From the NCBI GenBank assembly GCA_025934695.1, contig JAICWS010000001.1:1269301-1333300 (forward strand): 64,000 nucleotides of DNA, written 5' to 3'. Source of the stretch: Alphaproteobacteria bacterium. GTDB lineage: Bacteria > Pseudomonadota > Alphaproteobacteria > Micavibrionales > UBA2020. Of the stretch, positions 1 through 64,000 are shown one piece after another. The notes beneath the pieces were generated by a model that saw nothing but the letters and a program-made list of their open reading frames with translations, had not been told where the DNA came from and did not search any database. Made by a program: the position numbers and the translations under genes. How positions within the stretch are numbered: position 1 is the first letter of the stretch; each line of letters starts with the position of its first letter.

Positions 1-230
1 GCGGGGCGAAGGTTGCCTGCAGCACTTTCTGAATCTTTTACGCCGGCTTCCGGCGCCGCGCCGCGCTCCGACTCCATTCCTTACCCCAGTGTCCCAATCA
101 CCATTTTAACCTTTTTTAACGCGGTTGTTGACGAAATAAACCGCGATGCGTCCGCCGCGCATAAAACCATGAATTTGCAAAAAATATGCCACAACATGAG
201 AATGCTTCTTGCTTATGAAAAGCATTTCGC

Positions 231-259
231 TTGACGCGTCCATTTATGGGGAATATAAC
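231..259 (+). promoter_or_regulatory. sigma-70-type promoter of the lipoprotein gene
   Basis: TTGACG at 231-236 and TATAAC at 254-259 are separated by 17 nt, close to the sigma-70 consensus, and lie about 50 nt upstream of the lipoprotein start. The rest of bases 1-306 shows no gene I can support; it is AT-richer than the surroundings and looks intergenic. Confidence 0.6.
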
Positions 260-306
260 CTTCCATAATTCGCAAGACACCTATTGAGATAACATCGGGG
301 ACTTAC

Positions 307-888
307 ATGACCACCGGCTTTCAAAAAGCATCTACCTTGAGCAAGGCATTTGCGGCCATGTCCGCGGCCGCCACCCTTGCCGGCTGCGCAACGACGCACG
401 GCATCAATTCGCCACTGGCAGGCGATGAACTTCAGAACACGCAGAGTTGCGTCGACTTCGACCAGGCGCAGGCGAAAGCCGCCGCCCTGAAAATCGGCAC
501 GCCCAAGGCCGAGGTTTACAAGGCGTTCAACATCACGGGCGACACCATGCTCAAGCGCCTGAACAAGGACGACGTCAACCGCGCGCTTTACGGCCAGACG
601 CAACTGGCCGTCCCCTTCGAGCAGCGCGCCGAAGCGCAGAATTTCCTCAACTCCGTCGAGGGCCGCTCGCTGACCTGCCAGAACGTGCATTCGCGGCGCA
701 GCTTCCATTGGTCGCATTCGACCACCGTCAAGGACGGATACCAGTACACGGTCACTTTCATCTTCAAGGACGCCGCGCTGTTTGACCCCGTGACGGTCCA
801 GGGCGAGCCGGTCCACCAGAAGAGCAACAACGGTTACTTAAGCAACTTCAGCCCGTTGGACACCGCGGCGCGGGCGGCCCGGTTCTAA
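307..888 (+). CDS. hypothetical lipoprotein
   Basis: A 193-residue protein with a basic N-terminus, a hydrophobic stretch and a lipobox (LAGC, cysteine near residue 27), so it should be exported and lipid-anchored. The mature part is hydrophilic with no domain I recognise; two further cysteines (near residues 48 and 119) could form a disulfide. It stands alone, with its own promoter upstream and a hairpin terminator downstream. The overlapping minus-strand ORFs are shadows. Function unknown; export as a lipoprotein is the only confident statement. Confidence 0.8.
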   Translation: MTTGFQKASTLSKAFAAMSAAATLAGCATTHGINSPLAGDELQNTQSCVDFDQAQAKAAALKIGTPKAEVYKAFNITGDTMLKRLNKDDVNRALYGQTQLAVPFEQRAEAQNFLNSVEGRSLTCQNVHSRRSFHWSHSTTVKDGYQYTVTFIFKDAALFDPVTVQGEPVHQKSNNGYLSNFSPLDTAARAARF

Positions 889-966
889 AGAAGACCACGA
901 CGAGATCCCCCGACACTTATGATCTTCACTTACACACACCCAAGAAAATAAGTGTTTTACGATGCG

Positions 967-994
967 AAGAGCCCGGCTTAACCGCCGGGCTCTT
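967..994 (+). terminator. hairpin terminator after the lipoprotein gene
   Basis: A perfect 11-bp stem (AAGAGCCCGGC / GCCGGGCTCTT) with a 6-nt loop lies about 80 nt past the lipoprotein stop. The T-run after it is weak. Confidence 0.6.
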
Positions 995-1069
995 ATGCGT
1001 TTGGCGTTGATTTAAGCGGCATTTGGCTATAGATTCCCCTCAAAATCGGGAGTTATAAGGAAAACGCCT

Positions 1070-2989
1070 ATGTCTCACTTTTCGGCTCAGCTGACGCCCG
1101 GAGAAAGCGAAAACCTGCGCCGCCAGGCCGCGCAGGCGCTGGCCGCCAACAAGCTGGCAGAGGCCGAGGCGCTGCTCAAGAAGGCTTATGCCCTCAATCC
1201 TTCGTCACCGGATATCTGCAACGATCTCGCGCGGGCCCTCTGGCGCGGCGGGAACCACCGCGCTGCCGATGAATATTTCCTCAAAGCGCTGAACCTGGCG
1301 CCGCGCGAGGCTTACTACCTGAACAGCTACGGCGTCTTCCTGATGCTGCATTTCCGCTATCACGAAGCGCTGGACATCCTGAACCGGGCGCTGGAAATGA
1401 AGCCCGGTTTCCATGAAATCCTCAACAACCTGGGCCTGCTGCACCATCGCCGCGGCGAATGGGCGGAAGCGGAGAAATATTTCCTGCAGGCGATCCGCGC
1501 GCAGCCCAATCTCCCGGGCGCGCACGGCAACCTTGCAGCGCTGCTGCGCGACATGAAACAGTATGACCGCGCCGAGGCGGAATTCCGCGCCGCGCTCAAG
1601 CTCGCGCCCGGCAACCGGGGCGGCTGGCAGGTGCTGGCGGAGTTCTACCGCAGCATCGGCCGGTATGACGCCGCGCTCGGCATCCTGAAGGATATCGCGT
1701 CGCGCGCGTTTTTCAGCGAAGAGGCCTGGCTGCCGATCCTGGAACTCCAGGAGGGCATGAGCCGCCTCGACGACGCCTGGGTGACGCTGCGCGACCTCAA
1801 GGCGCGCTTTCCCCAGTCGATGACGATCCTTTTCATGGAAGCAAAACTGCTGCGCCGCTCGAACAAGCCCGCCGAGGCGCTGGCAATCCTCGAAAAAATG
1901 GGCATGCCGGGAAAAAGTTCCCCGCATTACCTGGCCTGGCTTTTCGAAGTCGGCCAGCTGCAGGACCGCCTGGGCAACGCGGATGCCGCTTTCCAGGCGT
2001 TTTCCAGGGCCAACAACGCGCAGCTCAAGAGCCCGGAAGCCGCACAGCTGAACAAGAACGAATATATTGCGGGCATCACCCGCTTCCGCGACGATTTTAC
2101 GCCGGAGGTCGCTTCCGCCGTGACCGCCGCGGCAAAGCCGGCCGGAAAACCAGGGCCCGTCTTCCTCGTCGGCTTCCCGCGCTCCGGCACGACTCTGCTT
2201 GATCAAATATTGTCCAGCCATCCGCGCGTCACGGTCGCCGAAGAGCAGCCGGCCTCTAACCGGATGACGATGCACCTGATCAAAAAATACGGCGGCACGC
2301 CTCCAACCGGCCCGGACGCCTATGACGGCGGCGTCCGCGAATGGCTGATGAACAACGATTGCTATCCACGTTGCCTCAAGGACGTGACCGAGGAGGACGC
2401 CCAGGAATTGCGGCGGCTGTTCTATATCTCACACAATGTGCAGCCTGGTGACGAAAAGCTCTTCGTCGACAAGTTTCCGCTCAACCTGCGGCATGCCGGT
2501 CTCATTCACCGGGTTTTCCCGGACGCAAAGTTCATCCTGGCCTTGCGCCATCCCTGTGATTCAGTCCTGAGCGGGTTCATGCAGCAGTTCCAGCTCAATC
2601 CCGCGATGATGCCCTTTCTCGAACTGAAGTCGGCCGCGCGCCTGTATGACGAAACCTTCAGGCTTTGGGACGCTTATGCGCAGTCGCTGCCGCTTAAAGT
2701 GCATGCCGTGCGCTACGAGGACGTCGTGGCCGACTTCCGTCCGACGGTCGCAAAGCTGCTCGACTTCCTGGAACTCGACTGGAACGACGCGGTTCTCGAA
2801 TACGACAAGACGGCGCGCAGCCGCCCCATTGCGACGCCCAGTTACCACCAGGTCACGGAAAAAATCTATACGCGCGCGAGCGGCCGCTGGCAGCGCTACC
2901 GCAAGCATATGCAGGACGTCATCCCCCTCCTCGAACCCCATGCAAAAAAATACGGGTATTCGATGGACGAAAGCGACGCGCAGGAATAA
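1070..2989 (+). CDS. TPR-sulfotransferase fusion protein, copy 1
   Basis: 639 residues. The first ~330 are tetratricopeptide repeats; the C-terminal ~280 are a Sulfotransfer_3-type domain. The PAPS 5'-phosphosulfate-binding loop is visible as GFPRSGTTLLDQ near residue 368, and the 3'-phosphate-binding element as RHPCDSVLS near residue 492. The family transfers sulfate from PAPS to protein tyrosines, glycans or small molecules; the acceptor here is unknown and the TPR part probably selects it. No signal peptide, so cytoplasmic. The next gene, 6 nt downstream, is a paralogue of identical length, so the two are probably co-transcribed. The start has a ribosome-binding site (ATAAGGA). Confidence 0.9.
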   Translation: MSHFSAQLTPGESENLRRQAAQALAANKLAEAEALLKKAYALNPSSPDICNDLARALWRGGNHRAADEYFLKALNLAPREAYYLNSYGVFLMLHFRYHEALDILNRALEMKPGFHEILNNLGLLHHRRGEWAEAEKYFLQAIRAQPNLPGAHGNLAALLRDMKQYDRAEAEFRAALKLAPGNRGGWQVLAEFYRSIGRYDAALGILKDIASRAFFSEEAWLPILELQEGMSRLDDAWVTLRDLKARFPQSMTILFMEAKLLRRSNKPAEALAILEKMGMPGKSSPHYLAWLFEVGQLQDRLGNADAAFQAFSRANNAQLKSPEAAQLNKNEYIAGITRFRDDFTPEVASAVTAAAKPAGKPGPVFLVGFPRSGTTLLDQILSSHPRVTVAEEQPASNRMTMHLIKKYGGTPPTGPDAYDGGVREWLMNNDCYPRCLKDVTEEDAQELRRLFYISHNVQPGDEKLFVDKFPLNLRHAGLIHRVFPDAKFILALRHPCDSVLSGFMQQFQLNPAMMPFLELKSAARLYDETFRLWDAYAQSLPLKVHAVRYEDVVADFRPTVAKLLDFLELDWNDAVLEYDKTARSRPIATPSYHQVTEKIYTRASGRWQRYRKHMQDVIPLLEPHAKKYGYSMDESDAQE

Positions 2990-2995
2990 TCGCAC

Positions 2996-4915
2996 ATGGC
3001 ACAGTCATCCACGCAAACGATCCCGGACGAAAGTGAGCTTTTGCGGCGCCAGGCCGCGCAGGCTTTCGGCGCGAACCGCGCCCCGGAGGCCGTCGCGCTG
3101 CTGGAAAAGGCGCATGCCCTGAACCCGAATTCGCCCGAGATCTGCACGGATTTCGCGCGCGTCCTGTGGCGCATGGGCCGACACCATGAAGCGAACGAAT
3201 ATTTTGTCAAGGCTGCAGGCCTTGCGCCGGCCGAGCCTTACATCCTGAACAGCTACGGCGTCTTCCTGATGCATCATATGCGCTATGACGAGGCGCAGGA
3301 GATGCTGACGCGCGCGCTGCAGCTCAAACCCGGCTTCCACGAAATACTCAATAACCTGGGAATGCTGCATCATCGCCGCGGCGACTGGCCGGCGGCGGAA
3401 GAGTATTTCCTGCAAGCTATCCGCGCCAACCCCGCGCTGCCCGCCGCGCACGGCAACCTTGCGGCGCTGCTGCGCGACATGAAGCAAAACGACCGAGCGG
3501 AAACGGAGTATCGCGAAGCCTTGAAATATGCGCCCGGAAACCTCGGCGGCTGGCAGGTGCTGGCGGATTTCTACCAAAGCACCGGTCAATACGACAAGGC
3601 GCTCGAGATCCGCAAGCGCCTCCTGTCGCAGGCGCCCTTCAATGAAAACGCCTGGATTGCGATTTTCGACATGCAGGAAAAGATGAGCCGCCTGGACGAT
3701 GCCCGGGCGACCGTCGCGGACTTCAAGGCGCGCTTCCCTCAGTCCGCCGCCGCCGCGATCGTCGAAGCCCGTCTGCTGCGCCGGGCCGGCAGCCATGTCG
3801 AGGCTCTGTCGCTTCTCAAGGGCCTGCGCCCCTTCCCCGAGGAATCGCCGCCATTCCGCGACCGGCTTTTCGAAATGGGTCTGCTCCATGATCTTCTGGG
3901 CGATGCGGATGCGGCCTTCGAATGTTTCAAGCAGGCGAATGCCTCGCAAATGTCGCTGCCGAGCGCCGCGCGCGTCGATGGAAGCGCTTTTATCGACAGG
4001 ATCGCCCGCTACAGGGAACAATTTACGCCTGCGGTTGCGGCTGCCGTGACGTCGGCGGCGGCCGGCACGGACACATCCGGGCCGGTCTTCATCGTCGGCT
4101 TCCCGCGTTCCGGCACGACGCTGCTCGATCAGATATTGTCGAGCCATCCGCGCGTCACGGTCGCGGACGAAGAGCCCGTGACGAACCGCATGACGATGTA
4201 TCTCGCGCGGAAATACGGCGGCGAACCGCCGTCGGGCCCTGAAGGCTACGAGAGCGGCTACCGCGACTGGCTGAAAAACAATTCCCGTTATCCGGGCTGT
4301 CTTGCGGAAGTGACGGATGCCGACGCCGCCGAAATGCGCCGCATTTTCTTCGCCAGTCACGGCGTGCAGGAAGGCGGCGACGGCGTCTTCGTGGACAAGC
4401 TGCCGATGAATTCGCACCATGCGGCTCTTATCCATCGCGTATTCCCCAAGGCGAAGTTCATTCTCGCGCTCCGGCATCCGTGCGATTCAGTGCTCAGCTG
4501 CTTTATGCAGCAATTCCATCTCAATAACGCGATGGCGTCATTTTCCGAGCTTCAGTCGGGTGCGCGCCTTTATAACGAAACGTTCCGGCTCTGGGATCTC
4601 TACACGCAGTTGCTGCCGCTGCAAGTGCATGCCGTGCGCTACGAGGACGTCGTGGCCGACTTCCGTCCGACGGTCGCAAAGCTGCTCGACTTCCTGGAAC
4701 TCGACTGGAACGACGCGGTTCTCGAATACGATAAGACGGCCCGCAAGCGCGCCATCAGCACGCCCAGCTACCACCAGGTCACCGAAAAAATCTATACCCG
4801 CGCGAGCGGCCGCTGGCAGCGCTACCGTAAGCACATGCAGGACGTCATCCCCCTCCTCGAACCCTATGCAAAAAAGTACGGATATTCGATGGATGAAAGC
4901 GACGCGCAGGAGTAA
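2996..4915 (+). CDS. TPR-sulfotransferase fusion protein, copy 2
   Basis: Tandem paralogue of the preceding gene with the same length (639 residues) and architecture: TPRs, then a sulfotransferase domain with GFPRSGTTLLDQ and RHPCDSVLS. The copies differ throughout the TPR region and much of the sulfotransferase domain, but the last ~290 bp are nearly identical, including a perfect 107-bp run (2699-2805 = 4625-4731), which suggests recent gene conversion. The divergent TPRs may give the copies different acceptors. It ends 7 nt before the convergent aldehyde dehydrogenase gene. Confidence 0.9.
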   Translation: MAQSSTQTIPDESELLRRQAAQAFGANRAPEAVALLEKAHALNPNSPEICTDFARVLWRMGRHHEANEYFVKAAGLAPAEPYILNSYGVFLMHHMRYDEAQEMLTRALQLKPGFHEILNNLGMLHHRRGDWPAAEEYFLQAIRANPALPAAHGNLAALLRDMKQNDRAETEYREALKYAPGNLGGWQVLADFYQSTGQYDKALEIRKRLLSQAPFNENAWIAIFDMQEKMSRLDDARATVADFKARFPQSAAAAIVEARLLRRAGSHVEALSLLKGLRPFPEESPPFRDRLFEMGLLHDLLGDADAAFECFKQANASQMSLPSAARVDGSAFIDRIARYREQFTPAVAAAVTSAAAGTDTSGPVFIVGFPRSGTTLLDQILSSHPRVTVADEEPVTNRMTMYLARKYGGEPPSGPEGYESGYRDWLKNNSRYPGCLAEVTDADAAEMRRIFFASHGVQEGGDGVFVDKLPMNSHHAALIHRVFPKAKFILALRHPCDSVLSCFMQQFHLNNAMASFSELQSGARLYNETFRLWDLYTQLLPLQVHAVRYEDVVADFRPTVAKLLDFLELDWNDAVLEYDKTARKRAISTPSYHQVTEKIYTRASGRWQRYRKHMQDVIPLLEPYAKKYGYSMDESDAQE

Positions 4916-4922
4916 TCCCGCG

Positions 4923-6416
4923 TTAGAGGCCCCCCAGCGACATCAGCTTGATTTCGAGATAATCCTCGATGCCGTATTTGGAGCCTTCGGTGCCGATGCC
5001 CGATTGTTTCCAGCCGCCGAAAGGCGCCTGCGCCGAGACGACGGACACGCTGTTGACGCCGACCATGCCATATTCGAGAGCTTCCGCCACGCGCCAGATG
5101 CGCGCCATATTGGAGGAATAGAAATAGGCGGCAAGACCGTATTCGGTGTCATTCGCCATTTTGATGACTTCATCGTCGGTCTTGAAGCGGAACAGGGGCG
5201 CAAGCGGCCCAAAGGTCTCCTCGTGGAAGAACTTCATCTGCGGCGTGGCGCCGGTGACGACGGTCGGCTCGAAGAAGGTCGCGCCCAGCTTGTGGCGTTT
5301 TCCGCCGACCGTGATCTTGCCGCCCTTCGCCGCGGCGTCGGCCACATGGTTCTCGACTTTCTCGAGCCCCTTCATGTTGATCATGGGGCCCAGCTCCACG
5401 CCCTCGTCGAGGCCGTTGCCGACCTTCATCGCTTTCACGGCGGCGGTGAATTTTTCGGCGAACTCGTCGTAGATGCCATCCTGCACGAAGATACGGTTCG
5501 CGCAGATGCAGGTCTGGCCGCTGTTGCGGTATTTGGAAGCGATGGCCGCGGGCACCGCTTCGTCGAGATTGGCGTCGTCGAAGACGATGAAGGGCGCATT
5601 GCCGCCCAATTCCAGCGAAATCTTCTTCACCGTGGGCGCGCATTGCGCCATAAGCATCTTGCCGACCGCGGTCGAGCCGGTGAAGCTGAGCTTGCGCACC
5701 AGCTCGTTCCCGGTCATTTCCTTGCCGATGGGTTGCGCATCTCCAGTTACGAGATTGAAGACGCCCTTGGGGATGCCGGCGCGCTCGGCCAGTTCCGCCA
5801 ATGCGAGGGCCGAGAAAGGCGTGATTTCGGACGGCTTGATCACGACCGTGCAGCCGGCCGCGAGCGCGGGGCCCGACTTGCGCGTGATCATCGAGGACGG
5901 GAAGTTCCATGGTGTGATCATCACGCAGACGCCGACAGGCTGTTTGAGCGTGATGAGGCGATGCGTCTTGTTATGGGTGGGAATGACGTCGCCATAAACG
6001 CGCCGCCCTTCCTCGGCCATCCACTCGACATAGGCGATGCCGCTCAAGATCTCGGCCTTGGCTTGGGCGAGCGGCTTGCCCTGCTCGACGGTGAGGATTT
6101 TGCATAGGTCGTCGAGATGTTCGGTCTGGAGGTCCGCCCATGTTTTCAGGATTTTCGCGCGGTCGGCCGCCAACATCGAGCGCCAGCCGTCCCAGGCCCG
6201 GTGCGCCGCCTCAATGGCGCGCTTGGTCTCGGCCTGGCCGCAGTTGGGCACCGTGCCGACGATTTCGCCGCTCGCGGGATTATCGACCTCGATCGTCTTG
6301 CCGCTATCCGCGTCGATCCAGGTCCCGCCAACATAGGCGCGCTGGTGGAACAGCCCGGCGTCCTTCAGTTTCAGCGAAGCGATGGCATCGGTCTTCTGAG
6401 CGGCGGCGCGGGACAT
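4923..6416 (-). CDS. gabD: NAD(P)-dependent succinate-semialdehyde dehydrogenase family protein
   Basis: A 497-residue aldehyde dehydrogenase. Visible motifs are the cofactor-binding FTGSTAVGK, the catalytic glutamate in LELGGNAPF and the nucleophilic cysteine in NSGQTCICANR. The overall pattern (EQGKPLAQAK, TPWNFP, GGWKQSGIGTEGSKYGIEDY) resembles GabD, which oxidises succinate semialdehyde to succinate at the end of the GABA shunt; glutarate-semialdehyde dehydrogenase (DavD) is a close alternative. The ATG at 6416 is preferred over the ORF-track start at 6491 because AAAAAAGGAGAT precedes it. No GABA transaminase or permease lies nearby. Confidence 0.9.
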   Translation of the reverse strand: MSRAAAQKTDAIASLKLKDAGLFHQRAYVGGTWIDADSGKTIEVDNPASGEIVGTVPNCGQAETKRAIEAAHRAWDGWRSMLAADRAKILKTWADLQTEHLDDLCKILTVEQGKPLAQAKAEILSGIAYVEWMAEEGRRVYGDVIPTHNKTHRLITLKQPVGVCVMITPWNFPSSMITRKSGPALAAGCTVVIKPSEITPFSALALAELAERAGIPKGVFNLVTGDAQPIGKEMTGNELVRKLSFTGSTAVGKMLMAQCAPTVKKISLELGGNAPFIVFDDANLDEAVPAAIASKYRNSGQTCICANRIFVQDGIYDEFAEKFTAAVKAMKVGNGLDEGVELGPMINMKGLEKVENHVADAAAKGGKITVGGKRHKLGATFFEPTVVTGATPQMKFFHEETFGPLAPLFRFKTDDEVIKMANDTEYGLAAYFYSSNMARIWRVAEALEYGMVGVNSVSVVSAQAPFGGWKQSGIGTEGSKYGIEDYLEIKLMSLGGL

Positions 6417-6544
6417 GGCAATCTCCTTTTTTGAAACATCAACACCATAGCCCCCGGAAAAGAGCCCGTCAAACCACCGGTTTTCTGGCAAAAGGAACCG
6501 CCGCGCGCGTGCCCGGTTTGAGTAATACCAAGGGAGTGTGCATC

Positions 6545-6946
6545 ATGTTGACGAAAAACGGCCTCGAAGAGTGCATCCAGGCGTGCTGGGCGGCCCGCCA
6601 CCTATGCCAGCAAACCTTGTTCCAGCATTGCCTGATCAAGGGCGGCGAACACGTGGCACCCATCCATGTGGAATTGATGACGAGCGCCATTGAGATATTG
6701 CAAGCCTCGGCCGACGCGCTGACGCGCGGATCCGGCCTTCATGCGCCTGTCTGCGCGGCCTGCGCGAACGTGTGCGAAGCCTGCGCCGATTCCTGCGCCG
6801 CCATCATGTGCGATGACGCCCCCTGCCCCGAAATGCAGCGCTGCGCCGATGCCCTGCGCATCTGCGCTCATCTGTGCCGCACGATGGGACAGGAAACTTA
6901 CCCGCTCGCTTTCGAGCGGCCTGAAAGCCCGCAGCCGCAGGCTTAA
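6545..6946 (+). CDS. four-helix-bundle copper-binding protein (DUF326-like)
   Basis: A 133-residue Cys- and His-rich protein with helical CxxxC-type spacing (ECIQACWAARHLC, CAACANVCEACADSC, CAHLC), as in DUF326 / copper storage protein families, where cysteines lining a four-helix bundle bind Cu(I). No signal peptide, so it would resemble a cytosolic (Csp3-type) rather than an exported store. The ATG at 6545 follows AAGGGAG; the longer track ORF from 6140 overlaps the divergent dehydrogenase and its extension looks non-coding. The link to copper is from the family, not proven here. Confidence 0.75.
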   Translation: MLTKNGLEECIQACWAARHLCQQTLFQHCLIKGGEHVAPIHVELMTSAIEILQASADALTRGSGLHAPVCAACANVCEACADSCAAIMCDDAPCPEMQRCADALRICAHLCRTMGQETYPLAFERPESPQPQA

Positions 6947-7038
6947 CACCCGAAAATCAAGGCCTTAATCCATTATTAAACTCTTTCTGTAAATATATAG
7001 TCGGAGCAATTCGACTTTATGATCAGGAAGAATTCGCC

Positions 7039-7744
7039 ATGACAGCCCGGCTGGACGCGGCGCGGTTGAACGAGATAGCGGCGGGCCTGCGGCCGCAATA
7101 CCGCGACGCTTTCGTGGAAGCGGCCCTGCGAACCGTCCTCGACGGCGGGAAGCTGAGCAGCATGAACAGAATCTTCGGCGGCGCGCCGCGCAGCGGCAAG
7201 ACCAGCGACGCCTTCGACTACGCCGAGGCGCTGATCGGTGCGGGCTTCGTGGCGGACAAAGATCCGGTGTCCCTCTATGGCGGGCAAGCGGACGGGGGAG
7301 CCCTGCTCGCCACGGCGTTCAAGGCGGCGGAGAACGGCATCATCATCGTGGACGAGCCGATAGCAGGTGGAAATTCGCGCGTTGTACAGGAACTCCAGGA
7401 CCGCCTTCTCCTCGCCGTCGACGAAGGGAAATGCGTCGTCATCCTGACCGGCTCGACCGCGAATATCGAGCGGTTCATGAAGGAATGCCGCCCCGAGTTG
7501 CGGGTGCGATTGCCCAAGCCGGTTGCGGTCGAACCCTTCACCCCCTACGACGCGTCACGGCACGCGCGCAACGTCGAGGCGCGCGTGCGGCGGCGGGAAG
7601 AAGCTGAGCGCCTGCAACGTGAAGGCGGAACGCGACCGTTGCGTCGCGGAATGGCGGCAGATGGCGGAGGATGTGTCGCTGAGGAGCGCTGTGAAACCCC
7701 TGAAAGGCATCGTGCTCGTCCGCCGGAACGATACGGTCGGCTGA
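7039..7744 (+). pseudogene. CbxX/SpoVK-like AAA ATPase, apparently frameshifted
   Basis: The first ~195 codons encode an AAA-type domain with Walker A (GGAPRSGKT, residues ~48-56), Walker B (GIIIVDEP) and a CbxX-like order of elements. The track ORF then runs open across the opposite strand of atpC, which is not credible. In the +1 frame a sensible C-terminus (ERDRCVAEWRQMAED ... VRRNDTVG) ends at 7744, just before atpC. A single frameshift at about 7600-7630 would join the halves into a ~235-residue protein. This could be a real inactivation or a sequencing error. The likely role is a small ATP-driven remodelling factor; its partner is unknown. Confidence 0.65.
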
Positions 7745-7773
7745 GAGACGTCGTCAATTTATCGAAAAAAGCT

Positions 7774-8193
7774 TCAGGCGGCGGCCTGGATTTTGGCCTT
7801 CGTGACCTCGATGCGGTTCTTCAGCGTCGCTGCTTTCACCGCGTCGTCCTTGGCGAAGCCGAGGTCGTCCTCGAGGTTCTTGAGGTCCTGCTCCAGCTTG
7901 CCCTTGTCGAGGTCTTTCACGTCGACGGCCTCTTCCGCGAGGAGAGAAAGCAGGTTCGGCGTGACGTCGGCGAAGCCGCCGGCCACGAAGATCTTGCGCG
8001 CATCGCCGTTGGCGGGCGTCACGGAGACGACGCCGGGACGGATGGCGGAGAGCAGCGGCGCATGCTGCGACAGCACGCCGAAATCGCCCTCTGCGCCGGG
8101 CACGACGACCATCTTCGCCTCTTCCGAAACGAGAATCTTTTCGGGCGAGACCAGTTCGAACTGGAACGTCGCGTTTACGGGTGCGTCTGCCAT
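7774..8193 (-). CDS. atpC: F1 ATP synthase epsilon subunit
   Basis: 139 residues with the N-terminal beta-sandwich signature (FELVSPEKILVSEEAKMVVVPGAEGDFGVL) and a C-terminal helical hairpin. Epsilon forms part of the central rotor with gamma and can inhibit ATP hydrolysis. Last gene of the minus-strand operon atpH-atpA-atpG-(PH protein)-atpD-atpC; the ~70-nt gap to atpD holds a dispersed repeat. Confidence 0.96.
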   Translation of the reverse strand: MADAPVNATFQFELVSPEKILVSEEAKMVVVPGAEGDFGVLSQHAPLLSAIRPGVVSVTPANGDARKIFVAGGFADVTPNLLSLLAEEAVDVKDLDKGKLEQDLKNLEDDLGFAKDDAVKAATLKNRIEVTKAKIQAAA

Positions 8194-8223
8194 TTCAGCA
8201 ATCTCCTAAACTCTCATAACTCC

Positions 8224-8252
8224 GCCGGGATCCCGGCTTTCGCCGGAATGGC
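8224..8252. repeat. short dispersed intergenic repeat (IPAFAGM type)
   Basis: A GC-rich partial palindrome (GCCGGGATCCCGGCTTTCGC...) between atpD and atpC. This kind of element, read as SGESRDP or IPAFAGM in fortuitous frames, is common between proteobacterial genes. Related copies occur near 41968-42064 and 45733-45760. Confidence 0.55.
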
Positions 8253-8263
8253 TCAGGCGCAGC

Positions 8264-9760
<1,497 letters not shown>

Positions 9761-9770
9761 TTAAAACCTG

Positions 9771-10280
9771 TTAACCCTTGACGTCCCGCTGTCCGGACGC
9801 CTTGTCGAGCATTTCGAGCGCCTGGTGGCGGAACTGCATCGGATGCGCGATGCAGCGGATGCCCGCCTTGCTGCCGCCGACGCCATGAATGAAGAAGGTG
9901 CCGTAGCCGAAGATCATGCCGAGGATCGACTGGTCAACGGTGAAGCTTTCGACGCGGCTGTAATTGAGTTCGGTGATCTCGCGGATGAGGAGGCCCGACT
10001 TCGCGATGATGCGGCGCGTGGTAAGCGCCAGCTCCGTCGTCGCTTTGCGCAGGAACGCCATCAGGAAATGGCCGAGCCCCCACAGCAACACCATGCCGCC
10101 GCCCAGGAGGCAGAACATGCGGATCGCGGGAACGGCCAGTTCGGGATGCGTCGAAGGCAGCGTCGCGATGCCGGCGCCGATGACCGTCGCGATAAATCCC
10201 GGCGCCAGCGAGAACGCATGCACGTGGCCGGTGTACATCACCTGCTCGTCCGGCATCAGATTGTTCTCGACGTAGCTCAT
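9771..10280 (-). CDS. PH-domain (DUF304/bPH2-like) membrane protein inside the atp operon
   Basis: 169 residues. Two hydrophobic segments (about residues 28-45 and 55-75) precede a bacterial PH-like domain with the usual element LALTTRRIIAKSGLLIREITELNYSRVESFTVDQS (quoted in part: TTRRIIAKSGLL, LNYSRVESFTV). It begins only 6 nt after atpG, with AAGGAAG before its ATG, so it must be co-transcribed with the F1 genes. DUF304 proteins are membrane proteins of unknown biochemical role. Its place in a normally contiguous operon suggests acquisition by insertion, or a role at the membrane tied to ATP synthase; neither is shown. Confidence 0.85.
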   Translation of the reverse strand: MSYVENNLMPDEQVMYTGHVHAFSLAPGFIATVIGAGIATLPSTHPELAVPAIRMFCLLGGGMVLLWGLGHFLMAFLRKATTELALTTRRIIAKSGLLIREITELNYSRVESFTVDQSILGMIFGYGTFFIHGVGGSKAGIRCIAHPMQFRHQALEMLDKASGQRDVKG

Positions 10281-10286
10281 GCTTCC

Positions 10287-11180
10287 TTAAACCGCCTCCG
10301 CGCCGGAGATGATCTCGATGAGTTCCTTGGTGATGTAGGCTTGGCGCGCGCGGTTGTAGCGCAGCGTCAGCTTGGAAATCATGTCGCCCGCGTTGCGGGT
10401 CGCGTTGTCCATCGCGGTCATGCGCGCGGCCTGTTCGCCGGCGGCGCTGTCCAGCAGCGCACGGAAGATTTGGACGGACAAGTTGCGCGGCAGCAGTGCT
10501 GCCAGGATGTCCTGCTCTTCCGGTTCAAAGTCATAGACGGTCCTGGGACCGGTCGCGTCCTGCTTCTGCTCGCCCTTGACCTCCTCGATCGGGAAGGGGA
10601 TCAGCTGCTGGGCGGTCGGGTCCTGCTTGATGACGGACTTGAAGCGGTTATAGATCACGGTGCAAACGTCGAATTCGCGGCGCTCGGCCATGTCGAGCAC
10701 ATACTGCGACACCTGCTGCGCGTCGGCGAAGGACAGGCGCTTGCGGCCCAAGCCTTCGAAGGTCTGGATGATCTTGCCCGCATGCTCGCGCTTGAGCACG
10801 TCGCGGCCCTTGCGGCCGACGCAGACGATCTTGACCGTCTTGCCGGCTTCGGTGAGTTCGCGGATCTTGGCACGTGCGAGGCGGTTGACGAAGGCGTTGA
10901 AGCCCCCGCAGAGGCCCCGGTCGGAAGTAACGACGACGAGAAGGTGCACGTCCGACTTGCCGGTGCCCGCCAGAAGAGTCGGCGAGTTCGAGTTGATCGT
11001 CGTGTTGGCGACCAGGCGCGACAGCATGCTCGCCATGCGTTCGGCGTAGGGGCGGCTCGCCTCGGCCTGCGTCTGCGCGCGGCGCAGCTTGGAGGCTGCG
11101 ACCATCTTCATGGCCGAGGTGATCTTGCGCGTGGATTTCACGCTGGCGATCCGGTTCCTGAAGTCCTTTAGGCTTGGCAT
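10287..11180 (-). CDS. atpG: F1 ATP synthase gamma subunit
   Basis: 297 residues. The N-terminal helix ([20 protein letters not shown]), [10 protein letters not shown] and the C-terminal helix ([15 protein letters not shown]) are diagnostic. Gamma is the rotating shaft inside the alpha3beta3 ring. It sits between atpA and the PH-domain gene with short gaps. Confidence 0.98.
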
Positions 11181-11202
11181 CCTTCAAGCTTCCTTTAAGG
11201 GT

Positions 11203-12756
11203 TTAAGCCGCTTTCGCGATATGGGTCGAGGTGAACTCGGCCGTGAACTTCTGCAGGAATGCCTGCAGCGCGGCCTTGGTCTCGTCCGAGATCTTCTGTT
11301 CGTCGCGGATGCTCTTCAGGATCGACGCACCCGCGCCGCGGATGGCGGCGAGGTACTGCTGTTCATAGGCGCCGATGTCCTTGATGGCGACGCCGTCGAG
11401 GTAGCCGTTCACGCCGGCGAAGATGACCGCGACCTGCTCTTCCATCGAGAGCGGGCTGTACTGGGGCTGCTTGAGCAGCTCGGTCAGGCGCGCGCCGCGG
11501 GCGAGCAGCTTCTGCGAGGTCGCGTCGAGGTCCGAGGCGAACTGCGCGAAAGCTTCCATCTCGCGGTACTGGGCGAGCTCGAGCTTGATCGTGCCGGCGA
11601 CCTGTTTCATCGCTTTTGTCTGCGCGGCGGAGCCGACGCGCGAGACCGAAAGACCGACCGAGATCGCGGGACGGATGCCTTTATAGAAGAGGCCCGTTTC
11701 CAGGAAGATCTGGCCGTCGGTGATCGAGATCACGTTCGTGGGAATGTAGGCGGAGACGTCGCCGGCCTGGGTTTCGATGACCGGCAGGGCGGTCAAGCTA
11801 CCCGAACCCTTGTCGTCCGAGAGTTTCGCCGCGCGCTCGAGCAGGCGGGAGTGGAGATAGAACACGTCGCCGGGATAGGCTTCGCGGCCCGGCGGGCGGC
11901 GCAGCAGCAGCGACATCTGGCGGTAGGCGACGGCCTGTTTCGACAGGTCGTCGTACACCAGCAGGGCGTGCATGCCGTTGTCACGGAAGAATTCGCCCAT
12001 CGTGCAGCCCGTGTAGGGCGCGAGATATTGCAGCGGGGCGGGTTCGGAGGCAGTCGCGGCGACGACGATGGAATATTCCATCGCGCCGTTGTCTTCGAGC
12101 GCCTTGACGAGCTGCGCCACGGTCGAGCGCTTCTGGCCGACGGCGACGTAGATGCAATAGAGCTTTTTCTTCTCGTCGGTGCCCTTGTTGATCTCTTTCT
12201 GGTTCAGGATGGTATCGAGGGCGATGGCGGTCTTGCCGGTCTGGCGGTCGCCGATGATGAGTTCGCGCTGTCCGCGGCCGATCGGCACGAGGGCGTCGAG
12301 AGCCTTGAGCCCGGTGGCCATCGGCTCATGCACCGACTTGCGGGCGATGATGCCGGGTGCCTTGATGTCGACGCGGGAGCTTTGCTTGGCCTTCAGCGGG
12401 CCTTTGCCGTCGATCGGGTTGCCGAGCGCGTCGACAACACGTCCGAGCAGTTCCTTGCCGACGGGGACGGACACAATTTCGCCGGTCTGGCGCACGGTGT
12501 CGCCTTCCTTGATGTCGCGGTCTTCGCCGAAGATGACCACGCCGACGTTGTCGTTTTCGAGGTTGAGGGCCATGCCTTTAATGCCGTTCGAGAACTCGAC
12601 CAGCTCGCCCATCTTCACCTTGTCGAGGCCGTAGACGCGCGCGACGCCGTCGCCGACCGACACGACCTGGCCCGTCTCAGCGACGTCGGCTTCCGCGCCG
12701 AACTTGCTGATCTGGTTCTTCAGGATGGAGGAAATTTCTGCTGCACGGATTTCCAT
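11203..12756 (-). CDS. atpA: F1 ATP synthase alpha subunit
   Basis: 517 residues. Walker A is [22 protein letters not shown] and the RSTVAQLVK region are typical. Alpha carries the non-catalytic nucleotide sites and the arginine finger. Four nucleotides separate it from atpH. Confidence 0.98.
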
Positions 12757-12760
12757 GGAT

Positions 12761-13354
12761 TTAAGCTACCTCTTTCATTTTGGCTTTATCTGAGAGTTCG
12801 TCAGTTTTTTTTAGCGCGCGGTGCAGGCGCTCAAGCTTGGTGCGCACGGATGAGTCGATGAGGCGCGAGCCCACGCGGACGACGAGGCCGCCCATGATGG
12901 CGGGATCGATGTCGAGGGTGACCTGCACCTTGCGGCCGAGCGCCGTCGCCAGGTTCGCGGCGATTTCGCCCAGTTGCGCCTGGTCGAGAGCCTGCGCGGC
13001 GGTGACATGCGCGGAAATTTCCCCGCGGTGTTCTGAAACGAGGGTCTGCACGGCCGCGACGACGTCTTTGAGCGCGGCGAGACGGCGCTTTTCAGCCAGC
13101 GTGCCGAGAAGCTTTTGCGTCAGCTCGGATAATTTAAGCTGCTGGGCGATCGCGACCATGGCATCGGCCTGGTCCGCGCGGCGCAGCGTCGGGTTGGAGA
13201 TGAACGCGGCGAACTCGCCGCCCGCGTCGATCATGGCGCCGACGGTCTCCAGGTCTTTCGCGACCTGGTCGATGAGCGAGCGTTCCTGCGCCAGTTCAAA
13301 AAAAGCCGTGGCGTAGCGCCTTGCGATATCCTGGTTTCCTGCCTGGGAAGCCAA
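12761..13354 (-). CDS. atpH: F1 ATP synthase delta subunit
   Basis: 197 residues with [13 protein letters not shown] near the N-terminus and the C-terminal [25 protein letters not shown] that marks the delta/OSCP family (short parts: [13 protein letters not shown]). Delta ties F1 to the peripheral stalk. The start appears to be TTG at 13354, placed 6-7 nt after a strong GAGGGGG site; no better ATG exists. First gene of the F1 operon; the ~170 nt upstream are AT-rich and probably hold the promoter, but I see no convincing -35/-10 pair. Confidence 0.96.
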
Positions 13355-13524
13355 TTGATCCCCCTCTATAATTCCTGGTCTTCGCTATGCGCCCTCATAT
13401 AGGGCACCTATTTATATAGTCCATTCCCGGTGCCGGATTTAGCACGAGTCTCAGATTCTATGCAACTGAATCTGCGGTACTTACGGCCTCAAAAACGGCA
13501 TTTTTCGTAATTCAGCGGCGCCTG

Positions 13525-14448
13525 TCACGGCGTCTGGCCGCTGGCTTCCTTTTTGCCCTCGAGATAGGGGCGCATCATATCTGCGACGTCGCTCGCCTTC
13601 TCGTCCGTCCTGATGATTTCGGCCATCTTGCCATCCGGGGCCATGAAATAAACGAAGGCCGAATGGTCGAAGGAATAATCATGGCCGTTCGCATTGTCAT
13701 GACGCGAGGCATAGACCTTGTAGGCGTCCTCGACCGCTTTGATCTGGTCTTCCGTCCCGGTCAGGCCCAGGAAGGACTTGTGGAAGTGGCCGACATATTC
13801 CTTCAGCACGTTCGGCTTGTCGCGGAAGCTGTCGATGGAAATGAACAGCGGCTGGACCTTGGCGGCATCGTCGCCGAGCTGGTCGAGCGCCGACGTCAGC
13901 TTGTCGAGCGTCACGGGGCAGATATCCGGGCAGTTGGTAAAGCCGAAGAAGACCAGCAGGTATTTACCGGGCCAGGATTTCTCGGTGACCTTATTGCCGT
14001 TGTGGTCGGTCAGCGAAAAAGCGCCGCCAACGCCGACTTCTTTCGGGGGCACATCGCCGCGGGCGGCGGCGAGATTTTGCATGACTTCCGGCGAGGCGTC
14101 CCGCTTGCCTTCCGCCTCGGAGCCCGAGACTTTCGCAACAGCTGCATCGGCCGAAGCCACCGCGGGTGCGGTTTTTTCCTCCGGCGGTTTCTCTTCCGGC
14201 GCAGTTTTTGCCGCAGCGGCGTCATGGCCGGTCAGCGAGGAATTTTCAGCGGTACCTTCGTCCGCTTCCGTCATGGCGGGCGATGCGGCACCCTCTTTCT
14301 TTTCTGCGGGTTTGGCGGCTGGCTTGGCTTCGCTGGCGACCTGCAGCTGCGGCATGCTGCCGCTGTGCGGGGATTGAAGCCAGGCGGCGCCAGCGCCGAG
14401 CCCGAAACCGGCGATGGCCAGAACCAGGAATTTCATGAAGCCTTTCAT
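13525..14448 (-). CDS. SCO1/SenC family copper chaperone
   Basis: 307 residues: an N-terminal membrane anchor (residues 5-22), a long low-complexity Ala/Lys/Glu/Pro linker (about 35-130), then a thioredoxin-like SCO domain. The copper ligands are C173 and C177 in TNCPDICP and H262 in FDHSAFVYF. The family delivers copper to the CuA centre of cytochrome c oxidase or reduces its cysteines, acting outside the inner membrane. The linker is much longer than in typical SCO proteins and may space the domain across the periplasm. It lies upstream of, and in the same direction as, the F1 operon. Confidence 0.93.
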   Translation of the reverse strand: MKGFMKFLVLAIAGFGLGAGAAWLQSPHSGSMPQLQVASEAKPAAKPAEKKEGAASPAMTEADEGTAENSSLTGHDAAAAKTAPEEKPPEEKTAPAVASADAAVAKVSGSEAEGKRDASPEVMQNLAAARGDVPPKEVGVGGAFSLTDHNGNKVTEKSWPGKYLLVFFGFTNCPDICPVTLDKLTSALDQLGDDAAKVQPLFISIDSFRDKPNVLKEYVGHFHKSFLGLTGTEDQIKAVEDAYKVYASRHDNANGHDYSFDHSAFVYFMAPDGKMAEIIRTDEKASDVADMMRPYLEGKKEASGQTP

Positions 14449-14554
14449 AGGCGCTCCTTTTTGCGTCAGATGATAGCCAAGTATATAAGAGTAAACGGAT
14501 TTTCAATCAAGCCTGCGGACAGGCCCGGATTTGCACCGACATAATGCGTGGCGG

Positions 14555-15325
14555 CTAAAGCTGGAAGCCCTTGGCGGGATGGCCGGGCGTGCCTTCCGGC
14601 TTTTTCCTGAGTTCGAGCGGCCGGTTCACTTCGATGGTCTCGTGCGTCGATACGGCGGTGGCGTTGAAGGCATCGGCGGGCTTGGCCGCGGCGTCCTGAT
14701 CGTCAGGCACATTTTTCAGCATCGCCCGCAGCATCTCGCTCTGCTTGTCGCCGAAGCTGCTGTAGTTCCCGTAGCTGCCGTTTTGCAGCACTGACAGCGG
14801 GAATTTGCCGGCATTGTCGGCGACCATCGGGTTCGCGCCATGCCCGAGGTAATGCATGACCTTGGAATAGCTCTCGTCCTGGATCGCCCTGAGCAAGGGC
14901 GTCGCACCCTTGGCGTTGCGCGTATTCACATCCAGTCCTTTTGACAGGAGATAATCGCTGACTTTGCTGTCGAAGTTCTGATAAGACCAGTCGGCGGCCG
15001 GAAAGACCGCGTTGCTCGACGGCGGGCTGCGCGTGGCGTTCACATTCGCGCCGCCCTGCTCCACCGCCAGCTTCACGACCGGAAGCAATGACTGTTTGAT
15101 CCCGGCGAACAGCAGCAGGTCCGCATCCGCGCCTTTCTTGAGCGCGAGGCTCAGAAGCGAAGGGTCGACCGAGCCCAGCGTGCCGTGCGTCGTCAGCCCT
15201 TCCACCAGCTTGTCCGGCGTCGCGCCCTTTTCAAGCGACAGCCGCATCATCTCGGCATCGTTGTTGTTGACGCCGCGTTGAAGGACCTCGTCGAGAGCCT
15301 GCTTCTGTTCGGGCGTGCGCGTCAT
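14555..15325 (-). CDS. ankyrin-repeat protein with basic C-terminal tail, copy A
   Basis: About 256 residues from the ATG at 15325, chosen over the track start at 15454 because that lies in the upstream gene. It contains degenerate ankyrin repeats (for example VSDYLLSKGLDVNTRNAKGATPLL in part: GLDVNTRNAKGATPLL). No signal peptide. The C-terminus carries IEVNRPLELRKKP followed by a Gly/Pro-rich end. Immediately upstream (7 nt) is a paralogue with a matching tail. Ankyrin repeats mediate protein-protein contacts; partners are unknown. Confidence 0.85.
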   Translation of the reverse strand: MTRTPEQKQALDEVLQRGVNNNDAEMMRLSLEKGATPDKLVEGLTTHGTLGSVDPSLLSLALKKGADADLLLFAGIKQSLLPVVKLAVEQGGANVNATRSPPSSNAVFPAADWSYQNFDSKVSDYLLSKGLDVNTRNAKGATPLLRAIQDESYSKVMHYLGHGANPMVADNAGKFPLSVLQNGSYGNYSSFGDKQSEMLRAMLKNVPDDQDAAAKPADAFNATAVSTHETIEVNRPLELRKKPEGTPGHPAKGFQL

Positions 15326-15332
15326 TCCATTC

Positions 15333-16016
15333 TCACAGGGTAAAGCCGGATGCCGGCTTGCGTTTGAGTTCGATGGGACGGTTGATCTCGATGGCTTCCG
15401 ATGTTGCAGGGGCCGGACCGCTGTCATTTGCGGGCGCGGCAACGGCGGCGGCATCGCTGCGGCGCTTGGTGTTCGCCATCATCGCCTTGACCAGCGCCAG
15501 CTTCTTGTCGCTATTGTACCAGTCGGCGTCCTCGATGACTTTCAGCGGCACTTTCTGGTCAGCGCAGACCCGCAGCGGATCGGCGTCATGATCGACGAGA
15601 TATTTTATCACTTTCTCCTGCTGCAAGCGGACGGCCGCCATCAGGGCCGTATCACCGCTGGGCGACGGCGCATCGATCTTCGCGCCCTTCGCCAGCAGGA
15701 AATCGCCGACCTCGGCCGAGAAATTTTCGGTCAGCCAGAAGAAAACCGGATAGGCCACGTTGGAACGAAGAACGTTGCCGTCGGAAATTCCGCTGCGGGA
15801 AGCATGGATGTCCGCGCCGTGGTCGATGGCCGCCTTGACCCAGTCCAACCGCCGGGCCGCCACCGCGCTGAACAGCATCATGTCGGCGTCGGCGCCGCTG
15901 TCGACGGCATTCGTCATCATGTCGAGGTCCTGGGCAGCGATTGCCATTTTCAGGGCCTCGTCCAGCGCCTGTTTCTGGACAGCATTCAGGGGGTCTTTAC
16001 TCAAGATCGACTCCAC
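15333..16016 (-). CDS. ankyrin-repeat protein with basic C-terminal tail, copy B
   Basis: 227 residues, paralogous to the next gene: both begin with a QKQALDE segment, carry ankyrin-like repeats (ADIHASRSG, AKIDAPSPSGDTALMAA) and end with the same kind of tail (IEINRPIELKRKP here). A disordered Ala/Pro stretch joins repeats and tail. First gene of a two-gene minus-strand unit. Cytoplasmic by the absence of a signal peptide, unless the tail is an export signal. Confidence 0.85.
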   Translation of the reverse strand: MESILSKDPLNAVQKQALDEALKMAIAAQDLDMMTNAVDSGADADMMLFSAVAARRLDWVKAAIDHGADIHASRSGISDGNVLRSNVAYPVFFWLTENFSAEVGDFLLAKGAKIDAPSPSGDTALMAAVRLQQEKVIKYLVDHDADPLRVCADQKVPLKVIEDADWYNSDKKLALVKAMMANTKRRSDAAAVAAPANDSGPAPATSEAIEINRPIELKRKPASGFTL

Positions 16017-16098
16017 GTCCTTGATTTGCCTTAATTTATCATAATGCGCCGAAGGGAGTCAAACACCCTCCTTCGACACGCAACAGCTTGAGAAAAAA

Positions 16099-16116
16099 GG
16101 ATAAAATATTTTATCC
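16099..16116. promoter_or_regulatory. 18-bp perfect palindrome between divergent genes
   Basis: GGATAAAATATTTTATCC is perfectly self-complementary and sits in the ~180-nt gap between the divergent ankyrin unit and the 16201 gene, where an operator would be expected. No regulator gene is adjacent, so the role is a guess. Confidence 0.35.
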
Positions 16117-16200
16117 CCAACCTCTTGCAGGACGAATATCACTGCCGCATAATCTGCTCATCCAATTTTCATAGCGTTTTCCAGAAGGGGCGGTTTTTTG

Positions 16201-16635
16201 ATGCCGAACCATGAGAAAAAGAAGCTCAAATCCGATTTCGAGCAGGCCGTCGCGGGCGACGCCTATTATACCATCTTCTCGGTCGAGGAAGCGCCGGACG
16301 CTCCCGGCAAATGGGATGTGCTGTTCTGCATCTCCGGCTCCAAGGATGACATGGAGGCCTTGAGCCCCTTATGCCCGTCCGACGTCCGCTATCTTCTCCA
16401 CCGCGCCTATGCCTTCGCGAAGGACAAGCCGGAATACTTAGGAGAAGAAGCGCGCAACTTGCATGTCGCGCGCGTCGATTCAAAAGCGCGGGCGGAACGG
16501 CTCGCTTCCGAGCTCGTCTATATCCTGCGGGACGCGGGCGTGGCGCCGATGACGGAGGACGAGGGAAAATACATGCCGATGGCGCCCGAAACTTCGCGGC
16601 CCGACATTTTCAAGCCTAAGCCACCCCGCTCTTAG
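16201..16635 (+). CDS. hypothetical protein
   Basis: About 144 residues from the ATG at 16201 (a TTG lies one codon earlier); GAAGGGG upstream is a plausible ribosome-binding site. Soluble, mixed alpha/beta composition, ending in a Pro/Lys-rich tail (FKPKPPRS). No domain recognised. It converges on and overlaps the HD-domain gene by 20 bp. Confidence 0.7.
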   Translation: MPNHEKKKLKSDFEQAVAGDAYYTIFSVEEAPDAPGKWDVLFCISGSKDDMEALSPLCPSDVRYLLHRAYAFAKDKPEYLGEEARNLHVARVDSKARAERLASELVYILRDAGVAPMTEDEGKYMPMAPETSRPDIFKPKPPRS

Positions 16636-17269
16636 CGATCTCCGACTTCAATTGTTCCAGGTACGCGCGCATAAACGCGGCGCGGCGCTGCCCTTCTTCG
16701 CGCGCGGAGGCCGTCTGCAGCATCTCCGCCACCTTGAACAGCTTCACGAAAAAATGATCAACGGCGAAATTTTTGTCGTCGGGATCGCGGCTGTCGCCCA
16801 GCGGATCGTCAGCATGATAATAAGGGCGCGCCAGCAGAGCGCTCACCGTGAAACAGCGCGCGATGCCGATGGCGCCCAGCGCGTCGAGCCGGTCGGCGTC
16901 CTGCACGACCTTCGCCTCGATCGTCTTGGGCGCGATGCCGGCGCTGAAACTGTGCGCGGCGATGGCATGGCCGATCGCTTCCAGGTGCTGCGCGGGATAA
17001 TCCACCGATTTCAGCCAGGCGCAGGCCGCTTCGGCCGAGAGCCGCGAGGCATCTTTGCGGCGCGGATCGTTCTTGGGAACGTTCGCGAAATCATGGAAAT
17101 ACGCGGCGGGAACCACGACATCGGGGTCCGCCCCCTCTTCCTTTGCCAGCTTCATCGCCATGCGCACGACCCGCTGGATGTGAAGCGCGTCATGCGAGGG
17201 ATCGGAGGCCGGGTAGAGCTCCCGCGCCTTGCCGTCGAACATCGTCCGCCATTCGTCGAGGCTGCGCAT
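16616..17269 (-). CDS. HD-domain phosphohydrolase (YedJ-like)
   Basis: 217 residues from the ATG at 17269 (GGGAG upstream; the track start at 17449 would overlap the divergent gene). HD-superfamily metal ligands are visible: H in DALHIQRVV, the HD pair in AAYFHDF, and D in VVQDADRLDALGAIGIAR. The VQDADRLDALGA signature matches the YedJ group of predicted phosphohydrolases, whose substrate is poorly defined. Its start is 70 nt from the divergent epimerase gene, so their promoters may overlap. Confidence 0.88.
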   Translation of the reverse strand: MRSLDEWRTMFDGKARELYPASDPSHDALHIQRVVRMAMKLAKEEGADPDVVVPAAYFHDFANVPKNDPRRKDASRLSAEAACAWLKSVDYPAQHLEAIGHAIAAHSFSAGIAPKTIEAKVVQDADRLDALGAIGIARCFTVSALLARPYYHADDPLGDSRDPDDKNFAVDHFFVKLFKVAEMLQTASAREEGQRRAAFMRAYLEQLKSEIAKSGVA

Positions 17270-17285
17270 CTTGCCGCCGCTCCCT

Positions 17286-17314
17286 TTGCCAAAGAAGATG
17301 GGCGAATATATAAT
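17286..17314 (+). promoter_or_regulatory. sigma-70-type promoter of the epimerase gene
   Basis: TTGCCA (17286-17291) and TATAAT (17309-17314) are 17 nt apart, 25 nt before the epimerase ATG, inside the gap shared with the divergent HD-domain gene. Confidence 0.55.
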
Positions 17315-17338
17315 GTATCGTTCTGAAAGGAAACAGGC

Positions 17339-18223
17339 ATGCGCATATTGCTGACGGGTGGAGCGGGAGACCTTGGCGTCTTGCTGTCGGAGGCGCTGTC
17401 CAAGCGCGGCGACGAGCCTGCCGTCATCGACCTCGCGCCGCCGCATCATTCGGTCAAAAGCTATTTTCCGGCCTCAATCCTCAATCTCGGCGCGGTGTCG
17501 GCTTCGGTCGAGGACGCGGACTGCATCGTGCACATCGCCGCCTGGCACGGCATCCACGAAAGCAAGCAGACCAAGACCGCGGGCGACTTCCACGACCTGA
17601 ATGTGACCGGGACCTTTAACATGCTCGATGCGGCGGCGATCGAGGGCGTAAAGAAATTCATCTTCATCTCCTCGACCAGCATCTCGGACCGCTACGGGAT
17701 CTACGGCCACACCAAGATCCTGGGCGAGGAAATGGCGCGCGCCTTTGCCCACCGCCACGACATGGACGTGATCATCCTGCGCCCGCGCGCCTTCATTCCG
17801 AGCTGGAACACCTCCGTCTACACGAATTTCGCGGAATGGGCCGCCTGGTTCTCGCGCGGCGCGGTGCATATCACTGACGTCATGCAGTCGGTCCTCTGCG
17901 CCATTGACTATCTGAAGGACAACTCCGGCTTCTCGCCTAAAGCCCCCGCCTTCGTCGTCGACGGCGCCTATGAATTCACGAAGGACGATCTTGACAACTG
18001 GGACAAGGACGGGCCCGGCACGACCTTTGAAAAATATTATCCGGGCGTCTCGGAGCTGTTCAGGAAACACGGGCTCGACCCCGCCCGCAAGCCCAAGGTC
18101 CTCGACATGGACGAGACGCGCCAGGTGCTGGGCTATGCGCCCCAATACAGCCTGAAGAACATGATCGAGGAGCTGAAACGCTATGACGCGGGAACGCTGA
18201 AGCTCGGGCGGGATGCGATTTGA
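17339..18223 (+). CDS. NAD-dependent epimerase/dehydratase family protein
   Basis: 294 residues of the extended SDR type. The Rossmann motif is TGGAGDLG at the N-terminus, the catalytic Ser is in SSTSISD and the YxxxK pair is YGHTK. Such enzymes act on nucleotide sugars or related carbonyl substrates. No sugar pathway genes are nearby, so the substrate is unknown. AAAGGAAA precedes the ATG. Confidence 0.88.
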   Translation: MRILLTGGAGDLGVLLSEALSKRGDEPAVIDLAPPHHSVKSYFPASILNLGAVSASVEDADCIVHIAAWHGIHESKQTKTAGDFHDLNVTGTFNMLDAAAIEGVKKFIFISSTSISDRYGIYGHTKILGEEMARAFAHRHDMDVIILRPRAFIPSWNTSVYTNFAEWAAWFSRGAVHITDVMQSVLCAIDYLKDNSGFSPKAPAFVVDGAYEFTKDDLDNWDKDGPGTTFEKYYPGVSELFRKHGLDPARKPKVLDMDETRQVLGYAPQYSLKNMIEELKRYDAGTLKLGRDAI

Positions 18224-18266
18224 CCGAAATTTTTTAGGTATGGCGACCCTTGGCTCAAAAGCGGGC

Positions 18267-18527
18267 TCATTCCCGCTTCTTGGCATTCGGATACTGCCGC
18301 TTCAATTCCTCTGAATGCCTCCTGTCGGGATCCAACTCAGGATACTGCTTCAGGATCGGGAAAATAATATCAAGCGTCATGGACTTTAGGATGTCGCCGG
18401 TTGCCTTTGACATTTCGGTCTTCTCTTCGCTGTCGGGAAGTGCATCAATTTGCGCCATTAACGCCCCTATATGCGGGTCTAATGCGAGAGCGGCTTCGAG
18501 AATTGAAGAAGCATATTTTTTATCCAT
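18267..18527 (-). CDS. small hypothetical protein
   Basis: 86 residues, mainly helical and charged, from the ATG at 18527 (GAGGG upstream). No domain recognised. It lies in the convergent space after the epimerase gene. Codon use and a good ribosome-binding site support it being real. Confidence 0.6.
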   Translation of the reverse strand: MDKKYASSILEAALALDPHIGALMAQIDALPDSEEKTEMSKATGDILKSMTLDIIFPILKQYPELDPDRRHSEELKRQYPNAKKRE

Positions 18528-18641
18528 CAACAACGCCCTCTAAATTCGACGTAATTCCGGGGACACTTACTTAATTCCTCACATCGCATTCGTCAGGACT
18601 CCACACCGATATTCGGCGCAACACCGCGCGGGCAGCGCCGC

Positions 18642-20918
18642 TCAATACTTGATTTTCTCGGGCGTGGGCTTCCAGGTCGCCGCGCTTTTCTTCAGGTCGA
18701 TCACCAGCTTCCACGGAACCTGCTTTTCAACCTTGTCGCGCAGTTCGGCGCGCTTGAGGTTCTCGGCGGCATTGTGGGAATTCGCCGCCAGGCAGAGCCA
18801 GAAGTAAGCGTTCGGCAGGTCTTTCGGCACATCCTCGCTGCCCTGGATCAGCATGGTCGCCACGGAATACTGGGCGTTGTCGTCACCCTGTTCCGCCGCG
18901 CGCTTGAACATGTCGAAGGCTTCGGAATTGCTCTTTTCGACGCCGCGGCCGGCCATGTAGAGCAGGCCCATCTGGTACTGCGCGCCCACGACGCCGACCT
19001 CCGCCGCCTCGCTGATCCATTTCACCGCTTCCGCGTCGTCCTGCTTTACCCCGCGGCCGTCATGGTACATCATGCCCAGAAGATACTGCGCCTGCGGAAT
19101 GCCGGCCACCGCCGCCTTGCGGTACCATTTCGCGGCCTCCTCCATATTCTTCGTCTCGCCGCGGCCCTGCTCATACAAGACGCCGACCGCGTATTCCGCC
19201 TTGTGGTTCCCCTGCTGCGCCGCCTTCATGTACCATTGCGCCGCGCGGTCGATGTCGTCGGTCAGCGGGTTGCCGGCGCTGAAATGAAGCGCCATCGCAT
19301 ACTGGGCGTCGGCATCGCCCTTGTTCGCGAGCGCCTCAAGCGACGGAATATCCTTGGGCAGGACCTTCTGTTCGGAGACGGGCGCCGGCATGGTCACCGG
19401 CGCGGGAACGACTGGCTTCGGCGGCTCCAGCGCATTCGTGGTGGGCGCAGGGGCGGGCGCCGGGGCGGGAGCGGGCGCCACCGGTTTCGGAGGCTGCGGC
19501 GCGGGAGCGGGCGGCGGCGGGGATGCGGCGGTCCCCTGAAGGCCCGGCGCTCTCCAGGCGGCGGCACGGTGCTGGAGTTCCATTCCCTTGCCGGGCGTCA
19601 CCATGCGCGCCATCTGGTCGCGGCGCTGCACGTAATCCTTGACGTTCGATTCCGCCGCGACGACGTACCAGAAATAAGCGACATCGTTCGACTGCGGCAG
19701 CCCATGGCCCGCGGCGTAAAGGTCGCCGAGCGCCGCCTGCGCGTCGGCGTTGCCCAGGTTCGCGGCCTTGGCATACCATTCGGCCGCTTCCTTGTAGTCC
19801 TGGTTGATGCCCACGCCCTTGTCGTAGAGGGCGCCGAGAGCGAATTCCGCCTCAGGCACGTTCTGCTCGGCCGCCTTGCGGTACCACTTCGCGGCCTCCG
19901 CCATATTCGGCGCAACGCCCAGTCCGCGCTGATAGAACACGCCAAGGCTGTATTCGGCGCCGGGATGCCCCTGCTCCGCCGCCTTGCGGTACCATTTCGC
20001 GGCCTCGGGGAAATCTTCGGTGATGCCGTGCTCCTGGTCGTAGTACCTGGCGACATTGTACTGCGCGTTCGCGTTGCCGCGGCTCGCGGCGAGCCGGTTC
20101 AGCGTCAGCACTTCGCTGTAATCCTCGGCGCAGAGCTTGTCCTTGATCTCCTCGAAGGTCGAAATCTTGAAGTATTTCTGGAAGCCCTGTTCGGGCAGTC
20201 CGCGCATGCGGAATTCGCAGGTGTAGGAATTGCCGCCATCCTCGGTGTAATGGACGACCTTGACGACGCAGAGATTGTTTTTGGTCGCGAGCGCGGTGAA
20301 GACGGTGGGATGGCCGTTCCTCATGTATCCCGCGCGGGTGCCTTTTTCGCACAGTTCGACGTCGATCTGGTCGGGCGTGTTCTTGTCGAGGACGGGCTCT
20401 TTCTCGCCTTCATCCGGCGGGCCGCCTTCTGCCGACTTGATTTCGGGCCCTTCTTTCGATCCCGCGGTTTCGCCCGCTCCCTGCGTATTGGTGTCGGGCG
20501 TTTCCTTGGCGCCGTAGAGATCGCTGATGGCGCCGCCGCCGGCGCAGGGCATGAAGGCGCACAAGGGCCCCGCCCGCGATACATAGCTGCCGTCAGGGCA
20601 GGTATGCGTGTCGGCAGGGCAGCCGTTCGCGCCCACCGGCGCCATGTCCTCGGCCGTCGCCTTCCACAGCAGCACCAGCGCGCCGCCGGTCGCCGCGAGG
20701 AAAACGATCCATTCAACGAGCGAGAAATTCACCAGGTTGCCGGGGATATTGAATGCCCGGGACATCGGAAGCTTGCGCCGGCTGGCGCTCATGGCGGAGG
20801 CGGCAAAGCCCCCGACAAGCCACACAGCTACAGCAAGAATAAGCAGTCCCTGATGCATCATGTTCAGTTTATTTCCCGCACCCCTGATGGAATCCATGCG
20901 CCCGCCGGACACATCCAC
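18642..20918 (-). CDS. membrane-anchored Sel1-repeat protein with two repeat blocks
   Basis: Up to 758 residues; the start is uncertain (20918, or the Met pair near 20861 just before the first hydrophobic segment). Order: two hydrophobic segments, a short Cys-rich module (GCPADTHTCPDGSYVSR..C..MPC), an acidic linker, a small domain, a first block of Sel1 repeats (AAKWYRKAAEQG type), a Pro/Ala-rich linker and a second Sel1 block. Sel1 repeats form alpha-helical solenoids that bind other proteins. The Cys-rich module with CPDGSYV suggests exposure to an oxidising compartment, but the orientation is unproven. The opposite-strand 715-residue ORF is a shadow. Confidence 0.85.
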   Translation of the reverse strand: MDVSGGRMDSIRGAGNKLNMMHQGLLILAVAVWLVGGFAASAMSASRRKLPMSRAFNIPGNLVNFSLVEWIVFLAATGGALVLLWKATAEDMAPVGANGCPADTHTCPDGSYVSRAGPLCAFMPCAGGGAISDLYGAKETPDTNTQGAGETAGSKEGPEIKSAEGGPPDEGEKEPVLDKNTPDQIDVELCEKGTRAGYMRNGHPTVFTALATKNNLCVVKVVHYTEDGGNSYTCEFRMRGLPEQGFQKYFKISTFEEIKDKLCAEDYSEVLTLNRLAASRGNANAQYNVARYYDQEHGITEDFPEAAKWYRKAAEQGHPGAEYSLGVFYQRGLGVAPNMAEAAKWYRKAAEQNVPEAEFALGALYDKGVGINQDYKEAAEWYAKAANLGNADAQAALGDLYAAGHGLPQSNDVAYFWYVVAAESNVKDYVQRRDQMARMVTPGKGMELQHRAAAWRAPGLQGTAASPPPPAPAPQPPKPVAPAPAPAPAPAPTTNALEPPKPVVPAPVTMPAPVSEQKVLPKDIPSLEALANKGDADAQYAMALHFSAGNPLTDDIDRAAQWYMKAAQQGNHKAEYAVGVLYEQGRGETKNMEEAAKWYRKAAVAGIPQAQYLLGMMYHDGRGVKQDDAEAVKWISEAAEVGVVGAQYQMGLLYMAGRGVEKSNSEAFDMFKRAAEQGDDNAQYSVATMLIQGSEDVPKDLPNAYFWLCLAANSHNAAENLKRAELRDKVEKQVPWKLVIDLKKSAATWKPTPEKIKY

Positions 20919-20979
20919 TAGATATGCAGGCTTTTCTGCGTTTTTTCAAGGTTTTGGGAGTTTTACAGAAATTAAAAAA

Positions 20980-21056
20980 TGGCGTCCCCGGCAGGATTTG
21001 AACCTGCGACCCCCAGTTTAGGAAACTGATGCTCTATCCAGCTGAGCTACGAGGAC
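20980..21056 (-). tRNA. tRNA-Arg (anticodon CCU)
   Basis: The minus strand folds into a full cloverleaf: acceptor GTCCTCG/CGGGGAC, D-arm with AGCTCAGCTGGATAGAGC, anticodon stem TCAGT/ACTGG around the loop TTCCTAA (anticodon CCT), T-arm GGTTCGAATCC and an encoded CCA. It reads AGG codons. No integrase or attachment-site duplication is adjacent. Confidence 0.95.
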
Positions 21057-21081
21057 TTTTGATATGCCGTAATAACAATAG

Positions 21082-21119
21082 CGCAAAACCTTCCGGCGTT
21101 CAAACCGGAAGGTTTTGCG
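21082..21119 (-). terminator. strong hairpin after the 21141 gene
   Basis: A 15-bp perfect stem (CGCAAAACCTTCCGG / CCGGAAGGTTTTGCG) with an 8-nt loop lies 22 nt downstream of the 21141 stop codon and upstream of the tRNA. Confidence 0.65.
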
Positions 21120-21140
21120 TTAATCGGCCATCAACTTTCG

Positions 21141-22112
21141 TTAACGGCGGCCGTAATGCGCAGGCGGAGCGTTGACGCGGGGTGCCGCCCCGGTCTGCTG
21201 ATGGAAACCGCCGCCGAAATTGTTGTTCGCCGGCATGCGGGGCGCCGCCGGAGGCGTATAGGTGCGCACCGGGGCCACATTGTTGAAGTGGGTGGCCGGA
21301 GGCGCGACATTGTTGTGCAGATTGACGTTGTTATGCGGATAAGTCGTCTGCGGGATCACGTTATTGCGTGGGGTATAGGTATTGCGCGGGACAACGTTAT
21401 TGCGCGGAATGACATTATTGTGCTGGTAAATGTTATTATGCTCGTAAACGTTGCCGCGATTGCCGCCGACCCAATGATGATTGTCGCGGTTGCCGCCGTA
21501 ATAGTTGTTTTCGATAATCGTCGTGCGATTGCCACCGATGCGATGGCCGCCTTCCCAGAAGCCGCCCCAGGGACGCCAGGTGGGCATCATCCAGATCGGG
21601 GTATAGCCGGCATACCAGCCATGGATGGCGAAGCCGAAAGAAATGATCGGCACGACAGGCGCGCAGATCACGTAAGACTGGGGCTGATAGTAGGCATAGC
21701 TCGCGGCGCCATAGGATTCCTGGCTCGCCAGCTGGTTGTCGCGCATCGCCGCATTGTTGACCTCGCCCTGGAATGTCGCGCGCGCATTGGGGTCGTTGAG
21801 GTTATAGGCTCTGACGACGGTGGCGTTCTGGCCGTTGAGCTGGAATTCGAGGCCGATGGTTTCGCCGGTCGAGGCGGTGCCTTGTGTAAAGCCGACGCCG
21901 GCACGGTAATAAGCCGTCTGGACGCCGACATTATAAGCGAGATCGTCAATGGCCTGCTGCGATACGGGGACGGACGCCTGCGAGACCGGGACCTGCTCAT
22001 TCCAGACCTGGCCGCCGTTGACGGGTACCGTCTGGGCTTGCGCCGTTCCCGCGCCGATGGCGGTAATGCCGGCAACGAGCGCAAATGCAGCGGCAAGAGA
22101 TCTCTTCTTCAT
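21141..22112 (-). CDS. secreted Asn/His-rich low-complexity protein
   Basis: 323 residues from the ATG at 22112, which starts a clear signal peptide (basic MKKR, hydrophobic core, AQAQ cleavage region); GAGGAC precedes it. The mature N-terminal half is ordinary; the second half is dominated by Asn, His, Tyr and Pro in loose repeats (HNNV, PRNN, YTPRNN). Such composition could bind metal ions or form a flexible surface layer, but I recognise no family. A strong terminator follows. Confidence 0.78.
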   Translation of the reverse strand: MKKRSLAAAFALVAGITAIGAGTAQAQTVPVNGGQVWNEQVPVSQASVPVSQQAIDDLAYNVGVQTAYYRAGVGFTQGTASTGETIGLEFQLNGQNATVVRAYNLNDPNARATFQGEVNNAAMRDNQLASQESYGAASYAYYQPQSYVICAPVVPIISFGFAIHGWYAGYTPIWMMPTWRPWGGFWEGGHRIGGNRTTIIENNYYGGNRDNHHWVGGNRGNVYEHNNIYQHNNVIPRNNVVPRNTYTPRNNVIPQTTYPHNNVNLHNNVAPPATHFNNVAPVRTYTPPAAPRMPANNNFGGGFHQQTGAAPRVNAPPAHYGRR

Positions 22113-22312
22113 GTAAAAGTCCTCGCTAAAATTATGCTTGTTCTGAGCAGAACTTATAACCCCGTCCCGGGGATTCGTCAATTACGTTTTATGGTAATAA
22201 AGTTGCGTATATATCCAAAGTGATATCAAACATTTAGCCTTGGTTTTTGAACAGCAAAAAACCAAGCTTGCCGATGGAAGCCTATAAACCCTATCGAAAG
22301 AGTGGGCTTGGA

Positions 22313-22810
22313 CTAGCGGAGATACCAGATATCCATCCGGTAGCCCGACGGCCGGCCGAGGGGGACGCGGCGCGTCACGGGCGCGGAGAGCGCCAGAGCG
22401 CAAAAAGCGAGGAAAATCAGCAAGGCATTAAGGGCATGGGCATATTCCCATTGGGCCCGGAGCGCCATCCAGTTGGCAGGAAGCACGACCCATTGAGCCG
22501 TCAGATGGTCGACGGGGTAAATCCAGATCGCATAGACGAGGAAAGTGCAGGCCATAAACAGGGCCGCGAGCGAGACCAGCTTAAACGCGCCGCGCTGGCG
22601 AAACATGAACACCAGTACGACATCCGCGATAAAAGCGAGCGGCGCCATTATCCAGGCCCAGGCCCAGCCGCGGTCGACATAGTGCATGAACACGTAATCC
22701 TGGTCGGAGAGTGCCATGCGCCCGGGGAGCCCCAGCAACTGGGCGGCGGCGGGAGCAAGAGCCAGCGCGGTCAGTATGATGGCGATGCAATATACCACTC
22801 CAAGACGCAT
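22313..22810 (-). CDS. four-TM membrane protein (DUF1772-like)
   Basis: 165 residues with four hydrophobic segments. The segment YAIWIYPVDHLTAQW followed by NWMALRAQWEYAHALNALL resembles the N-and-RWEWSHAAR signature of DUF1772 / anthrone-oxygenase-like membrane proteins. Biochemical role unknown. It starts 14 nt after the CHAD gene, so the two may be co-transcribed. Confidence 0.65.
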   Translation of the reverse strand: MRLGVVYCIAIILTALALAPAAAQLLGLPGRMALSDQDYVFMHYVDRGWAWAWIMAPLAFIADVVLVFMFRQRGAFKLVSLAALFMACTFLVYAIWIYPVDHLTAQWVVLPANWMALRAQWEYAHALNALLIFLAFCALALSAPVTRRVPLGRPSGYRMDIWYLR

Positions 22811-22824
22811 GTGCTTGACACTCC

Positions 22825-23808
22825 CTATAAAGGGACAACCGCCGCCCTCCTGCCGGGGTTCCTTGACGGGCTGCGGCGGCTCCCCGCAGGCACGACCAGC
22901 GTCAATTCCGCGAGCTGCGCGTCGAAATCGCGCTTCAGCAGTTGCAGGAACGCGGGGGTGAACCAGGCCGAGAAATCGGCGCGGGCCTGCGCGAGACGCG
23001 AGGCATCGAGCGCGATATGCTCGCGCAGTTCATGCGCGGCCGCTTCGTCCTTCGCGCGCGCGAGCCACTTCGCAAGCCGCTTTTTTCGGGCGCGGATATC
23101 GACCAGCTCGCCGATGCGGTCCTGGATGTCCTGCACGCGCGGCAACAGTTCCTTGGCGAAGCCAAGCGGAAAAGCCGATTGCAGCATCTCCATCGTGTAG
23201 CGCAGTTTTTTCGCCTCGATGCGAAAATCGTGCAGCCGGTCGAGACTCGCGCCAGAGGATGGGGCGGAGGCGAAGAAGGCGCTCGCGCGCGGGCGCAGCT
23301 CGATGCGCGCCCAAGGCGCAAAGCGCATGCCGCCGTTGCGGCTCTGTCCGGCGGCCTTGAGAAGATTGCGGACCTCCTTGCGCAAGCCGGCGTCTTTCGC
23401 CTTTTTTCCGGCCTGCACCATGTCGCCCTGGACCTTGTCGCGGCGCTTGTGCGCGATCTTCAGCAGCGCGCCGGAATTCTGTCCCGTCTTGTCCTTCTCG
23501 AGCAGGTCGATGAAGACGTCGAGATCGCGCGCCTTGCCCGCCGCGCGGCGCAGCTTCTTCAGCTGCTTTTCGAGCCGCGACTTGCGCTTGGCGGGGAAAA
23601 AATCGGCGTAAAGGTCGAGCGCGGACGCCGCCTTGCGTGTTTCGACGCGCAGATGGTGGACGTATTTGTTCTTTTTGGGATGGCGCGCCGTTGCCTTGGG
23701 CAGGTTGTCGAGCACCCCTTTGAGGTGCTTTTCCGTTTCGGCGAAAGCCATGTCGCGCACCGAAATATAGGCAGTGAGAGCGGCCGCGCCGCCGGATAAT
23801 CCCGCCAT
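22825..23808 (-). CDS. CHAD-domain protein
   Basis: 327 residues rich in Lys, Arg and conserved His. The motif HHLRVETRKAASALDLYADFF, and the later RLHDFRIEAKKLRYTMEML (partly quoted: HDFRIEAKKLRY), mark the CHAD family, an all-helical fold known to bind inorganic polyphosphate. The same window holds polyphosphate kinase (28.2 kb) and an exopolyphosphatase (63.1 kb), in line with a role at polyphosphate granules. No CYTH domain is fused. Confidence 0.9.
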   Translation of the reverse strand: MAGLSGGAAALTAYISVRDMAFAETEKHLKGVLDNLPKATARHPKKNKYVHHLRVETRKAASALDLYADFFPAKRKSRLEKQLKKLRRAAGKARDLDVFIDLLEKDKTGQNSGALLKIAHKRRDKVQGDMVQAGKKAKDAGLRKEVRNLLKAAGQSRNGGMRFAPWARIELRPRASAFFASAPSSGASLDRLHDFRIEAKKLRYTMEMLQSAFPLGFAKELLPRVQDIQDRIGELVDIRARKKRLAKWLARAKDEAAAHELREHIALDASRLAQARADFSAWFTPAFLQLLKRDFDAQLAELTLVVPAGSRRSPSRNPGRRAAVVPL

Positions 23809-23880
23809 GACAAAACCCCGTAAGCCGTGAAACTGCGCTACGTAAACGCGGCAGCAGCACCTTTCGTTTCAAAATAAATT

Positions 23881-24237
23881 TTACGCGATGCCCAGCACGT
23901 GCTCGAGGGGCGGCGGCGAGCCGCCCAGTTCCAGAAGCGCCTGGTGCGCATCCTTGATCGACTGCTTGTTGCCGATGTCCCTGAAGGCGATCACCTGCAT
24001 TGCGCTCGCGGTCGTCGAGGTATTGTAGCCCTTGGCATCGAGGATCGTGGTCATGAGGTAGGAACTGAAATCATAGACCTGGATCAGGATCGAATTGAGC
24101 TCCTTGGTGATGGGCAGGTAACGGCGGTAAAACACGATTTCGTCGTCGAGCCGCTGGTAGCCCTCGAGCCGCCACTTGGCGGTTTCGTCCTTGACGAGTT
24201 TCAGTTCCTTGCGCTTGCCCGCTTCGGTCATGGTCAT
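23881..24237 (-). CDS. unrecognised small protein, paralogue of the 25113 gene
   Basis: 118 residues. It aligns end to end with the 25113 protein: both begin with a basic RxELKL[VI] segment, share GYQ[RK][VL]DD and a QVYDFSSY / DVYDFNDY element, and near the end carry KQSI[KR]DAH[QR]AL[LV]ELGG[SN]PP. I know no named family with this signature. No signal peptide or membrane segment. The two are separated by a convergent Sel1 protein gene. Confidence 0.75.
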   Translation of the reverse strand: MTMTEAGKRKELKLVKDETAKWRLEGYQRLDDEIVFYRRYLPITKELNSILIQVYDFSSYLMTTILDAKGYNTSTTASAMQVIAFRDIGNKQSIKDAHQALLELGGSPPPLEHVLGIA

Positions 24238-24399
24238 AGCGTCCCCCGCTCAGCCGATAATGAATTTGAAAAATGAATAAACAATCTTTCGAAAGCGTAA
24301 CACACCCGATGCTTATGTCAACGCGAGCTGATTTGCTTTGGTTATGAGGGGCTTATAGAATGGGGGCGGGAATTGCTCTTTCATCGCCGGGGATTTCGC

Positions 24400-25104
24400 G
24401 TGAAACATTTTTTCTTTCTCCTTGTGGCTCTCATCCTCGCGGTCGCGGTCGCCGCGATCGCCTATCCGCTCACTTCCCCTTATCATGCGCGGCTGCGCGC
24501 GGATTTCGCCGACCCCGCCAAGCGGCAGGCCGCCGTCCGGCAGGCCGTCGACTTCGAGAAGAACCATTACAAGGCGCTGATGGGGGATAAAAAGGCGGAA
24601 TATAAATTCGGCATCGCGCTGTCCTCTGGCGAGCTCGGCTTCAAGGATACGGCGCAGGCGGTGACCTGGTTCCAGCGGGCGGCGGACCAGGGGTATCCCC
24701 TGGCGGAACTCGCGCTTGCCCATTGCTATTTCACTGGCGATGGCGTCCCCCAGGACGAGGCCGACGGCGCGACCTGGGCGCGCAAGGCATCGGAAACCGG
24801 TGAGGTGCCGCAGACGCGCGAGCTGATGGGATTGATCTTCGCAGGCGGCGTGGGCGCGCCGCAGGACATGATGAGAGGCCTCGACCTTCTAAAGACCGGC
24901 CCATCGGCCGAGGCGACGGCTCTCGCCGCGGATATCGACGGCAAATTCAAGGCCGCCTACGCCCTGCCCAAGGAGCAGCAGGACGCGGCGCTGCAGAAAA
25001 TGGCGGCGGACGTGAAGGCCGAAGTCCACGATAAATTCCGGTCGATGGAAGGAAGCCTCGCCAAGCAGGCGCTCGTCGCGCCCGCCGAGGGGCTGCCCAA
25101 GTAG
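24400..25104 (+). CDS. exported or membrane-anchored Sel1-repeat protein
   Basis: About 234 residues from a GTG at 24400 (GGGGAT upstream); the track's TTG at 24373 is less likely. A hydrophobic N-terminal segment (HFFFLLVALILAVAVAAIA) works as signal or anchor. It is followed by Sel1-type repeats (AVTWFQRAADQGYPLAELALA; YFTGDGVPQDEADGATWARKA) and a helical C-terminus. A probable protein-interaction scaffold facing the periplasm. Confidence 0.8.
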   Translation: MKHFFFLLVALILAVAVAAIAYPLTSPYHARLRADFADPAKRQAAVRQAVDFEKNHYKALMGDKKAEYKFGIALSSGELGFKDTAQAVTWFQRAADQGYPLAELALAHCYFTGDGVPQDEADGATWARKASETGEVPQTRELMGLIFAGGVGAPQDMMRGLDLLKTGPSAEATALAADIDGKFKAAYALPKEQQDAALQKMAADVKAEVHDKFRSMEGSLAKQALVAPAEGLPK

Positions 25105-25112
25105 GTATTCCG

Positions 25113-25559
25113 TCAGGGCCTGGGGGATGCTTTGAGCTTCAGTGGATTGGACACGGACACGTCCCGCGTCAGTTCCAGGACATAGCTCATGATCTCGTCA
25201 ATCGCGGGCGGATTGCCGCCCAGTTCGACCAACGCCCGGTGCGCGTCGCGAATGGACTGTTTGCCTTCGACCTCGGAGAATTTCTCGCGCACTGGCGGCT
25301 GGAAAACGTCATCCTTGCCGTAGGCCAGCGCGTAATGGGTGACGGAGTAATCGTTGAAATCATAAACATCGGTCTGGATCACGATGTGGTCCGTCTTGCC
25401 GGGCACGACGAACACAGGGATCAGCTTGCGCTCAAGCACCGTGAGATCGTCAACTTTCTGGTAGCCGACGATGTCCGGCGCATGGCCGCCAAGATCAGAC
25501 GCCGCAGCGTCAAACTGCTCGATCAATTTCAGTTCGCGCGGTTTCCTGTCTATGTCCAC
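25113..25559 (-). CDS. unrecognised small protein with basic C-terminal tail, paralogue of the 23881 gene
   Basis: 148 residues. Shares the body and the KQSIRDAHRALVELGGNPP element with the 23881 protein, plus the N-terminal RELKLIE. It extends ~30 residues further and ends in VSVSNPLKLKASPRP, an example of the recurrent tail found in this window. Its stop lies 8 nt from the convergent Sel1 gene. Function unknown. Confidence 0.75.
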   Translation of the reverse strand: MDIDRKPRELKLIEQFDAAASDLGGHAPDIVGYQKVDDLTVLERKLIPVFVVPGKTDHIVIQTDVYDFNDYSVTHYALAYGKDDVFQPPVREKFSEVEGKQSIRDAHRALVELGGNPPAIDEIMSYVLELTRDVSVSNPLKLKASPRP

Positions 25560-25697
25560 GGCCTCACCTTTAGCATCTGAAGGGGTTTTCCACAGGGACT
25601 ATAGCGGTGAAATCTTATTATGTCAAAAACTTCCCTGTTGCCATGACCGCCGCCCCCGATAAGATGCGCAGGGAATTTTGAAACAGGAGTAAATCTT

Positions 25698-26462
25698 ATG
25701 GACATCAAAGGTTTGGCGGCAGTCATCACGGGCGGCGGCTCGGGCATGGGTGCCGAGACGGCGCGCTATCTCGGCAAGGCCGGCGCGAAAGTCGCCGTGC
25801 TCGATATTAACAAGGCGAATGCCGAAACCGTGGCGAAGGAAATCGGCGGCATCGCCCTTGAATGCGACGTGTCGAGCGACGCCTCGGCCCGGGCGGCGAT
25901 GGAAGCGGCGAAGAAGGCGCACGGTCCCGTGCGCATCCTGATGAACTGCGCGGGCGTGGCGCCCGCCGCGCGCGTCGTGGGCAAGGAAGGCCCGCACGAC
26001 CTCGGCTTGTTCTCGAAGTGCATCGGCGTGAACCTGATCGGCTCGTTCAACATGCTGCGCCTGGCTGCCGCCGAGATGTCGTCGCTGGAACCGCTGAACG
26101 ACACGGGCGAGCGCGGTGTCATCATCAATACCGCCAGCGTCGCGGCTTACGAAGGCCAGATCGGCCAGGCCGCCTATTCGGCTTCCAAGGGCGGCATTGT
26201 CGGCATGACGCTGCCCGCCGCGCGCGAACTGGCGCGTTTCGGCATCCGCGTCGTCACCATCGCGCCGGGCCTGATCGGCACGCCGATGCTTCTGTCCATG
26301 CCCAAGGAAGTGCAGGACAGCCTGGTCGCGACCACCCTCTTCCCCAAGCGCCTCGGCAAGCCCGAGGAATTCGCGAAGCTCGCGCTGCACGTCGTCGAAA
26401 ACGCGATGATCAACGGCGAGACCATCCGCCTCGACGGCGCGGTGAGGCTGGCGGCGAAGTAA
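25698..26462 (+). CDS. short-chain dehydrogenase, 3-hydroxyacyl-CoA dehydrogenase type II-like
   Basis: 254 residues. Classical SDR motifs: TGGGSGMG for the cofactor, NCAGVAPAARVVGKEG after beta4, the catalytic YSASK, and IAPGLIGTPML. The insert around the NAG region and the NDTGERGVIINTASVAAYEGQ segment match the HSD17B10 / type II hydroxyacyl-CoA dehydrogenase group, which oxidises 3-hydroxyacyl-CoA with NAD in fatty-acid breakdown. No other beta-oxidation gene is near. ACAGGAGT precedes the start. Confidence 0.9.
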   Translation: MDIKGLAAVITGGGSGMGAETARYLGKAGAKVAVLDINKANAETVAKEIGGIALECDVSSDASARAAMEAAKKAHGPVRILMNCAGVAPAARVVGKEGPHDLGLFSKCIGVNLIGSFNMLRLAAAEMSSLEPLNDTGERGVIINTASVAAYEGQIGQAAYSASKGGIVGMTLPAARELARFGIRVVTIAPGLIGTPMLLSMPKEVQDSLVATTLFPKRLGKPEEFAKLALHVVENAMINGETIRLDGAVRLAAK

Positions 26463-26463
26463 T

Positions 26464-27342
26464 CTAGCGCGATGGCGCAGCGGATTTGCGCTTCGCGATG
26501 CCATCGCGGAAGCTGTCGATGACATCCGTCGAGGTCTGCGCGCCGCCGTGTCCGTCCGCGATGGCCATGAACAGCCCGTCCTTCATGTCGCGCGGGATTT
26601 TGACGACCAGCGCGGTGATATTGTCGCTGCTGCCCCGCGCATGGGCGTAGGCGGCGAAGACGTCGGCGAGGCCGTCTTCCTTTTTCTGGTCGATTGCGGC
26701 CTTAAGGGGCGCGATGTAATCGGCGGGATCCAGCGTTTCATAGAGACCGTCCGACGAGAGGCAGACGTAGACGTCCCTGCCCGCGTCGATTTCTTTCTTT
26801 AAATCCGCCGCCGCGAATTCGGGATTTTGCGAGACGCCGATGTAAACGCCGTCGCCGAAGGCACGCGAGAGCATGAGGCTGCCATCGACGCGGCCATTAA
26901 AGGCAACATGGCCCCCTTCGCGTTCGATGCGTGTCTTTTCATCGGGGTCTGCGGCATGATGGTCGCGCGTGAGCTTGCGCGCGCGTATGTCGCCGGTTGC
27001 CGGATCGCGCACGAAGACGACCGCCGGACTGTCGCCCAGGAAGGCCACGCGCAGCTGGTGATCTTTCGTTATGACCAGCGCGGTCCCGGTCGAACCGTCG
27101 GGGTTCGCATTCGTCTTCTTCGCCGCCGTGCTGAAAATATCGGCCAGGAACGACCGCGCCTGGCGGCCATTGAGGTCGAGCGTATCGACGAGGAACCGGT
27201 CTTCCTGATAGGGCCTTTCGCCCTGATAACTCGCCGCGCGCACGGTCGCGCCCCCGAAGGCGATGTCTTTCGAGACGTCGCCGGAATGCGGCGGCAGCGG
27301 TTTCTGCCCGTCGAGCAGGTTATGGCGAGAGGATGCGGTCAT
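26464..27342 (-). CDS. PP2C-type protein phosphatase with relocated DGHGG motif
   Basis: 292 residues from the ATG at 27342. PP2C motifs are present: YQEDRF (E47, D48), DGSTGTALV, the FLGDS strand, RVDGSLMLSRAFGD, LSSDGLYE (D198) and GSSDNITALVV (D240). The metal-binding DGHGG, which normally follows the EDR motif near the N-terminus, is instead at residues 263-267, after the last core strand, together with its helix. All metal ligands are kept, so activity on phosphoserine or phosphothreonine is plausible. The arrangement is a segment permutation I have not seen in standard bacterial Stp/PrpC proteins. It converges with the SDR gene one base away. Confidence 0.85.
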   Translation of the reverse strand: MTASSRHNLLDGQKPLPPHSGDVSKDIAFGGATVRAASYQGERPYQEDRFLVDTLDLNGRQARSFLADIFSTAAKKTNANPDGSTGTALVITKDHQLRVAFLGDSPAVVFVRDPATGDIRARKLTRDHHAADPDEKTRIEREGGHVAFNGRVDGSLMLSRAFGDGVYIGVSQNPEFAAADLKKEIDAGRDVYVCLSSDGLYETLDPADYIAPLKAAIDQKKEDGLADVFAAYAHARGSSDNITALVVKIPRDMKDGLFMAIADGHGGAQTSTDVIDSFRDGIAKRKSAAPSR

Positions 27343-27441
27343 GGGTTTACCTAAGCACAGGTGAGAGCACCGCACAAGAACTGCAAATCATTGAAATTCC
27401 GGACGATATTTGATAGAAACGCCGCCTCTTGTCCTTTTTCA

Positions 27442-27470
27442 TTGCGTTATGTAAATAAATATCTTATATT
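27442..27470 (+). promoter_or_regulatory. sigma-70-type promoter of the small-ORF operon
   Basis: TTGCGT (27442-27447) and TATATT (27465-27470) are 17 nt apart, 25 nt before the first of three tightly packed small ORFs. Confidence 0.5.
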
Positions 27471-27494
27471 CTTCAAAATGCCAAGGAGGGCCCA

Positions 27495-27647
27495 ATGAAA
27501 GAAGCAACGCAAAAATCCAACGCTCAAACCCCCGCCACCTCCGAAGGCTGGAAAGCCCAGCGCGACGCGAATTTCAAATCCGTCCTCCGCGAATGGATGA
27601 TCGACACCGAAGGGACGATCCACATCGCCGCCAACGACGCGAAATAA
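27495..27647 (+). CDS. 50-residue hypothetical protein
   Basis: Too short for the ORF track. ATG at 27495 follows a near-perfect AAGGAGGG site, and the stop overlaps the next start (TAATG). The peptide is hydrophilic (KEATQKSNAQTP... WKAQRDANFKSVLREW ... HIAANDAK). No family recognised. First gene of a three-gene unit. Confidence 0.6.
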   Translation: MKEATQKSNAQTPATSEGWKAQRDANFKSVLREWMIDTEGTIHIAANDAK

Positions 27648-27808
27648 TGAGCAAAATCTCCGACAGCAAGTTTTACACCAATATCCCTGCCGGGAAGCCG
27701 ACGCAGGAGCAGCCCATCGTTTTACCCGCCAATGACCCGAAACCCGCAGGTGCCGGGGATGATGCGAATCCTTTCGACTTCAGGGAACAAATCCGTATTT
27801 GGGACTAA
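27647..27808 (+). CDS. 53-residue hypothetical protein
   Basis: Starts at 27647, overlapping the previous stop codon, which implies translational coupling. Hydrophilic and Pro-rich, probably disordered (YTNIPAGKPTQEQPIVLP). Ends 4 nt before the next gene. Function unknown. Confidence 0.55.
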   Translation: MSKISDSKFYTNIPAGKPTQEQPIVLPANDPKPAGAGDDANPFDFREQIRIWD

Positions 27809-27812
27809 CCGC

Positions 27813-28193
27813 ATGGGCAACAATGATCCAAGGCTGGACATGGCGCGCGAGGAGCTCCGCAAACTGCTGGGTCTCTCCGGTCCCTTCAACCGCGCACAAA
27901 GCAACGGCGGATCGGGCCCGCCGCCATTGCGATCTGCCGCAGTGAATCCTGTTTCAGACTTGAAGAAGACCTATGATGAACTGGCGCGCGGCATCGCCGA
28001 ATTCGACCGGACAATAAAACCCTTCACGGACATCCTTGAAGCGATCGCCGAGCTTCGGTTGCAACCATTGACGGATCTGAAACCGCAAACCGACGTCCCG
28101 TCGCCGTTCATTTTTGACGGCGTTCTTGACCACCCGGTGTCCGTGCGGCGGCGTCCGATCAGCTACCGGTCCCGCTACCTGATCATGGGATAA
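27813..28193 (+). CDS. hypothetical protein with basic C-terminal tail
   Basis: 126 residues from the ATG at 27813. An N-terminal helix (DMAREELRKLLGL), a Gly/Pro-rich stretch and a middle helix (LKKTYDELARGIAEFDRTI) lead to VSVRRRPISYRSRYLIMG at the end, which fits the recurrent tail. Third gene of the small-ORF unit; converges with ppk. Function unknown. Confidence 0.65.
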   Translation: MGNNDPRLDMAREELRKLLGLSGPFNRAQSNGGSGPPPLRSAAVNPVSDLKKTYDELARGIAEFDRTIKPFTDILEAIAELRLQPLTDLKPQTDVPSPFIFDGVLDHPVSVRRRPISYRSRYLIMG

Positions 28194-28220
28194 GGCCCGA
28201 ACCCCAAATAAAGGAAGATC

Positions 28221-30521
28221 TTACGTGCCGCTCTTGTCCTTGGCTTCCGCCGGCGGCATATTCTGCGCCTGCGCTTGCGCCGGGGGCTGCGCTTTCTGGC
28301 GCGGCTTGCGGTCGGTCGTGGGGTTGTAGCGCTTGGACTTTTTCGCTTCGGCCAGGCGCGGGTTATGTTCGGCGTTGCCGCGGCCTGAATAGCTCGGATA
28401 CTTCATGAAGTAATCCTGCGCCGACATCAGCTTGCCCGAAGCCTTGATGCGGCGGTACGTGCCGTCTTCCAAAAGTTCCCAGCTTTGGCTGTCGTCGAGC
28501 AGGTTCGCCGTCATGATCTGGTCGAGGACCTGTTCGTGCACGGTCGGGTTCTTGATCTGCACCATGATCTCGACGCGCGTGTCGAGGTTGCGGCCCATCC
28601 AGTCGGCGGACGCGATATAGACTTTCGTGTTCTCGTGCGGAATTTCCGCGCCGTTGCCGAAGCAGAAGATGCGCGAATGCTCGAGAAACCGCCCGACAAT
28701 GCTCTTCACGCGGATATTTTCCGACATGCCTTTGACCCCCGGGCGCAGGCAGCAGATGCCGCGCACGACGAGCTCGATCTTCACGCCTTTTTGCGAGGCG
28801 TTGTAAAGCGCTTCCGAAATCTCGGGGTCGACGAGCGAGTTCATCTTGGCCCAGATCGCCGCGGGCTTTCCCGCTTCGGCGTTTTTCGCCTCGGCCTCGA
28901 TAAGGTCGAGCAGGCGGTGGCGCATGTCGAGGGGCGCCATGATGATGTTGCGGAAGCTCTCGGGCTTGGCATAGCCCGTCAGGTAGTTGAACAGCCGCGC
29001 GGCGTCCTGCGCGAGGTCGGCGTCGCAGGTCAGCAGCGACAGGTCGGTATAAACGCGGGAGGTCACCGGATTATAGTTGCCGGTGCCGAAGTGCGCGTAG
29101 GAACGCAGTCCTTCCGGCTCTTTCCGCGTCACCAGCGTGACTTTGGCGTGCGTCTTGAGGTTGATGATGCCGTAGATCACCTGCACGCCGGCGCGCTCGA
29201 GATCTCTGGCCAGCTTGATGTTGGCTTCCTCGTCGAAGCGCGCCCGGAGTTCGACGACCGCGGTCACGGACTTGCCGTTTTCCGCCGCCTCGATCAGCGC
29301 CTTCACGACCGGCGAGTTGGCGCTGGTGCGATAAAGCGTCTGCTTGATCGAGATGACGTTCTCGTCCGCCGCCGCCTGGCGGATGAACTGCATCACGACG
29401 TCGAAGGATTCATAAGGATGATGGACGATCAGGTCTTTCGCCCGGATCGCCGCGAACACATCGCCGCCGAAATCGTTCACGCGTTCGGGATAGCGCGGGA
29501 CCCAGGGCTTGAACTTCAGCTCGGGCCGCTCGAGAGCGGCCAGTTCGTTGAGGTCGGTCAGGCCGATCATGCCGTCGAGCTGGAACACATTGCGATGCAG
29601 GATGCGCAACGACGACGTCAGGAACTTGCGCAGCGTCGCTGGCATGTCCTGGTTCAGCAGCAGGCCGATGACCGTGCCGCGCTTGCGCGACTTCAGCGCC
29701 TTCTCGTAGTGGCTGACGAGGTCGTCGGCCTCGTCCGAGATCGCGATATCGCTGTCGCGCAGCACCTGGAAGAAACCGCTTTCAACCGCGCGATAGGCGG
29801 GGAAGAACGAGGGCAGGAACATGTCCAGCACTTCCTCGAGCGCGATCATGCGCGAGGTCTGGCCGGAGAGACGGATGAAACGCGGCAATTTCGCCGGCAG
29901 CAGAATGAGCGCCGTCATGCGCGAATTGCCGTTTTCTTCTTCCAGGTTATAGATCGCCGTCAAGCTGCGGTTCGGCAGAAAGGGGAACGGGTGCGCGGGG
30001 TCGATCGCGATGGGCGTCAGCGTCGGGAAGACGTTGGCCAGGAAGAAGGTCTCGACCCATTTCTTTTCGATCGGCGAAAGTTCGGCGGCCGAAAGCAGGT
30101 GGATGTTTTCCTTCTCCAGCCCGTGAATGAGATCGGTCCAGCATTCCTGCTGATCGTCCATCATCTTGCGCGCGACTTTCAAAATCTGCGGCAGCTGCTG
30201 CGCGGCGGTCTGGCCGTCTTCGCCCAGCGCCTCGGCGCCGCGCATGATCTGGTCGTTGAGGCCCGCCACGCGGACCATAAAGAATTCCTCGAGGTTCGAG
30301 GCGGAGATCGAGAGGAAGCGCACGCGCTCGAGCAACGGGTTCGCGGGATTCCTCGCCTCGGCCAGCACGCGCATGTTGAAGCGCAGCCAGGAAATCTCGC
30401 GGTTGAGGAAGCGCGTTTGCAACGGGCTTGCGGATTGCGCGTCGGCGGGCTGCATCGTATCGGGCCCTGCGACCACGATATTCGGCAGATTGCGCGCAGT
30501 GATGTCCGAAGGCTCCGTCAT
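28221..30521 (-). CDS. ppk: polyphosphate kinase 1
   Basis: 766 residues. All Ppk1 regions are present: the N-terminal FLNREISWLRFNMRVLAEA, SASNLEEFFMVRVAGL, the phosphorylated histidine in HFGTGNYNP and the second conserved histidine in RFLEHSRIFCFG. It polymerises the terminal phosphate of ATP into polyphosphate, reversibly, at the inner face of the membrane. The C-terminus has a disordered Gln/Pro/Ala extension. The ~290 nt upstream are AT-rich and gene-free. It pairs functionally with the CHAD and Ppx genes of this window. Confidence 0.97.
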   Translation of the reverse strand: MTEPSDITARNLPNIVVAGPDTMQPADAQSASPLQTRFLNREISWLRFNMRVLAEARNPANPLLERVRFLSISASNLEEFFMVRVAGLNDQIMRGAEALGEDGQTAAQQLPQILKVARKMMDDQQECWTDLIHGLEKENIHLLSAAELSPIEKKWVETFFLANVFPTLTPIAIDPAHPFPFLPNRSLTAIYNLEEENGNSRMTALILLPAKLPRFIRLSGQTSRMIALEEVLDMFLPSFFPAYRAVESGFFQVLRDSDIAISDEADDLVSHYEKALKSRKRGTVIGLLLNQDMPATLRKFLTSSLRILHRNVFQLDGMIGLTDLNELAALERPELKFKPWVPRYPERVNDFGGDVFAAIRAKDLIVHHPYESFDVVMQFIRQAAADENVISIKQTLYRTSANSPVVKALIEAAENGKSVTAVVELRARFDEEANIKLARDLERAGVQVIYGIINLKTHAKVTLVTRKEPEGLRSYAHFGTGNYNPVTSRVYTDLSLLTCDADLAQDAARLFNYLTGYAKPESFRNIIMAPLDMRHRLLDLIEAEAKNAEAGKPAAIWAKMNSLVDPEISEALYNASQKGVKIELVVRGICCLRPGVKGMSENIRVKSIVGRFLEHSRIFCFGNGAEIPHENTKVYIASADWMGRNLDTRVEIMVQIKNPTVHEQVLDQIMTANLLDDSQSWELLEDGTYRRIKASGKLMSAQDYFMKYPSYSGRGNAEHNPRLAEAKKSKRYNPTTDRKPRQKAQPPAQAQAQNMPPAEAKDKSGT

Positions 30522-30809
30522 GAACAGCCCTAAAAAATGATCCTGTTACCCGTAATACCAAACAATCGTAGCATACATATGTTCTAAAAAGGCGAAAAGA
30601 AGAACAATCGTACAATTTGTTATGATTTTCCGCTCGATTATTTCACTATTAAGGTAATGCTTATTTATTGAAATACAATAACTTGCTGAAAATATTCAGG
30701 ACTGTAATTCCGGCAAATAAATACACTTGTGAGCGGCTCGACAAAAGCGCGCCGGATGCGTATTTTGGCCAATTATTCCCTCACAACCCATTCCGCCGCT
30801 CCGCATGAT

Positions 30810-31103
30810 TCACGCGCGGAAAAACTTCTCCATTTTCGCGGCAAGCTTGAAGTCCTTCTCCGTCACGCCGCCCGCATCATGCGTGGAGAGAGTGACCTCG
30901 ACGCGGTTGTAGACGTTGAACCACTCGGGGTGGTGGTTCATCTGCTCCGCTACCATCGCCACGCGTGTCATGAAGCCGAAGGCCGCGTTGAAATTTTCAA
31001 ATTCGAACGTCTTCTGGATCGCCGAACGGCCCTTCACGCGGCCCCATCCCCGATTTTTTTTCAAAAACGATTCGATGTCTTGACTCTCATTCACTTTTGC
31101 CAT
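30810..31103 (-). CDS. phhB: pterin-4a-carbinolamine dehydratase
   Basis: 97 residues from the ATG at 31103. The signature [22 protein letters not shown] and the end [15 protein letters not shown] identify the family, with the paired histidines at the active site. The enzyme recycles the pterin cofactor of phenylalanine hydroxylase or acts in related pterin chemistry. No phenylalanine hydroxylase gene is in view. Confidence 0.93.
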
Positions 31104-31185
31104 GGACAGATTCACTCCGATTCGGTACAGTTAGTTTCAGAGTTTAGCTTACCAGTTCCTGAAACGTCCATACGGGGTCACGCAG

Positions 31186-31635
31186 TTGGAAACGAAGGCG
31201 ATATTTGTGGGATTCACAGTCCCACCTTCGATCGAGGATATCGAAGAGATTGCCGCGGCCATCATCGACGATCTCCCCGAAGGACTGCAAAAGCACACCG
31301 GAAAACTGAAAGTGGTCGTGGAAGATTTTCCCGACGCCTTTATCGAGCAGGAACTGGAGCTGGAGACGCCCTTCGACCTGCTCGGCTGCTATCAGAGCTC
31401 CGGCCCCGCCGCCCTCAGCCACCTCGCGACGAACGGCAAGCGGCAGGACACGATTTATCTCTACCGGAGGCCCATCCTGGATACCTGGGCCGACACGAGC
31501 GAAGACATCACGCGTCTGGTCAACCGGATCATCGTCCACGAAATCGGCACGCACTTCGGATTTACACAAGATGACATAGAAATGTACGAGGAGGACATGT
31601 TCGGGGCGACGGCCCTGGACAAAGGCGCCGGTTAG
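31186..31635 (+). CDS. zincin-like metallopeptidase family protein (PF06262 type)
   Basis: 149 residues. The zinc-binding motif HEIGTHFGF (HExxH variant with a following G-x-F) lies near the C-terminus, preceded by RLVNRIIV; DTIYLYRRPI is also typical of this small zincin family. The starts available are TTG (31186) and GTG (31207); TTG with an upstream ACGGGG is kept. Probably a cytoplasmic metal-dependent peptidase-like protein; the substrate is unknown. A good terminator follows. Confidence 0.85.
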   Translation: METKAIFVGFTVPPSIEDIEEIAAAIIDDLPEGLQKHTGKLKVVVEDFPDAFIEQELELETPFDLLGCYQSSGPAALSHLATNGKRQDTIYLYRRPILDTWADTSEDITRLVNRIIVHEIGTHFGFTQDDIEMYEEDMFGATALDKGAG

Positions 31636-31668
31636 GGGTTTCTTGGCGCTGGTTGCTCCCTTAATAAG

Positions 31669-31702
31669 AGCCCGGTCTCTGGCACAGGAGACCGGGCTTT
31701 TT
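31669..31702 (+). terminator. rho-independent terminator
   Basis: An 11-bp stem (AGCCCGGTCTC / GAGACCGGGCT) with an 8-nt loop and a run of Ts, about 35 nt after the zincin gene. Confidence 0.85.
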
Positions 31703-31743
31703 CATTGCTGTTCCGCCGCAGCCATTCGGGCTAGACTTGCCTC

Positions 31744-32340
31744 ATGACAACGGACGCCTCCAGCAAAGAAACGCCCGGACCAAGCCACAACCGCGCCGTC
31801 ATCATCCCGTTCAGGGGCGTGGGCGATACTTATTTGAAAGCCTTTATGCCGGCGATTGGCGCCGCGATCTTCATCGGTTGCCATTTTGCCTTCCTGGCCG
31901 GCAATTTCTCCCTCTGCGCCCTGATCGTCGGGCCCTTTGTCATTTTAGGTTTAACTGTGCTGCATCTCGCGGTCGGGCGCATCGAGATCGATGACGGATA
32001 TATCTCGACCCGCAGCCTTCTGGGCACACGCAGGAGCATTGCCTTGCGCGACGTCGCCTCGGACATGATCCTCATGGGCACCGAAGGCAGTAAGTATCTC
32101 GAGATCAGGACTACGGCGGGCGCCGCGTTGCAGATACCCGATATGGGCTTTTCGCACGACGAGCTCGCCGATCTGCGCGCCGACATCGCAGAGCGCGTGC
32201 GGCGGGCGACGGGACGCGACGTTCCGACCGAACCGCCCACGACAGACGATGTGCTGCTGTGCTTTTTCATCTGTCTGCTGCCGGTGGCGGCGCTGGTCGT
32301 GATCAAGCTGGCGCAGCTGGTCCGCGCTTATTTCGGGTAG
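31744..32340 (+). CDS. membrane protein with a PH-like domain
   Basis: 198 residues: two N-terminal hydrophobic segments, a PH-like beta domain (IEIDDGYISTRSLLGTRRSIALRDV) and a C-terminal hydrophobic segment. The layout resembles small bacterial PH-domain membrane proteins, as does the protein inserted in the atp operon, although I see no close sequence match between the two. Function unknown. Confidence 0.7.
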   Translation: MTTDASSKETPGPSHNRAVIIPFRGVGDTYLKAFMPAIGAAIFIGCHFAFLAGNFSLCALIVGPFVILGLTVLHLAVGRIEIDDGYISTRSLLGTRRSIALRDVASDMILMGTEGSKYLEIRTTAGAALQIPDMGFSHDELADLRADIAERVRRATGRDVPTEPPTTDDVLLCFFICLLPVAALVVIKLAQLVRAYFG

Positions 32341-32531
32341 CAGGATGTTCAATCCTGCTTCTGGAATACTTGTTCATTTTCGGCATCCTGGATATTTGCG
32401 TAATATACCGCGGCCGCTGGCCATAATGCCGGACAAGTCCCTTCATCCACAGCCTTCCCCTGCTCCATTGACTATCGATCCCTCAAAGCCTACACCGGAA
32501 ATAGGAATCATTTTTTTGAAGGAGTTTCTCC

Positions 32532-32891
32532 ATGAGCGTCGGCAAAGTCCTCAAAGACGTTTTCAACTGGCTGGCTGAAAAGCCCTCGTCCCAATACACG
32601 CTGGGCGGCGACAAGCTGTCGGTGAAGTTCAACCGCGCGGGCCGTCTGGTCGAGCGCATCAAGACAGTTCCCGCAGTCGCGGTCGGCGCGGCTGTCGCAC
32701 TGTTCGGCGTTCCGGCGGCCCTCGTCGGCGCGGTGCCGGTGACGGCCAGCGCACTGGCAGTCGGCTTCGGCATCGCCGTGCTCGGCAAGGCCGGCGGCCT
32801 GATCTCGGGCGGCATCGCCCACCTCGTCGCAAAGGGCGGCTCGTCGCTGATGAACCACCTCGCCAAGCCGAAAGCGCCCGCGAACGCTTAA
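32532..32891 (+). CDS. small Ala/Gly-rich membrane protein
   Basis: 119 residues. AAGGAG sits 7 nt before the ATG. A hydrophilic N-terminus is followed by a long hydrophobic Ala/Gly/Val region (about residues 46-95) able to form two membrane helices. No family recognised. It may be co-transcribed with the next two small genes. Confidence 0.65.
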   Translation: MSVGKVLKDVFNWLAEKPSSQYTLGGDKLSVKFNRAGRLVERIKTVPAVAVGAAVALFGVPAALVGAVPVTASALAVGFGIAVLGKAGGLISGGIAHLVAKGGSSLMNHLAKPKAPANA

Positions 32892-32899
32892 AATAGCGT

Positions 32900-33190
32900 T
32901 TGATCCCGCTTTCCGAAGACACAAAGGACCGCGTGCGCCGGGTATTCCCCGGCGACGCGTCCGCCGTGGAAAAACTCCTGCTCGAGCGCTGCGGCGACAG
33001 CCTGCCGCTCGTCCAGACATCTTATGACGCGCTGGCCGAGCGCATCCGCTTCGCGGTGCTGAAGCTTTCCGGCGGAAATCACGGTGAACTGGAACGGCAC
33101 ATCATTGAAGCGCAGAAGGACTGGCGCGACGTGCTGACGGCCGCGGGTTTCGCGCACGATATCGAGGCGCATAAAAAATGGCCGGCGTGA
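32900..33190 (+). CDS. small hypothetical protein
   Basis: 96 residues beginning at TTG (32900), 8 nt after the previous stop. Predicted helical and charged (VEKLLLERCGDSLPLVQTSYDAL ... HIIEAQKDWRDVLTAAGF in part: AQKDWRDVLTAAGF). No family named. The tight spacing to its neighbours favours one transcript. Confidence 0.65.
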   Translation: MIPLSEDTKDRVRRVFPGDASAVEKLLLERCGDSLPLVQTSYDALAERIRFAVLKLSGGNHGELERHIIEAQKDWRDVLTAAGFAHDIEAHKKWPA

Positions 33191-33213
33191 CATGCCGCGA
33201 GGACCAGCATCCT

Positions 33214-33468
33214 ATGTCCCTTGAAGAACGTATCTCCAGCATCGAAGACCGCAATACCCGGGTGACTCTCGACAAAGCCTGGGAAACCAGCCTGACGCGC
33301 CGCGCCGCCATCGCCATCACCACTTATTGCTGCGCCTGCCTGACGTTCATCATCATTATCCCGTCGTCGAACTGGTATTTCGCGGCGCTGGTGCCGACCG
33401 GCGGATACTGCCTCTCGACGCTCGGCCTGCCGCGGCTCAGGACGTGGTGGGAGCGGCGCAGGGCGTAA
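33214..33468 (+). CDS. small two-TM protein of a widespread uncharacterised family
   Basis: 84 residues from the ATG at 33214 (GAGGA upstream). The N-terminal coiled segment SLEERISSIEDRNTRV, then KAWETSLTRR, then two membrane helices and STLGLPRLRTWW match a short membrane protein found across many bacteria (KAWETSWTRR signature). Function unknown. Confidence 0.75.
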   Translation: MSLEERISSIEDRNTRVTLDKAWETSLTRRAAIAITTYCCACLTFIIIIPSSNWYFAALVPTGGYCLSTLGLPRLRTWWERRRA

Positions 33469-33512
33469 GACCAAACACATAACTTGGCGAAAGTCAGGGC
33501 CTAAAGAAAAGG

Positions 33513-33552
33513 AAATGGCGGAAATCGGGTTTAAACGATTGCCGCCATTTTA
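33513..33552 (+). terminator. hairpin terminator
   Basis: AAATGGCGG pairs with CCGCCATTT across a 20-nt loop, followed by TTTTA, 45 nt after the small membrane gene. A second GC-rich hairpin (ACCCCGG / CCGGGGT at 33568-33587) lies 10 nt beyond the stop of the convergent 33598 gene. Confidence 0.5.
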
Positions 33553-33597
33553 TTGGATAGTTGCCAGACCCCGGCGTCCGCCGGGGTTGCAAAGCTC

Positions 33598-33840
33598 TTA
33601 CATGCGCATCCGGTCATCCGGCGTGGTGGACTTCACCCCGGGGATTTTGCGAATGTCGCTTTCAACCGACGCCATGCCGGCGTGAACGGAGATCACGTTG
33701 TCCGAACGCTTGCGCGCGGACGCCTTGGCGAACTGGGCGGAAAAGACGCCCTTGGTTTTCTTGATCTGGTCGAGGACGTGCTGCTTTTGCTCCGCGCTGA
33801 GGCGGTCTTCAAGTTGCGCTTTGAATAAAATTCCGATCAT
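33598..33840 (-). CDS. small hypothetical protein
   Basis: 80 residues with an alternating pattern (VLDQIKKTKGVFSAQFAK ... NVISVHAGMASVESDIRKIPGV) that suggests a small ferredoxin-like alpha/beta fold, as in HMA- or BON-like modules, but without a metal motif. Family assignment is not firm. Confidence 0.65.
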   Translation of the reverse strand: MIGILFKAQLEDRLSAEQKQHVLDQIKKTKGVFSAQFAKASARKRSDNVISVHAGMASVESDIRKIPGVKSTTPDDRMRM

Positions 33841-33948
33841 TTGCTATTTCCTTTATTGCCGGTGAAATGCTGGCGCAACCATAGCGAACCGGAAAAACAA
33901 GTCAAACGGAAAACCGGGGCATAGGTGAACAGGTGATCAATCAGCAAC

Positions 33949-34560
33949 TTATCTCTTGTCAAACCCCACGAACACCTTCTTTCCTCCCACCGCCAGCGCG
34001 ATAAGGTCGTCGATCATGCGCTCGGCAGCGCCGGCGCCGGTCTGGTCGAGTTTGCCCTGAAGCGAGAGCGTCGATATGCCGTGCACGCTCGCCCACATCA
34101 GCTTGGCGAGGCGCGCGGCGGCTTTCGGGTCATCGCCCACATGCGGCATGACCGCGCCCTCGATGAGATCGAACATGCGCATCATCTTGGGCGCGTACCA
34201 TTTGGGCACCGGCGCGTCATCCTGCATGCGGTGTTCGAACAGCGCCGACCAGCGGTTATAATGCGCGCGTGCATAGGCAAGATACGAATGCGCGTAATAA
34301 CGCACGAGCTGTTCGGCTTTTTTTGGCGCGCGCGAGACTTCATCTTCATACCATTCGTCCAGCGTGCGCGCGTTCACGTTCAGGATGAAAGTGTCGAGAT
34401 CGCCGAACAGGTGGTAGATCGTCCCCACCGTATAGCCCATCTTCGCCGCGACGCCGCGGGCGCTGAAGCCCTGGTATCCTTTTTCGTCCATCATCTCGAA
34501 TCCGGCGCGGATGGCGATTTCCTTGAGCTCTTCCGTCGTATGTTCCGAGCGCCTGGCCAT
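33949..34560 (-). CDS. TetR family transcriptional regulator
   Basis: 203 residues. The N-terminal helix-turn-helix reads GFSARGVAAKMGYTVGTIYHLFGDLDTFI, typical of TetR; the C-terminal ligand domain (TetR_C type) ends in a basic FDKR. It is divergent from the DUF2157 operon, and a perfect 13-bp inverted repeat covers the shared promoter region, so autoregulation and control of that operon are likely. The ligand is unknown. Confidence 0.93.
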   Translation of the reverse strand: MARRSEHTTEELKEIAIRAGFEMMDEKGYQGFSARGVAAKMGYTVGTIYHLFGDLDTFILNVNARTLDEWYEDEVSRAPKKAEQLVRYYAHSYLAYARAHYNRWSALFEHRMQDDAPVPKWYAPKMMRMFDLIEGAVMPHVGDDPKAAARLAKLMWASVHGISTLSLQGKLDQTGAGAAERMIDDLIALAVGGKKVFVGFDKR

Positions 34561-34575
34561 GGTTTTCTCCCAATT

Positions 34576-34615
34576 AATTCAACAGTGTATAATTGTTATT
34601 GAACACTGTTGAATT
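34576..34615. promoter_or_regulatory. probable TetR operator
   Basis: AATTCAACAGTGT and ACACTGTTGAATT form a perfect 13-bp inverted repeat with a 14-nt spacer, 15 nt upstream of the tetR start. It overlaps likely divergent promoters: TTGAAC/TATTCT on the plus strand and TTCAAC-N16-TATACA on the minus strand. Confidence 0.75.
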
Positions 34616-34627
34616 ATATGGTATTCT
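34599..34627 (+). promoter_or_regulatory. sigma-70-type promoter of the DUF2157 operon
   Basis: TTGAAC (34599-34604) and TATTCT (34622-34627) are 17 nt apart; the -35 lies inside the inverted repeat, so a bound TetR protein would block it. Confidence 0.6.
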
Positions 34628-34660
34628 GAACTCAGGAATCAAGAAAAAAGGAGCTTTATC

Positions 34661-34855
34661 ATGGATAAGCAGGACGATATCCGGAAAGAGCCCGCCGCCG
34701 AATCCGGGACCGGTCCCTCCCCGGTCCTGACCCTGCCCGCCGCCGAGGCCCGTGTGACCCAGGCCCCGGCGGCGTTGCAGGCGAAGGTCGACGCCTTCCT
34801 CAAGCTGCTCGAAGACAAAAGGAGCCTCACATGGATACAATTCGCGACCGACTGA
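34661..34855 (+). CDS. 64-residue leader protein of the DUF2157 operon
   Basis: Starts after AAAAAAGGAGC and overlaps the DUF2157 start by 25 bp in another frame, so the two are probably translationally coupled. Mostly disordered (Pro/Ala/Glu) with one helix (ALQAKVDAFLKLLEDK). No family recognised. Confidence 0.6.
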   Translation: MDKQDDIRKEPAAESGTGPSPVLTLPAAEARVTQAPAALQAKVDAFLKLLEDKRSLTWIQFATD

Positions 34856-35856
34856 CGCCCCTCGATCAAATCCCGGCGACGCGCCAGCTGGTCGAGGCGC
34901 TGTTCGCGGACGGGAAAATCACGCACGAGGCGCGCGAGTACGCGCTCAATCTCCTCTATCCGGCGCGCCGGTGGGGATTATGGGTATCGCGCCTGCTGCT
35001 CGCCCTCGGCGTGACGCTGACCCTGTCCGGCTTCCTTTATTTCTATGCCTTTAACTGGGCCGCCATCCCCGACATGGTAAAGCTCGGTTCCATCGAAGGC
35101 GCGCTCATCGCCTGCATGGGCGGCGCGCTGTGGCGCGGCCTGGAAACGCGGGGCGGCAAATTTTTCGCGCTGGGCGCGGCAACGCTGATCGGCGTGTTCC
35201 TGGCCGTCTTCGGACAGGTGTACCAGACGGGCGCCGACGCCTGGGAGCTGTTCGCCGCCTGGGCCCTGCTGATCCTCCCCTTCTGCGCGGCCTCCTGCTT
35301 CGCGCCGGTATGGGGTCTCTGGCTCGCCGTCGCCAACACCGGCCTCTATCTTTTCTGGAACCACTATCTGCCGCTGCACGCGCATACCGACGGCCTGATT
35401 TACCCGCTGCTCGGCCTGTTCAACACGGGCGTCCTTGCCATCCGCGAGATACTCGATAAGCGCATGCCCTGGCTCTCCCCCGCCTGGACGCGCAACCTGC
35501 CGGCCGTCATCGCGCTCTGTTGCGCGGTGGTGCCGCTCGTCTGCCTGGTCCTGGGATGGAAAGACGCGACGCCGGCCATGGGCTATGGCGGTGTCATCGG
35601 CATCCTGATCCTCGGCGGCTTCTACGGCTTCTTCCGCTACGTGAAGACCGACGTCCATGCGCTGGCGGGCACCCTGCTGGCCGGCTGCGTCGTCGCCGAA
35701 AGCGCGCTGTTCAAGATGATGGACATCAGGGAACTCGGCGGTGCCGGGATGCTTCTCCTCCTCGGCGTCGCCACGATCACCCTTTTCGCCAGCGTCATCG
35801 TCTGGCTGCGCAACCTGTCGAAAGAACTGGAGGTCTCGCCATGGATGAAGCATTGA
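34831..35856 (+). CDS. DUF2157 membrane protein
   Basis: 341 residues. A soluble N-terminal segment (QLVEALFADGKITHEAREYALNLL) precedes about nine hydrophobic segments, with FLYFYAFNWAAIPDMVKL typical of DUF2157. AAAGGAG lies before the ATG. The DUF2157-DUF4401-GDYXXLXY trio recurs in many bacteria; its function is unknown, though a membrane complex is a fair inference. Confidence 0.85.
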   Translation: MDTIRDRLTPLDQIPATRQLVEALFADGKITHEAREYALNLLYPARRWGLWVSRLLLALGVTLTLSGFLYFYAFNWAAIPDMVKLGSIEGALIACMGGALWRGLETRGGKFFALGAATLIGVFLAVFGQVYQTGADAWELFAAWALLILPFCAASCFAPVWGLWLAVANTGLYLFWNHYLPLHAHTDGLIYPLLGLFNTGVLAIREILDKRMPWLSPAWTRNLPAVIALCCAVVPLVCLVLGWKDATPAMGYGGVIGILILGGFYGFFRYVKTDVHALAGTLLAGCVVAESALFKMMDIRELGGAGMLLLLGVATITLFASVIVWLRNLSKELEVSPWMKH

Positions 35857-36971
35857 GCAAACTGGACGCCGGCAAACTGCTGTTCGCGCTGGAAAGCAAC
35901 CGCCACATCACTTCGCGGCAGCGCGAGCAGCTCGCAGACCGCATCCGCCGGAAGGAAACAAGCGCCGATCTTCCCTATTACCTGCGCCTGCTGGCCGGAA
36001 TCGGCGCCTTCATCGCCACGGGCTGCCTGCTCGGCTTCCTTGCCCTGACGAAGGTCATCGCCTTCGATAACGCCGCGGAAGCCATGGGCTGGGGCGGCAT
36101 GTTGATCGCCTGCGGCATCGTCCTCGCGCGCACCGCAGCCATCGACGCGGGCATCGCCTTGCATAGCTTCCTGATGCAGACATCCTTCTGCCTCGTCGGC
36201 GCCGGCAAGCTTTTGGCGATCTGCGGCATTGTCGGGCTCTTTCCGCATGATTACAGGCATAACGGCGGCGAACTGTGGAATGTCGCCTTCGCGCTGGCCG
36301 CCGTCACGGCGCTGACCTGGCCGTTCTATGATGTGTTCATCGACCGCTTCATATGCTCGGCCGCCACACTGCTGACGGCCATGTCGGCGATCATCGTCGG
36401 CCACGCCGGAAGTGAGATGACGGAGTTCCTGCTCAATGGCCTGCTGGTCGCCGAGCTTTGCATCGCGGGCTTCATCTTCACGAGCGGCCGCGCCGGCCGC
36501 AGTCTTGCGCCTTTGGGCTACGCGCTGCTGTCGGCCATCACGGTGATCGTCTCCTTTCTTTCCGTCGACGGCATCCGCGACCTTCCGTTTCACGCGCCCG
36601 TCTTCAGTCCCGCCTTCGCCAACATCGCGCTTGCCGCGGCTCTCGTGGGACTGATCGGCTGGGCGGCGGGCGATCTGAAGCGCCTGTCGCAGGAACCGCT
36701 GCTGATCGCGTCCGCGGGCGCGGGAATGCTGGGCTTCATCGCCACGCCGGGCATCACGCTGGGCCTCGGCCTCATGATCCTGGGTTATGCGCGCCTTAGC
36801 CGCCGGCTGCTGGCGTATGGCGGGCTGCTGACGGCCGCCTTCTTGTGCATCTATTACTATAGCCTGGCCCTGACGCTGTTCGAAAAATCGGGCGTGCTGG
36901 TGGCCAGCGGGCTGCTGCTGCTCGCAGGGTACGGCTACATGCGCTTTCGCAAACTGGACAAGGAGGCCTGA
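35841..36971 (+). CDS. DUF4401 membrane protein
   Basis: 376 residues from the ATG at 35841, overlapping the DUF2157 stop by 16 bp (the track start at 35520 is out of context). The soluble N-terminus (RHITSRQREQLADRIRRKE) is followed by about ten membrane segments. Matches the DUF4401 partner of DUF2157 by position and layout. Confidence 0.82.
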   Translation: MDEALSKLDAGKLLFALESNRHITSRQREQLADRIRRKETSADLPYYLRLLAGIGAFIATGCLLGFLALTKVIAFDNAAEAMGWGGMLIACGIVLARTAAIDAGIALHSFLMQTSFCLVGAGKLLAICGIVGLFPHDYRHNGGELWNVAFALAAVTALTWPFYDVFIDRFICSAATLLTAMSAIIVGHAGSEMTEFLLNGLLVAELCIAGFIFTSGRAGRSLAPLGYALLSAITVIVSFLSVDGIRDLPFHAPVFSPAFANIALAAALVGLIGWAAGDLKRLSQEPLLIASAGAGMLGFIATPGITLGLGLMILGYARLSRRLLAYGGLLTAAFLCIYYYSLALTLFEKSGVLVASGLLLLAGYGYMRFRKLDKEA

Positions 36972-36974
36972 TCC

Positions 36975-37514
36975 ATGAAAACGAAGATTTTCATCATCGC
37001 GTCGCTTTTGACCCTGTGCTTCTTCAACTGGTCGATCTACGCCAAGGAGGAAATCCGCCGCGGCGGCGAGCTTGTCTACCTCCAGCTTGCGCCGGTCGAC
37101 CCGCGCTCGCTCATCCAGGGAGATTATATGCGGCTGAATTACCGGCTCGCGAATGACGCCCGCCTGCCGTTCGACCAGCCTTCGCATGGCAATCTGGTGA
37201 TCAGCGTCGACGCCGATCACGTGGGCCATTTCGAGCGCATCGATAACGGCGCGCCGCTGAAGGACGGCGAAAAGCGGCTTCCATTCACGCACGATTACAA
37301 CACGCGCGTGACGCCGGATTCTTTCCTGTTCCAGGAAGGCCAGGCCGGCTTTTATTCCCAGGCCAAATACGGCGTCTTCAGGTTTAACGGACCCGACTCG
37401 AAAGTTCTCGTCGGCCTCGCGGATGAACGCAAGCAGCTGATCGAACCGCCGCCCGCTGCAGACGTCCCGACGCCACTTACGCGCAACGGCAACAGTCTTC
37501 ACATCACCCGCTGA
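36975..37514 (+). CDS. GDYXXLXY domain protein
   Basis: 179 residues with an N-terminal membrane/signal segment and the family motif QGDYMRLNY at about residue 49. Third of the DUF2157/DUF4401/GDYXXLXY set, 3 nt after the previous stop. Likely exposed outside the inner membrane. A terminator follows. Confidence 0.88.
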   Translation: MKTKIFIIASLLTLCFFNWSIYAKEEIRRGGELVYLQLAPVDPRSLIQGDYMRLNYRLANDARLPFDQPSHGNLVISVDADHVGHFERIDNGAPLKDGEKRLPFTHDYNTRVTPDSFLFQEGQAGFYSQAKYGVFRFNGPDSKVLVGLADERKQLIEPPPAADVPTPLTRNGNSLHITR

Positions 37515-37536
37515 CCCCGCACCACACCCTACGATA

Positions 37537-37575
37537 GGCAAGCCGCCCGCGTGGAGAACGGGCGGCTTGGCCTTT
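37537..37575 (+). terminator. terminator of the DUF2157 operon
   Basis: AAGCCGCCCG pairs with CGGGCGGCTT, followed by a short T-run (CCTTTCC), 25 nt after the stop. Confidence 0.65.
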
Positions 37576-37595
37576 CCGACGGAGAATAGCTTGGT

Positions 37596-38165
37596 TTAGG
37601 AGTGCTTTTGCTGTTGCTGCTGGGCGTTTTTTGACTGGCCCTGCTTCTGTTCGCCGCGCTCGCCACGCTCGCTGCGAATCTGCATCTTCTGCCCGCTGCC
37701 GTTGGACTTCGGGATTTCGATCGACAGGACGTGGTTCGCGAGCGTCACGTCCGCGCGGCCGATGTCAGCGCCTTCGGGCAGGCTCATCGACTGGGTGAAC
37801 GAGAAGCTGGAGTCCACACCGCCCTTTTTCTCCTGCTTTTCTGCGGAGATGGTCAGCATACCGTCTTCGGTCGAGATGTCGATGTCGTCGGCTTCGAGTC
37901 CCGGCACCGGCATCTTCACGTGGAAGCCCTTGCGGTCTTCGCTGATCTCGGGGTGCGGCATGCGGCGCGAGCCCATGAGGGACGAACCCATCATCGGCGC
38001 GGCGAAACGCATATTGTCGAAAGCGTCTTCGAACATGCGGCTCATATTGCGCTGCGCGGTCGAAAACATATTGTCCTCATCCCACCAAAAGGGGGACATG
38101 CTGAAGGGCGACCACATGGAGGGCATCTGGCCGGACGAGCGATGGATGGGGAGTTTCTGATCCAT
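37596..38165 (-). CDS. Hsp20/alpha-crystallin small heat-shock protein
   Basis: 189 residues from the ATG at 38165 (AAGGAA upstream; the track extends too far). A Met/Phe-rich N-terminal arm leads to the alpha-crystallin domain (KGFHVKMPVPGLEADDIDIS ... MSLPEGADIGRADVTLANHVLSIEIPK in parts), then a Gln/Lys-rich C-terminal extension. An ATP-independent holdase for unfolded proteins. Confidence 0.93.
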   Translation of the reverse strand: MDQKLPIHRSSGQMPSMWSPFSMSPFWWDEDNMFSTAQRNMSRMFEDAFDNMRFAAPMMGSSLMGSRRMPHPEISEDRKGFHVKMPVPGLEADDIDISTEDGMLTISAEKQEKKGGVDSSFSFTQSMSLPEGADIGRADVTLANHVLSIEIPKSNGSGQKMQIRSERGERGEQKQGQSKNAQQQQQKHS

Positions 38166-38280
38166 AAAGAATTCCTTTGCTTGCAAATGATGAAACGGTT
38201 TTCCCGGCATCACAACGCCCCCTGCCCCGCGGCAGTTCCGATACCCGAAATCGCAGGCCAGAGGATATCTTTTGGAGGAA

Positions 38281-38505
38281 TTAAAAGCCGCCCTTGCGGA
38301 ACTGCAACTGGCGCATGGGTTTCACGGCGAAGGAGGTCACACCAGCTTCCGTATTACGTACGATGCGCGCGTCGCGCTGGGCGCGGACGACCGGCGTGAA
38401 TTTCTGCGCCACGGTTCCCGGAAGAAAACCAATGTCTTTGCAGTTGGTCATCGCGGCCTTCGCCGCCGCGACATCTTCCGGATCCCAGTCCGTTTCCTGT
38501 GTCAT
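38281..38505 (-). CDS. small hypothetical protein with basic C-terminal tail
   Basis: 74 residues; GAGGAC precedes the ATG. It ends in AVKPMRQLQFRKGGF, a variant of the recurrent tail. Two cysteine-poor helices at most; no family recognised. A competing plus-strand ORF (38272-38526) has a weaker start and looks like a shadow. Confidence 0.6.
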   Translation of the reverse strand: MTQETDWDPEDVAAAKAAMTNCKDIGFLPGTVAQKFTPVVRAQRDARIVRNTEAGVTSFAVKPMRQLQFRKGGF

Positions 38506-38617
38506 ATGTCCTCGGCCCTGTTATAGCGTCTGGACAATATACATATTTATTATGTGAATAACAAGTTTTTGAGCCAAATTCTGTTTAACACGCTGATTTT
38601 CAACCTTTTTTATTATT

Positions 38618-38646
38618 TTGCATAATATATTTCCTTGCGGTATATT
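38618..38646 (+). promoter_or_regulatory. sigma-70-type promoter of the 38667 pair
   Basis: TTGCAT (38618-38623) and TATATT (38641-38646) are 17 nt apart in an AT-rich stretch 20 nt before the 38667 start. Confidence 0.5.
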
Positions 38647-38666
38647 TTTTCCCAAACGGAGAACGC

Positions 38667-39359
38667 ATGCTGCAAGCGATTCAGAAATTCGGCCGCGCCC
38701 TGAAGCGCGATTATCTGCCCCACGCGCCGGAGGGAAGCAAGAACTTCACCTTCGCGAAGGAATACGCCATGAACCTCGCGATCGTCTGGGGCGTCTGCGG
38801 CATTCTGGCTTGCGCCCTGCCATTTCCTGCCGTGGGCGGCATTCTGGTTTTCGCGGCTGAGGTCACGCCCGCTATCTTCTTCATGCGCCTGCGCGAGATC
38901 CGCAAAGAGATGAATAAAAGGACTTCCGGCAACATCCTCGATGAACGCGGCGAGATGGTCTGCCTCTCCGGTCCCGGGCGGCAGGTCAGCATTATCGAGA
39001 ACACGCAGAAGCTGGTGCGAAAGATGACGACCGGTTGCGAAGAGACGCCCGACTTGCCCGCGCAGGTCCGCGCCAAGCTGGCGCCCTATGTCGGCGATGG
39101 CGCGGAAGCCGCCGCCAGCGTGAATGCGACACAGAAGAGCCAGCCGCAGGAACGTATTTCCTTCCTGCGCCGCGTTTTCAGCGACGCGGGCGAAAAATTC
39201 TGCGTCGCTGCTGCCGTGCTGACGCCCTTCGGCATCGAGAAGAAAAAGGCGGCCGATTATGCCGCTGCGGTAGATGCCAGCGTCGCGCGCTGCCAGACGG
39301 GCCTCGCGCAGCCCTTAAAAGTAAGATCGCTGCGCCTCAAGCGGGAATTCCTCGCATGA
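38667..39359 (+). CDS. unrecognised membrane protein with basic C-terminal tail, copy A
   Basis: 230 residues: a basic N-terminal amphipathic segment, two hydrophobic segments (about 36-75), then a soluble domain holding GPGRQVSIIENTQKLVRK and LAPYVGDGAEAAASV. It ends in LKVRSLRLKREFLA, a form of the recurrent tail. The next gene starts on its stop codon (ATGA) and is a paralogue. Function unknown. Confidence 0.75.
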   Translation: MLQAIQKFGRALKRDYLPHAPEGSKNFTFAKEYAMNLAIVWGVCGILACALPFPAVGGILVFAAEVTPAIFFMRLREIRKEMNKRTSGNILDERGEMVCLSGPGRQVSIIENTQKLVRKMTTGCEETPDLPAQVRAKLAPYVGDGAEAAASVNATQKSQPQERISFLRRVFSDAGEKFCVAAAVLTPFGIEKKKAADYAAAVDASVARCQTGLAQPLKVRSLRLKREFLA

Positions 39360-40102
39360 AGGAAGCGTTCAAGAAGCTCGGTTGCATGATCCGGCGCGAT
39401 CATCTTTCCAAAACATCAATCGTGACCTGCGCGATGTTCCTGGCCGGCGCGGGCGTCGCTGGTTTGGTGACGGGCGCGCTGCTGCCCTGGTCGATGGCGG
39501 GATTGATTTTCTCTGGCGTGCTGGCCGGCGCTTTCGTTGCCTGCGAAGAACGCTCGATGCGGCGGATGAAAGACGCCGACATGGGCTATTGGCATCAGGG
39601 CGGCATCGGCTATTTCATGCACCTGCAGGGACCGGGCCGCAGCGTGGCTGTGGTGGTAAAGACGCAGAAGCTCCTGGAACGCGCCCTGAAAAAATATGCC
39701 AGGGAAACGGCTGTCCCGCCGGAAGCGATGAAGCGGCTTGAGCCCTATGTCCGCGACGCGCAGGAGGCAGGCCGGGCGGTGAAGGCTGTCGTGCCCAATA
39801 CACCCATCGAATTGCCGACGTTCGAATTCGTCCGGACCTATTTCAACGCGGCGGGCGGCAAGGAGAAAGAGATGATCGCGGCCATCGATCTTCCCCATGC
39901 GCCCCCGCCCTGGGAACTGGAAAAACTCCGGCGCGAAGCGGAAGAACGCCAGCGTGCGGCGGATGAGCTCCTGCAGCGCAAGCTCCGGCTCGAGACGGAA
40001 GAACGCCATCAACGGATTGTCGACGACATTTTACAGGGCACCAGCGGCGCCGTCACCGTCCGTGCGCTGCGGCTCAAGCCGAAATCAGCCCTTTCTCAAT
40101 AG
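39356..40102 (+). CDS. unrecognised membrane protein with basic C-terminal tail, copy B
   Basis: 248 residues, starting at the ATGA overlap. Same plan as copy A: basic start, two membrane segments, GPGRSVAVVVKTQKLLER, LEPYVRDAQEAGRAV. It then adds a long charged coiled coil (ELEKLRREAEERQRAADELL) before the tail VTVRALRLKPKSALSQ. It overlaps the convergent htpG by 29 bp. Confidence 0.75.
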   Translation: MKEAFKKLGCMIRRDHLSKTSIVTCAMFLAGAGVAGLVTGALLPWSMAGLIFSGVLAGAFVACEERSMRRMKDADMGYWHQGGIGYFMHLQGPGRSVAVVVKTQKLLERALKKYARETAVPPEAMKRLEPYVRDAQEAGRAVKAVVPNTPIELPTFEFVRTYFNAAGGKEKEMIAAIDLPHAPPPWELEKLRREAEERQRAADELLQRKLRLETEERHQRIVDDILQGTSGAVTVRALRLKPKSALSQ

Positions 40103-41942
40103 CGTTGTTGAGACGCTTCACGAAACCGGCAGGATCTTTCAGACTCTCGCCTTCCACGATGCGCGCCTGGTCGAGCAGCAGCAGCGTCGTCTCGCGCAGG
40201 GTTTCCGCGTTCGCGGGGCTTGAGGACAGGTCGACAAGCTTGCGGATGACCGGGTGCTTGTCGTTCACCTCGAGAATATGCTGGTGCTTGCCGTCATAGT
40301 GCTGCGACTTCTTCAGCACGCGCTGCATGTGGATATCCATGTCGGTCTCGGGCGCGACGAGGCAGACGGGACTGCCCACGAGGCGTTCGGAGATCGTCAC
40401 GTCCTTGACCTCGTCTTTGAGGATTTCCTTCATCTGCGACAGGAGACCGGCCACGCCGGCCTTGGCCTTCTCATCCTTGGGCTCTTCGGCCTTGTCCGAC
40501 TTGATCTTGGCGAGGTCCGGCGAGCCGCGCGTGATGGATTTAAGCTTCTTCTGCTTGTATTCGTTCTGGATCGGCAGCCAGAATTCGTCAATCGTGTCGG
40601 TCATGAACAGGACTTCGACGTCCTTAGCGCGGAAGGCTTCGAGCTGTGGCGAATTCCGCGCGCTTTCGACGGAGCCGGCGGAGAGGTAATAGATATGCTC
40701 CTGCCCTTCCTGCATGCGCGAGAGATATTCGTCCAACGAGGTCAGACCGTCGGCTTTCGACGAATAGAAGCGCGACACGCGGCACAACTGGTCGCGGTAC
40801 TGGTGCGCGTCATAGAGGCCTTCCTTCAGCACCGGGCCGAACAGTGACCAGAAGCTTTCGAAATCCTTGATGTCATTCTTCGCCTTGTCCTCGAGCTCGC
40901 CCAGGATTTTGCGAGTGATCGCCGTGCTCATCTTCGCGACGACGGGGTTGGATTGCAGCAACTCGCGACTGATGTTGAGCGGCAGGTCTTCGGAATCCAC
41001 CACGCCCTTCATGAAGCGCAGGAACGGCGGAATCAGCCCTTCCACGCCGTCGGTGATGAAGACGCGCTTGACGTACAGCTTCACGCCGTGGTGGCGGCGC
41101 GGGTCGTAGAGGTCGAAGGGCTTCATCGAGGGGATGAACAGCAGGTTGTGGTATTCGAAGTTGCCTTCCGCGTGCCAGTGCAGCGTCATCCAGGGCTCGT
41201 CCATCTGGATGGTGCCGGCCACGCCGCGGTAGAATTCCTTGTACTGCTCGGGCGTGATGTCGGCCTTCGCGCGCATCCACAGGGCGGAAGCGGTATTGAC
41301 AGCCTTCGCGTCCTTCGCCTCGCCGATGACGATGGGAAAGCTGATGTGGTCGGAATATTTCTTGATGACGTTCTTGAGGCGCTCCTCGATCAGGAATTCG
41401 AAAGCCTCGTCCTTCATGTGCATCGTGATCGTCGTGCCGCGTTCGTCCTTCAGGGACTCGTCGATCGTATAGGCGCCGTGGCCATCGGAAATCCAGATCC
41501 AGGCTTTCTCGTCGCCCGCGCGTTTGCTCAGGACCTCGACCTTGTTGGCGATCATGAAGACGGAATAAAAGCCCACGCCGAACTGGCCGATGAGGCTGGA
41601 ATTTTTCTGCTTGTCGCCGTTGAGGTGCTTGACGAGCTCGCGCGTGCCCGAATGCGCGATGGTGCCGAGGTTCTTGATCAGCTCCTCGCGGTTCATGCCG
41701 ATGCCGTTGTCCGACACGGTCAGCGTGCGCGCATCGGTGTCGAACCAGACGCGGATCTTGAATTCCGTATCGCCCTTGACGAGATCAGGGTTCGAGATCG
41801 CGTCATAGCGCAGCCGATCGCAGGCGTCCGACGCATTCGAGATCAGCTCGCGCAGGAAAATCTCTTTTTCCGTGTAAAGCGCGTTGGCGACGATATCGAG
41901 CAGGCGACTGACTTCGGCCTGGAATTCGCGTTGTTCCGACAT
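40074..41942 (-). CDS. htpG: HSP90-family chaperone HtpG
   Basis: 622 residues. GHKL ATPase motifs are clear: ELISNASDACDRLRYDA, TVSDNGIGMNREEL and GQFGVGFYSVFMIA. The middle domain holds RVFITDGVEGLIPPFLRFMKGVVDSEDLPLNISRE (short part: DSEDLPLNISRE). A homodimeric ATP-driven chaperone in the cytoplasm. Confidence 0.98.
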   Translation of the reverse strand: MSEQREFQAEVSRLLDIVANALYTEKEIFLRELISNASDACDRLRYDAISNPDLVKGDTEFKIRVWFDTDARTLTVSDNGIGMNREELIKNLGTIAHSGTRELVKHLNGDKQKNSSLIGQFGVGFYSVFMIANKVEVLSKRAGDEKAWIWISDGHGAYTIDESLKDERGTTITMHMKDEAFEFLIEERLKNVIKKYSDHISFPIVIGEAKDAKAVNTASALWMRAKADITPEQYKEFYRGVAGTIQMDEPWMTLHWHAEGNFEYHNLLFIPSMKPFDLYDPRRHHGVKLYVKRVFITDGVEGLIPPFLRFMKGVVDSEDLPLNISRELLQSNPVVAKMSTAITRKILGELEDKAKNDIKDFESFWSLFGPVLKEGLYDAHQYRDQLCRVSRFYSSKADGLTSLDEYLSRMQEGQEHIYYLSAGSVESARNSPQLEAFRAKDVEVLFMTDTIDEFWLPIQNEYKQKKLKSITRGSPDLAKIKSDKAEEPKDEKAKAGVAGLLSQMKEILKDEVKDVTISERLVGSPVCLVAPETDMDIHMQRVLKKSQHYDGKHQHILEVNDKHPVIRKLVDLSSSPANAETLRETTLLLLDQARIVEGESLKDPAGFVKRLNNAIEKGLISA

Positions 41943-41967
41943 GTTCTTCTCTCCCTTCCTTAATCGT

Positions 41968-42064
41968 TATGCCCGCGAAGGCGGGCATCCGGTCCGCGGC
42001 GAAGCCGCATTTATAAATGCGCGCAAAGCGCGGTCCGGACCCCCGCCTTCGCGGGGGTGACGGA
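41968..42064. repeat. dispersed intergenic palindromic repeat (PAFAG type)
   Basis: Two GC-rich half-sites (ATGCCCGCGAAGGCGGGCAT and CCCCCGCCTTCGCGGGGGTG) flank a mirrored GGTCCGCG / CGCGGTCC pair, giving a composite inverted repeat between htpG and the GIY-YIG gene. It belongs to the same loose class as the repeat at 8224. Confidence 0.6.
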
Positions 42065-42358
42065 CTATTTGCAAATCTCGTCGTAAAGATCGGTCCAGTC
42101 TGGATTCATTTCCTCGATGACCCGCATCTTCCACAGCCTGTTCCATTTCTTCAACCGCTTTTCCCGCGCAAACGCGTTTTCGGCATCGGAAAAGACCTCG
42201 TAATAGACAAGCTTTTTAATTCCATACTTTTTTGTAAAGCCCTCCGCAACCTCGTTTTTATGCTCCCAAACCCGCTTTACAAGGTCGGACGTAACGCCGA
42301 CATAAAAGGTGCTATTCCTGTCCTTTGCCAGCATATAAACGAAAAAGTTTTCTTTCAT
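42065..42358 (-). CDS. GIY-YIG nuclease superfamily protein
   Basis: 97 residues, the usual size of stand-alone GIY-YIG proteins. The motif is varied (VYMLAKDRNSTFYVGVT), followed by R in LVKRVWEHKNE and E in AREKRLKKWNR, which correspond to the catalytic Arg and Glu. The cellular role of such single-domain proteins is unclear. It abuts the dispersed repeat. Confidence 0.88.
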   Translation of the reverse strand: MKENFFVYMLAKDRNSTFYVGVTSDLVKRVWEHKNEVAEGFTKKYGIKKLVYYEVFSDAENAFAREKRLKKWNRLWKMRVIEEMNPDWTDLYDEICK

Positions 42359-42405
42359 TTATCCGCCAGTTATACGCTTCGCTCCGACAAACGGATGCCC
42401 AAACA

Positions 42406-42996
42406 TCAAGGATTCAGCCGGATCAGGTCCCAACCGGTGCCGAGGCGGGTGAAGAGGAAGCGGTCGTGAAGGCGCCCCTCGCCCTCGAGCCAGAATTCAA
42501 TCTTGTCAGGCACCACGATAAAACCGCCCCAATGCGGCGGGCGGGGAATGTCCTGACCCTTGAACTTCTGCGAAAAAAGGCGCACGCGCTCTTCCAGCTC
42601 GTCGCGGCTGGCAAGAGGCTCGGACTGGCGGCTGGCCCAGGCGCCGAGGCGGCTTAAGACATGGCGCGTCTTGAAGTATGCATCGACCGCCCAGGCCGGC
42701 ACCGCGCGCACCTTGCCTTCAACCCGCACCTGCCGGTGCAGGGTTTTCCAATGGAAGCATAAGGCAGCATTTTGATTATGTGAAAGATCTCTGGCTTTGC
42801 GGCTTTCCAGATTTGTATAGAAACGAAACCCTGCCTCGTCGACACCTTTGAGAAGCACCATGCGCACGGAGGGACGCCCGTCGGCGGAAACGGTGGCAAG
42901 CGCCATGGCTTCGGGATCATTGGGTTCGGACGTCGCGGCTTCTGTCAGCCACTCTTTAAAGAGCTCGATCGGGTCCTGTGTGCGCAGGATTTCCAT
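42406..42996 (-). CDS. pdxH: pyridoxamine 5'-phosphate oxidase
   Basis: 196 residues from the ATG at 42996. FMN- and substrate-binding segments are seen in RPSVRMVLLKGVDEAGFRFYTN, SRKARDLSHNQNAALCFHW and the end GEGRLHDRFLFTR. It oxidises pyridoxine or pyridoxamine phosphate to the cofactor PLP. Single gene; a TTG at 43011 is an alternative start. Confidence 0.95.
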   Translation of the reverse strand: MEILRTQDPIELFKEWLTEAATSEPNDPEAMALATVSADGRPSVRMVLLKGVDEAGFRFYTNLESRKARDLSHNQNAALCFHWKTLHRQVRVEGKVRAVPAWAVDAYFKTRHVLSRLGAWASRQSEPLASRDELEERVRLFSQKFKGQDIPRPPHWGGFIVVPDKIEFWLEGEGRLHDRFLFTRLGTGWDLIRLNP

Positions 42997-43136
42997 GTTT
43001 CGTCCGTTCAATCATTGCCAAGACATTGCTTATCTTTGTCTTGCGATGAACTTTTCTTGTGCTAGAAGGTTATATAAAGCGGTTTTGCCCTCGTGGCAAT
43101 TCCCTCTGGATTTTCCTAAAGAAAGGCGGAAAGACG

Positions 43137-43640
43137 ATGAAAACGAAATTCATGATCCTGGCTATGGCGGCCTGCATCGGCCTCGCGGGTTGCGCGCCTC
43201 CGGGTGAACAGAACCCTTGGGGCATGGGCAACAAGCAAACCGCAGGCGCAGTCGGCGGCGGCGTTCTCGGCGGCATCGTCGGTTCGAACATCGGCCGCGG
43301 CGCGGGCAAGGGCTGGGCGACCGGCATCGGCGCCGTCCTGGGCGCTCTCGCAGGCTCTTCGATCGGCAAGCAGATGGACCAGCAGGATCTGGCCTATCAC
43401 CAGCAGGCCTGGAGCCGCGCGTATGGCGCTCCGATGAACGATGAGATCACCTGGAACAACCCGGATAACGGGCACCATGGCTCGGTCACGCCGATCCGCG
43501 AAGGCCGCAACGCCTCGACCGGCGGCCTGTGCCGCGAGTACAAGCAGAGCATCTTCGTCGACGGCCAGGCCCAAACCGCCGTCGGCACCGCCTGCCAGAA
43601 CTCGGATGGCACCTGGACCATGGTCAACAACGGCACGTAA
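43137..43640 (+). CDS. 17-kDa surface antigen-type glycine-zipper lipoprotein
   Basis: 167 residues. The lipobox is GLAGC (Cys ~20). A glycine-zipper region (GGGVLGGIVGSNIGRGAGKG and GAVLGALAGSSIGKQMDQQD) matches the Rickettsia 17-kDa antigen family, an outer-membrane lipoprotein family of unknown biochemical role. The C-terminal half carries two Cys (CREYKQSIFVDGQAQTAVGTAC). Single gene with a strong terminator. Confidence 0.9.
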   Translation: MKTKFMILAMAACIGLAGCAPPGEQNPWGMGNKQTAGAVGGGVLGGIVGSNIGRGAGKGWATGIGAVLGALAGSSIGKQMDQQDLAYHQQAWSRAYGAPMNDEITWNNPDNGHHGSVTPIREGRNASTGGLCREYKQSIFVDGQAQTAVGTACQNSDGTWTMVNNGT

Positions 43641-43663
43641 TGATCTGACTTTCACTGCACAAG

Positions 43664-43696
43664 AAAAAGGCCGGTTCTTTCGAACCGGCCTTTTTT
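43664..43696 (+). terminator. rho-independent terminator
   Basis: A 14-bp stem (AAAAAGGCCGGTTC / GAACCGGCCTTTTT) with a TTTC loop and a run of Ts. Its A-rich left side makes it usable from both directions, serving the convergent 43713 gene too. Confidence 0.92.
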
Positions 43697-43712
43697 CGTC
43701 ATGCGACTGTAT

Positions 43713-44258
43713 TCAATTAATCCCGCAGGCCTTGCTGATCGCGGCATAAGCGTCGGAAGCGCCGCGCAGGTCATAGGTGTCGGTGATGATCGTGCCGCGC
43801 TTCGAGGTGCCCTTGACGGTCAGGCTCTGGCCGATGCGAATGTCTTTCACAAGCTCGTCTTCCTGCGCATTATCGTCCATCCAGGCCATATCGGGATCGG
43901 CGCCCGTGGCGCCGCCACCGGTGGTCAGCGAATACTCGCGGCCATTGATGGCGATGACCGCGCGCGTCCCGGACTTGTAGGCATAGCCCGCCGACACCGT
44001 CACGGCGTTGCGGTCGTTATCGGCCGGCCAGTGGGTAATGAACAGGAGCACATTCTTCTCGCGCCCATGAACCGGCTTGGTGCTTGCGGTCGAGGCGGGC
44101 GGGGTCGCCATGTAGCAGACCTTATTGCCCTTGTCGGTGAAGGAGGCGGCTTCCCAAGCGCCGAATTTGCCGATGTGCTGCGCCCCGGGATGAAGCTGGG
44201 CGAAGGCAGGCGACATGCTCAGGCAAAGCATCCCGATGACGGCGGACAGGCGGCGCAT
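43713..44258 (-). CDS. IalB-like (invasion-associated locus B) exported protein
   Basis: 181 residues from the ATG at 44258 (AAAGGAGATG upstream) with a signal peptide ending in AFA. The body matches IalB-type proteins: GAWEAASFTDKGNKVCYMAT, VSAGYAYKSG, GTSKRGTIITDTYDLRGASDAYAAI and a final AC. Two conserved Cys (near residues 48 and 178) probably pair in the periplasm. Named from a Bartonella invasion locus, but common in free-living alphaproteobacteria. Confidence 0.82.
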   Translation of the reverse strand: MRRLSAVIGMLCLSMSPAFAQLHPGAQHIGKFGAWEAASFTDKGNKVCYMATPPASTASTKPVHGREKNVLLFITHWPADNDRNAVTVSAGYAYKSGTRAVIAINGREYSLTTGGGATGADPDMAWMDDNAQEDELVKDIRIGQSLTVKGTSKRGTIITDTYDLRGASDAYAAISKACGIN

Positions 44259-44463
44259 GGTGGCATCTCCTTTGGGAAAAACCCATATGTGTGAATAGGT
44301 TAGTGAAGAGAACATCCAAAGCCAAGGGAAAAGCGTATAAATTCCGAAAAGTCAGGGCAGCGGTAACAAAGGTTCCTTCCTCATGCATAGTCAGGCCCAC
44401 ATACTTATGCACCAACCCAAAGTGCTTGCCTTGGCCGCCAACGCCCGCCTAAATAATAGGCCT

Positions 44464-45051
44464 ATGGTCCTGCCCCACGCCCCACAGCCCGAAAAAGATG
44501 CGCCGCGCCATGAAGACCTGCTTGTTCGGGTTGGCGCGAAGAAGGACCGCGACGCCTTTATCCGGCTGTTCAGCTATTTCGCACCGCGCGTGAAATCATA
44601 TATGCTCAAACATGGCGCTTCCGAAGCTGCGGCGGAAGAGATCGTGCAGAACACTTTCGTCACGGTGTGGGAGAAGGCTGCGAGCTACGACCCGAAAAAA
44701 GCCGCCGCCAGCACCTGGATCTTCACCATCGCCCGCAACAAGCGTATCGACGCGCTGCGGCGCGAGAAGTTCGTCGAAGTCAATTCGGACGACGCGGCGC
44801 TCGAGAACGCCGCTTACGAGACGGAAGAGCAATATGCCGACCAGCAGGATCTCGACCGGCTGCACAATGCACTGGCGGGACTGCCGCCCGAACAGGCGGA
44901 GCTTCTGCGCATGAGTTTCTTCGAGGATAAATCGCACCAGAAAATCGCGTCCGAGACGCATCTGCCGCTCGGCACCGTGAAATCCCGCCTGCGCGCCGCG
45001 ATGGAGCGGCTGCGCGGCCTGATGGCCTCGACCGGAGACAAACGGCCATGA
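44464..45051 (+). CDS. ECF-type RNA polymerase sigma factor
   Basis: About 195 residues from the ATG at 44464 (44383 is an alternative). Region 2 is seen in FAPRVKSYMLKHGASEAAAEEIVQNTFVTVWEKA and STWIFTIARNKRIDALRR; region 4 in LPLGTVKSRLRAAMERLR. The stop overlaps the start of a ChrR-type anti-sigma gene (ATGA), so the pair resembles RpoE-ChrR, which answers singlet oxygen in Rhodobacter. I did not find the RpoE promoter motif upstream. Confidence 0.92.
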   Translation: MVLPHAPQPEKDAPRHEDLLVRVGAKKDRDAFIRLFSYFAPRVKSYMLKHGASEAAAEEIVQNTFVTVWEKAASYDPKKAAASTWIFTIARNKRIDALRREKFVEVNSDDAALENAAYETEEQYADQQDLDRLHNALAGLPPEQAELLRMSFFEDKSHQKIASETHLPLGTVKSRLRAAMERLRGLMASTGDKRP

Positions 45052-45713
45052 CGATTTCGCCACTCGACATGCTGCTGATGAACTACGCCGCAGGCTCCCT
45101 GAGCCAGCAGGAATCGCTGCTGGTCGCCGCGCACCTGGCGCTGAATGCCGAAGCGCGCCGCAAGGTGTCGCGTTACGAGGCCATGGGCGGCAGGCTGATG
45201 TGCGAGACCGAACCCGCCAAGGTGCGCGACGAATGCCTGAACGCGACGCTCGCGCGCATCGAGAAGGCGCCCGCTTCGCCGATGCAGCAAAAAGCCGCGC
45301 CCTGCGCGTCGCCCGACCTGCATATCCCCGAAGCCATCTACGCGCTGATTTCCGGCTTTTGCCTGTCCGACCCGCGCCAATGGTCGAATGTCACGCGCGG
45401 CTTCGCCACGATGAGCCTGCGTCTATGTCCCGCGCCGACGCAGAAGCGCCTGCGGCTCGTGAAGCTCGAGCCGCGCTCGGCGGCACCCCCGCATTCGCAC
45501 CCCGGCACGGAAGTCACCGTCGTGCTGCAGGGCAGCTTTTCCGACCAGACCGGGAAATACAGGAAGGGCGACATCATCATCATCAGCGATCCCCGCCTCG
45601 TGCACCAGCCGACGGCGAGCGACGAAGGCTGCGTCTGCCTGACGCTGACCGAAGCGCCCTTGCGCTTCCAGGACCCGTTCCAGCGGTTCATGAACGCGTT
45701 CTGGCGAGTCTGA
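45048..45713 (+). CDS. ChrR-type cupin anti-sigma factor lacking the zinc cysteines
   Basis: 221 residues. The N-terminal anti-sigma domain keeps the ChrR fold signature (LLMNYAAGSLSQQESLLVAAHLAL), but where ChrR has HxxxCxxC this protein reads HLALNAEA: His29 stays, and both Cys are Asn33 and Ala36. No His equals ChrR His6 either. The C-terminal cupin keeps its metal residues (HSHPGTE and VHQP). It should bind the sigma factor encoded just upstream; how the complex holds without structural zinc is open. Confidence 0.88.
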   Translation: MTISPLDMLLMNYAAGSLSQQESLLVAAHLALNAEARRKVSRYEAMGGRLMCETEPAKVRDECLNATLARIEKAPASPMQQKAAPCASPDLHIPEAIYALISGFCLSDPRQWSNVTRGFATMSLRLCPAPTQKRLRLVKLEPRSAAPPHSHPGTEVTVVLQGSFSDQTGKYRKGDIIIISDPRLVHQPTASDEGCVCLTLTEAPLRFQDPFQRFMNAFWRV

Positions 45714-45732
45714 TATCATCCTCGATCTTCAT

Positions 45733-45760
45733 CATTCCGCCTTCGCGGGAACGACGTCCG
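45733..45760. repeat. fragment of a PAFAG-type dispersed repeat
   Basis: CATTCCGCCTTCGCGGGAAC matches the core of the repeats at 8224 and 41968 but lacks the second arm, so it looks like a decayed copy. Confidence 0.4.
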
Positions 45761-45794
45761 GGTAGAGGCCCTTTCCCGCAATTATGCTTTTCCC

Positions 45795-45822
45795 TTGACT
45801 TTCGGACGTCGGCGGGTATTTT
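45795..45822 (+). promoter_or_regulatory. sigma-70-type promoter of rpmG
   Basis: TTGACT (45795-45800) and TATTTT (45817-45822) are 16 nt apart, about 70 nt before the L33 start. Confidence 0.5.
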
Positions 45823-45893
45823 CACGTGTCTGAAAAGACAACCGCGCCATCGCCTACCGGCTGGCATTATGTAAATAAAAAGGCAGAATTACC

Positions 45894-46064
45894 ATGGCAA
45901 AAAAAGGCCCCCGCGCAAAAGTGAAGCTGGTCAGCCCCGACGGCGACGATGTGTATTACACCGAGAAAAACTCGCGTAACACGACCGAGAAGCTGAAGCT
46001 GAAAAAGTACAACAAGAAAAAGAAAAAGCACGAAGTTTACGTCGAAGGCAAAATGTCGAAGTAA
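45894..46064 (+). CDS. rpmG: 50S ribosomal protein L33
   Basis: 56 residues, below the ORF-track cutoff. MAKKGPRAKVKLVS, VYYTEKNSRNTTEKLKLKKY and the basic end match bacterial L33 of the cysteine-free type. The Lys run NKKKKKHEVYVEGK replaces the usual DPVVRKHVLYKE. Preceded by a promoter and followed by a terminator as a single-gene unit. Confidence 0.92.
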   Translation: MAKKGPRAKVKLVSPDGDDVYYTEKNSRNTTEKLKLKKYNKKKKKHEVYVEGKMSK

Positions 46065-46086
46065 TCTTCGGCTGCCGGCGACCATC

Positions 46087-46119
46087 AAAGGGCGGTCCCT
46101 GACCAAGGGCCGCCCTTTT
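46087..46119 (+). terminator. terminator of rpmG
   Basis: AAAGGGCGG pairs with CCGCCCTTT, extended by CCCT/AGGG with a one-base bulge, then Ts; 22 nt after the L33 stop. Confidence 0.8.
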
Positions 46120-46127
46120 GCTTTCTT

Positions 46128-46315
46128 CTCCTCCCCTTTTGGGGGAGGAAGGGGCCCGCGCCGCAGGCGTGGGAAGGTGAGGGTACTTCGTTCAGCACGA
46201 ACGCAACTCGCTTGCTAAGCACTTGTCGGACTGAGTACCCTCACCTTCCCGGCGCACGCATGCTTCGCATGCGCATATATGGCGACGGCCCCTTCCGCTC
46301 CCAAAGGAGAGGAGT
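46128..46315. repeat. ~190-bp imperfect palindromic element
   Basis: Inner arms GGGAAGGTGAGGGTACT (46171-46187) and AGTACCCTCACCTTCCC (46234-46250) are perfect complements; outer arms (CTCCCCTTTTGGGGGAGG ... versus ...GCTCCCAAAGGAGAGG) continue the symmetry. It resembles the inverted repeats around the DUF559 gene at 58.3-58.7 kb, which also contain GAGGGTACT. Gene-free. Confidence 0.7.
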
Positions 46316-46344
46316 ATTTGCGAATACCATTACAGGAGAAAGTC

Positions 46345-46686
46345 ATGCCGCAATACCTCGTCGCCATTCACCACCCCAACGATTACGACAGCGCCACGGA
46401 GGACGAAGCAATGCACCGCGCCATCGACGAACTCAATGAGGAAATGCTCGCGAAAGGCATACGGGTTTTCGCGGGCGGGCTGGAGCATCCGCCGAGCACC
46501 GCGAAAACCGTGCGCGCGCAGCCCGACGGCAAGGTGACCGTCACCGACGGCGCATACCTGAAAACCAGCGAACATGTGGGCGGTTTCTGGATCCTGGAAG
46601 CCGCTGACATGGACGAGGCATTGGCATGGGGACGCAAGGCAACTGTCGCTTGCCGGGCGCCCGTCGAGGTGCGCCGGTTTTACTGA
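46345..46686 (+). CDS. YCII-related domain protein
   Basis: 113 residues from the ATG at 46345 (ACAGGAG upstream). A DGPI-type YCII fold: MPQYLVAIHHPNDYD, a long helix, VFAGGLEHPPSTAKTV, GGFWILEAADMDEALAWGRKA and VEVRRF. YCII proteins are small ferredoxin-like proteins often linked to ECF sigma factors; a sigma factor lies 1.3 kb upstream. Function not established. Confidence 0.85.
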   Translation: MPQYLVAIHHPNDYDSATEDEAMHRAIDELNEEMLAKGIRVFAGGLEHPPSTAKTVRAQPDGKVTVTDGAYLKTSEHVGGFWILEAADMDEALAWGRKATVACRAPVEVRRFY

Positions 46687-46697
46687 CGTAAAACGGA

Positions 46698-48209
46698 TTA
46701 AACGATTTTCTTGATCGTCTCGGCGACTTCCGCCGACGGCGGCGCGGTGGCAGGCGCGGGCGCTGCAGGAGCAGCAGTTTCGGCGCCGGCCGCAGGTGCG
46801 GCGGCCGGGGGCGTTTCGCCCTGGGCCACCATGCCATGGTCGAGGAAATAGACGCGGTTGCGTCCGCCTTCCTTGGCGCGGTAGAGCTCGTCGTCGGCGC
46901 GGCGCAGGGCTTCTTCCACCTTCACGTCTTCGCCGTTGATCATGGCGGCGCCGATGGAAACGGTGACGGGCATCGTGCCCATGGGGCCCGAGACCTTGAA
47001 GGGCTCCCGTGCAATGCCGTTGCGCAGGCGTTCAGAGACCTGCATCGCCATGTCGAGGCTGATATCGGGCAGGATCACGACGAATTCCTCGCCGCCTAAG
47101 CGCGCGACGAGGTCGAAGCTGCGCAGGCGCTGGCTGACTCGCTCGGCGAACGTTTTCAGGACCTCGTCGCCCACTGCATGGCCCGCGCTGTCGTTGATCT
47201 TCTTGAAGTGGTCGATATCGAGCATGAGGACGCAGAGGTTCTTCTTGCTCTCGACGTTTTTCTTGATGAGCTTCTCGAGGTGCACCATCAGGTAACGGCG
47301 GTTGAACAACCCCGTGAGGCTGTCGGTCAGCGCCAGCGAAAGGCTGGTTTCATAGTTGGAACGCAACCGGTCCTGGTAACGCTTGCGCCGGATCTGGGTG
47401 CGCACGCGGGCCAGAAGCTCGTTACGGTCAACGGGGCGCAGGATATAATCGTGCGCGCCAATCTCGAGGCCCTGGGCGATGCGCTTCATGTCGCCTTCCT
47501 CGCCAACCATGAGAATGGGAACGGACCTTGTGCGTTCGTTGGAGCGCAGGTGCGAGCAGAGGCGCAAACCGTCCTCGGCCGTCAGGTTGAGGCTGACGGT
47601 GATCATGTCGAAATCATTCTGCTGCGAGATCGCGATGGCCTGGTCGCCGGTGCGCACGGTCTGGCACTGGTCGTCATCGCGGCGCAGGGTTTCAACGAAC
47701 TTGTCGCTTTCGAAGGCTTTGTCCTCGATGACGAGGATGCGCGCTTTTTCCGACGGTTCGGTCAGGAAGGTGCCTTTATTGCCGGAGAAGCCGAACTGGT
47801 TCGCGGTATTTTCGCGGATGCGCCATTCGTCGACGGTCATTTTCAGGCGCACGAGCGACCGTACGCGGGCCATCAGCGCCACGTCGTTGACGGGCTTGGA
47901 AAGGAAATCGTCAGCGCCCGATTCAAGGCCGCGGACGCGGTCGGTCGCGTCGGTCAGCGCCGTCACCATGACGACAGGAATATGGGCGGTCGCCGGGTTT
48001 GCCTTCAGCCGCTGGCAGGTTTCGAAGCCATCCATGCCGGGCATCATGACGTCGAGCAGGATGATGTCAGGGCTTAAAGTTTCAGCCTTTTGAATGCCTT
48101 CCGCGCCGCTGGTGGCGGTGAGGACGTCGAAATACTCGCCCGAAAGCTTGGCTTCCAGCAGTTTGACGTTCGGAAGAATATCATCGACGACAAGGACGCG
48201 TGCAGTCAT
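46698..48209 (-). CDS. pleD: PleD-type response regulator and diguanylate cyclase
   Basis: 503 residues: receiver 1 (DD near residue 9, phospho-acceptor in DIILLDVMMPG, K in LSKPV), a degenerate receiver 2 whose acceptor region reads DMITVSLNLT, and a GGDEF domain with RLGGEEF. The I-site RxxD (RSFD) precedes it by five residues, so product inhibition is expected. An Ala/Pro-rich tail follows. PleD makes c-di-GMP and drives polar development in Caulobacter. divK lies directly upstream, the conserved order. Confidence 0.95.
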   Translation of the reverse strand: MTARVLVVDDILPNVKLLEAKLSGEYFDVLTATSGAEGIQKAETLSPDIILLDVMMPGMDGFETCQRLKANPATAHIPVVMVTALTDATDRVRGLESGADDFLSKPVNDVALMARVRSLVRLKMTVDEWRIRENTANQFGFSGNKGTFLTEPSEKARILVIEDKAFESDKFVETLRRDDDQCQTVRTGDQAIAISQQNDFDMITVSLNLTAEDGLRLCSHLRSNERTRSVPILMVGEEGDMKRIAQGLEIGAHDYILRPVDRNELLARVRTQIRRKRYQDRLRSNYETSLSLALTDSLTGLFNRRYLMVHLEKLIKKNVESKKNLCVLMLDIDHFKKINDSAGHAVGDEVLKTFAERVSQRLRSFDLVARLGGEEFVVILPDISLDMAMQVSERLRNGIAREPFKVSGPMGTMPVTVSIGAAMINGEDVKVEEALRRADDELYRAKEGGRNRVYFLDHGMVAQGETPPAAAPAAGAETAAPAAPAPATAPPSAEVAETIKKIV

Positions 48210-48349
48210 GGCTTTTACTTGAACCTGAACCCTCTGAAGAGGTGGGACCCCTTCTTACACCCTAAAGCCAAATGTTAAAGGAAGACTTAACCCCTTTAAA
48301 GCTTATTTTAGTCTCATTAAATCTTATTTAATAAGGTGTTAGCGCGCGG

Positions 48350-48718
48350 CTATTTTTCCAGATGCTTCTGGATAACTTTCATGAAATCGAGGATTGAAAT
48401 CGGCTTGGACACATAGTCCTCACAGCCGCCCTGACGGATCTTCTCCTCGTCGCCTTTCATGGCGAAAGCGGTCACCGCCACGACGGGAATCTTCTTCAGA
48501 TCGTTGTCCTTTTTTAGCCACTGCGTGACCTCGAGGCCCGAGACCTCCGGCAGCTGGATATCCATGACGATCAGATCCGGCATATGCTCACGAGCGAGGT
48601 CCAGCACCTTCATGCCGTCGCGCGTCTTGATCGTGTCATAGCCGTGCGCGCCCAAGAGGTCGTCGAATAATTTCATATTCAGTTCGTTGTCTTCGACGAT
48701 CAGGACTTTCTTTTTCAT
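48350..48718 (-). CDS. divK: single-domain response regulator DivK
   Basis: 122 residues with all receiver residues: EDN near residue 9, the phospho-acceptor Asp in [12 protein letters not shown] in AVTAFAM and K in VSKPI. The sequence ([32 protein letters not shown]) matches DivK, which controls the CckA-CtrA cell-cycle pathway through DivJ, PleC and DivL. Upstream of pleD on the same strand. Confidence 0.95.
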
Positions 48719-48801
48719 ATTAAAAAGCTCTTTTCCCCGGGAAGGTAATGCCAGTGGAGATTATCAAATAATTCGGAGTGGGTCTAATTAAAGAATTATT
48801 C

Positions 48802-49491
48802 ATGGCGAAAGCGGAAACTGGATTTCAGATACAGGCGCAACGCCGCGCGAAGAACTTTACCTTTTCAGCAGCTCCAATGCTTTCATGGCTCCATGCAAAC
48901 CGGCTTAAAGTCATCTCCGCGCTGTGCATCGTGGGCGACATGCTGATGGGACTCGCGGGCGCGGTAGGTCTTTACCACGCCGGCAAGAATTTCGCGGACC
49001 TGCTGCTGACCATCGCCGGCGGTCTGGGTCTCTTCGGTCATGCGATCGTCATTATCTGGGGCAAGGGCGGCGGCGGCGCCACATCCGGGACGTCGGCGAA
49101 GAAAGACCGGACGTCAGCGCTGGTGAAGTCCTTGCTGATGTGGCGTTACCCGCTCGACTCGAGTTTCGCTGTTTTTGCGGTGGGCGGGCTGTGTTTCGCC
49201 GTTTCCGGCGCGGCCAGCAAAAACCCGCTGCTCGCCGCCTTCGGGATCATCTGCTCGATTTCTTCGCTGATCGGCTGGCTGTGGCCGCAGGATAAGCGCC
49301 TGTTCGGCTTCCGCTCCCTGCAGGTCTGCGCCACGCTCTATATGACATCGGGCGTCTCGAACCTGGCCTCGGGGCTTTGGGCGCATAGTTCCTTTATCGT
49401 CCTGGCCGGATGCTGTTACATCTTGGCGAACATCATTCTTTACACCGTCCGCAAGGAACATCAATCCGAGTACACGATCGAGAGCGGCTAA
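48802..49491 (+). CDS. multi-pass membrane protein of unknown function
   Basis: About 229 residues from the ATG at 48802 (a GTG at 48778 is also possible; neither has a strong ribosome-binding site). Six or so hydrophobic segments, with a soluble Gly/Lys-rich loop (KGGGGATSGTSAKKDRTSA) in the middle. No family recognised. Confidence 0.65.
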   Translation: MAKAETGFQIQAQRRAKNFTFSAAPMLSWLHANRLKVISALCIVGDMLMGLAGAVGLYHAGKNFADLLLTIAGGLGLFGHAIVIIWGKGGGGATSGTSAKKDRTSALVKSLLMWRYPLDSSFAVFAVGGLCFAVSGAASKNPLLAAFGIICSISSLIGWLWPQDKRLFGFRSLQVCATLYMTSGVSNLASGLWAHSSFIVLAGCCYILANIILYTVRKEHQSEYTIESG

Positions 49492-49494
49492 AGA

Positions 49495-49920
49495 TTACGG
49501 CCCCCTCGGCGACAGGCTCGGTCCGCGAATGGCGCGTTTCTCAAGGGTGGCGACGCGCTCGGTCAACTCCCTCACCTGCTCGCGCAACTCTTCTAGCGTG
49601 TCTCCGCCACGGCGCGCCGGACGGGCGTCTTCCAGCGAGGCCGGATCGACGTTCTTCAAAAACACCCGGTCGTCTTCGAGGTCGAGCTTGTCGAGCATGT
49701 TTTTCTTCTTGCAATAGTCGGCATAGCCGTATGACGCGTTCTCGCAGTAACTGCCGCTGTCTTCCACCTTGCCGCGGCGCGTCACGCCCTTGCGTAGGGC
49801 ATTCACCGCTTCGGGATGCGCCCTGAACTTGTTGAGCGTCTCTTCGAATTCCTTGGGCGTACCTTCGTAGCCGACCTTCTCGAGCAGCTTCAGCACGCGC
49901 GCGATATCTTCCGACGACAT
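49495..49920 (-). CDS. hypothetical protein with C-terminal coiled coil
   Basis: 141 residues from the ATG at 49920, which follows AAAGGAGGA. The N-terminus is helical; the C-terminus is a heptad-like coil (TLEELREQVRELTERVATLEKRA). A pair of Cys (SYCENASYGYADYCKKK) sits between. Probably an oligomeric cytoplasmic protein. Converges with the 48802 gene 3 nt away. Confidence 0.68.
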   Translation of the reverse strand: MSSEDIARVLKLLEKVGYEGTPKEFEETLNKFRAHPEAVNALRKGVTRRGKVEDSGSYCENASYGYADYCKKKNMLDKLDLEDDRVFLKNVDPASLEDARPARRGGDTLEELREQVRELTERVATLEKRAIRGPSLSPRGP

Positions 49921-50279
49921 GGTTCCTCCTTTGCAAGAGAGCCAAGTCTGCGTGGATTCGGCGCCAGGAAACAAGCTTGTTTTTTACATATCGGATGCGA
50001 TAGGATGGTAGAAATAGCCAAAAGATTTAAACCGTCAAACATCGGAAAGAATTAACGCGGAGACCCGGAGTTCCGGAGTCTTTCTGAATTTGCGCGAAGC
50101 GCCTTTATATCGAGAGGGTTCAACCGCGCGAAGTTACGAAGTAACGGAGAGGCGGTGCAGAACCCGACTTCGTATCTTCGTAACTTCGCGCGCCATTATA
50201 GCGGCTTCGCCGCGATCCAGATGCAGCAGGCAACTTCGGGCCTCCGGGTCGCCGCGTAAAAATGACAATTCCGAAATTT
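49921..50279. other. gene-free interval with a 17-bp inverted repeat
   Basis: About 360 nt without a supportable gene. CGCGCGAAGTTACGAAG (50125-50141) is the exact complement of CTTCGTAACTTCGCGCG (50176-50192) across a 34-nt loop. The interval contains several further GAAGTTACG / CGTAACTTC-like pieces, so it may be a decayed palindromic element. It lies between the tail of eipB and the 49495 gene start. Confidence 0.5.
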
Positions 50280-51188
50280 TCAGGAGCACTTCTTCGGTGG
50301 CAGCCGCTGCAGCGCGAGGAGTTTCTGCTCGACCTTGAAGCTCTTGTAATCGACGAGCGACCAGCTGACGACGCCGTTGTCGTGGAGGATCATGTCCATC
50401 TCATACGAAGAGGCCATGGAGTCCTTGTCCTTGAGCGGGAAGACGGCCATGCGCACATGCCAAGCGTCGGTATTGAGCAGCGAGGCATCGATGTTCTTGT
50501 TATTGCCGATCAGCGCCTTGATCTCCTCCGGCGTGACTTTCTTGCCGATCCATGTATTCACCTCAACGGGCCCATCGGCGTCGGTACCGTCGAACATGAT
50601 GGCGTCGAAGAACCGATCGCCCTTGCGCGCGTGGCGGATGACTTCGTTTGTCTGCTGCGTGGGCAGCATATAGCCTTTGGGCAGCGGGTAGGAAAGATTG
50701 CCGGGCCGCGTATATTCGGCGATTGCCTTGCCGTCGGGTCCTTTTTCGACAGAGCCGCGCAGCTGCTCTGTGGTGGCGCCGTCTTCCTCGCGCTCGGACG
50801 AGAAATAGAACTGGCTCAGGTCTTTCGATTCAAAGGCCACGTAATGGCTGGTGTTTTCGACCGGCCGCCGCTCGGGGTACTGGTATTCGACGCGGAAGCG
50901 GTGCTCGGTCGTCCAGGCGTCGCAGTTGTCGTCCTGCTCGTAATACATGCGTCCATCGATGCCGGTGACACCGGCGCCCGCCTGTACCGAGACCATCTTG
51001 AAATCGTAAAGCGCCTTGTGCAGCGCAACAGTGACATCGGGATAGGCGTCGACGGACGCAACCGCGGCTGCGGCCTCCGCAGGTTTGGATGCGGCGTGCC
51101 CCGCGGCGACCACAGGAACCGCCACGAGGCAGGCACCCGCGATAAGGGCCGCAAAGCCGGCAAGTTTCGGCAAGCTGATATGACGCAA
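50280..51188 (-). CDS. eipB: EipB/DUF1849 cell-envelope integrity protein
   Basis: 302 residues with a signal peptide ending near VAA. It fits DUF1849: VALHKALYDFKMV, GIDGRMYYEQDDNCDAWTTEHRF, LPKGYMLPTQQTNEVI and a final Cys in PPKKCS. In Brucella EipB two equivalent cysteines form a disulfide in a periplasmic beta-spiral needed for envelope integrity; both are present here. The start has only a weak ribosome-binding site (GGGGGAA). Confidence 0.87.
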   Translation of the reverse strand: MRHISLPKLAGFAALIAGACLVAVPVVAAGHAASKPAEAAAAVASVDAYPDVTVALHKALYDFKMVSVQAGAGVTGIDGRMYYEQDDNCDAWTTEHRFRVEYQYPERRPVENTSHYVAFESKDLSQFYFSSEREEDGATTEQLRGSVEKGPDGKAIAEYTRPGNLSYPLPKGYMLPTQQTNEVIRHARKGDRFFDAIMFDGTDADGPVEVNTWIGKKVTPEEIKALIGNNKNIDASLLNTDAWHVRMAVFPLKDKDSMASSYEMDMILHDNGVVSWSLVDYKSFKVEQKLLALQRLPPKKCS

Positions 51189-51327
51189 GTTGGGAGTTCC
51201 CCCTTCAAAGACTAATCACTCTAACTCATATCCGGCGAAAAACAATCCATTATTATGGGAATAGGATAGTTTCTGATGGCTTTTCCGCTTCGCTGCTGCA
51301 TGTTATGTATAGCTTAAGGGGAGGCTT

Positions 51328-52044
51328 ATGACCCAGAACCAGCCGCATCTGCATGTCGTGACGTCAGGCGAGACCATGGAGTCGCCGCGGGCTGCCGCGC
51401 CTGCCGCGCCGCTGACGGTCACGGCGGCCGATTCAGACCTTCTCAGTGCCTGGCGCACGCAGAGCACCACCATTGCCCTGCTGAAGCATGCCTATGACCA
51501 GATCGAGACGGCGGAAAAGCGCATCGCGGAATACGAGCGCCGCATCCGGCAGCTGGAGGAACTCGCGGAAACCGATCCGTTGACGGGCCTGATGAACCGC
51601 CGCGGCTTCGAGCGGTTCTTTGAGCAGGAACTGTCGCGCATCCGCCGGCACCAGTCGCCGGGCGCGCTTTTCGTCCTTGTCGACCTCGACCGCTTCAAGG
51701 CGCTCAACGACCTTTATGGCCACCAGGCAGGCGATGCCTGCCTGCGCCTCGTGGCCGATCATCTCATGAAGTCTATCCGCGTCGCCGACGGCGCCGCCCG
51801 TTTCGGCGGCGATGAATTTGCCCTACTGCTGACGAACGCCGACCCCGACAAGGCGCTGGTCCGCGCCAACCATGTACGCGAGACGCTCAATCGGATGCAC
51901 CTGGCCTGGGAAGGCGACGAGCTTCATTTCGGCGCCAGCGTCGGGTCGGAACCGGTGACAGCCGCGAGCAGCTATGCCACCGCTTACCAGGCCTCCGATC
52001 ACGCGCTTTATGCCGACAAGAAAGCCCGCAAGGCGCAACGCTGA
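51328..52044 (+). CDS. GGDEF diguanylate cyclase
   Basis: 238 residues: a Pro/Ala-rich N-terminus, a coiled-coil stalk (YDQIETAEKRIAEYERRIRQLEEL) and a GGDEF domain beginning at AETDPLTGLMNRRGF with active site RFGGDEF. The I-site RVAD is five residues upstream, so it should be feedback-inhibited. No membrane segment or sensor domain. It would add to the c-di-GMP pool with PleD. AGGGGAGG precedes the ATG. Confidence 0.93.
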   Translation: MTQNQPHLHVVTSGETMESPRAAAPAAPLTVTAADSDLLSAWRTQSTTIALLKHAYDQIETAEKRIAEYERRIRQLEELAETDPLTGLMNRRGFERFFEQELSRIRRHQSPGALFVLVDLDRFKALNDLYGHQAGDACLRLVADHLMKSIRVADGAARFGGDEFALLLTNADPDKALVRANHVRETLNRMHLAWEGDELHFGASVGSEPVTAASSYATAYQASDHALYADKKARKAQR

Positions 52045-52053
52045 ACTCTATTT

Positions 52054-52602
52054 CTACGGGGTGCTTCTCTGCAACCCGTGCGCCGCGCCGAGTTCGGCCG
52101 GGCTCAAGACGCCGTCATGATTGGTGTCCAGCTGCTGGAACTGGCTGGCGGAAAAGCCCGCGCCGGTGAATTCCTGTTCTGACACGCTGCCGTCGTTGTT
52201 CGAGTCGATCGACTTGAAATTCGGCGTATTGCCGGTCGTGGTATTGCCCAGCGTATTCGTCATCGGGTTGCCCATCGTATTCGTGACGGTATTGCCGCCG
52301 GGTACGCCGGTGGTGGTCGTGTTCGATCCGGGCACGCCTGTTGTCGTTGTCGCGGCCCCGGGCACGCCGGTCGTCGTCGTGGCCGAGCCGGGAACGCCGG
52401 TGGTTGTAGTGGCGGACCCCGGCGCGGTCGTGGCCGCGCCGCCTGTCGCTCCGCCGCTGCCCGCTGCCGCGCCCGCGCCCGCGCCCGCGCCTCCCGCGCC
52501 TCCCCCTCCGCCCGCGCCGCCGCCAGCTCCCTGCGCCAGCGACAGACCCGAGACGGCCAGCAGCAGGCAGACGCTGATTGTCGCCATTTCAAATTTTTTC
52601 AT
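52054..52602 (-). CDS. secreted EF-hand protein with collagen-like linker
   Basis: 182 residues from the ATG at 52602 (AAGGG upstream). A signal peptide (LLLAVSGLSLAQG) is followed by a Gly/Ala tract, about five near-repeats of TTTTGVPG and an Asn/Thr stretch. Two EF-hands close it: DSNNDGSVSEQEF and DTNHDGVLSPAEL, each with a complete set of Ca ligands. A calcium-binding exported protein of unknown role; similar in plan to the next gene. Confidence 0.82.
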   Translation of the reverse strand: MKKFEMATISVCLLLAVSGLSLAQGAGGGAGGGGGAGGAGAGAGAAAGSGGATGGAATTAPGSATTTTGVPGSATTTTGVPGAATTTTGVPGSNTTTTGVPGGNTVTNTMGNPMTNTLGNTTTGNTPNFKSIDSNNDGSVSEQEFTGAGFSASQFQQLDTNHDGVLSPAELGAAHGLQRSTP

Positions 52603-52691
52603 GTTCACACCCTTGAATTTGTCGATCCGCCTTAAAGTCGAAATCCGGCGCTCGCCGCGCCGGATTTCGACATGCGGATGTTACATTGAGG

Positions 52692-53189
52692 TCAATAGCG
52701 TTTGACGCGGTTCACGCCGCCCATATTACGGTTCTCATAGCGGCTGAGCTCCGACTGGCTGATGATGCCGTTGTGGTTCTTGTCGATTTTGCGGAAGAGC
52801 TTCTTCGACAGGCCGGCCTTGCGGAACTCGCTGCGCGTGATGCGGCCGTTATATTCGTCCGACAAGGAGGTCAGCTTTCCCGTGACCGACGTCTTCGAGC
52901 CGAGGCCGCTTCGGACACGCTTCGTGCCCTGCATATTCATGCCTGAATTGACGTTCGAGCCGGTGTTGACGCTGGACCCCTTCACGTTGCTGCCGCTGTT
53001 GATGTTGGAGTTCGTATTCAGCGAAGAGCCGGTGTTATTCATCGTCGCGCTGGTATTATTCGGGGTCAGGCTGGTGCCCGATGTCGTGTTGGTCGTACTG
53101 GTGCCGGATGAATAGTTCTGCGCCATCGCCGGTGCGGCCAAGAGCATAGCCGTCATGGTCAGGGCCATAATTTTTGAGGATACGTTCAT
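52692..53189 (-). CDS. secreted EF-hand protein with Asn/Ser/Thr-rich linker
   Basis: 165 residues from the ATG at 53189. A signal peptide ends in AMAQ; the linker has NSGSNV / NTGSNV type repeats. One full EF-hand (DKNHNGIISQSEL) is preceded by a degenerate one (SDEYNGRITRSEF). It looks like a diverged sister of the 52054 protein. Both may respond to calcium outside the inner membrane. Confidence 0.8.
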   Translation of the reverse strand: MNVSSKIMALTMTAMLLAAPAMAQNYSSGTSTTNTTSGTSLTPNNTSATMNNTGSSLNTNSNINSGSNVKGSSVNTGSNVNSGMNMQGTKRVRSGLGSKTSVTGKLTSLSDEYNGRITRSEFRKAGLSKKLFRKIDKNHNGIISQSELSRYENRNMGGVNRVKRY

Positions 53190-53383
53190 ATTATTCTCTC
53201 CTGTTGTGTATTTTGCTTGTACCCGAAGGCCAAGCTCTGACCGGAGAGAATGTTCCTCCACCAGTGAAAACATTGCAAAAAATTGAAGTTTCGCCGAGCG
53301 GAGCGCGCGGGGTTTAGCGCGGCTTCGGCAGATGGGCTTGAAAACGGGGTCTTCCGCTGAAGGACCGCCGCGGCCGTCTTCGG

Positions 53384-54457
53384 TTACTTCGGCTGAGGCG
53401 GCTTCTGCGGCACCGGTGCAGGATGCTTGACCCGGTACTGCGCGACCGCCTCGTTCAGGCGTGTGAGCGTATCGGCATAATCCCCTGCGTGCAGGATGCC
53501 GATGCCGCCCGCCTTGTTCCAGGCGTCGATGTTTTCCTTGCGGTCATCGATCAGGATCTTGTCGGGGCGCGCCAGCAGCATCTTGTCCTTCGAGCGGCAG
53601 ATAATAATGTCGAGGAGGGCGAATTTATTGCCGCCGCCGAACTTCTTCGTCCATTCCGCCGGTCCTTCAAAACCGTCCGGGCTCATGATCGGCGCGGTCA
53701 GGAAGCGCACCGGTCCTTGTTGCTTGACGCTGTCATAGAAATCGCGCGCGCCATCATAGGCGGGAATGCCTTTCCACCAGGTGGTGTCGAGTTCATCCCA
53801 TTTTTCCTTGCCCTGCGCGTCGAGCTTGCCTTCGGTTTCGAGGTGTCCCTGGAAATTCGCGAGCACGCCGTTGGTGCCGATGAAAATCTCGAGCTCGCCG
53901 GTCGCCTTCGGCACGTAAGGCTTGGGCGGGTTGCGGCGATATTCGTCCTGCGCCTCGCGGATGCGCTTCAGCGTGTCGGCGTAATCGCCCTTGTGGAGGA
54001 CGCCAATGCCGCCTGCCGCCACCCACTGGTCGATGTTTTTCTGGCGGTCGTCGACGAGGATATGATTGGGACGCGCGAGCAGATTCTTGTCCTCCGCGCG
54101 CGCGAGGATAAGATCGAGGAGCCCATAGGTTGAGCCACGGAAGTTCGCGATCCAGTCGGCCTTGCCACTGAAGCAGCCGACGTTCAGGATAGGGGCCGAC
54201 AGCTTGCGCGTGCGCCCGAGTTTGCGCAACTCCGCGTCGAATTCCTTCGCGCCGTCAAAAGCGGGCATGGTGCTCCACCAGGCATAGTCGAGCTCGTCCC
54301 ACTTGGGCTGGCCTTTGTCGTTGAACTTGTTTTGCGCCTTGGCATGGGTGTCGAAATCGCTGATGACGCCGTCCATATCACAGAAAATCTGGAACTCCGT
54401 GTCATCCGGCGGCGCGGCTTTCTTTGCGGCGTTCTTTTGAAACTGCTTTTTCGCCAT
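53384..54457 (-). CDS. tandem HAD-like (5'(3')-deoxyribonucleotidase-type) protein
   Basis: 357 residues from the ATG at 54457. Two homologous halves (about 22-178 and 188-345) share WDELD.WW, LL(A)RP..ILVDDR.KNID.W and GGIG.LH.GDYADTL. The first keeps the HAD nucleophile motif (FCDMDGVISDF, D27/D29); in the second the place reads FIGTNGVLANF, so both aspartates are lost and that half should be inactive. NT5C-like enzymes hydrolyse nucleoside monophosphates; the true substrate is unknown. Last gene of the ankyrin operon. Confidence 0.85.
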   Translation of the reverse strand: MAKKQFQKNAAKKAAPPDDTEFQIFCDMDGVISDFDTHAKAQNKFNDKGQPKWDELDYAWWSTMPAFDGAKEFDAELRKLGRTRKLSAPILNVGCFSGKADWIANFRGSTYGLLDLILARAEDKNLLARPNHILVDDRQKNIDQWVAAGGIGVLHKGDYADTLKRIREAQDEYRRNPPKPYVPKATGELEIFIGTNGVLANFQGHLETEGKLDAQGKEKWDELDTTWWKGIPAYDGARDFYDSVKQQGPVRFLTAPIMSPDGFEGPAEWTKKFGGGNKFALLDIIICRSKDKMLLARPDKILIDDRKENIDAWNKAGGIGILHAGDYADTLTRLNEAVAQYRVKHPAPVPQKPPQPK

Positions 54458-54459
54458 GC

Positions 54460-54582
54460 TTACCTCGGCTTGAACTGAATGGGCTTGCTGATCTTGACGG
54501 GCGCTTCGGTCGTCATGCCTCTGGCGATCAGCGCATTGAATTTCTCCGTGCAACGCGGGCCAGGCACGTCATCTTTAGGCAT
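54460..54582 (-). CDS. 40-residue ORF carrying the recurrent tail
   Basis: Too short for the ORF track. The ATG at 54582 sits inside the ankyrin stop region (8-bp overlap) behind AAAGGAGGG, and the stop is 2 nt before the HAD start, so it fits the operon exactly. The product ends in VKISKPIQFKPR and has a short helix before it (CTEKFNALIARG). It is almost entirely helix plus tail. Function unknown. Confidence 0.65.
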   Translation of the reverse strand: MPKDDVPGPRCTEKFNALIARGMTTEAPVKISKPIQFKPR

Positions 54583-55114
54583 GTGGCCCTCCTTTGAGCC
54601 GCAATGAGCGGCGGACGACAATGGGGGACTGGGCCGGAAGTCCAGCGTCAGCCCATACGTCGATCGCGGCCCGCTCGTGCTTTTTCTGGCGATGACGGGC
54701 GACGGCCCGGGACCATTCTTCGAGCAGGCGCGCGTTCCTCTCGTTATGCCGCTCCAGCGCGAGATCGGCCGCGGTCTGGCCCTGCGGGTTTTTAAGGGTA
54801 ATATCCGCGCCAGCCTCGATGAGCATGTGGGCCACCTCCAAGTAGGAATGAGTGATGGCTTCCATCAGCGGAGTTTGGCCTCCGCTGCCGGTTGCGTCCG
54901 GGTGAGCGCCACGGTCAAGCAGCGCGTGCACGAGTGGCTGATAGTTGCGCGCCGATGCCACGAGAAGCGCCGTCTTGCCCCATTTGCTTATCAGATTCAC
55001 GTCCGCGCCCTGCTCGACGAGCCGCACCGCTTCCGCCATGCCGGGCCTGCCTTTGTCCAGCGCGGCGAAAACCTGCCAGCCCATCTCCTGCGCCCGAATC
55101 GTCGGCTCCGTCAT
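54575..55114 (-). CDS. ankyrin-repeat protein with basic C-terminal tail
   Basis: 179 residues, with three good ankyrin repeats (VEQGADVNLISKWGKTALLVA; LDRGAHPDATGSGGQTPLMEA; IEAGADITLKNPQGQTAADLA in parts) followed by a basic helix and the tail IVVRRSLRLKGGPHA. Starts on the stop of the upstream ankyrin gene (ATGA). No signal peptide. Confidence 0.87.
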   Translation of the reverse strand: MTEPTIRAQEMGWQVFAALDKGRPGMAEAVRLVEQGADVNLISKWGKTALLVASARNYQPLVHALLDRGAHPDATGSGGQTPLMEAITHSYLEVAHMLIEAGADITLKNPQGQTAADLALERHNERNARLLEEWSRAVARHRQKKHERAAIDVWADAGLPAQSPIVVRRSLRLKGGPHA

Positions 55115-56001
55115 GCCTGCACCGCCGCTTTGGGCGCCAGCGCAACCAGCTTGGCCGTCACCACCGCCACCGTTTCCGCGCCGAGCTCGGCGAATGAACG
55201 CTGCGTCAGCGTGTCTTTGCCGCTCTCATAATCGTGGGAAACAACGGTGCATTGCTTCGTTTCGAAATTGAAAACCTCGGTCAGGCGCAGGCCCTGCGCG
55301 CGCAGAATGCTGACATGCGCGAGTTCCTGGGCCTTCGTCGTCTGCCATTCGGGAATTTTGCTGTCGGCATATTCCTGCAGCTTCACATGAATATCGTGCC
55401 GGCCGCATTCCAGCGCGACGTCGAGGGCGCTGCGGCCTTCCGTATCGCAGCGATCGATGCGGAGGTTTTTGCCGAGCAGCGTATCGACGGTTGCCGCGTC
55501 GCCGTTGCGCGCGGCATAGAACAGCGGCGTCCAGCCATAAGCGTTGCGCGTGTCGGCGTCCGCGCCGTTATTCAGCAGCAGGTCGGCGAGCGGCTTGTTC
55601 CCCGCGGCGACGGCGATGGCATAGGCCGTGTTGCCGCGATGGTCGGTGGAATTGATCTTCGCCCCGGCCGCGAGCATCGCCGCGGCGATCTCCGTCTTGC
55701 CTCTTTCGGCGGCATTCAGGAACGGCGTCGTCATCGAATAGCTGACTTTGGCGTTCGGATTGGCGCCGGCGTCGAGCAGGAGCTTGACCATCTCGGGCGT
55801 GCCCCGTTCGACCGCGACATTCAACGCGTTTTCGGAACGGTAGCCGATGCCGTCGGGCTTCGCGCCTTCCGCGAGCAGCGCCTGCGCGCGCTTGAGGTCG
55901 TTGGCTTCGACGGCGGCGGCCAGCTTGGTCTCCAGTACGCCGGGCGCAGAGAGAAGCCGGGCAACGGTTTTGCCGGCTTTTTTGAGTTTGGTCCAGTCCA
56001 T
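55111..56001 (-). CDS. ankyrin-repeat protein
   Basis: 296 residues from the ATG at 56001 (GAGG upstream; a GTG at 56007 is possible). At least five ankyrin repeats (for example LLAEGAKPDGIGYRSENALN, LLDAGANPNAKVSYSMTTPF, MLAAGAKINSTDHRGNTAYA), then a C-terminal part with VFNFETKQCTVVSHDYESGK that is not ankyrin and not recognised. First gene of a four-gene operon with ankyrin 2, the 40-residue ORF and the HAD protein. Confidence 0.87.
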   Translation of the reverse strand: MDWTKLKKAGKTVARLLSAPGVLETKLAAAVEANDLKRAQALLAEGAKPDGIGYRSENALNVAVERGTPEMVKLLLDAGANPNAKVSYSMTTPFLNAAERGKTEIAAAMLAAGAKINSTDHRGNTAYAIAVAAGNKPLADLLLNNGADADTRNAYGWTPLFYAARNGDAATVDTLLGKNLRIDRCDTEGRSALDVALECGRHDIHVKLQEYADSKIPEWQTTKAQELAHVSILRAQGLRLTEVFNFETKQCTVVSHDYESGKDTLTQRSFAELGAETVAVVTAKLVALAPKAAVQA

Positions 56002-56108
56002 CAGCACCCTCGTTATCGCGGCATCAGGACCGCGTTTAATGTTTCGGCCATTGTAAGGGTTTGCTGATATTATGTCAATTAAATTGAGTGCCGAATTTTC
56101 TTTTTAAT

Positions 56109-57389
56109 TCAAGCATCTAAATAATCCCTCGCCCGCCACCAGAGGTAAACGAGCTGGGCAGCGTAGCGGCCCATTTTGCCGCCCGCGTAGCCGATGCCGA
56201 AGGGCTCGAAAGCCTTATAACTGTCGTCGCCTTCCGCAATGGCCGACGCGATCAGTTCGCCGCCGACGGTCGTGGGCGACAACCCATGGCCGCCGAAGCC
56301 GGTGTTGTACCAATAGCCTTCTTCGATGCGGCCAAGCTGGGGCATTTTGTGCGGCGCGTAGCAGAGGAGGCCCGACCACTGGAACTCCGGCTGGACGTGC
56401 CCTTTGAGTTGCGGATAGACCTTCAGCATATCCTGCATCATCATGCCGGAAATGTCGGACGGGTTGGCCCAGAGCGCCACGCGCCCGCCCCAGAGCACGC
56501 GGTTGCCTTCGAGCCTGCGGTAATAGTCGCTGCAGAAACGCGTGTCGGACACCGCGTGGCGCGTGTTGATGGAGCTTTTCAGCAATTGCTCGTCGACGGG
56601 CCGGGTGACCATGATATAGGTCTGCACCGGGAAGGAGGCATTGGCGAGCCTGCGGTCGAGCCCGTCGAGATAGATCGAGCAGCACAGCACCACGTGCTGG
56701 GCATGCACACTGCCTTTCGCCGTTTTCACGTGCCAGCCGCCGCCGCTGCGCGTGACGGAGAGCGCTGGTGAATTTTCGAACAGCCTGCCGCCCTTCTCTG
56801 CAAGGACGCGCGCGATGCCATGCACGTAGCGCAAGGGATGAAACTGGTAATCCTGCGGCGAAAAGACCGCGTCGAAGTATTTATCGGTCTTGCAATGCTC
56901 GCGCACCTTGTCGCGCGGCCAGAATTCGAAACCGGTGTCGAAGTTATCGTTGGTTTCCTTCACATAGGCTTTAACGTCTTGCGGATTGTCTTTCCACGAC
57001 ACCGTCAGCACGCCCTCGATGATCGGGCCGCAATCGATATGAAAGTCTTCGATGCGCCGGCGGATCAGCTTGCGCGCGTTCTGAGTCAGCGTGACGAGTT
57101 TTCGCGCTTTTTCGATGCCGAGCTTTTTCAGCAGCGATGCTTCGTCGGCGGCATAGCCCTTGGCGACGAAGCCCGCGTTGCGGCCCGAGGCGCCCCAGCC
57201 AATGCGCTTCGCCTCGACGAGTGCCACGGATTTCCCGCGCTGGATCAGACCGAGTGCGGTGTTGAGGCCCGCAAGGCCGCCGCCTACCACACAGACGTCG
57301 GTATAGATATTCTCGCCCAGTTCGGGATAAATTTTGTCGCTACCCAGCGTATTCGCGTAATAGGTATCGATATAACCAACAGCCGTCAT
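56109..57389 (-). CDS. FAD-dependent oxidoreductase (DAO family, PuuB/OrdL-like)
   Basis: 426 residues. FAD-binding GxGxxG is VVGGGLAGLNTALGL; GWGASGRNAGFV and the C-terminal GYWYNTGFGGHGLSPTTVGG are typical of gamma-glutamylputrescine oxidase-like members of the DAO family. They oxidise secondary amines to aldehydes with O2. An aldehyde dehydrogenase lies 50 kb away but no other puu genes are here, so the substrate is open. Its start overlaps a remnant of a methyltransferase gene. Confidence 0.88.
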   Translation of the reverse strand: MTAVGYIDTYYANTLGSDKIYPELGENIYTDVCVVGGGLAGLNTALGLIQRGKSVALVEAKRIGWGASGRNAGFVAKGYAADEASLLKKLGIEKARKLVTLTQNARKLIRRRIEDFHIDCGPIIEGVLTVSWKDNPQDVKAYVKETNDNFDTGFEFWPRDKVREHCKTDKYFDAVFSPQDYQFHPLRYVHGIARVLAEKGGRLFENSPALSVTRSGGGWHVKTAKGSVHAQHVVLCCSIYLDGLDRRLANASFPVQTYIMVTRPVDEQLLKSSINTRHAVSDTRFCSDYYRRLEGNRVLWGGRVALWANPSDISGMMMQDMLKVYPQLKGHVQPEFQWSGLLCYAPHKMPQLGRIEEGYWYNTGFGGHGLSPTTVGGELIASAIAEGDDSYKAFEPFGIGYAGGKMGRYAAQLVYLWWRARDYLDA

Positions 57390-57625
57390 CTGAATGTCAC
57401 CAGGTAGCCGCGGGAGATTTCGCCGCGTATTTTGACCGTGAAGGCCTCTTCATACTGCAATTCGGGAAGCTTTTGAAGCGCAGACTTGAGGCTAGCGGTA
57501 TCCGAGGTCTGCCACGCCGCGCGCCGACGTGGCGAACCCGTCGGGCAATTCCGTATCCGCGCCGTCGCCGCATACCACTTTCGCATGAGGGATATTCTTC
57601 AGGTTCGGGCGCGCAAGGCCCGCAG
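57386..57625 (-). pseudogene. remnant of a protein-L-isoaspartate methyltransferase-like gene
   Basis: No intact ORF. One frame reads RPNLKNIPHAKVVCGDGADTELPDGF, resembling the strand-and-GDG region of PCMT-type methyltransferases; another continues as SDTASLKSALQKLPELQYEEAF and ends with IRGEISRGYLVTFR at the FAD start. A frameshift near 57500-57530 and a missing 5' part (YdcF occupies it) suggest decay. The family call is tentative. Confidence 0.4.
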
Positions 57626-57626
57626 G

Positions 57627-58259
57627 TCAGGGCGCGGGCTTGAGCGGTTTCGGCGTCGGGAGGCATGCGATCTTCCCCGCCAGCGCGGCCATGTCGACCT
57701 CCGCGATAAAGCCGCGCGCCTTGTACTTGGGGATTTTCGCAAACTCATGCAGCACGGCATGGCGGAAGCGCTTGTTCGTATGCCAGTCCGCGCGCGGCGT
57801 GCCGAAAGTGTCGGGCGCGGTGAACATTTTGGTCACGGACGGCCATTGCTTTTCGAGCGTCATCAGGAAGCGGCGCGAACCGTGGATTTGCCCGATGCCG
57901 AGCACCGAATTGATTTTATCGAACTCGCCGGTCTTTTTAAGAAGCTGCATCGTGAAAGCGACATTCTCGCCCGTGTTCGTCGCCTGGTCCTCGACGCGGA
58001 TGGCGGCTTCCGGCACGCCCAGCGCGACCAGGCGGTCATGCATCTGGTGACACTCCAGCGTCCCCTTGCTGGTCGGCACCCCGCCGGAAACAACGATGAG
58101 CGGGAAATACCCCTTGTGATAAAGCCCTGCCGCGCGGTCGGCAAGCGCATCCGCCTGTTCCCCGCCGAACACAAGGCACATATCCGCCCGCGCCAGCGGC
58201 GTTTCGACGAGCATGTATTCGCCGACTTGTTTCAGAAACTCAGCGGATAGCTTCTTCAT
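57627..58259 (-). CDS. YdcF/DUF218-type protein
   Basis: 210 residues. DUF218 features: ADMCLVFGGEQADALADRAAGLY, FPLIVVSGG, and the acidic-Asn element EDQATNTGENVAFT. Family members are SAM-binding or envelope-linked proteins of uncertain function. AAGGAG before its ATG lies inside the DUF559 3' end, so it was probably restored or kept after that gene inserted. Confidence 0.85.
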   Translation of the reverse strand: MKKLSAEFLKQVGEYMLVETPLARADMCLVFGGEQADALADRAAGLYHKGYFPLIVVSGGVPTSKGTLECHQMHDRLVALGVPEAAIRVEDQATNTGENVAFTMQLLKKTGEFDKINSVLGIGQIHGSRRFLMTLEKQWPSVTKMFTAPDTFGTPRADWHTNKRFRHAVLHEFAKIPKYKARGFIAEVDMAALAGKIACLPTPKPLKPAP

Positions 58260-58631
58260 CTATAACTCCTTCGCCGAAGGCGAAGTCGTCAGTCCCCTCT
58301 CCCTCTGGGAGAGGGCTAGGGTGAGGGTACTTACCACACCATCGAGATTGTTTTCGACGTCGTTGTTCCAGAAGCGAAGAACCTCATAACCAAGCCCGTT
58401 GAGGTACTTGGTACGTTCTATATCTTTTTTGTTTTCGCTGTGATGGCCACCGTCGACTTCAACAATGAGCTTCAGTTCGAGACATGCAAAATCGGCGATA
58501 TACGGCCCGACAGGCATCTGGCGGCGAAATTTATGATTTAAATGGTCACTTCTCAGGCACTGCCAAAGCAGATATTCGGCATCCGTTTGTTCTCGCCGTA
58601 GTTTGCGCGCTCTTTCAATCGATTTTGCCAT
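58260..58631 (-). CDS. DUF559 endonuclease-like protein
   Basis: 123 residues. ARKLRREQTDAEYLLWQCLR, FRRQMPVGPYIADFACLELKLIVEVDGGHH and the GYEVLRFWNNDV end are standard for DUF559, which has a Vsr/PD-(D/E)xK-like fold (catalytic D in ADF, E-x-D in EVD). The last ~22 residues (TLTLALSQRERGL...) are encoded by the left inverted repeat. The gene stands between matching ~60-bp inverted repeats, so it may be the cargo or enzyme of a small mobile unit. Confidence 0.85.
   Translation of the reverse strand: MAKSIERARKLRREQTDAEYLLWQCLRSDHLNHKFRRQMPVGPYIADFACLELKLIVEVDGGHHSENKKDIERTKYLNGLGYEVLRFWNNDVENNLDGVVSTLTLALSQRERGLTTSPSAKEL
58271..58331 (+). repeat. left inverted repeat of the DUF559 element
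   Basis: TCGCCGAAGGCGAAGTCGTC followed by a CCCTCTCCCTCTGGGAGAGG hairpin and TAGGGTGAGGGTACT. It matches, in inverted orientation with few differences, the repeat on the other side of the DUF559 gene. Confidence 0.75.
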
Positions 58632-58640
58632 TGCGCTGGT

Positions 58641-58699
58641 AGTACCCTCTCCCTAGCCCTCCCCCAGAGGGGAGGGGACTAACGACTTTCGCTTCGCGA
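58641..58699 (-). repeat. right inverted repeat of the DUF559 element
   Basis: AGTACCCTCTCCCTAGCCCT then CCCAGAGGGGAGGGGACT and CGACTTTCGCTTCGCGA, the inverted counterpart of 58271-58331. TATAAC occurs just outside both ends (58261 and 58707), a possible 6-bp target duplication. Confidence 0.7.
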
Positions 58700-58715
58700 A
58701 AGAAAATATAACCGA

Positions 58716-60542
58716 TCAACTCGCCTGCTTCACTTCTTTGACGGCTGCCTTCGGCAGATCGAGCTTGATGTGCACGTCGCGGAGCTGATGCGGCTCGGCG
58801 GTCGAGGGGGCGCCCATCATCAGGTCTTCGGCCTGCTGGTTCATCGGGAAGGCGATGACTTCGCGGATATTGGGTTCCTTGGCCAGCATCATGATAATGC
58901 GATCGATGCCGAAGGCGCAGCCGCCGTGCGGCGGGGCGCCCAGCTTGAAGGCATTGTACATGCCGCCGAATTTTTCCTGCACCGCGCCCCTTGGATAGCC
59001 CGCGATCTCGAAAGCTTTTTCCATCGCCTCGGGGTTGTGGTTGCGGATACCGCCCGAGCACAGTTCGAGGCCGTTGGCGACACAGTCGTACTGGGTCGCC
59101 TTGATCTTGAGCGGATCTTCAGTCTGCAGCGCCTTCAACCCGCCCTGCGGCATGGAGAAGGGGTTGTGCGAGAAGTCGATCTTGTTCGTCTTGTCGTTGA
59201 TTTCGAACATCGGATAGTCAACGACCCAGCAGAACTTGAAGCAGTTCTTCTCGATGATGTCCATCTCCTCGGCGATCTTCGTGCGCGCCTTGCCGGCGAG
59301 CTGGGCAGCCTTGGCCTCCACGTCGCAGGCGAAGAAGACGGCGTCGCCGCCCTCCGCGCCGGTGGTTTTACGCAGTTCCTCCTGCGCGGCGGCAGGCAGG
59401 AACTTGGCGATCGGGCCCTTGCCCTCGTTGCCTTCGAACAGAACGTAGCCGAGGCCCGGCGCACCTTCCGACTGCGCCCAGCTGTTCAGCTTGTCGAAGA
59501 AGCTGCGCGGGCGGTCGGAGACTTTCGGCGCGCGGATCGCGCGCACCACGCCGCCCTTGTCGATGACGCCCTTGAAGGCGCGGAATTCGACGTCGGGGCG
59601 CGCGAACACTTTCGTCACGTCGACGATGACGAGCGGGTTGCGCAGGTCGGGTTTATCATTCCCGTACTTCAACATGGACTCATCATAAGGGATGCGGATC
59701 CAGGGCGCCGGCGACACGCTGTATTTCGTGCCGGTGAAGCTCGAAAATTCCTCGAACACGCCGCCGATGACTTTTTCCATCACCGTGAAGACATCTTCCT
59801 GCGTCACGAACGACATTTCCATGTCGAGCTGGTAGAATTCGCCCGCCGTGCGGTCGGCGCGCGCGTCTTCGTCGCGGAAACAGGGCGCGATCTGGAAGTA
59901 GCGGTCGAAGCCCGACATCATCAAAAGCTGCTTGAACTGCTGCGGCGCCTGCGGCAGCGCGTAGAATTTGCCAGGATGCAGGCGCGAGGGCACGAGGAAG
60001 TCGCGGGCGCCCTCAGGGCTCGAGGCAGTCAGGATCGGCGTCGTGAATTCGCGGAACCCCTGCTCGACCATGCGGCGGCGCATGGAATAAACCACGTCCG
60101 AGCGCAGCACGATGTTGCGGTGGATGACGTTGCGGCGCAGATCGAGGAAGCGGTACTTGAGACGCACGTCCTCGCCGTAGGGCTCGTCCGAGTTGACCTG
60201 CAGCGGCAGCATGTCGGTGACTTCGGACGACAGAAGCTCCATCGACTTCGCGTCCAGCTCGATCTCGCCGGTGGGCAATTGCTTGTTCACGGTCTCGGGC
60301 GTGCGCATCAGCACTTCGCCCGTGATCGAGATGACGTTCTCGAGCTTCAGTTTCTCGATCTCTTTCGCGATGGGATTGTTCTGCTTCACCACGACTTGCG
60401 TCAGGCCATAATGGTCGCGCAGGTCGACGAACAGGACGCCGCCGTGGTCGCGCACGCGGTGGATCCACCCCGAAATGCGCACGGTCTGGCCTTTGTCCGC
60501 CGCCCGAAGCTGGCCGCAGGTATGGGTACGATAAGCGTGCAT
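58716..60542 (-). CDS. aspS: aspartyl-tRNA synthetase
   Basis: 608 residues from the ATG at 60542 (GAGGG upstream). Class II bacterial AspRS: an N-terminal OB-fold ([23 protein letters not shown]), motif 2 in [20 protein letters not shown], a GAD insertion, and motif 3 in [14 protein letters not shown]. It charges tRNA-Asp (or both tRNA-Asp and tRNA-Asn in non-discriminating forms; gatCAB would settle this and is not in the window). Confidence 0.98.
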
Positions 60543-60842
60543 AGTCGAATCCCTCTGTTTTTCTTTCAAAAATGGCCTACATTTTTAGCATAAAACCTGC
60601 TGCGGAATAAACTTTGCGATAGGTCACGGCCACGATTACCATAACACTGAAAAAATCCGCCTGCAATTGCCAAAATTCTCCCCCGGCAACTGAAAATTCC
60701 CAAATTTAATCCGGGGCATATTCTTTTATTGCACCCGGAGCCAACCTTCGCAAAAATGAGGACGGAAGTAAGCATATAGGGGCAGGCCTGTTTACTTGCT
60801 ACCGCCTTGTGACGTCAGTTCATCAGAAGTAAGGATTTGCCA
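60543..60842. other. gene-free interval between divergent genes
   Basis: About 300 nt between aspS and the divergent Sel1 gene. AT-richer than the genes; short hairpins but no convincing promoter pair, RNA gene or repeat seen. Confidence 0.5.
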
Positions 60843-61877
60843 ATGTGGAAACTCGTATTCGTTTTGCTCATGTCTGCTGCGCTTCAGGCTTTGCCGGCTT
60901 ATGCGCAAGAGGCAGCGGTTGTCACGGGGGACATGGATGTCCGCGCCCTCCTGCGCAAGGCGCAGGGCGGAGACGCCATGGCGTCCTACGCCCTCGGATA
61001 CGATTACCAGACGGGCTCGGGCGGCGTGCGGCAGGACTATGTGCAGGCGCTGAACTGGTATAAAGAGTCCGCCAAACAGGCTTACGTGCCGGCCGAAGTC
61101 AACCTGGCCAACATGTATGCCACCGGCATGGGCACGGAGCAGGATACGGCCACCGCCGCGCGCTGGTACTATTCGGCGGCATTGACGGGGCAGCCGGTCG
61201 CCGAAAACGCGCTGGCCAACCTCTATTACACCGGCGACGGCGTTCCCAAGGATCTGAAAAAAGCCTTCGAATATTACAGCCGCGCGCAGAAGCACGGCAG
61301 CATCGACGCCGCCAAGCATCTGGGCGACATGTACCTGAACGGCGAGGCCTATGATGAAAAAGGCGCGCGGCTCCCGGCGAACGACGCCGAGGCGGTCAAA
61401 TGGTATATGATGGCCGCGAAGCGGGGCAACGCGGGAGCGCAGCGCCAGATCGCGCAGCTGGAGAAAGACGGCCGCGCCGGTTCGCTGAAGGGCGGCATCG
61501 CCGAACTTTATAAAAGCGCCGCCACGAAAGGCGACGCGAACGCCCAGTATAACCTTGGCCATCTATACGAGACGGGCGCCGAAGGCGTGACGGCGGACAT
61601 GGGCACGGCGCTGAAATGGTACCGCCGTGCGGCGAACCAGGGACAGCCCGACGCGCAGGATGCGCTGGGCCATGCTTATTTCGAAGGCAAGGGCATTGCC
61701 CAGGACTATCCGTCCGCCTGGTTCTGGTTCACCCTGGCGGCGACCAATTCGAAGAAGGAAACCTACAGCAGCGACCGCGACCTGGCGGCCCTCAAGCTGA
61801 CGCCGGAGCAGATCAGCGTCGGGCAGGAGCAGATCCAGGCGTTCAAGGCCCAGCCTGAAAGCGCCGGACAACCCTGA
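60843..61877 (+). CDS. exported Sel1-repeat protein
   Basis: 344 residues from the ATG at 60843 (AAGGAT upstream). A signal peptide ends in AYAQ, followed by about seven Sel1 repeats (ALNWYKESAKQAYVPAEVNLA, AEAVKWYMMAAKRGNAGAQRQ, ALKWYRRAANQGQPDAQDALG in parts). Likely a periplasmic protein-binding scaffold, related in repeats to the 18642 and 24400 proteins. Confidence 0.87.
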   Translation: MWKLVFVLLMSAALQALPAYAQEAAVVTGDMDVRALLRKAQGGDAMASYALGYDYQTGSGGVRQDYVQALNWYKESAKQAYVPAEVNLANMYATGMGTEQDTATAARWYYSAALTGQPVAENALANLYYTGDGVPKDLKKAFEYYSRAQKHGSIDAAKHLGDMYLNGEAYDEKGARLPANDAEAVKWYMMAAKRGNAGAQRQIAQLEKDGRAGSLKGGIAELYKSAATKGDANAQYNLGHLYETGAEGVTADMGTALKWYRRAANQGQPDAQDALGHAYFEGKGIAQDYPSAWFWFTLAATNSKKETYSSDRDLAALKLTPEQISVGQEQIQAFKAQPESAGQP

Positions 61878-61895
61878 CCATAAAAATGAAATCAA

Positions 61896-61919
61896 GCATG
61901 GCGGAATCCGCCGCCATGC
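61896..61919. other. perfect hairpin between the Sel1 and rnd genes
   Basis: GCATGGCGG and CCGCCATGC form a 9-bp stem around AATCCG, 19 nt after the Sel1 stop. No T-run follows, so it may be an RNA-stabilising or weak termination structure. Confidence 0.4.
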
Positions 61920-61936
61920 ACTAGTTTACTGGCAAC

Positions 61937-63112
61937 ATGACGCTGATCACGAACTCCAAAGACCTGAAGACCCTCTGCAGCCGCCTGAAAAAGGCGGATT
62001 TCGTGACGGTGGACACCGAATTCATCCGCGAAAAGACCTACTGGCCGCACCTCTGCCTGATCCAGGTAGCCGCAAGCGACGATGACGATGCTTTCGCCAT
62101 CGATCCGCTGGCCGAGGACATCGACCTCGAGCCATTTTACGAGCTCATGCAGAACAAGGAAGTCCTCAAGGTCTTCCATGCCTGCCGCCAGGACCTCGAG
62201 ATCTTCTTCAACGAGTCGGGCAAGCTCCCCACCCCCATCTTCGACACCCAGGTCGCGGCAATGGTCTGCGGCTATGGCGAGCAGGTCTCGTACGAAGTCC
62301 TCGTCAACTCAATCCTGAAGAAGCATCTCGACAAGTCGAGCCGCTTCACCGACTGGGCGCAGCGCCCCCTCACCTCCAAGCAGCTCAAATATGCGCTGGC
62401 CGACGTCACTTACCTGCGCAAGATTTTCATCAAGCTGGCCGAGCGCATCGAAAACCTCGAGCGCACCTCGTGGATCCGCGACGAGATGAAGAAGCTTTCC
62501 ACCAAGGAAAACTACATCAACCGCCCCGAGGACGCCTGGGAGCGCATCAAGATCCCGAACCACAAGGCCCGCACCCTGTGCATCGTGAAGGAAGTCGCCG
62601 CCTGGCGCGAGCGCCTCGCCCAGCAGGTCGACGTGCCGCGCGGGCGCATTTTGAAGGACGAGGCCATCTCCGAAATCGCGGCGCATCCGCCGGCGAATAA
62701 GGAAGCTTTGGGCCGCATGCGCAACGTGAACCACGGCTTCGCGGAAAGCGCGCGCGGCGACGAGCTTCTGGAAGCCGTCCAGCGCGGCATGGAGATGGAC
62801 GAGAAGGAAGGCCCGCAGCGCGAGCCGCGCACGCAGCTTCCGCCGGGGCTCGCGCCCACCATCGACCTTCTGCGCGTGCTCCTGAAGCTCAAATGCGAGG
62901 AAAACGAAGTCGCGCCCAAGCTGCTCTGCTCGGCGGCCGACCTCGAACTGATCGCCGGCTTCGGCAAGGAAGCCAAGGTCGCCGCCATGTCGGGCTGGCG
63001 CTTCAAGGTTTTCGGCAAGGAAGCGCTCGACCTGCGCGATGGCAAACTGGCGCTCGCCATCGAAAACAACCGCCTCAAGCTGGTCAAGACCGAAGAAGTG
63101 GCGGCGGGTTAA
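61937..63112 (+). CDS. rnd: ribonuclease D
   Basis: 391 residues. DEDDy exonuclease motifs: FVTVDTEFIREKTYWPHL, FHACRQDLEIFF and YALADVTYLRKIF; a HRDC domain follows (EVAAWRERLAQQVDVPRGRILKDEAI in part). It trims 3' ends of tRNA precursors and other structured RNAs. Its neighbour ppx is convergent 13 nt away. Confidence 0.96.
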   Translation: MTLITNSKDLKTLCSRLKKADFVTVDTEFIREKTYWPHLCLIQVAASDDDDAFAIDPLAEDIDLEPFYELMQNKEVLKVFHACRQDLEIFFNESGKLPTPIFDTQVAAMVCGYGEQVSYEVLVNSILKKHLDKSSRFTDWAQRPLTSKQLKYALADVTYLRKIFIKLAERIENLERTSWIRDEMKKLSTKENYINRPEDAWERIKIPNHKARTLCIVKEVAAWRERLAQQVDVPRGRILKDEAISEIAAHPPANKEALGRMRNVNHGFAESARGDELLEAVQRGMEMDEKEGPQREPRTQLPPGLAPTIDLLRVLLKLKCEENEVAPKLLCSAADLELIAGFGKEAKVAAMSGWRFKVFGKEALDLRDGKLALAIENNRLKLVKTEEVAAG

Positions 63113-63125
63113 CAGTACCCCCGCG

Positions 63126-64000
63126 CTACGACCGGATAACCGCTTCCTTCCCCATCGCATCCGCCAGGCGTTCCAGGGCGCGGCCGATCATGTCGGAATT
63201 GAGCGTGTGCGTGCGCTTGTCGAGCTTCAGGGTCAGCTTGTGCGCCGACACCTCGAAGGCGCTGTTCTTCAAAAGCCCCAGCGCGCCTGCGGTGAGCAGG
63301 TACCCCAGCCTTTGCGCGAGTCCGGCGACGATGGCGGACGCCGTCTGCTTCGCGTCGAGAAGGCGCGAGGTGATGTCCTGCACCGCTTCGATATCCCCGC
63401 CGCTGTAGCGCGCATGTTGCATGAGGGCGAGGAACGCCCGGCCCGCATGGTCGATGCCGTAGAACGGCATGACGAGAATGCGCTCGAAAGCATGGCGCGC
63501 CTGGTAATCCTCATGCTCGAACCACCCGATGTCCGACAACAGGCCACCCGCGTGGAGAAGCCGCTTCGTCTTTACATCTTCGTCCCGGAACAAGGGCTCC
63601 ATCCACTGGGCAAGTTGGTCAAAACCGTCGAAGTCGGTGAAACGGCTGACATTGTGCCCGACCTTGCGGACCGAGGCGATCAGCGCATCTTCCGCCTGCA
63701 CCTCGGGTTTCAGACTGTCGTACAGCATGCCCTCGCGCAGCCCGGTGCCGGAAAAGATCAGGCGCGCGGGCGAGAGCGTCTCGAATACGCGATGCATGGC
63801 GAGAGCGGCCACGCCCATGTCGTGCACGCGCTTTTCCATGACGCCCACGGTCTTTTCGAGGGTGGCGATGCTCTGCTGCGAAATGAACTCCGCGAATTCC
63901 GCCGCTTTCTTTCCTTCGACCGTATAGTGATCGAGGACGTGCAGCGGGTGCTTCGCCATGTGCATATGCGCGCGCGCCATGGAACGCCAGGCGCCGCCGA
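63126..64000 (-). CDS. ppx: exopolyphosphatase (Ppx/GppA family), C-terminal part
   Basis: Cut by the window end: the frame stays open past 63980 (preceding codons read GGAWRS, typical of the family before MARAHM), so the listed Met is internal. About 290 residues are visible: the end of the Ppx/GppA ASKHA domain (FSGTGLREGMLYD) and the helical C-terminal domain with HD-like elements (LLHAGGLLSDIGWFEHEDYQARHAFERIL in parts). Ppx releases phosphate from polyphosphate; GppA-type pppGpp hydrolysis cannot be excluded. Complements ppk and CHAD genes. Confidence 0.93.
   Translation of the reverse strand, partial: GGAWRSMARAHMHMAKHPLHVLDHYTVEGKKAAEFAEFISQQSIATLEKTVGVMEKRVHDMGVAALAMHRVFETLSPARLIFSGTGLREGMLYDSLKPEVQAEDALIASVRKVGHNVSRFTDFDGFDQLAQWMEPLFRDEDVKTKRLLHAGGLLSDIGWFEHEDYQARHAFERILVMPFYGIDHAGRAFLALMQHARYSGGDIEAVQDITSRLLDAKQTASAIVAGLAQRLGYLLTAGALGLLKNSAFEVSAHKLTLKLDKRTHTLNSDMIGRALERLADAMGKEAVIRS

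What the first reader, a model, noticed from the sequence alone, without database searches (positions are those of the whole stretch)
54460..54610. A recurrent basic C-terminal tail shared by unrelated proteins across the window
Seen directly: the last 10-25 residues of about nine proteins fit hydrophobic-x-[RKN]-[PSAQ]-[LIM]-x-[LFY]-[KR]. Examples: IEVNRPLELRKKP (14555 gene), IEINRPIELKRKP (15333), VSNPLKLKASPRP (25113), RRRPISYRSR (27813), KPMRQLQFRKGG (38281), KVRSLRLKREF (38667), TVRALRLKPKS (39356), ISKPIQFKPR (54460) and VRRSLRLKGG (54575); the frameshifted AAA gene ends in a looser VKPLKGIVLVRR. The bodies are ankyrin, membrane or unrecognised proteins without common ancestry, and the codons differ, so neither paralogy nor a DNA repeat explains it. 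Inference: a sorting, secretion or docking tag. Basic C-terminal signals are known for type IV secretion substrates, and ankyrin proteins are frequent effectors, but no secretion genes are in the window.
Basis: partly seen in the sequence, partly recalled or inferred. Interest (0 to 1): 0.75.

Follow-up and report, generated by a model that had tools for sequence, protein, structure and literature searches.

The report
Genome-wide C-terminal address tag, lineage-specific dialects
More than a hundred unrelated, mostly ankyrin- or leucine-rich-repeat proteins of an uncultured Micavibrio-like bacterium end in the same short address label, while a neighbouring group of species puts a different label on the same kinds of protein, and the likeliest reader of the label is a protein-injection machine (type IVB secretion) that these genomes carry.

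Summary
In 1.87 Mb of the genome (4.13 Mb, Micavibrio lineage), 113 of 1,723 proteins end in ~[IV]-x-V-x-[KR]-P-[LI]-x-[LF]-[KR] (1.4 in shuffled tails, 0.2 in internal segments). They span 47 body clusters, mostly ankyrin or LRR. 68 of 69 six-frame profile hits lie within 20 residues of a stop. Codons vary, so selection acts on the protein. A profile from this genome finds 113 tails in sister G001, 25 in another genus (G008), and one borderline hit in 188 further alphaproteobacteria. Three congeners (G003-G005) lack it but carry a different tail, AP-x-[TP]-A-[RS]-F-x-P-K (35-44 each), on the same ankyrin and LRR families: lineage-specific dialects. Tagged proteins lack Sec signals and share a promoter. 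[quoted passage not shown] markers for VirB4-type, T6SS, contractile and non-flagellar type III machines are absent. Best reading: a sequence-specific export signal of that T4BSS, read by a co-evolving receptor. I found no earlier report.

The parts
54463..54492 (-). tail ISKPIQFKPR of a 40-aa mini-protein (ORF 54460-54582)
   Evidence: profile score 26.5; tail found in an uncalled ORF
54587..54616 (-). tail VRRSLRLKGG of the 54575-55084 ankyrin-like protein
   Evidence: score 24.4
55111..56001 (-). untagged ankyrin-cluster protein heading the operon 55111 > 54575 > 54460
   Evidence: promoter score 26.7
56069..56078 (-). promoter element TTGACATAAT upstream of the 55111-54575-54460 operon
   Evidence: 77 nt before the start codon
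14597..14635 (-). tail IEVNRPLELRKKP of the ankyrin protein 14555-15325
   Evidence: score 25.6
15354..15392 (-). tail IEINRPIELKRKP of the ankyrin protein 15333-16016 (paralogue of the previous one)
   Evidence: score 22.0
25116..25154 (-). tail VSNPLKLKASPRP of the 148-aa protein 25113-25559
   Evidence: score 22.4
25617..25626 (-). promoter element TTGACATAAT of the 25113 gene
   Evidence: score 22.9
28146..28175 (+). tail RRRPISYRSR of the 126-aa protein 27813-28193 (marginal member)
   Evidence: score 12.4, no shared promoter
38287..38322 (-). tail KPMRQLQFRKGG of the 74-aa protein 38281-38505
   Evidence: score 22.3
38549..38558 (-). promoter element TTCACATAAT of the 38281 gene
   Evidence: score 22.7
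38617..38626 (+). promoter element TTTGCATAAT of the 38667-39356 operon
   Evidence: score 18.4
39318..39350 (+). weak tail KVRSLRLKREF of the 230-aa protein 38667-39359
   Evidence: score 2.6
40055..40087 (+). weak tail TVRALRLKPKS of the 248-aa protein 39356-40102
   Evidence: score 7.6

Best explanation
The tail is a sequence-specific C-terminal recognition signal, an extended and alternately hydrophobic stretch with basic residues, ~[IV]-x-V-x-[KR]-P-[LI]-x-[LF]-[KR], 1-10 residues from the end. [quoted passage not shown] SHOWN here by computation: the signal, its C-terminal position, its independence of the body, its protein-level conservation, the lineage-specific replacement tail, the absence of Sec signals, the shared promoter, and the presence of T4BSS genes. 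INFERRED: that the tail is read by the T4BSS coupling complex (DotL, DotM and an unidentified adaptor), that the proteins leave the cell into prey or host, and that the dialects reflect co-evolution of tail and receptor.
For: 113 of 1,723 proteins at profile score >=14 vs 1.4 shuffled and 0.2 internal, in 47 body clusters. 68 of 69 six-frame HMM hits lie within 20 aa of a stop. Sister G001: 113 hits with no G001 sequence in the model; G008 (other genus) 25; 1 of 188 other alphaproteobacteria at E<=0.01. A tail model from six G003 sequences gives 40/44/35 hits in G003/G004/G005 and 0-7 elsewhere, in frame on the same LRR and ankyrin proteins. Bodies: ankyrin in 35 of 87, macro, Nudix, LRR; the LRR model's best PDB matches are the LRR domains of type III effectors, though TM-scores are low, and its last ~25 residues, holding the tag, are low-confidence, pLDDT about 50. 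Sec-like N-termini in 2/77 vs 229/1059, p=6e-6. Shared promoter in 41/66 operon heads vs 91/1097, p=5e-25, and in held-out halves. T4BSS: DotL vs PDB IcmO 2e-143, DotM 5e-20, DotH 4e-72 in 15 of 16 genomes, DotI x2 and DotG. No VirB4, VipB, contractile sheath or second full FlhB. Tagged genes lie beside dotL in G006 and, with a weaker tail, G002, and 5 kb past the dotH cluster in G000.
Against: No direct link between tail and machine. The dot/icm operons lack the shared promoter. DotM stays net basic (+8 to +13) in all 12 sequences examined, so simple charge attraction to DotM is unlikely. Outgroup genomes G013-G015 have a T4BSS but no ankyrin matches and few or no tail hits, so the T4BSS does not require the tag. 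Many ankyrin proteins of the same genome lack the tag. No receptor gene was identified.
Confidence: 0.65

Rival explanations
1. The tail is a docking tag for a non-secretory receptor inside the cell (scaffold, polar organelle, protease adaptor or storage compartment) that collects ankyrin and LRR proteins.
For: All sequence evidence for a tag fits this equally well; the tag genes and the dot/icm operons do not share the promoter.
Against: The bodies resemble injected effectors of other bacteria, and tagged genes sit next to dotL or the dotH cluster in three genomes.
Confidence: 0.2
2. The tail is a signal for another exporter (type I, flagellar type III, or an unknown machine).
For: Micavibrio aeruginosavorus is reported to have type I and II systems (PMC3189940); G000 has a flagellar FlhB.
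Against: Type II needs Sec or Tat signals, and tagged proteins lack Sec-like N-termini. Type I signals are C-terminal but, from general knowledge, are not short basic motifs of this kind; flagellar type III signals are N-terminal. Markers of T4ASS, T6SS and contractile systems are absent.
Confidence: 0.1
3. The tails are copies of one mobile or recombining DNA module, so that the similarity is recent homology rather than function.
For: Tag genes lie side by side more often than chance (22 adjacent pairs vs 4.8), and ankyrin and LRR families are clearly duplicated.
Against: Mean nucleotide identity of the 24-nt core is 0.49, and many synonymous codons are used at each conserved residue. Forty bodies are singletons. 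The tail is replaced as a set in G003-G005.
Confidence: 0.03
4. Compositional artefact: C-termini in this genome are simply rich in K, R and P.
For: C-terminal tails are enriched in K and P in general.
Against: Composition-preserving shuffles give 1.4 vs 113. Looser basic-hydrophobic patterns are not in excess once the motif is masked, 15 observed vs 29 shuffled.
Confidence: 0.02

Closest known systems
Legionella Dot/Icm (type IVB) C-terminal signals: E-block / Glu-rich motif bound by DotM
   Same: C-terminal signal on many unrelated cytoplasmic effectors, ankyrin proteins among them; same class of machine, with DotL and DotM homologues.
   Different: E-block is an acidic composition bound by basic DotM patches (PMC5802825). 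Here the signal is basic-hydrophobic with a defined sequence, and the position matching Legionella R196 (mutated together with R197 in a variant that lost Glu-peptide binding) is Asp in all 12 DotM sequences compared.
FxxxLxxxK motif bound by LvgA (PMC7251119)
   Same: Sequence-specific short motif near the C-terminus, read by an adaptor on the DotL tail.
   Different: Helical, shown for two effectors and only two-fold enriched in known effectors; here the motif is extended, usually within ~10 residues of the end, on over 100 proteins in one genome.
VirB/D4 (type IVA) Arg-rich C-terminal signal and Bartonella BID plus basic tail (review PMC10025392)
   Same: Positively charged C-terminal tail.
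   Different: No VirB4 in this genome; the tag requires hydrophobic positions and usually Pro, not Arg spacing.
Other C-terminal address tags (encapsulin cargo peptides, type IX CTD, LPXTG) - from general knowledge
   Same: One short C-terminal signal carried by many unrelated proteins.
   Different: Different sequence and topology; those receptors were not searched for here.

Membership tests
Type IVB (Dot/Icm) secretion system in the genome | DotL/TrbC-type coupling ATPase | tested here: met
   PDB IcmO (DotL) E 1.8e-143; NF041447 TrbC 2.8e-112, below its curated cut-off
Type IVB (Dot/Icm) secretion system in the genome | DotM/IcmP next to dotL | tested here: met
   PDB DotM 5e-20; Pfam DotM_C 9e-46
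Type IVB (Dot/Icm) secretion system in the genome | Core complex DotH, DotG and DotI | tested here: met
   DotH 8.5e-72, DotI 1e-55 and 6e-38; DotG 8e-40, below its curated cut-off
Type IVB (Dot/Icm) secretion system in the genome | DotO/IcmB ATPase | tested here: inconclusive
   1,017-aa protein at the end of the cluster, only a weak TraC match, 0.009
Type IVB (Dot/Icm) secretion system in the genome | DotA, DotB, DotC, DotD, DotN, IcmS and IcmW | not tested
   not searched for
Dot/Icm effector with C-terminal signal | signal at the extreme C-terminus of proteins without Sec signals | tested here: met
Dot/Icm effector with C-terminal signal | Glu-rich E-block | tested here: not met
   the consensus is basic and hydrophobic
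Dot/Icm effector with C-terminal signal | translocation that depends on the Dot/Icm machine | not testable with these tools
   needs an experiment
VirB/D4 type IVA substrate | VirB4-type ATPase in the genome | tested here: not met
   no PF03135 match
T6SS or contractile-injection cargo | VipB or phage-type sheath in the genome | tested here: not met
   no match
Type III (non-flagellar) effector | second complete FlhB/SctU besides the flagellar one | tested here: not met
   one full FlhB plus a 104-aa C-terminal homologue nearby

The most novel reading that the evidence does not exclude
A predatory or epibiotic bacterial order carries a hitherto unreported type IVB injection system whose substrates are labelled by a strict, species-group-specific C-terminal password. 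Passwords are replaced across the whole repertoire between congeneric lineages, so tail and receptor co-evolve, possibly to keep repertoires private. Tail plus shared promoter would let the effector set of an uncultured genome be read directly from sequence.
Probability: 0.5. Interest if true: 0.92.

Novelty: new variant of a known kind. Interest (0 to 1): 0.82.

Why it matters
Type IV substrates are hard to predict because no consensus signal covers them (PMC10025392). Here one exists that is strong enough to list effector candidates from sequence alone, with a natural experiment built in: two dialects on homologous proteins. The M. aeruginosavorus genome paper reported no type III or IV system (PMC3189940), whereas DotH or a DotL-type coupling protein is found in nearly all genomes of the order examined. 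If confirmed, this gives a candidate means by which these bacteria act on prey or protists, and a clean model for how signal and receptor co-evolve.

Tried and rejected
(1) Basic-acidic attraction to DotM, as a mirror image of Legionella: rejected in simple form, DotM is net basic throughout. (2) A second tail class, LDKPxLxxP: 5 observed vs 2.2 shuffled in G000, not supported; the LGG pre-tail helix is modest (14 vs 3.6) and partly paralogy. (3) A looser basic-x-hydrophobic motif beyond the core: no excess. (5) The dot/icm operons under the same promoter: no. (6) The small membrane protein between dotM and dotL as an adaptor: weak PH-like model, no significant structural match. (7) Triplet enrichment with small relative datasets was too noisy. 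(9) The promoter in G003: the two testable heads of ARF-tail genes score 12.7 and 5.8, inconclusive.

Full report
WHERE IT IS. The window is C3:1269301-1333300 of a 4.13-Mb, 7-contig genome. The closest sister, G001, matches FW300_bin.31 by the position of dotL in an 11.5-kb contig (DotL 88% identical).

THE OBSERVATION. All quoted peptides exist. I fetched about 1.87 Mb of the genome and called genes with a Markov model trained on its own long ORFs. The strict form [KR]P[LI]x[LF][KR] is in 36 C-termini vs 1.0 after composition-preserving shuffling and 0.5 in internal segments. An iterated profile gives the consensus [HQ]-[DP]-[IV]-x-V-x-[KR]-P-[LI]-x-[LF]-[KR]-x-x-P, and 113 of 1,723 proteins score >=14 vs 1.4 shuffled and 0.2 internal, on 47 body clusters. 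The profile was learned on these proteins, so tests that do not depend on the gene calls or on this genome matter more. First, in the six-frame translation, 68 of 69 HMM hits of >=12 bits end within 20 residues of a stop codon, and the strict motif ends 30 of 1,555 called genes but none of 12,788 shadow ORFs. Second, a tail HMM made only from this genome finds 113 hits in G001, 25 in G008 (another genus), 15 in G002 and 6 in G006, but at E<=0.01 only one borderline hit in 188 other alphaproteobacterial genomes. Other loose basic-hydrophobic endings are not in excess once the motif is masked. The excess is therefore a specific motif, not composition.

NOT A DNA REPEAT. The 24-nt core averages 49% identity between copies; several synonymous codons are used for each of the conserved Pro, Leu/Ile and Lys/Arg positions. 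Selection acts on the protein.

DIALECTS. G003, G004 and G005, assigned to the same genus, have about as many ankyrin matches and the same T4BSS, yet 0, 1 and 0 hits to the tail. In the 260 kb of G003 that I hold, several proteins end in AP-x-[TP]-A-[RS]-F-x-[PR]-K. A model from six of these finds 40, 44 and 35 hits in G003, G004 and G005 and 0-7 in 18 other genomes. These hits are in frame on the same LRR family that carries VxRPIxLR in G000 (G003:C4:550252-552472; G004:C112), and on ankyrin proteins. Homologous bodies thus carry different tails in different lineages, and the replacement affects a repertoire of dozens. That is what co-evolution of a tag with one receptor predicts.

WHAT CARRIES IT. 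Of 87 tagged proteins, 35 are ankyrin proteins; there are single macro-domain, Nudix, LRR_4 and AAA hits in Pfam. A ten-member tagged family is LRR-like by alignment and model. Its AlphaFold model is confident for the body (pLDDT mostly above 90) and low (about 50) for the last ~25 residues that hold the tag. Its best PDB matches are LRR domains of IpaH, SspH1 and YopM; E-values of 0.0025 and above and TM-scores of 0.3-0.5 make this a resemblance only. Tagged proteins almost never start with a Sec-like hydrophobic segment (2/77 vs 229/1059, p = 6e-6) and are adjacent to one another 22 times vs 4.8 expected. One is only 40 residues long (54460-54582 of the window).

SHARED PROMOTER. Operon heads of tagged genes share ATTTGACATAATA, followed at about 17 nt by a TATAnT-like box in many cases. 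It is present in 41 of 66 heads vs 91 of 1,097 others (p = 5e-25). Held-out halves confirm it: 16-23 of 33 unseen heads exceed the 92nd percentile of other genes. In the window it precedes 25113, 38281, the 38667-39356 operon and the 55111-54575-54460 operon. It also occurs in relatives at about 6-11% of heads, so it is a promoter class, not a tag-only element. The dot/icm operons do not have it.

THE MACHINE. DotL: E 2e-143 to the PDB IcmO chain. DotM: 5e-20 to PDB DotM and 9e-46 to Pfam DotM_C. DotH is present in 15 of 16 genomes of the order. Two DotI and a DotG lie with it in one cluster at C2:153459-164371, ending in a 1,017-aa protein that may be DotO. A TraG-D_C match, the coupling-protein domain, is found in 19 of 21 genomes. 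Markers of other injectors are missing: VirB4, VipB, contractile sheath, a second complete FlhB. Tagged genes lie beside dotL in G006 and, with a weaker tail, G002 and near the dotH cluster in G000 and G006, and ankyrin genes flank dotH in G000-G003, G006, G008 and G009 (coordinates). In the M. aeruginosavorus paper no type III or IV system was seen (PMC3189940), and my searches of the held papers found no report of a Micavibrio type IVB system or of this tail.

HOW IT PROBABLY WORKS. A folded effector-like body is made in the cytoplasm with a flexible C-terminal strand; the strand is recognised by the coupling complex and the protein is exported in one step. Which subunit reads it is unknown. 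DotM is a weak candidate for charge reasons: it is net basic, although the position matching Legionella R196, part of the R196E/R197E variant that lost acidic-peptide binding (PMC5802825), is Asp in all 12 sequences. The long C-tail of DotL is another candidate platform. It carries four P-[LFIV]-[NS]-W-x-[DEQ]-V-I-G repeats in the genus and in G006, fewer copies or variants in several other relatives, and is net acidic; in Legionella the DotL tail holds the adaptors. These points are inference.

LIMITS. E-values are per genome with a lenient cut-off; the outgroup counts (0-5 and 0-7) are the noise level. Gene calls are mine, not a curated annotation. The machine-tag link is inference.

Noticed in passing
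L096:4722-7295 (G000 C1:64722-67298) and relatives L114-L117, L123: The DotL C-terminal extension carries four spaced repeats P-[LFIV]-[NS]-W-x-[DEQ]-V-I-G, conserved in the genus and G006 with fewer copies or variants in several other relatives: a multivalent short motif that may hold several copies of an adaptor.
   Followed up: partly
G000 whole genome; relatives G001-G009: At least 182 ankyrin-domain matches in this genome (only 150 of 395 candidates scored) and 115-167 in most relatives of the same family, but 0-21 in outgroup families of the order.
   Followed up: partly
G000 C1:63051-67627 and C2:153459-164371: A chromosomal Dot/Icm-type secretion system in nearly every genome of the order examined, although the published M. 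aeruginosavorus genome paper reports no type IV system.
   Followed up: yes
window 25617-25626, 38549-38558, 38617-38626, 56069-56078: Shared promoter element ATTTGACATAATA, strongly enriched upstream of tagged genes and present at about 6-11% of operon heads in relatives.
   Followed up: partly
L190 (G000 C3:765 kb region), 86-1980: Three tandem genes end in another shared tail, xxLKxx[HN]Px[RK][YF]R[LV]K, unlike the main motif.
   Followed up: no
window 23881-24237 and 25113-25559; C3:1483179: Small paralogous proteins share a C-terminal LxxLGG[NS]PP helix; of these three only the 25113 copy continues into the tag.
   Followed up: partly
window 1070-2989 and 2996-4915: Two tandem 639-aa proteins with nearly identical C-termini, apparently a recent duplication.
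   Followed up: no
L096:4209-4691 (between dotM and dotL): Conserved 161-aa protein with a predicted PH-like fold, one transmembrane helix and a C-terminal GxPVPAD motif; not scanned against family libraries; possible coupling-complex subunit.
   Followed up: partly
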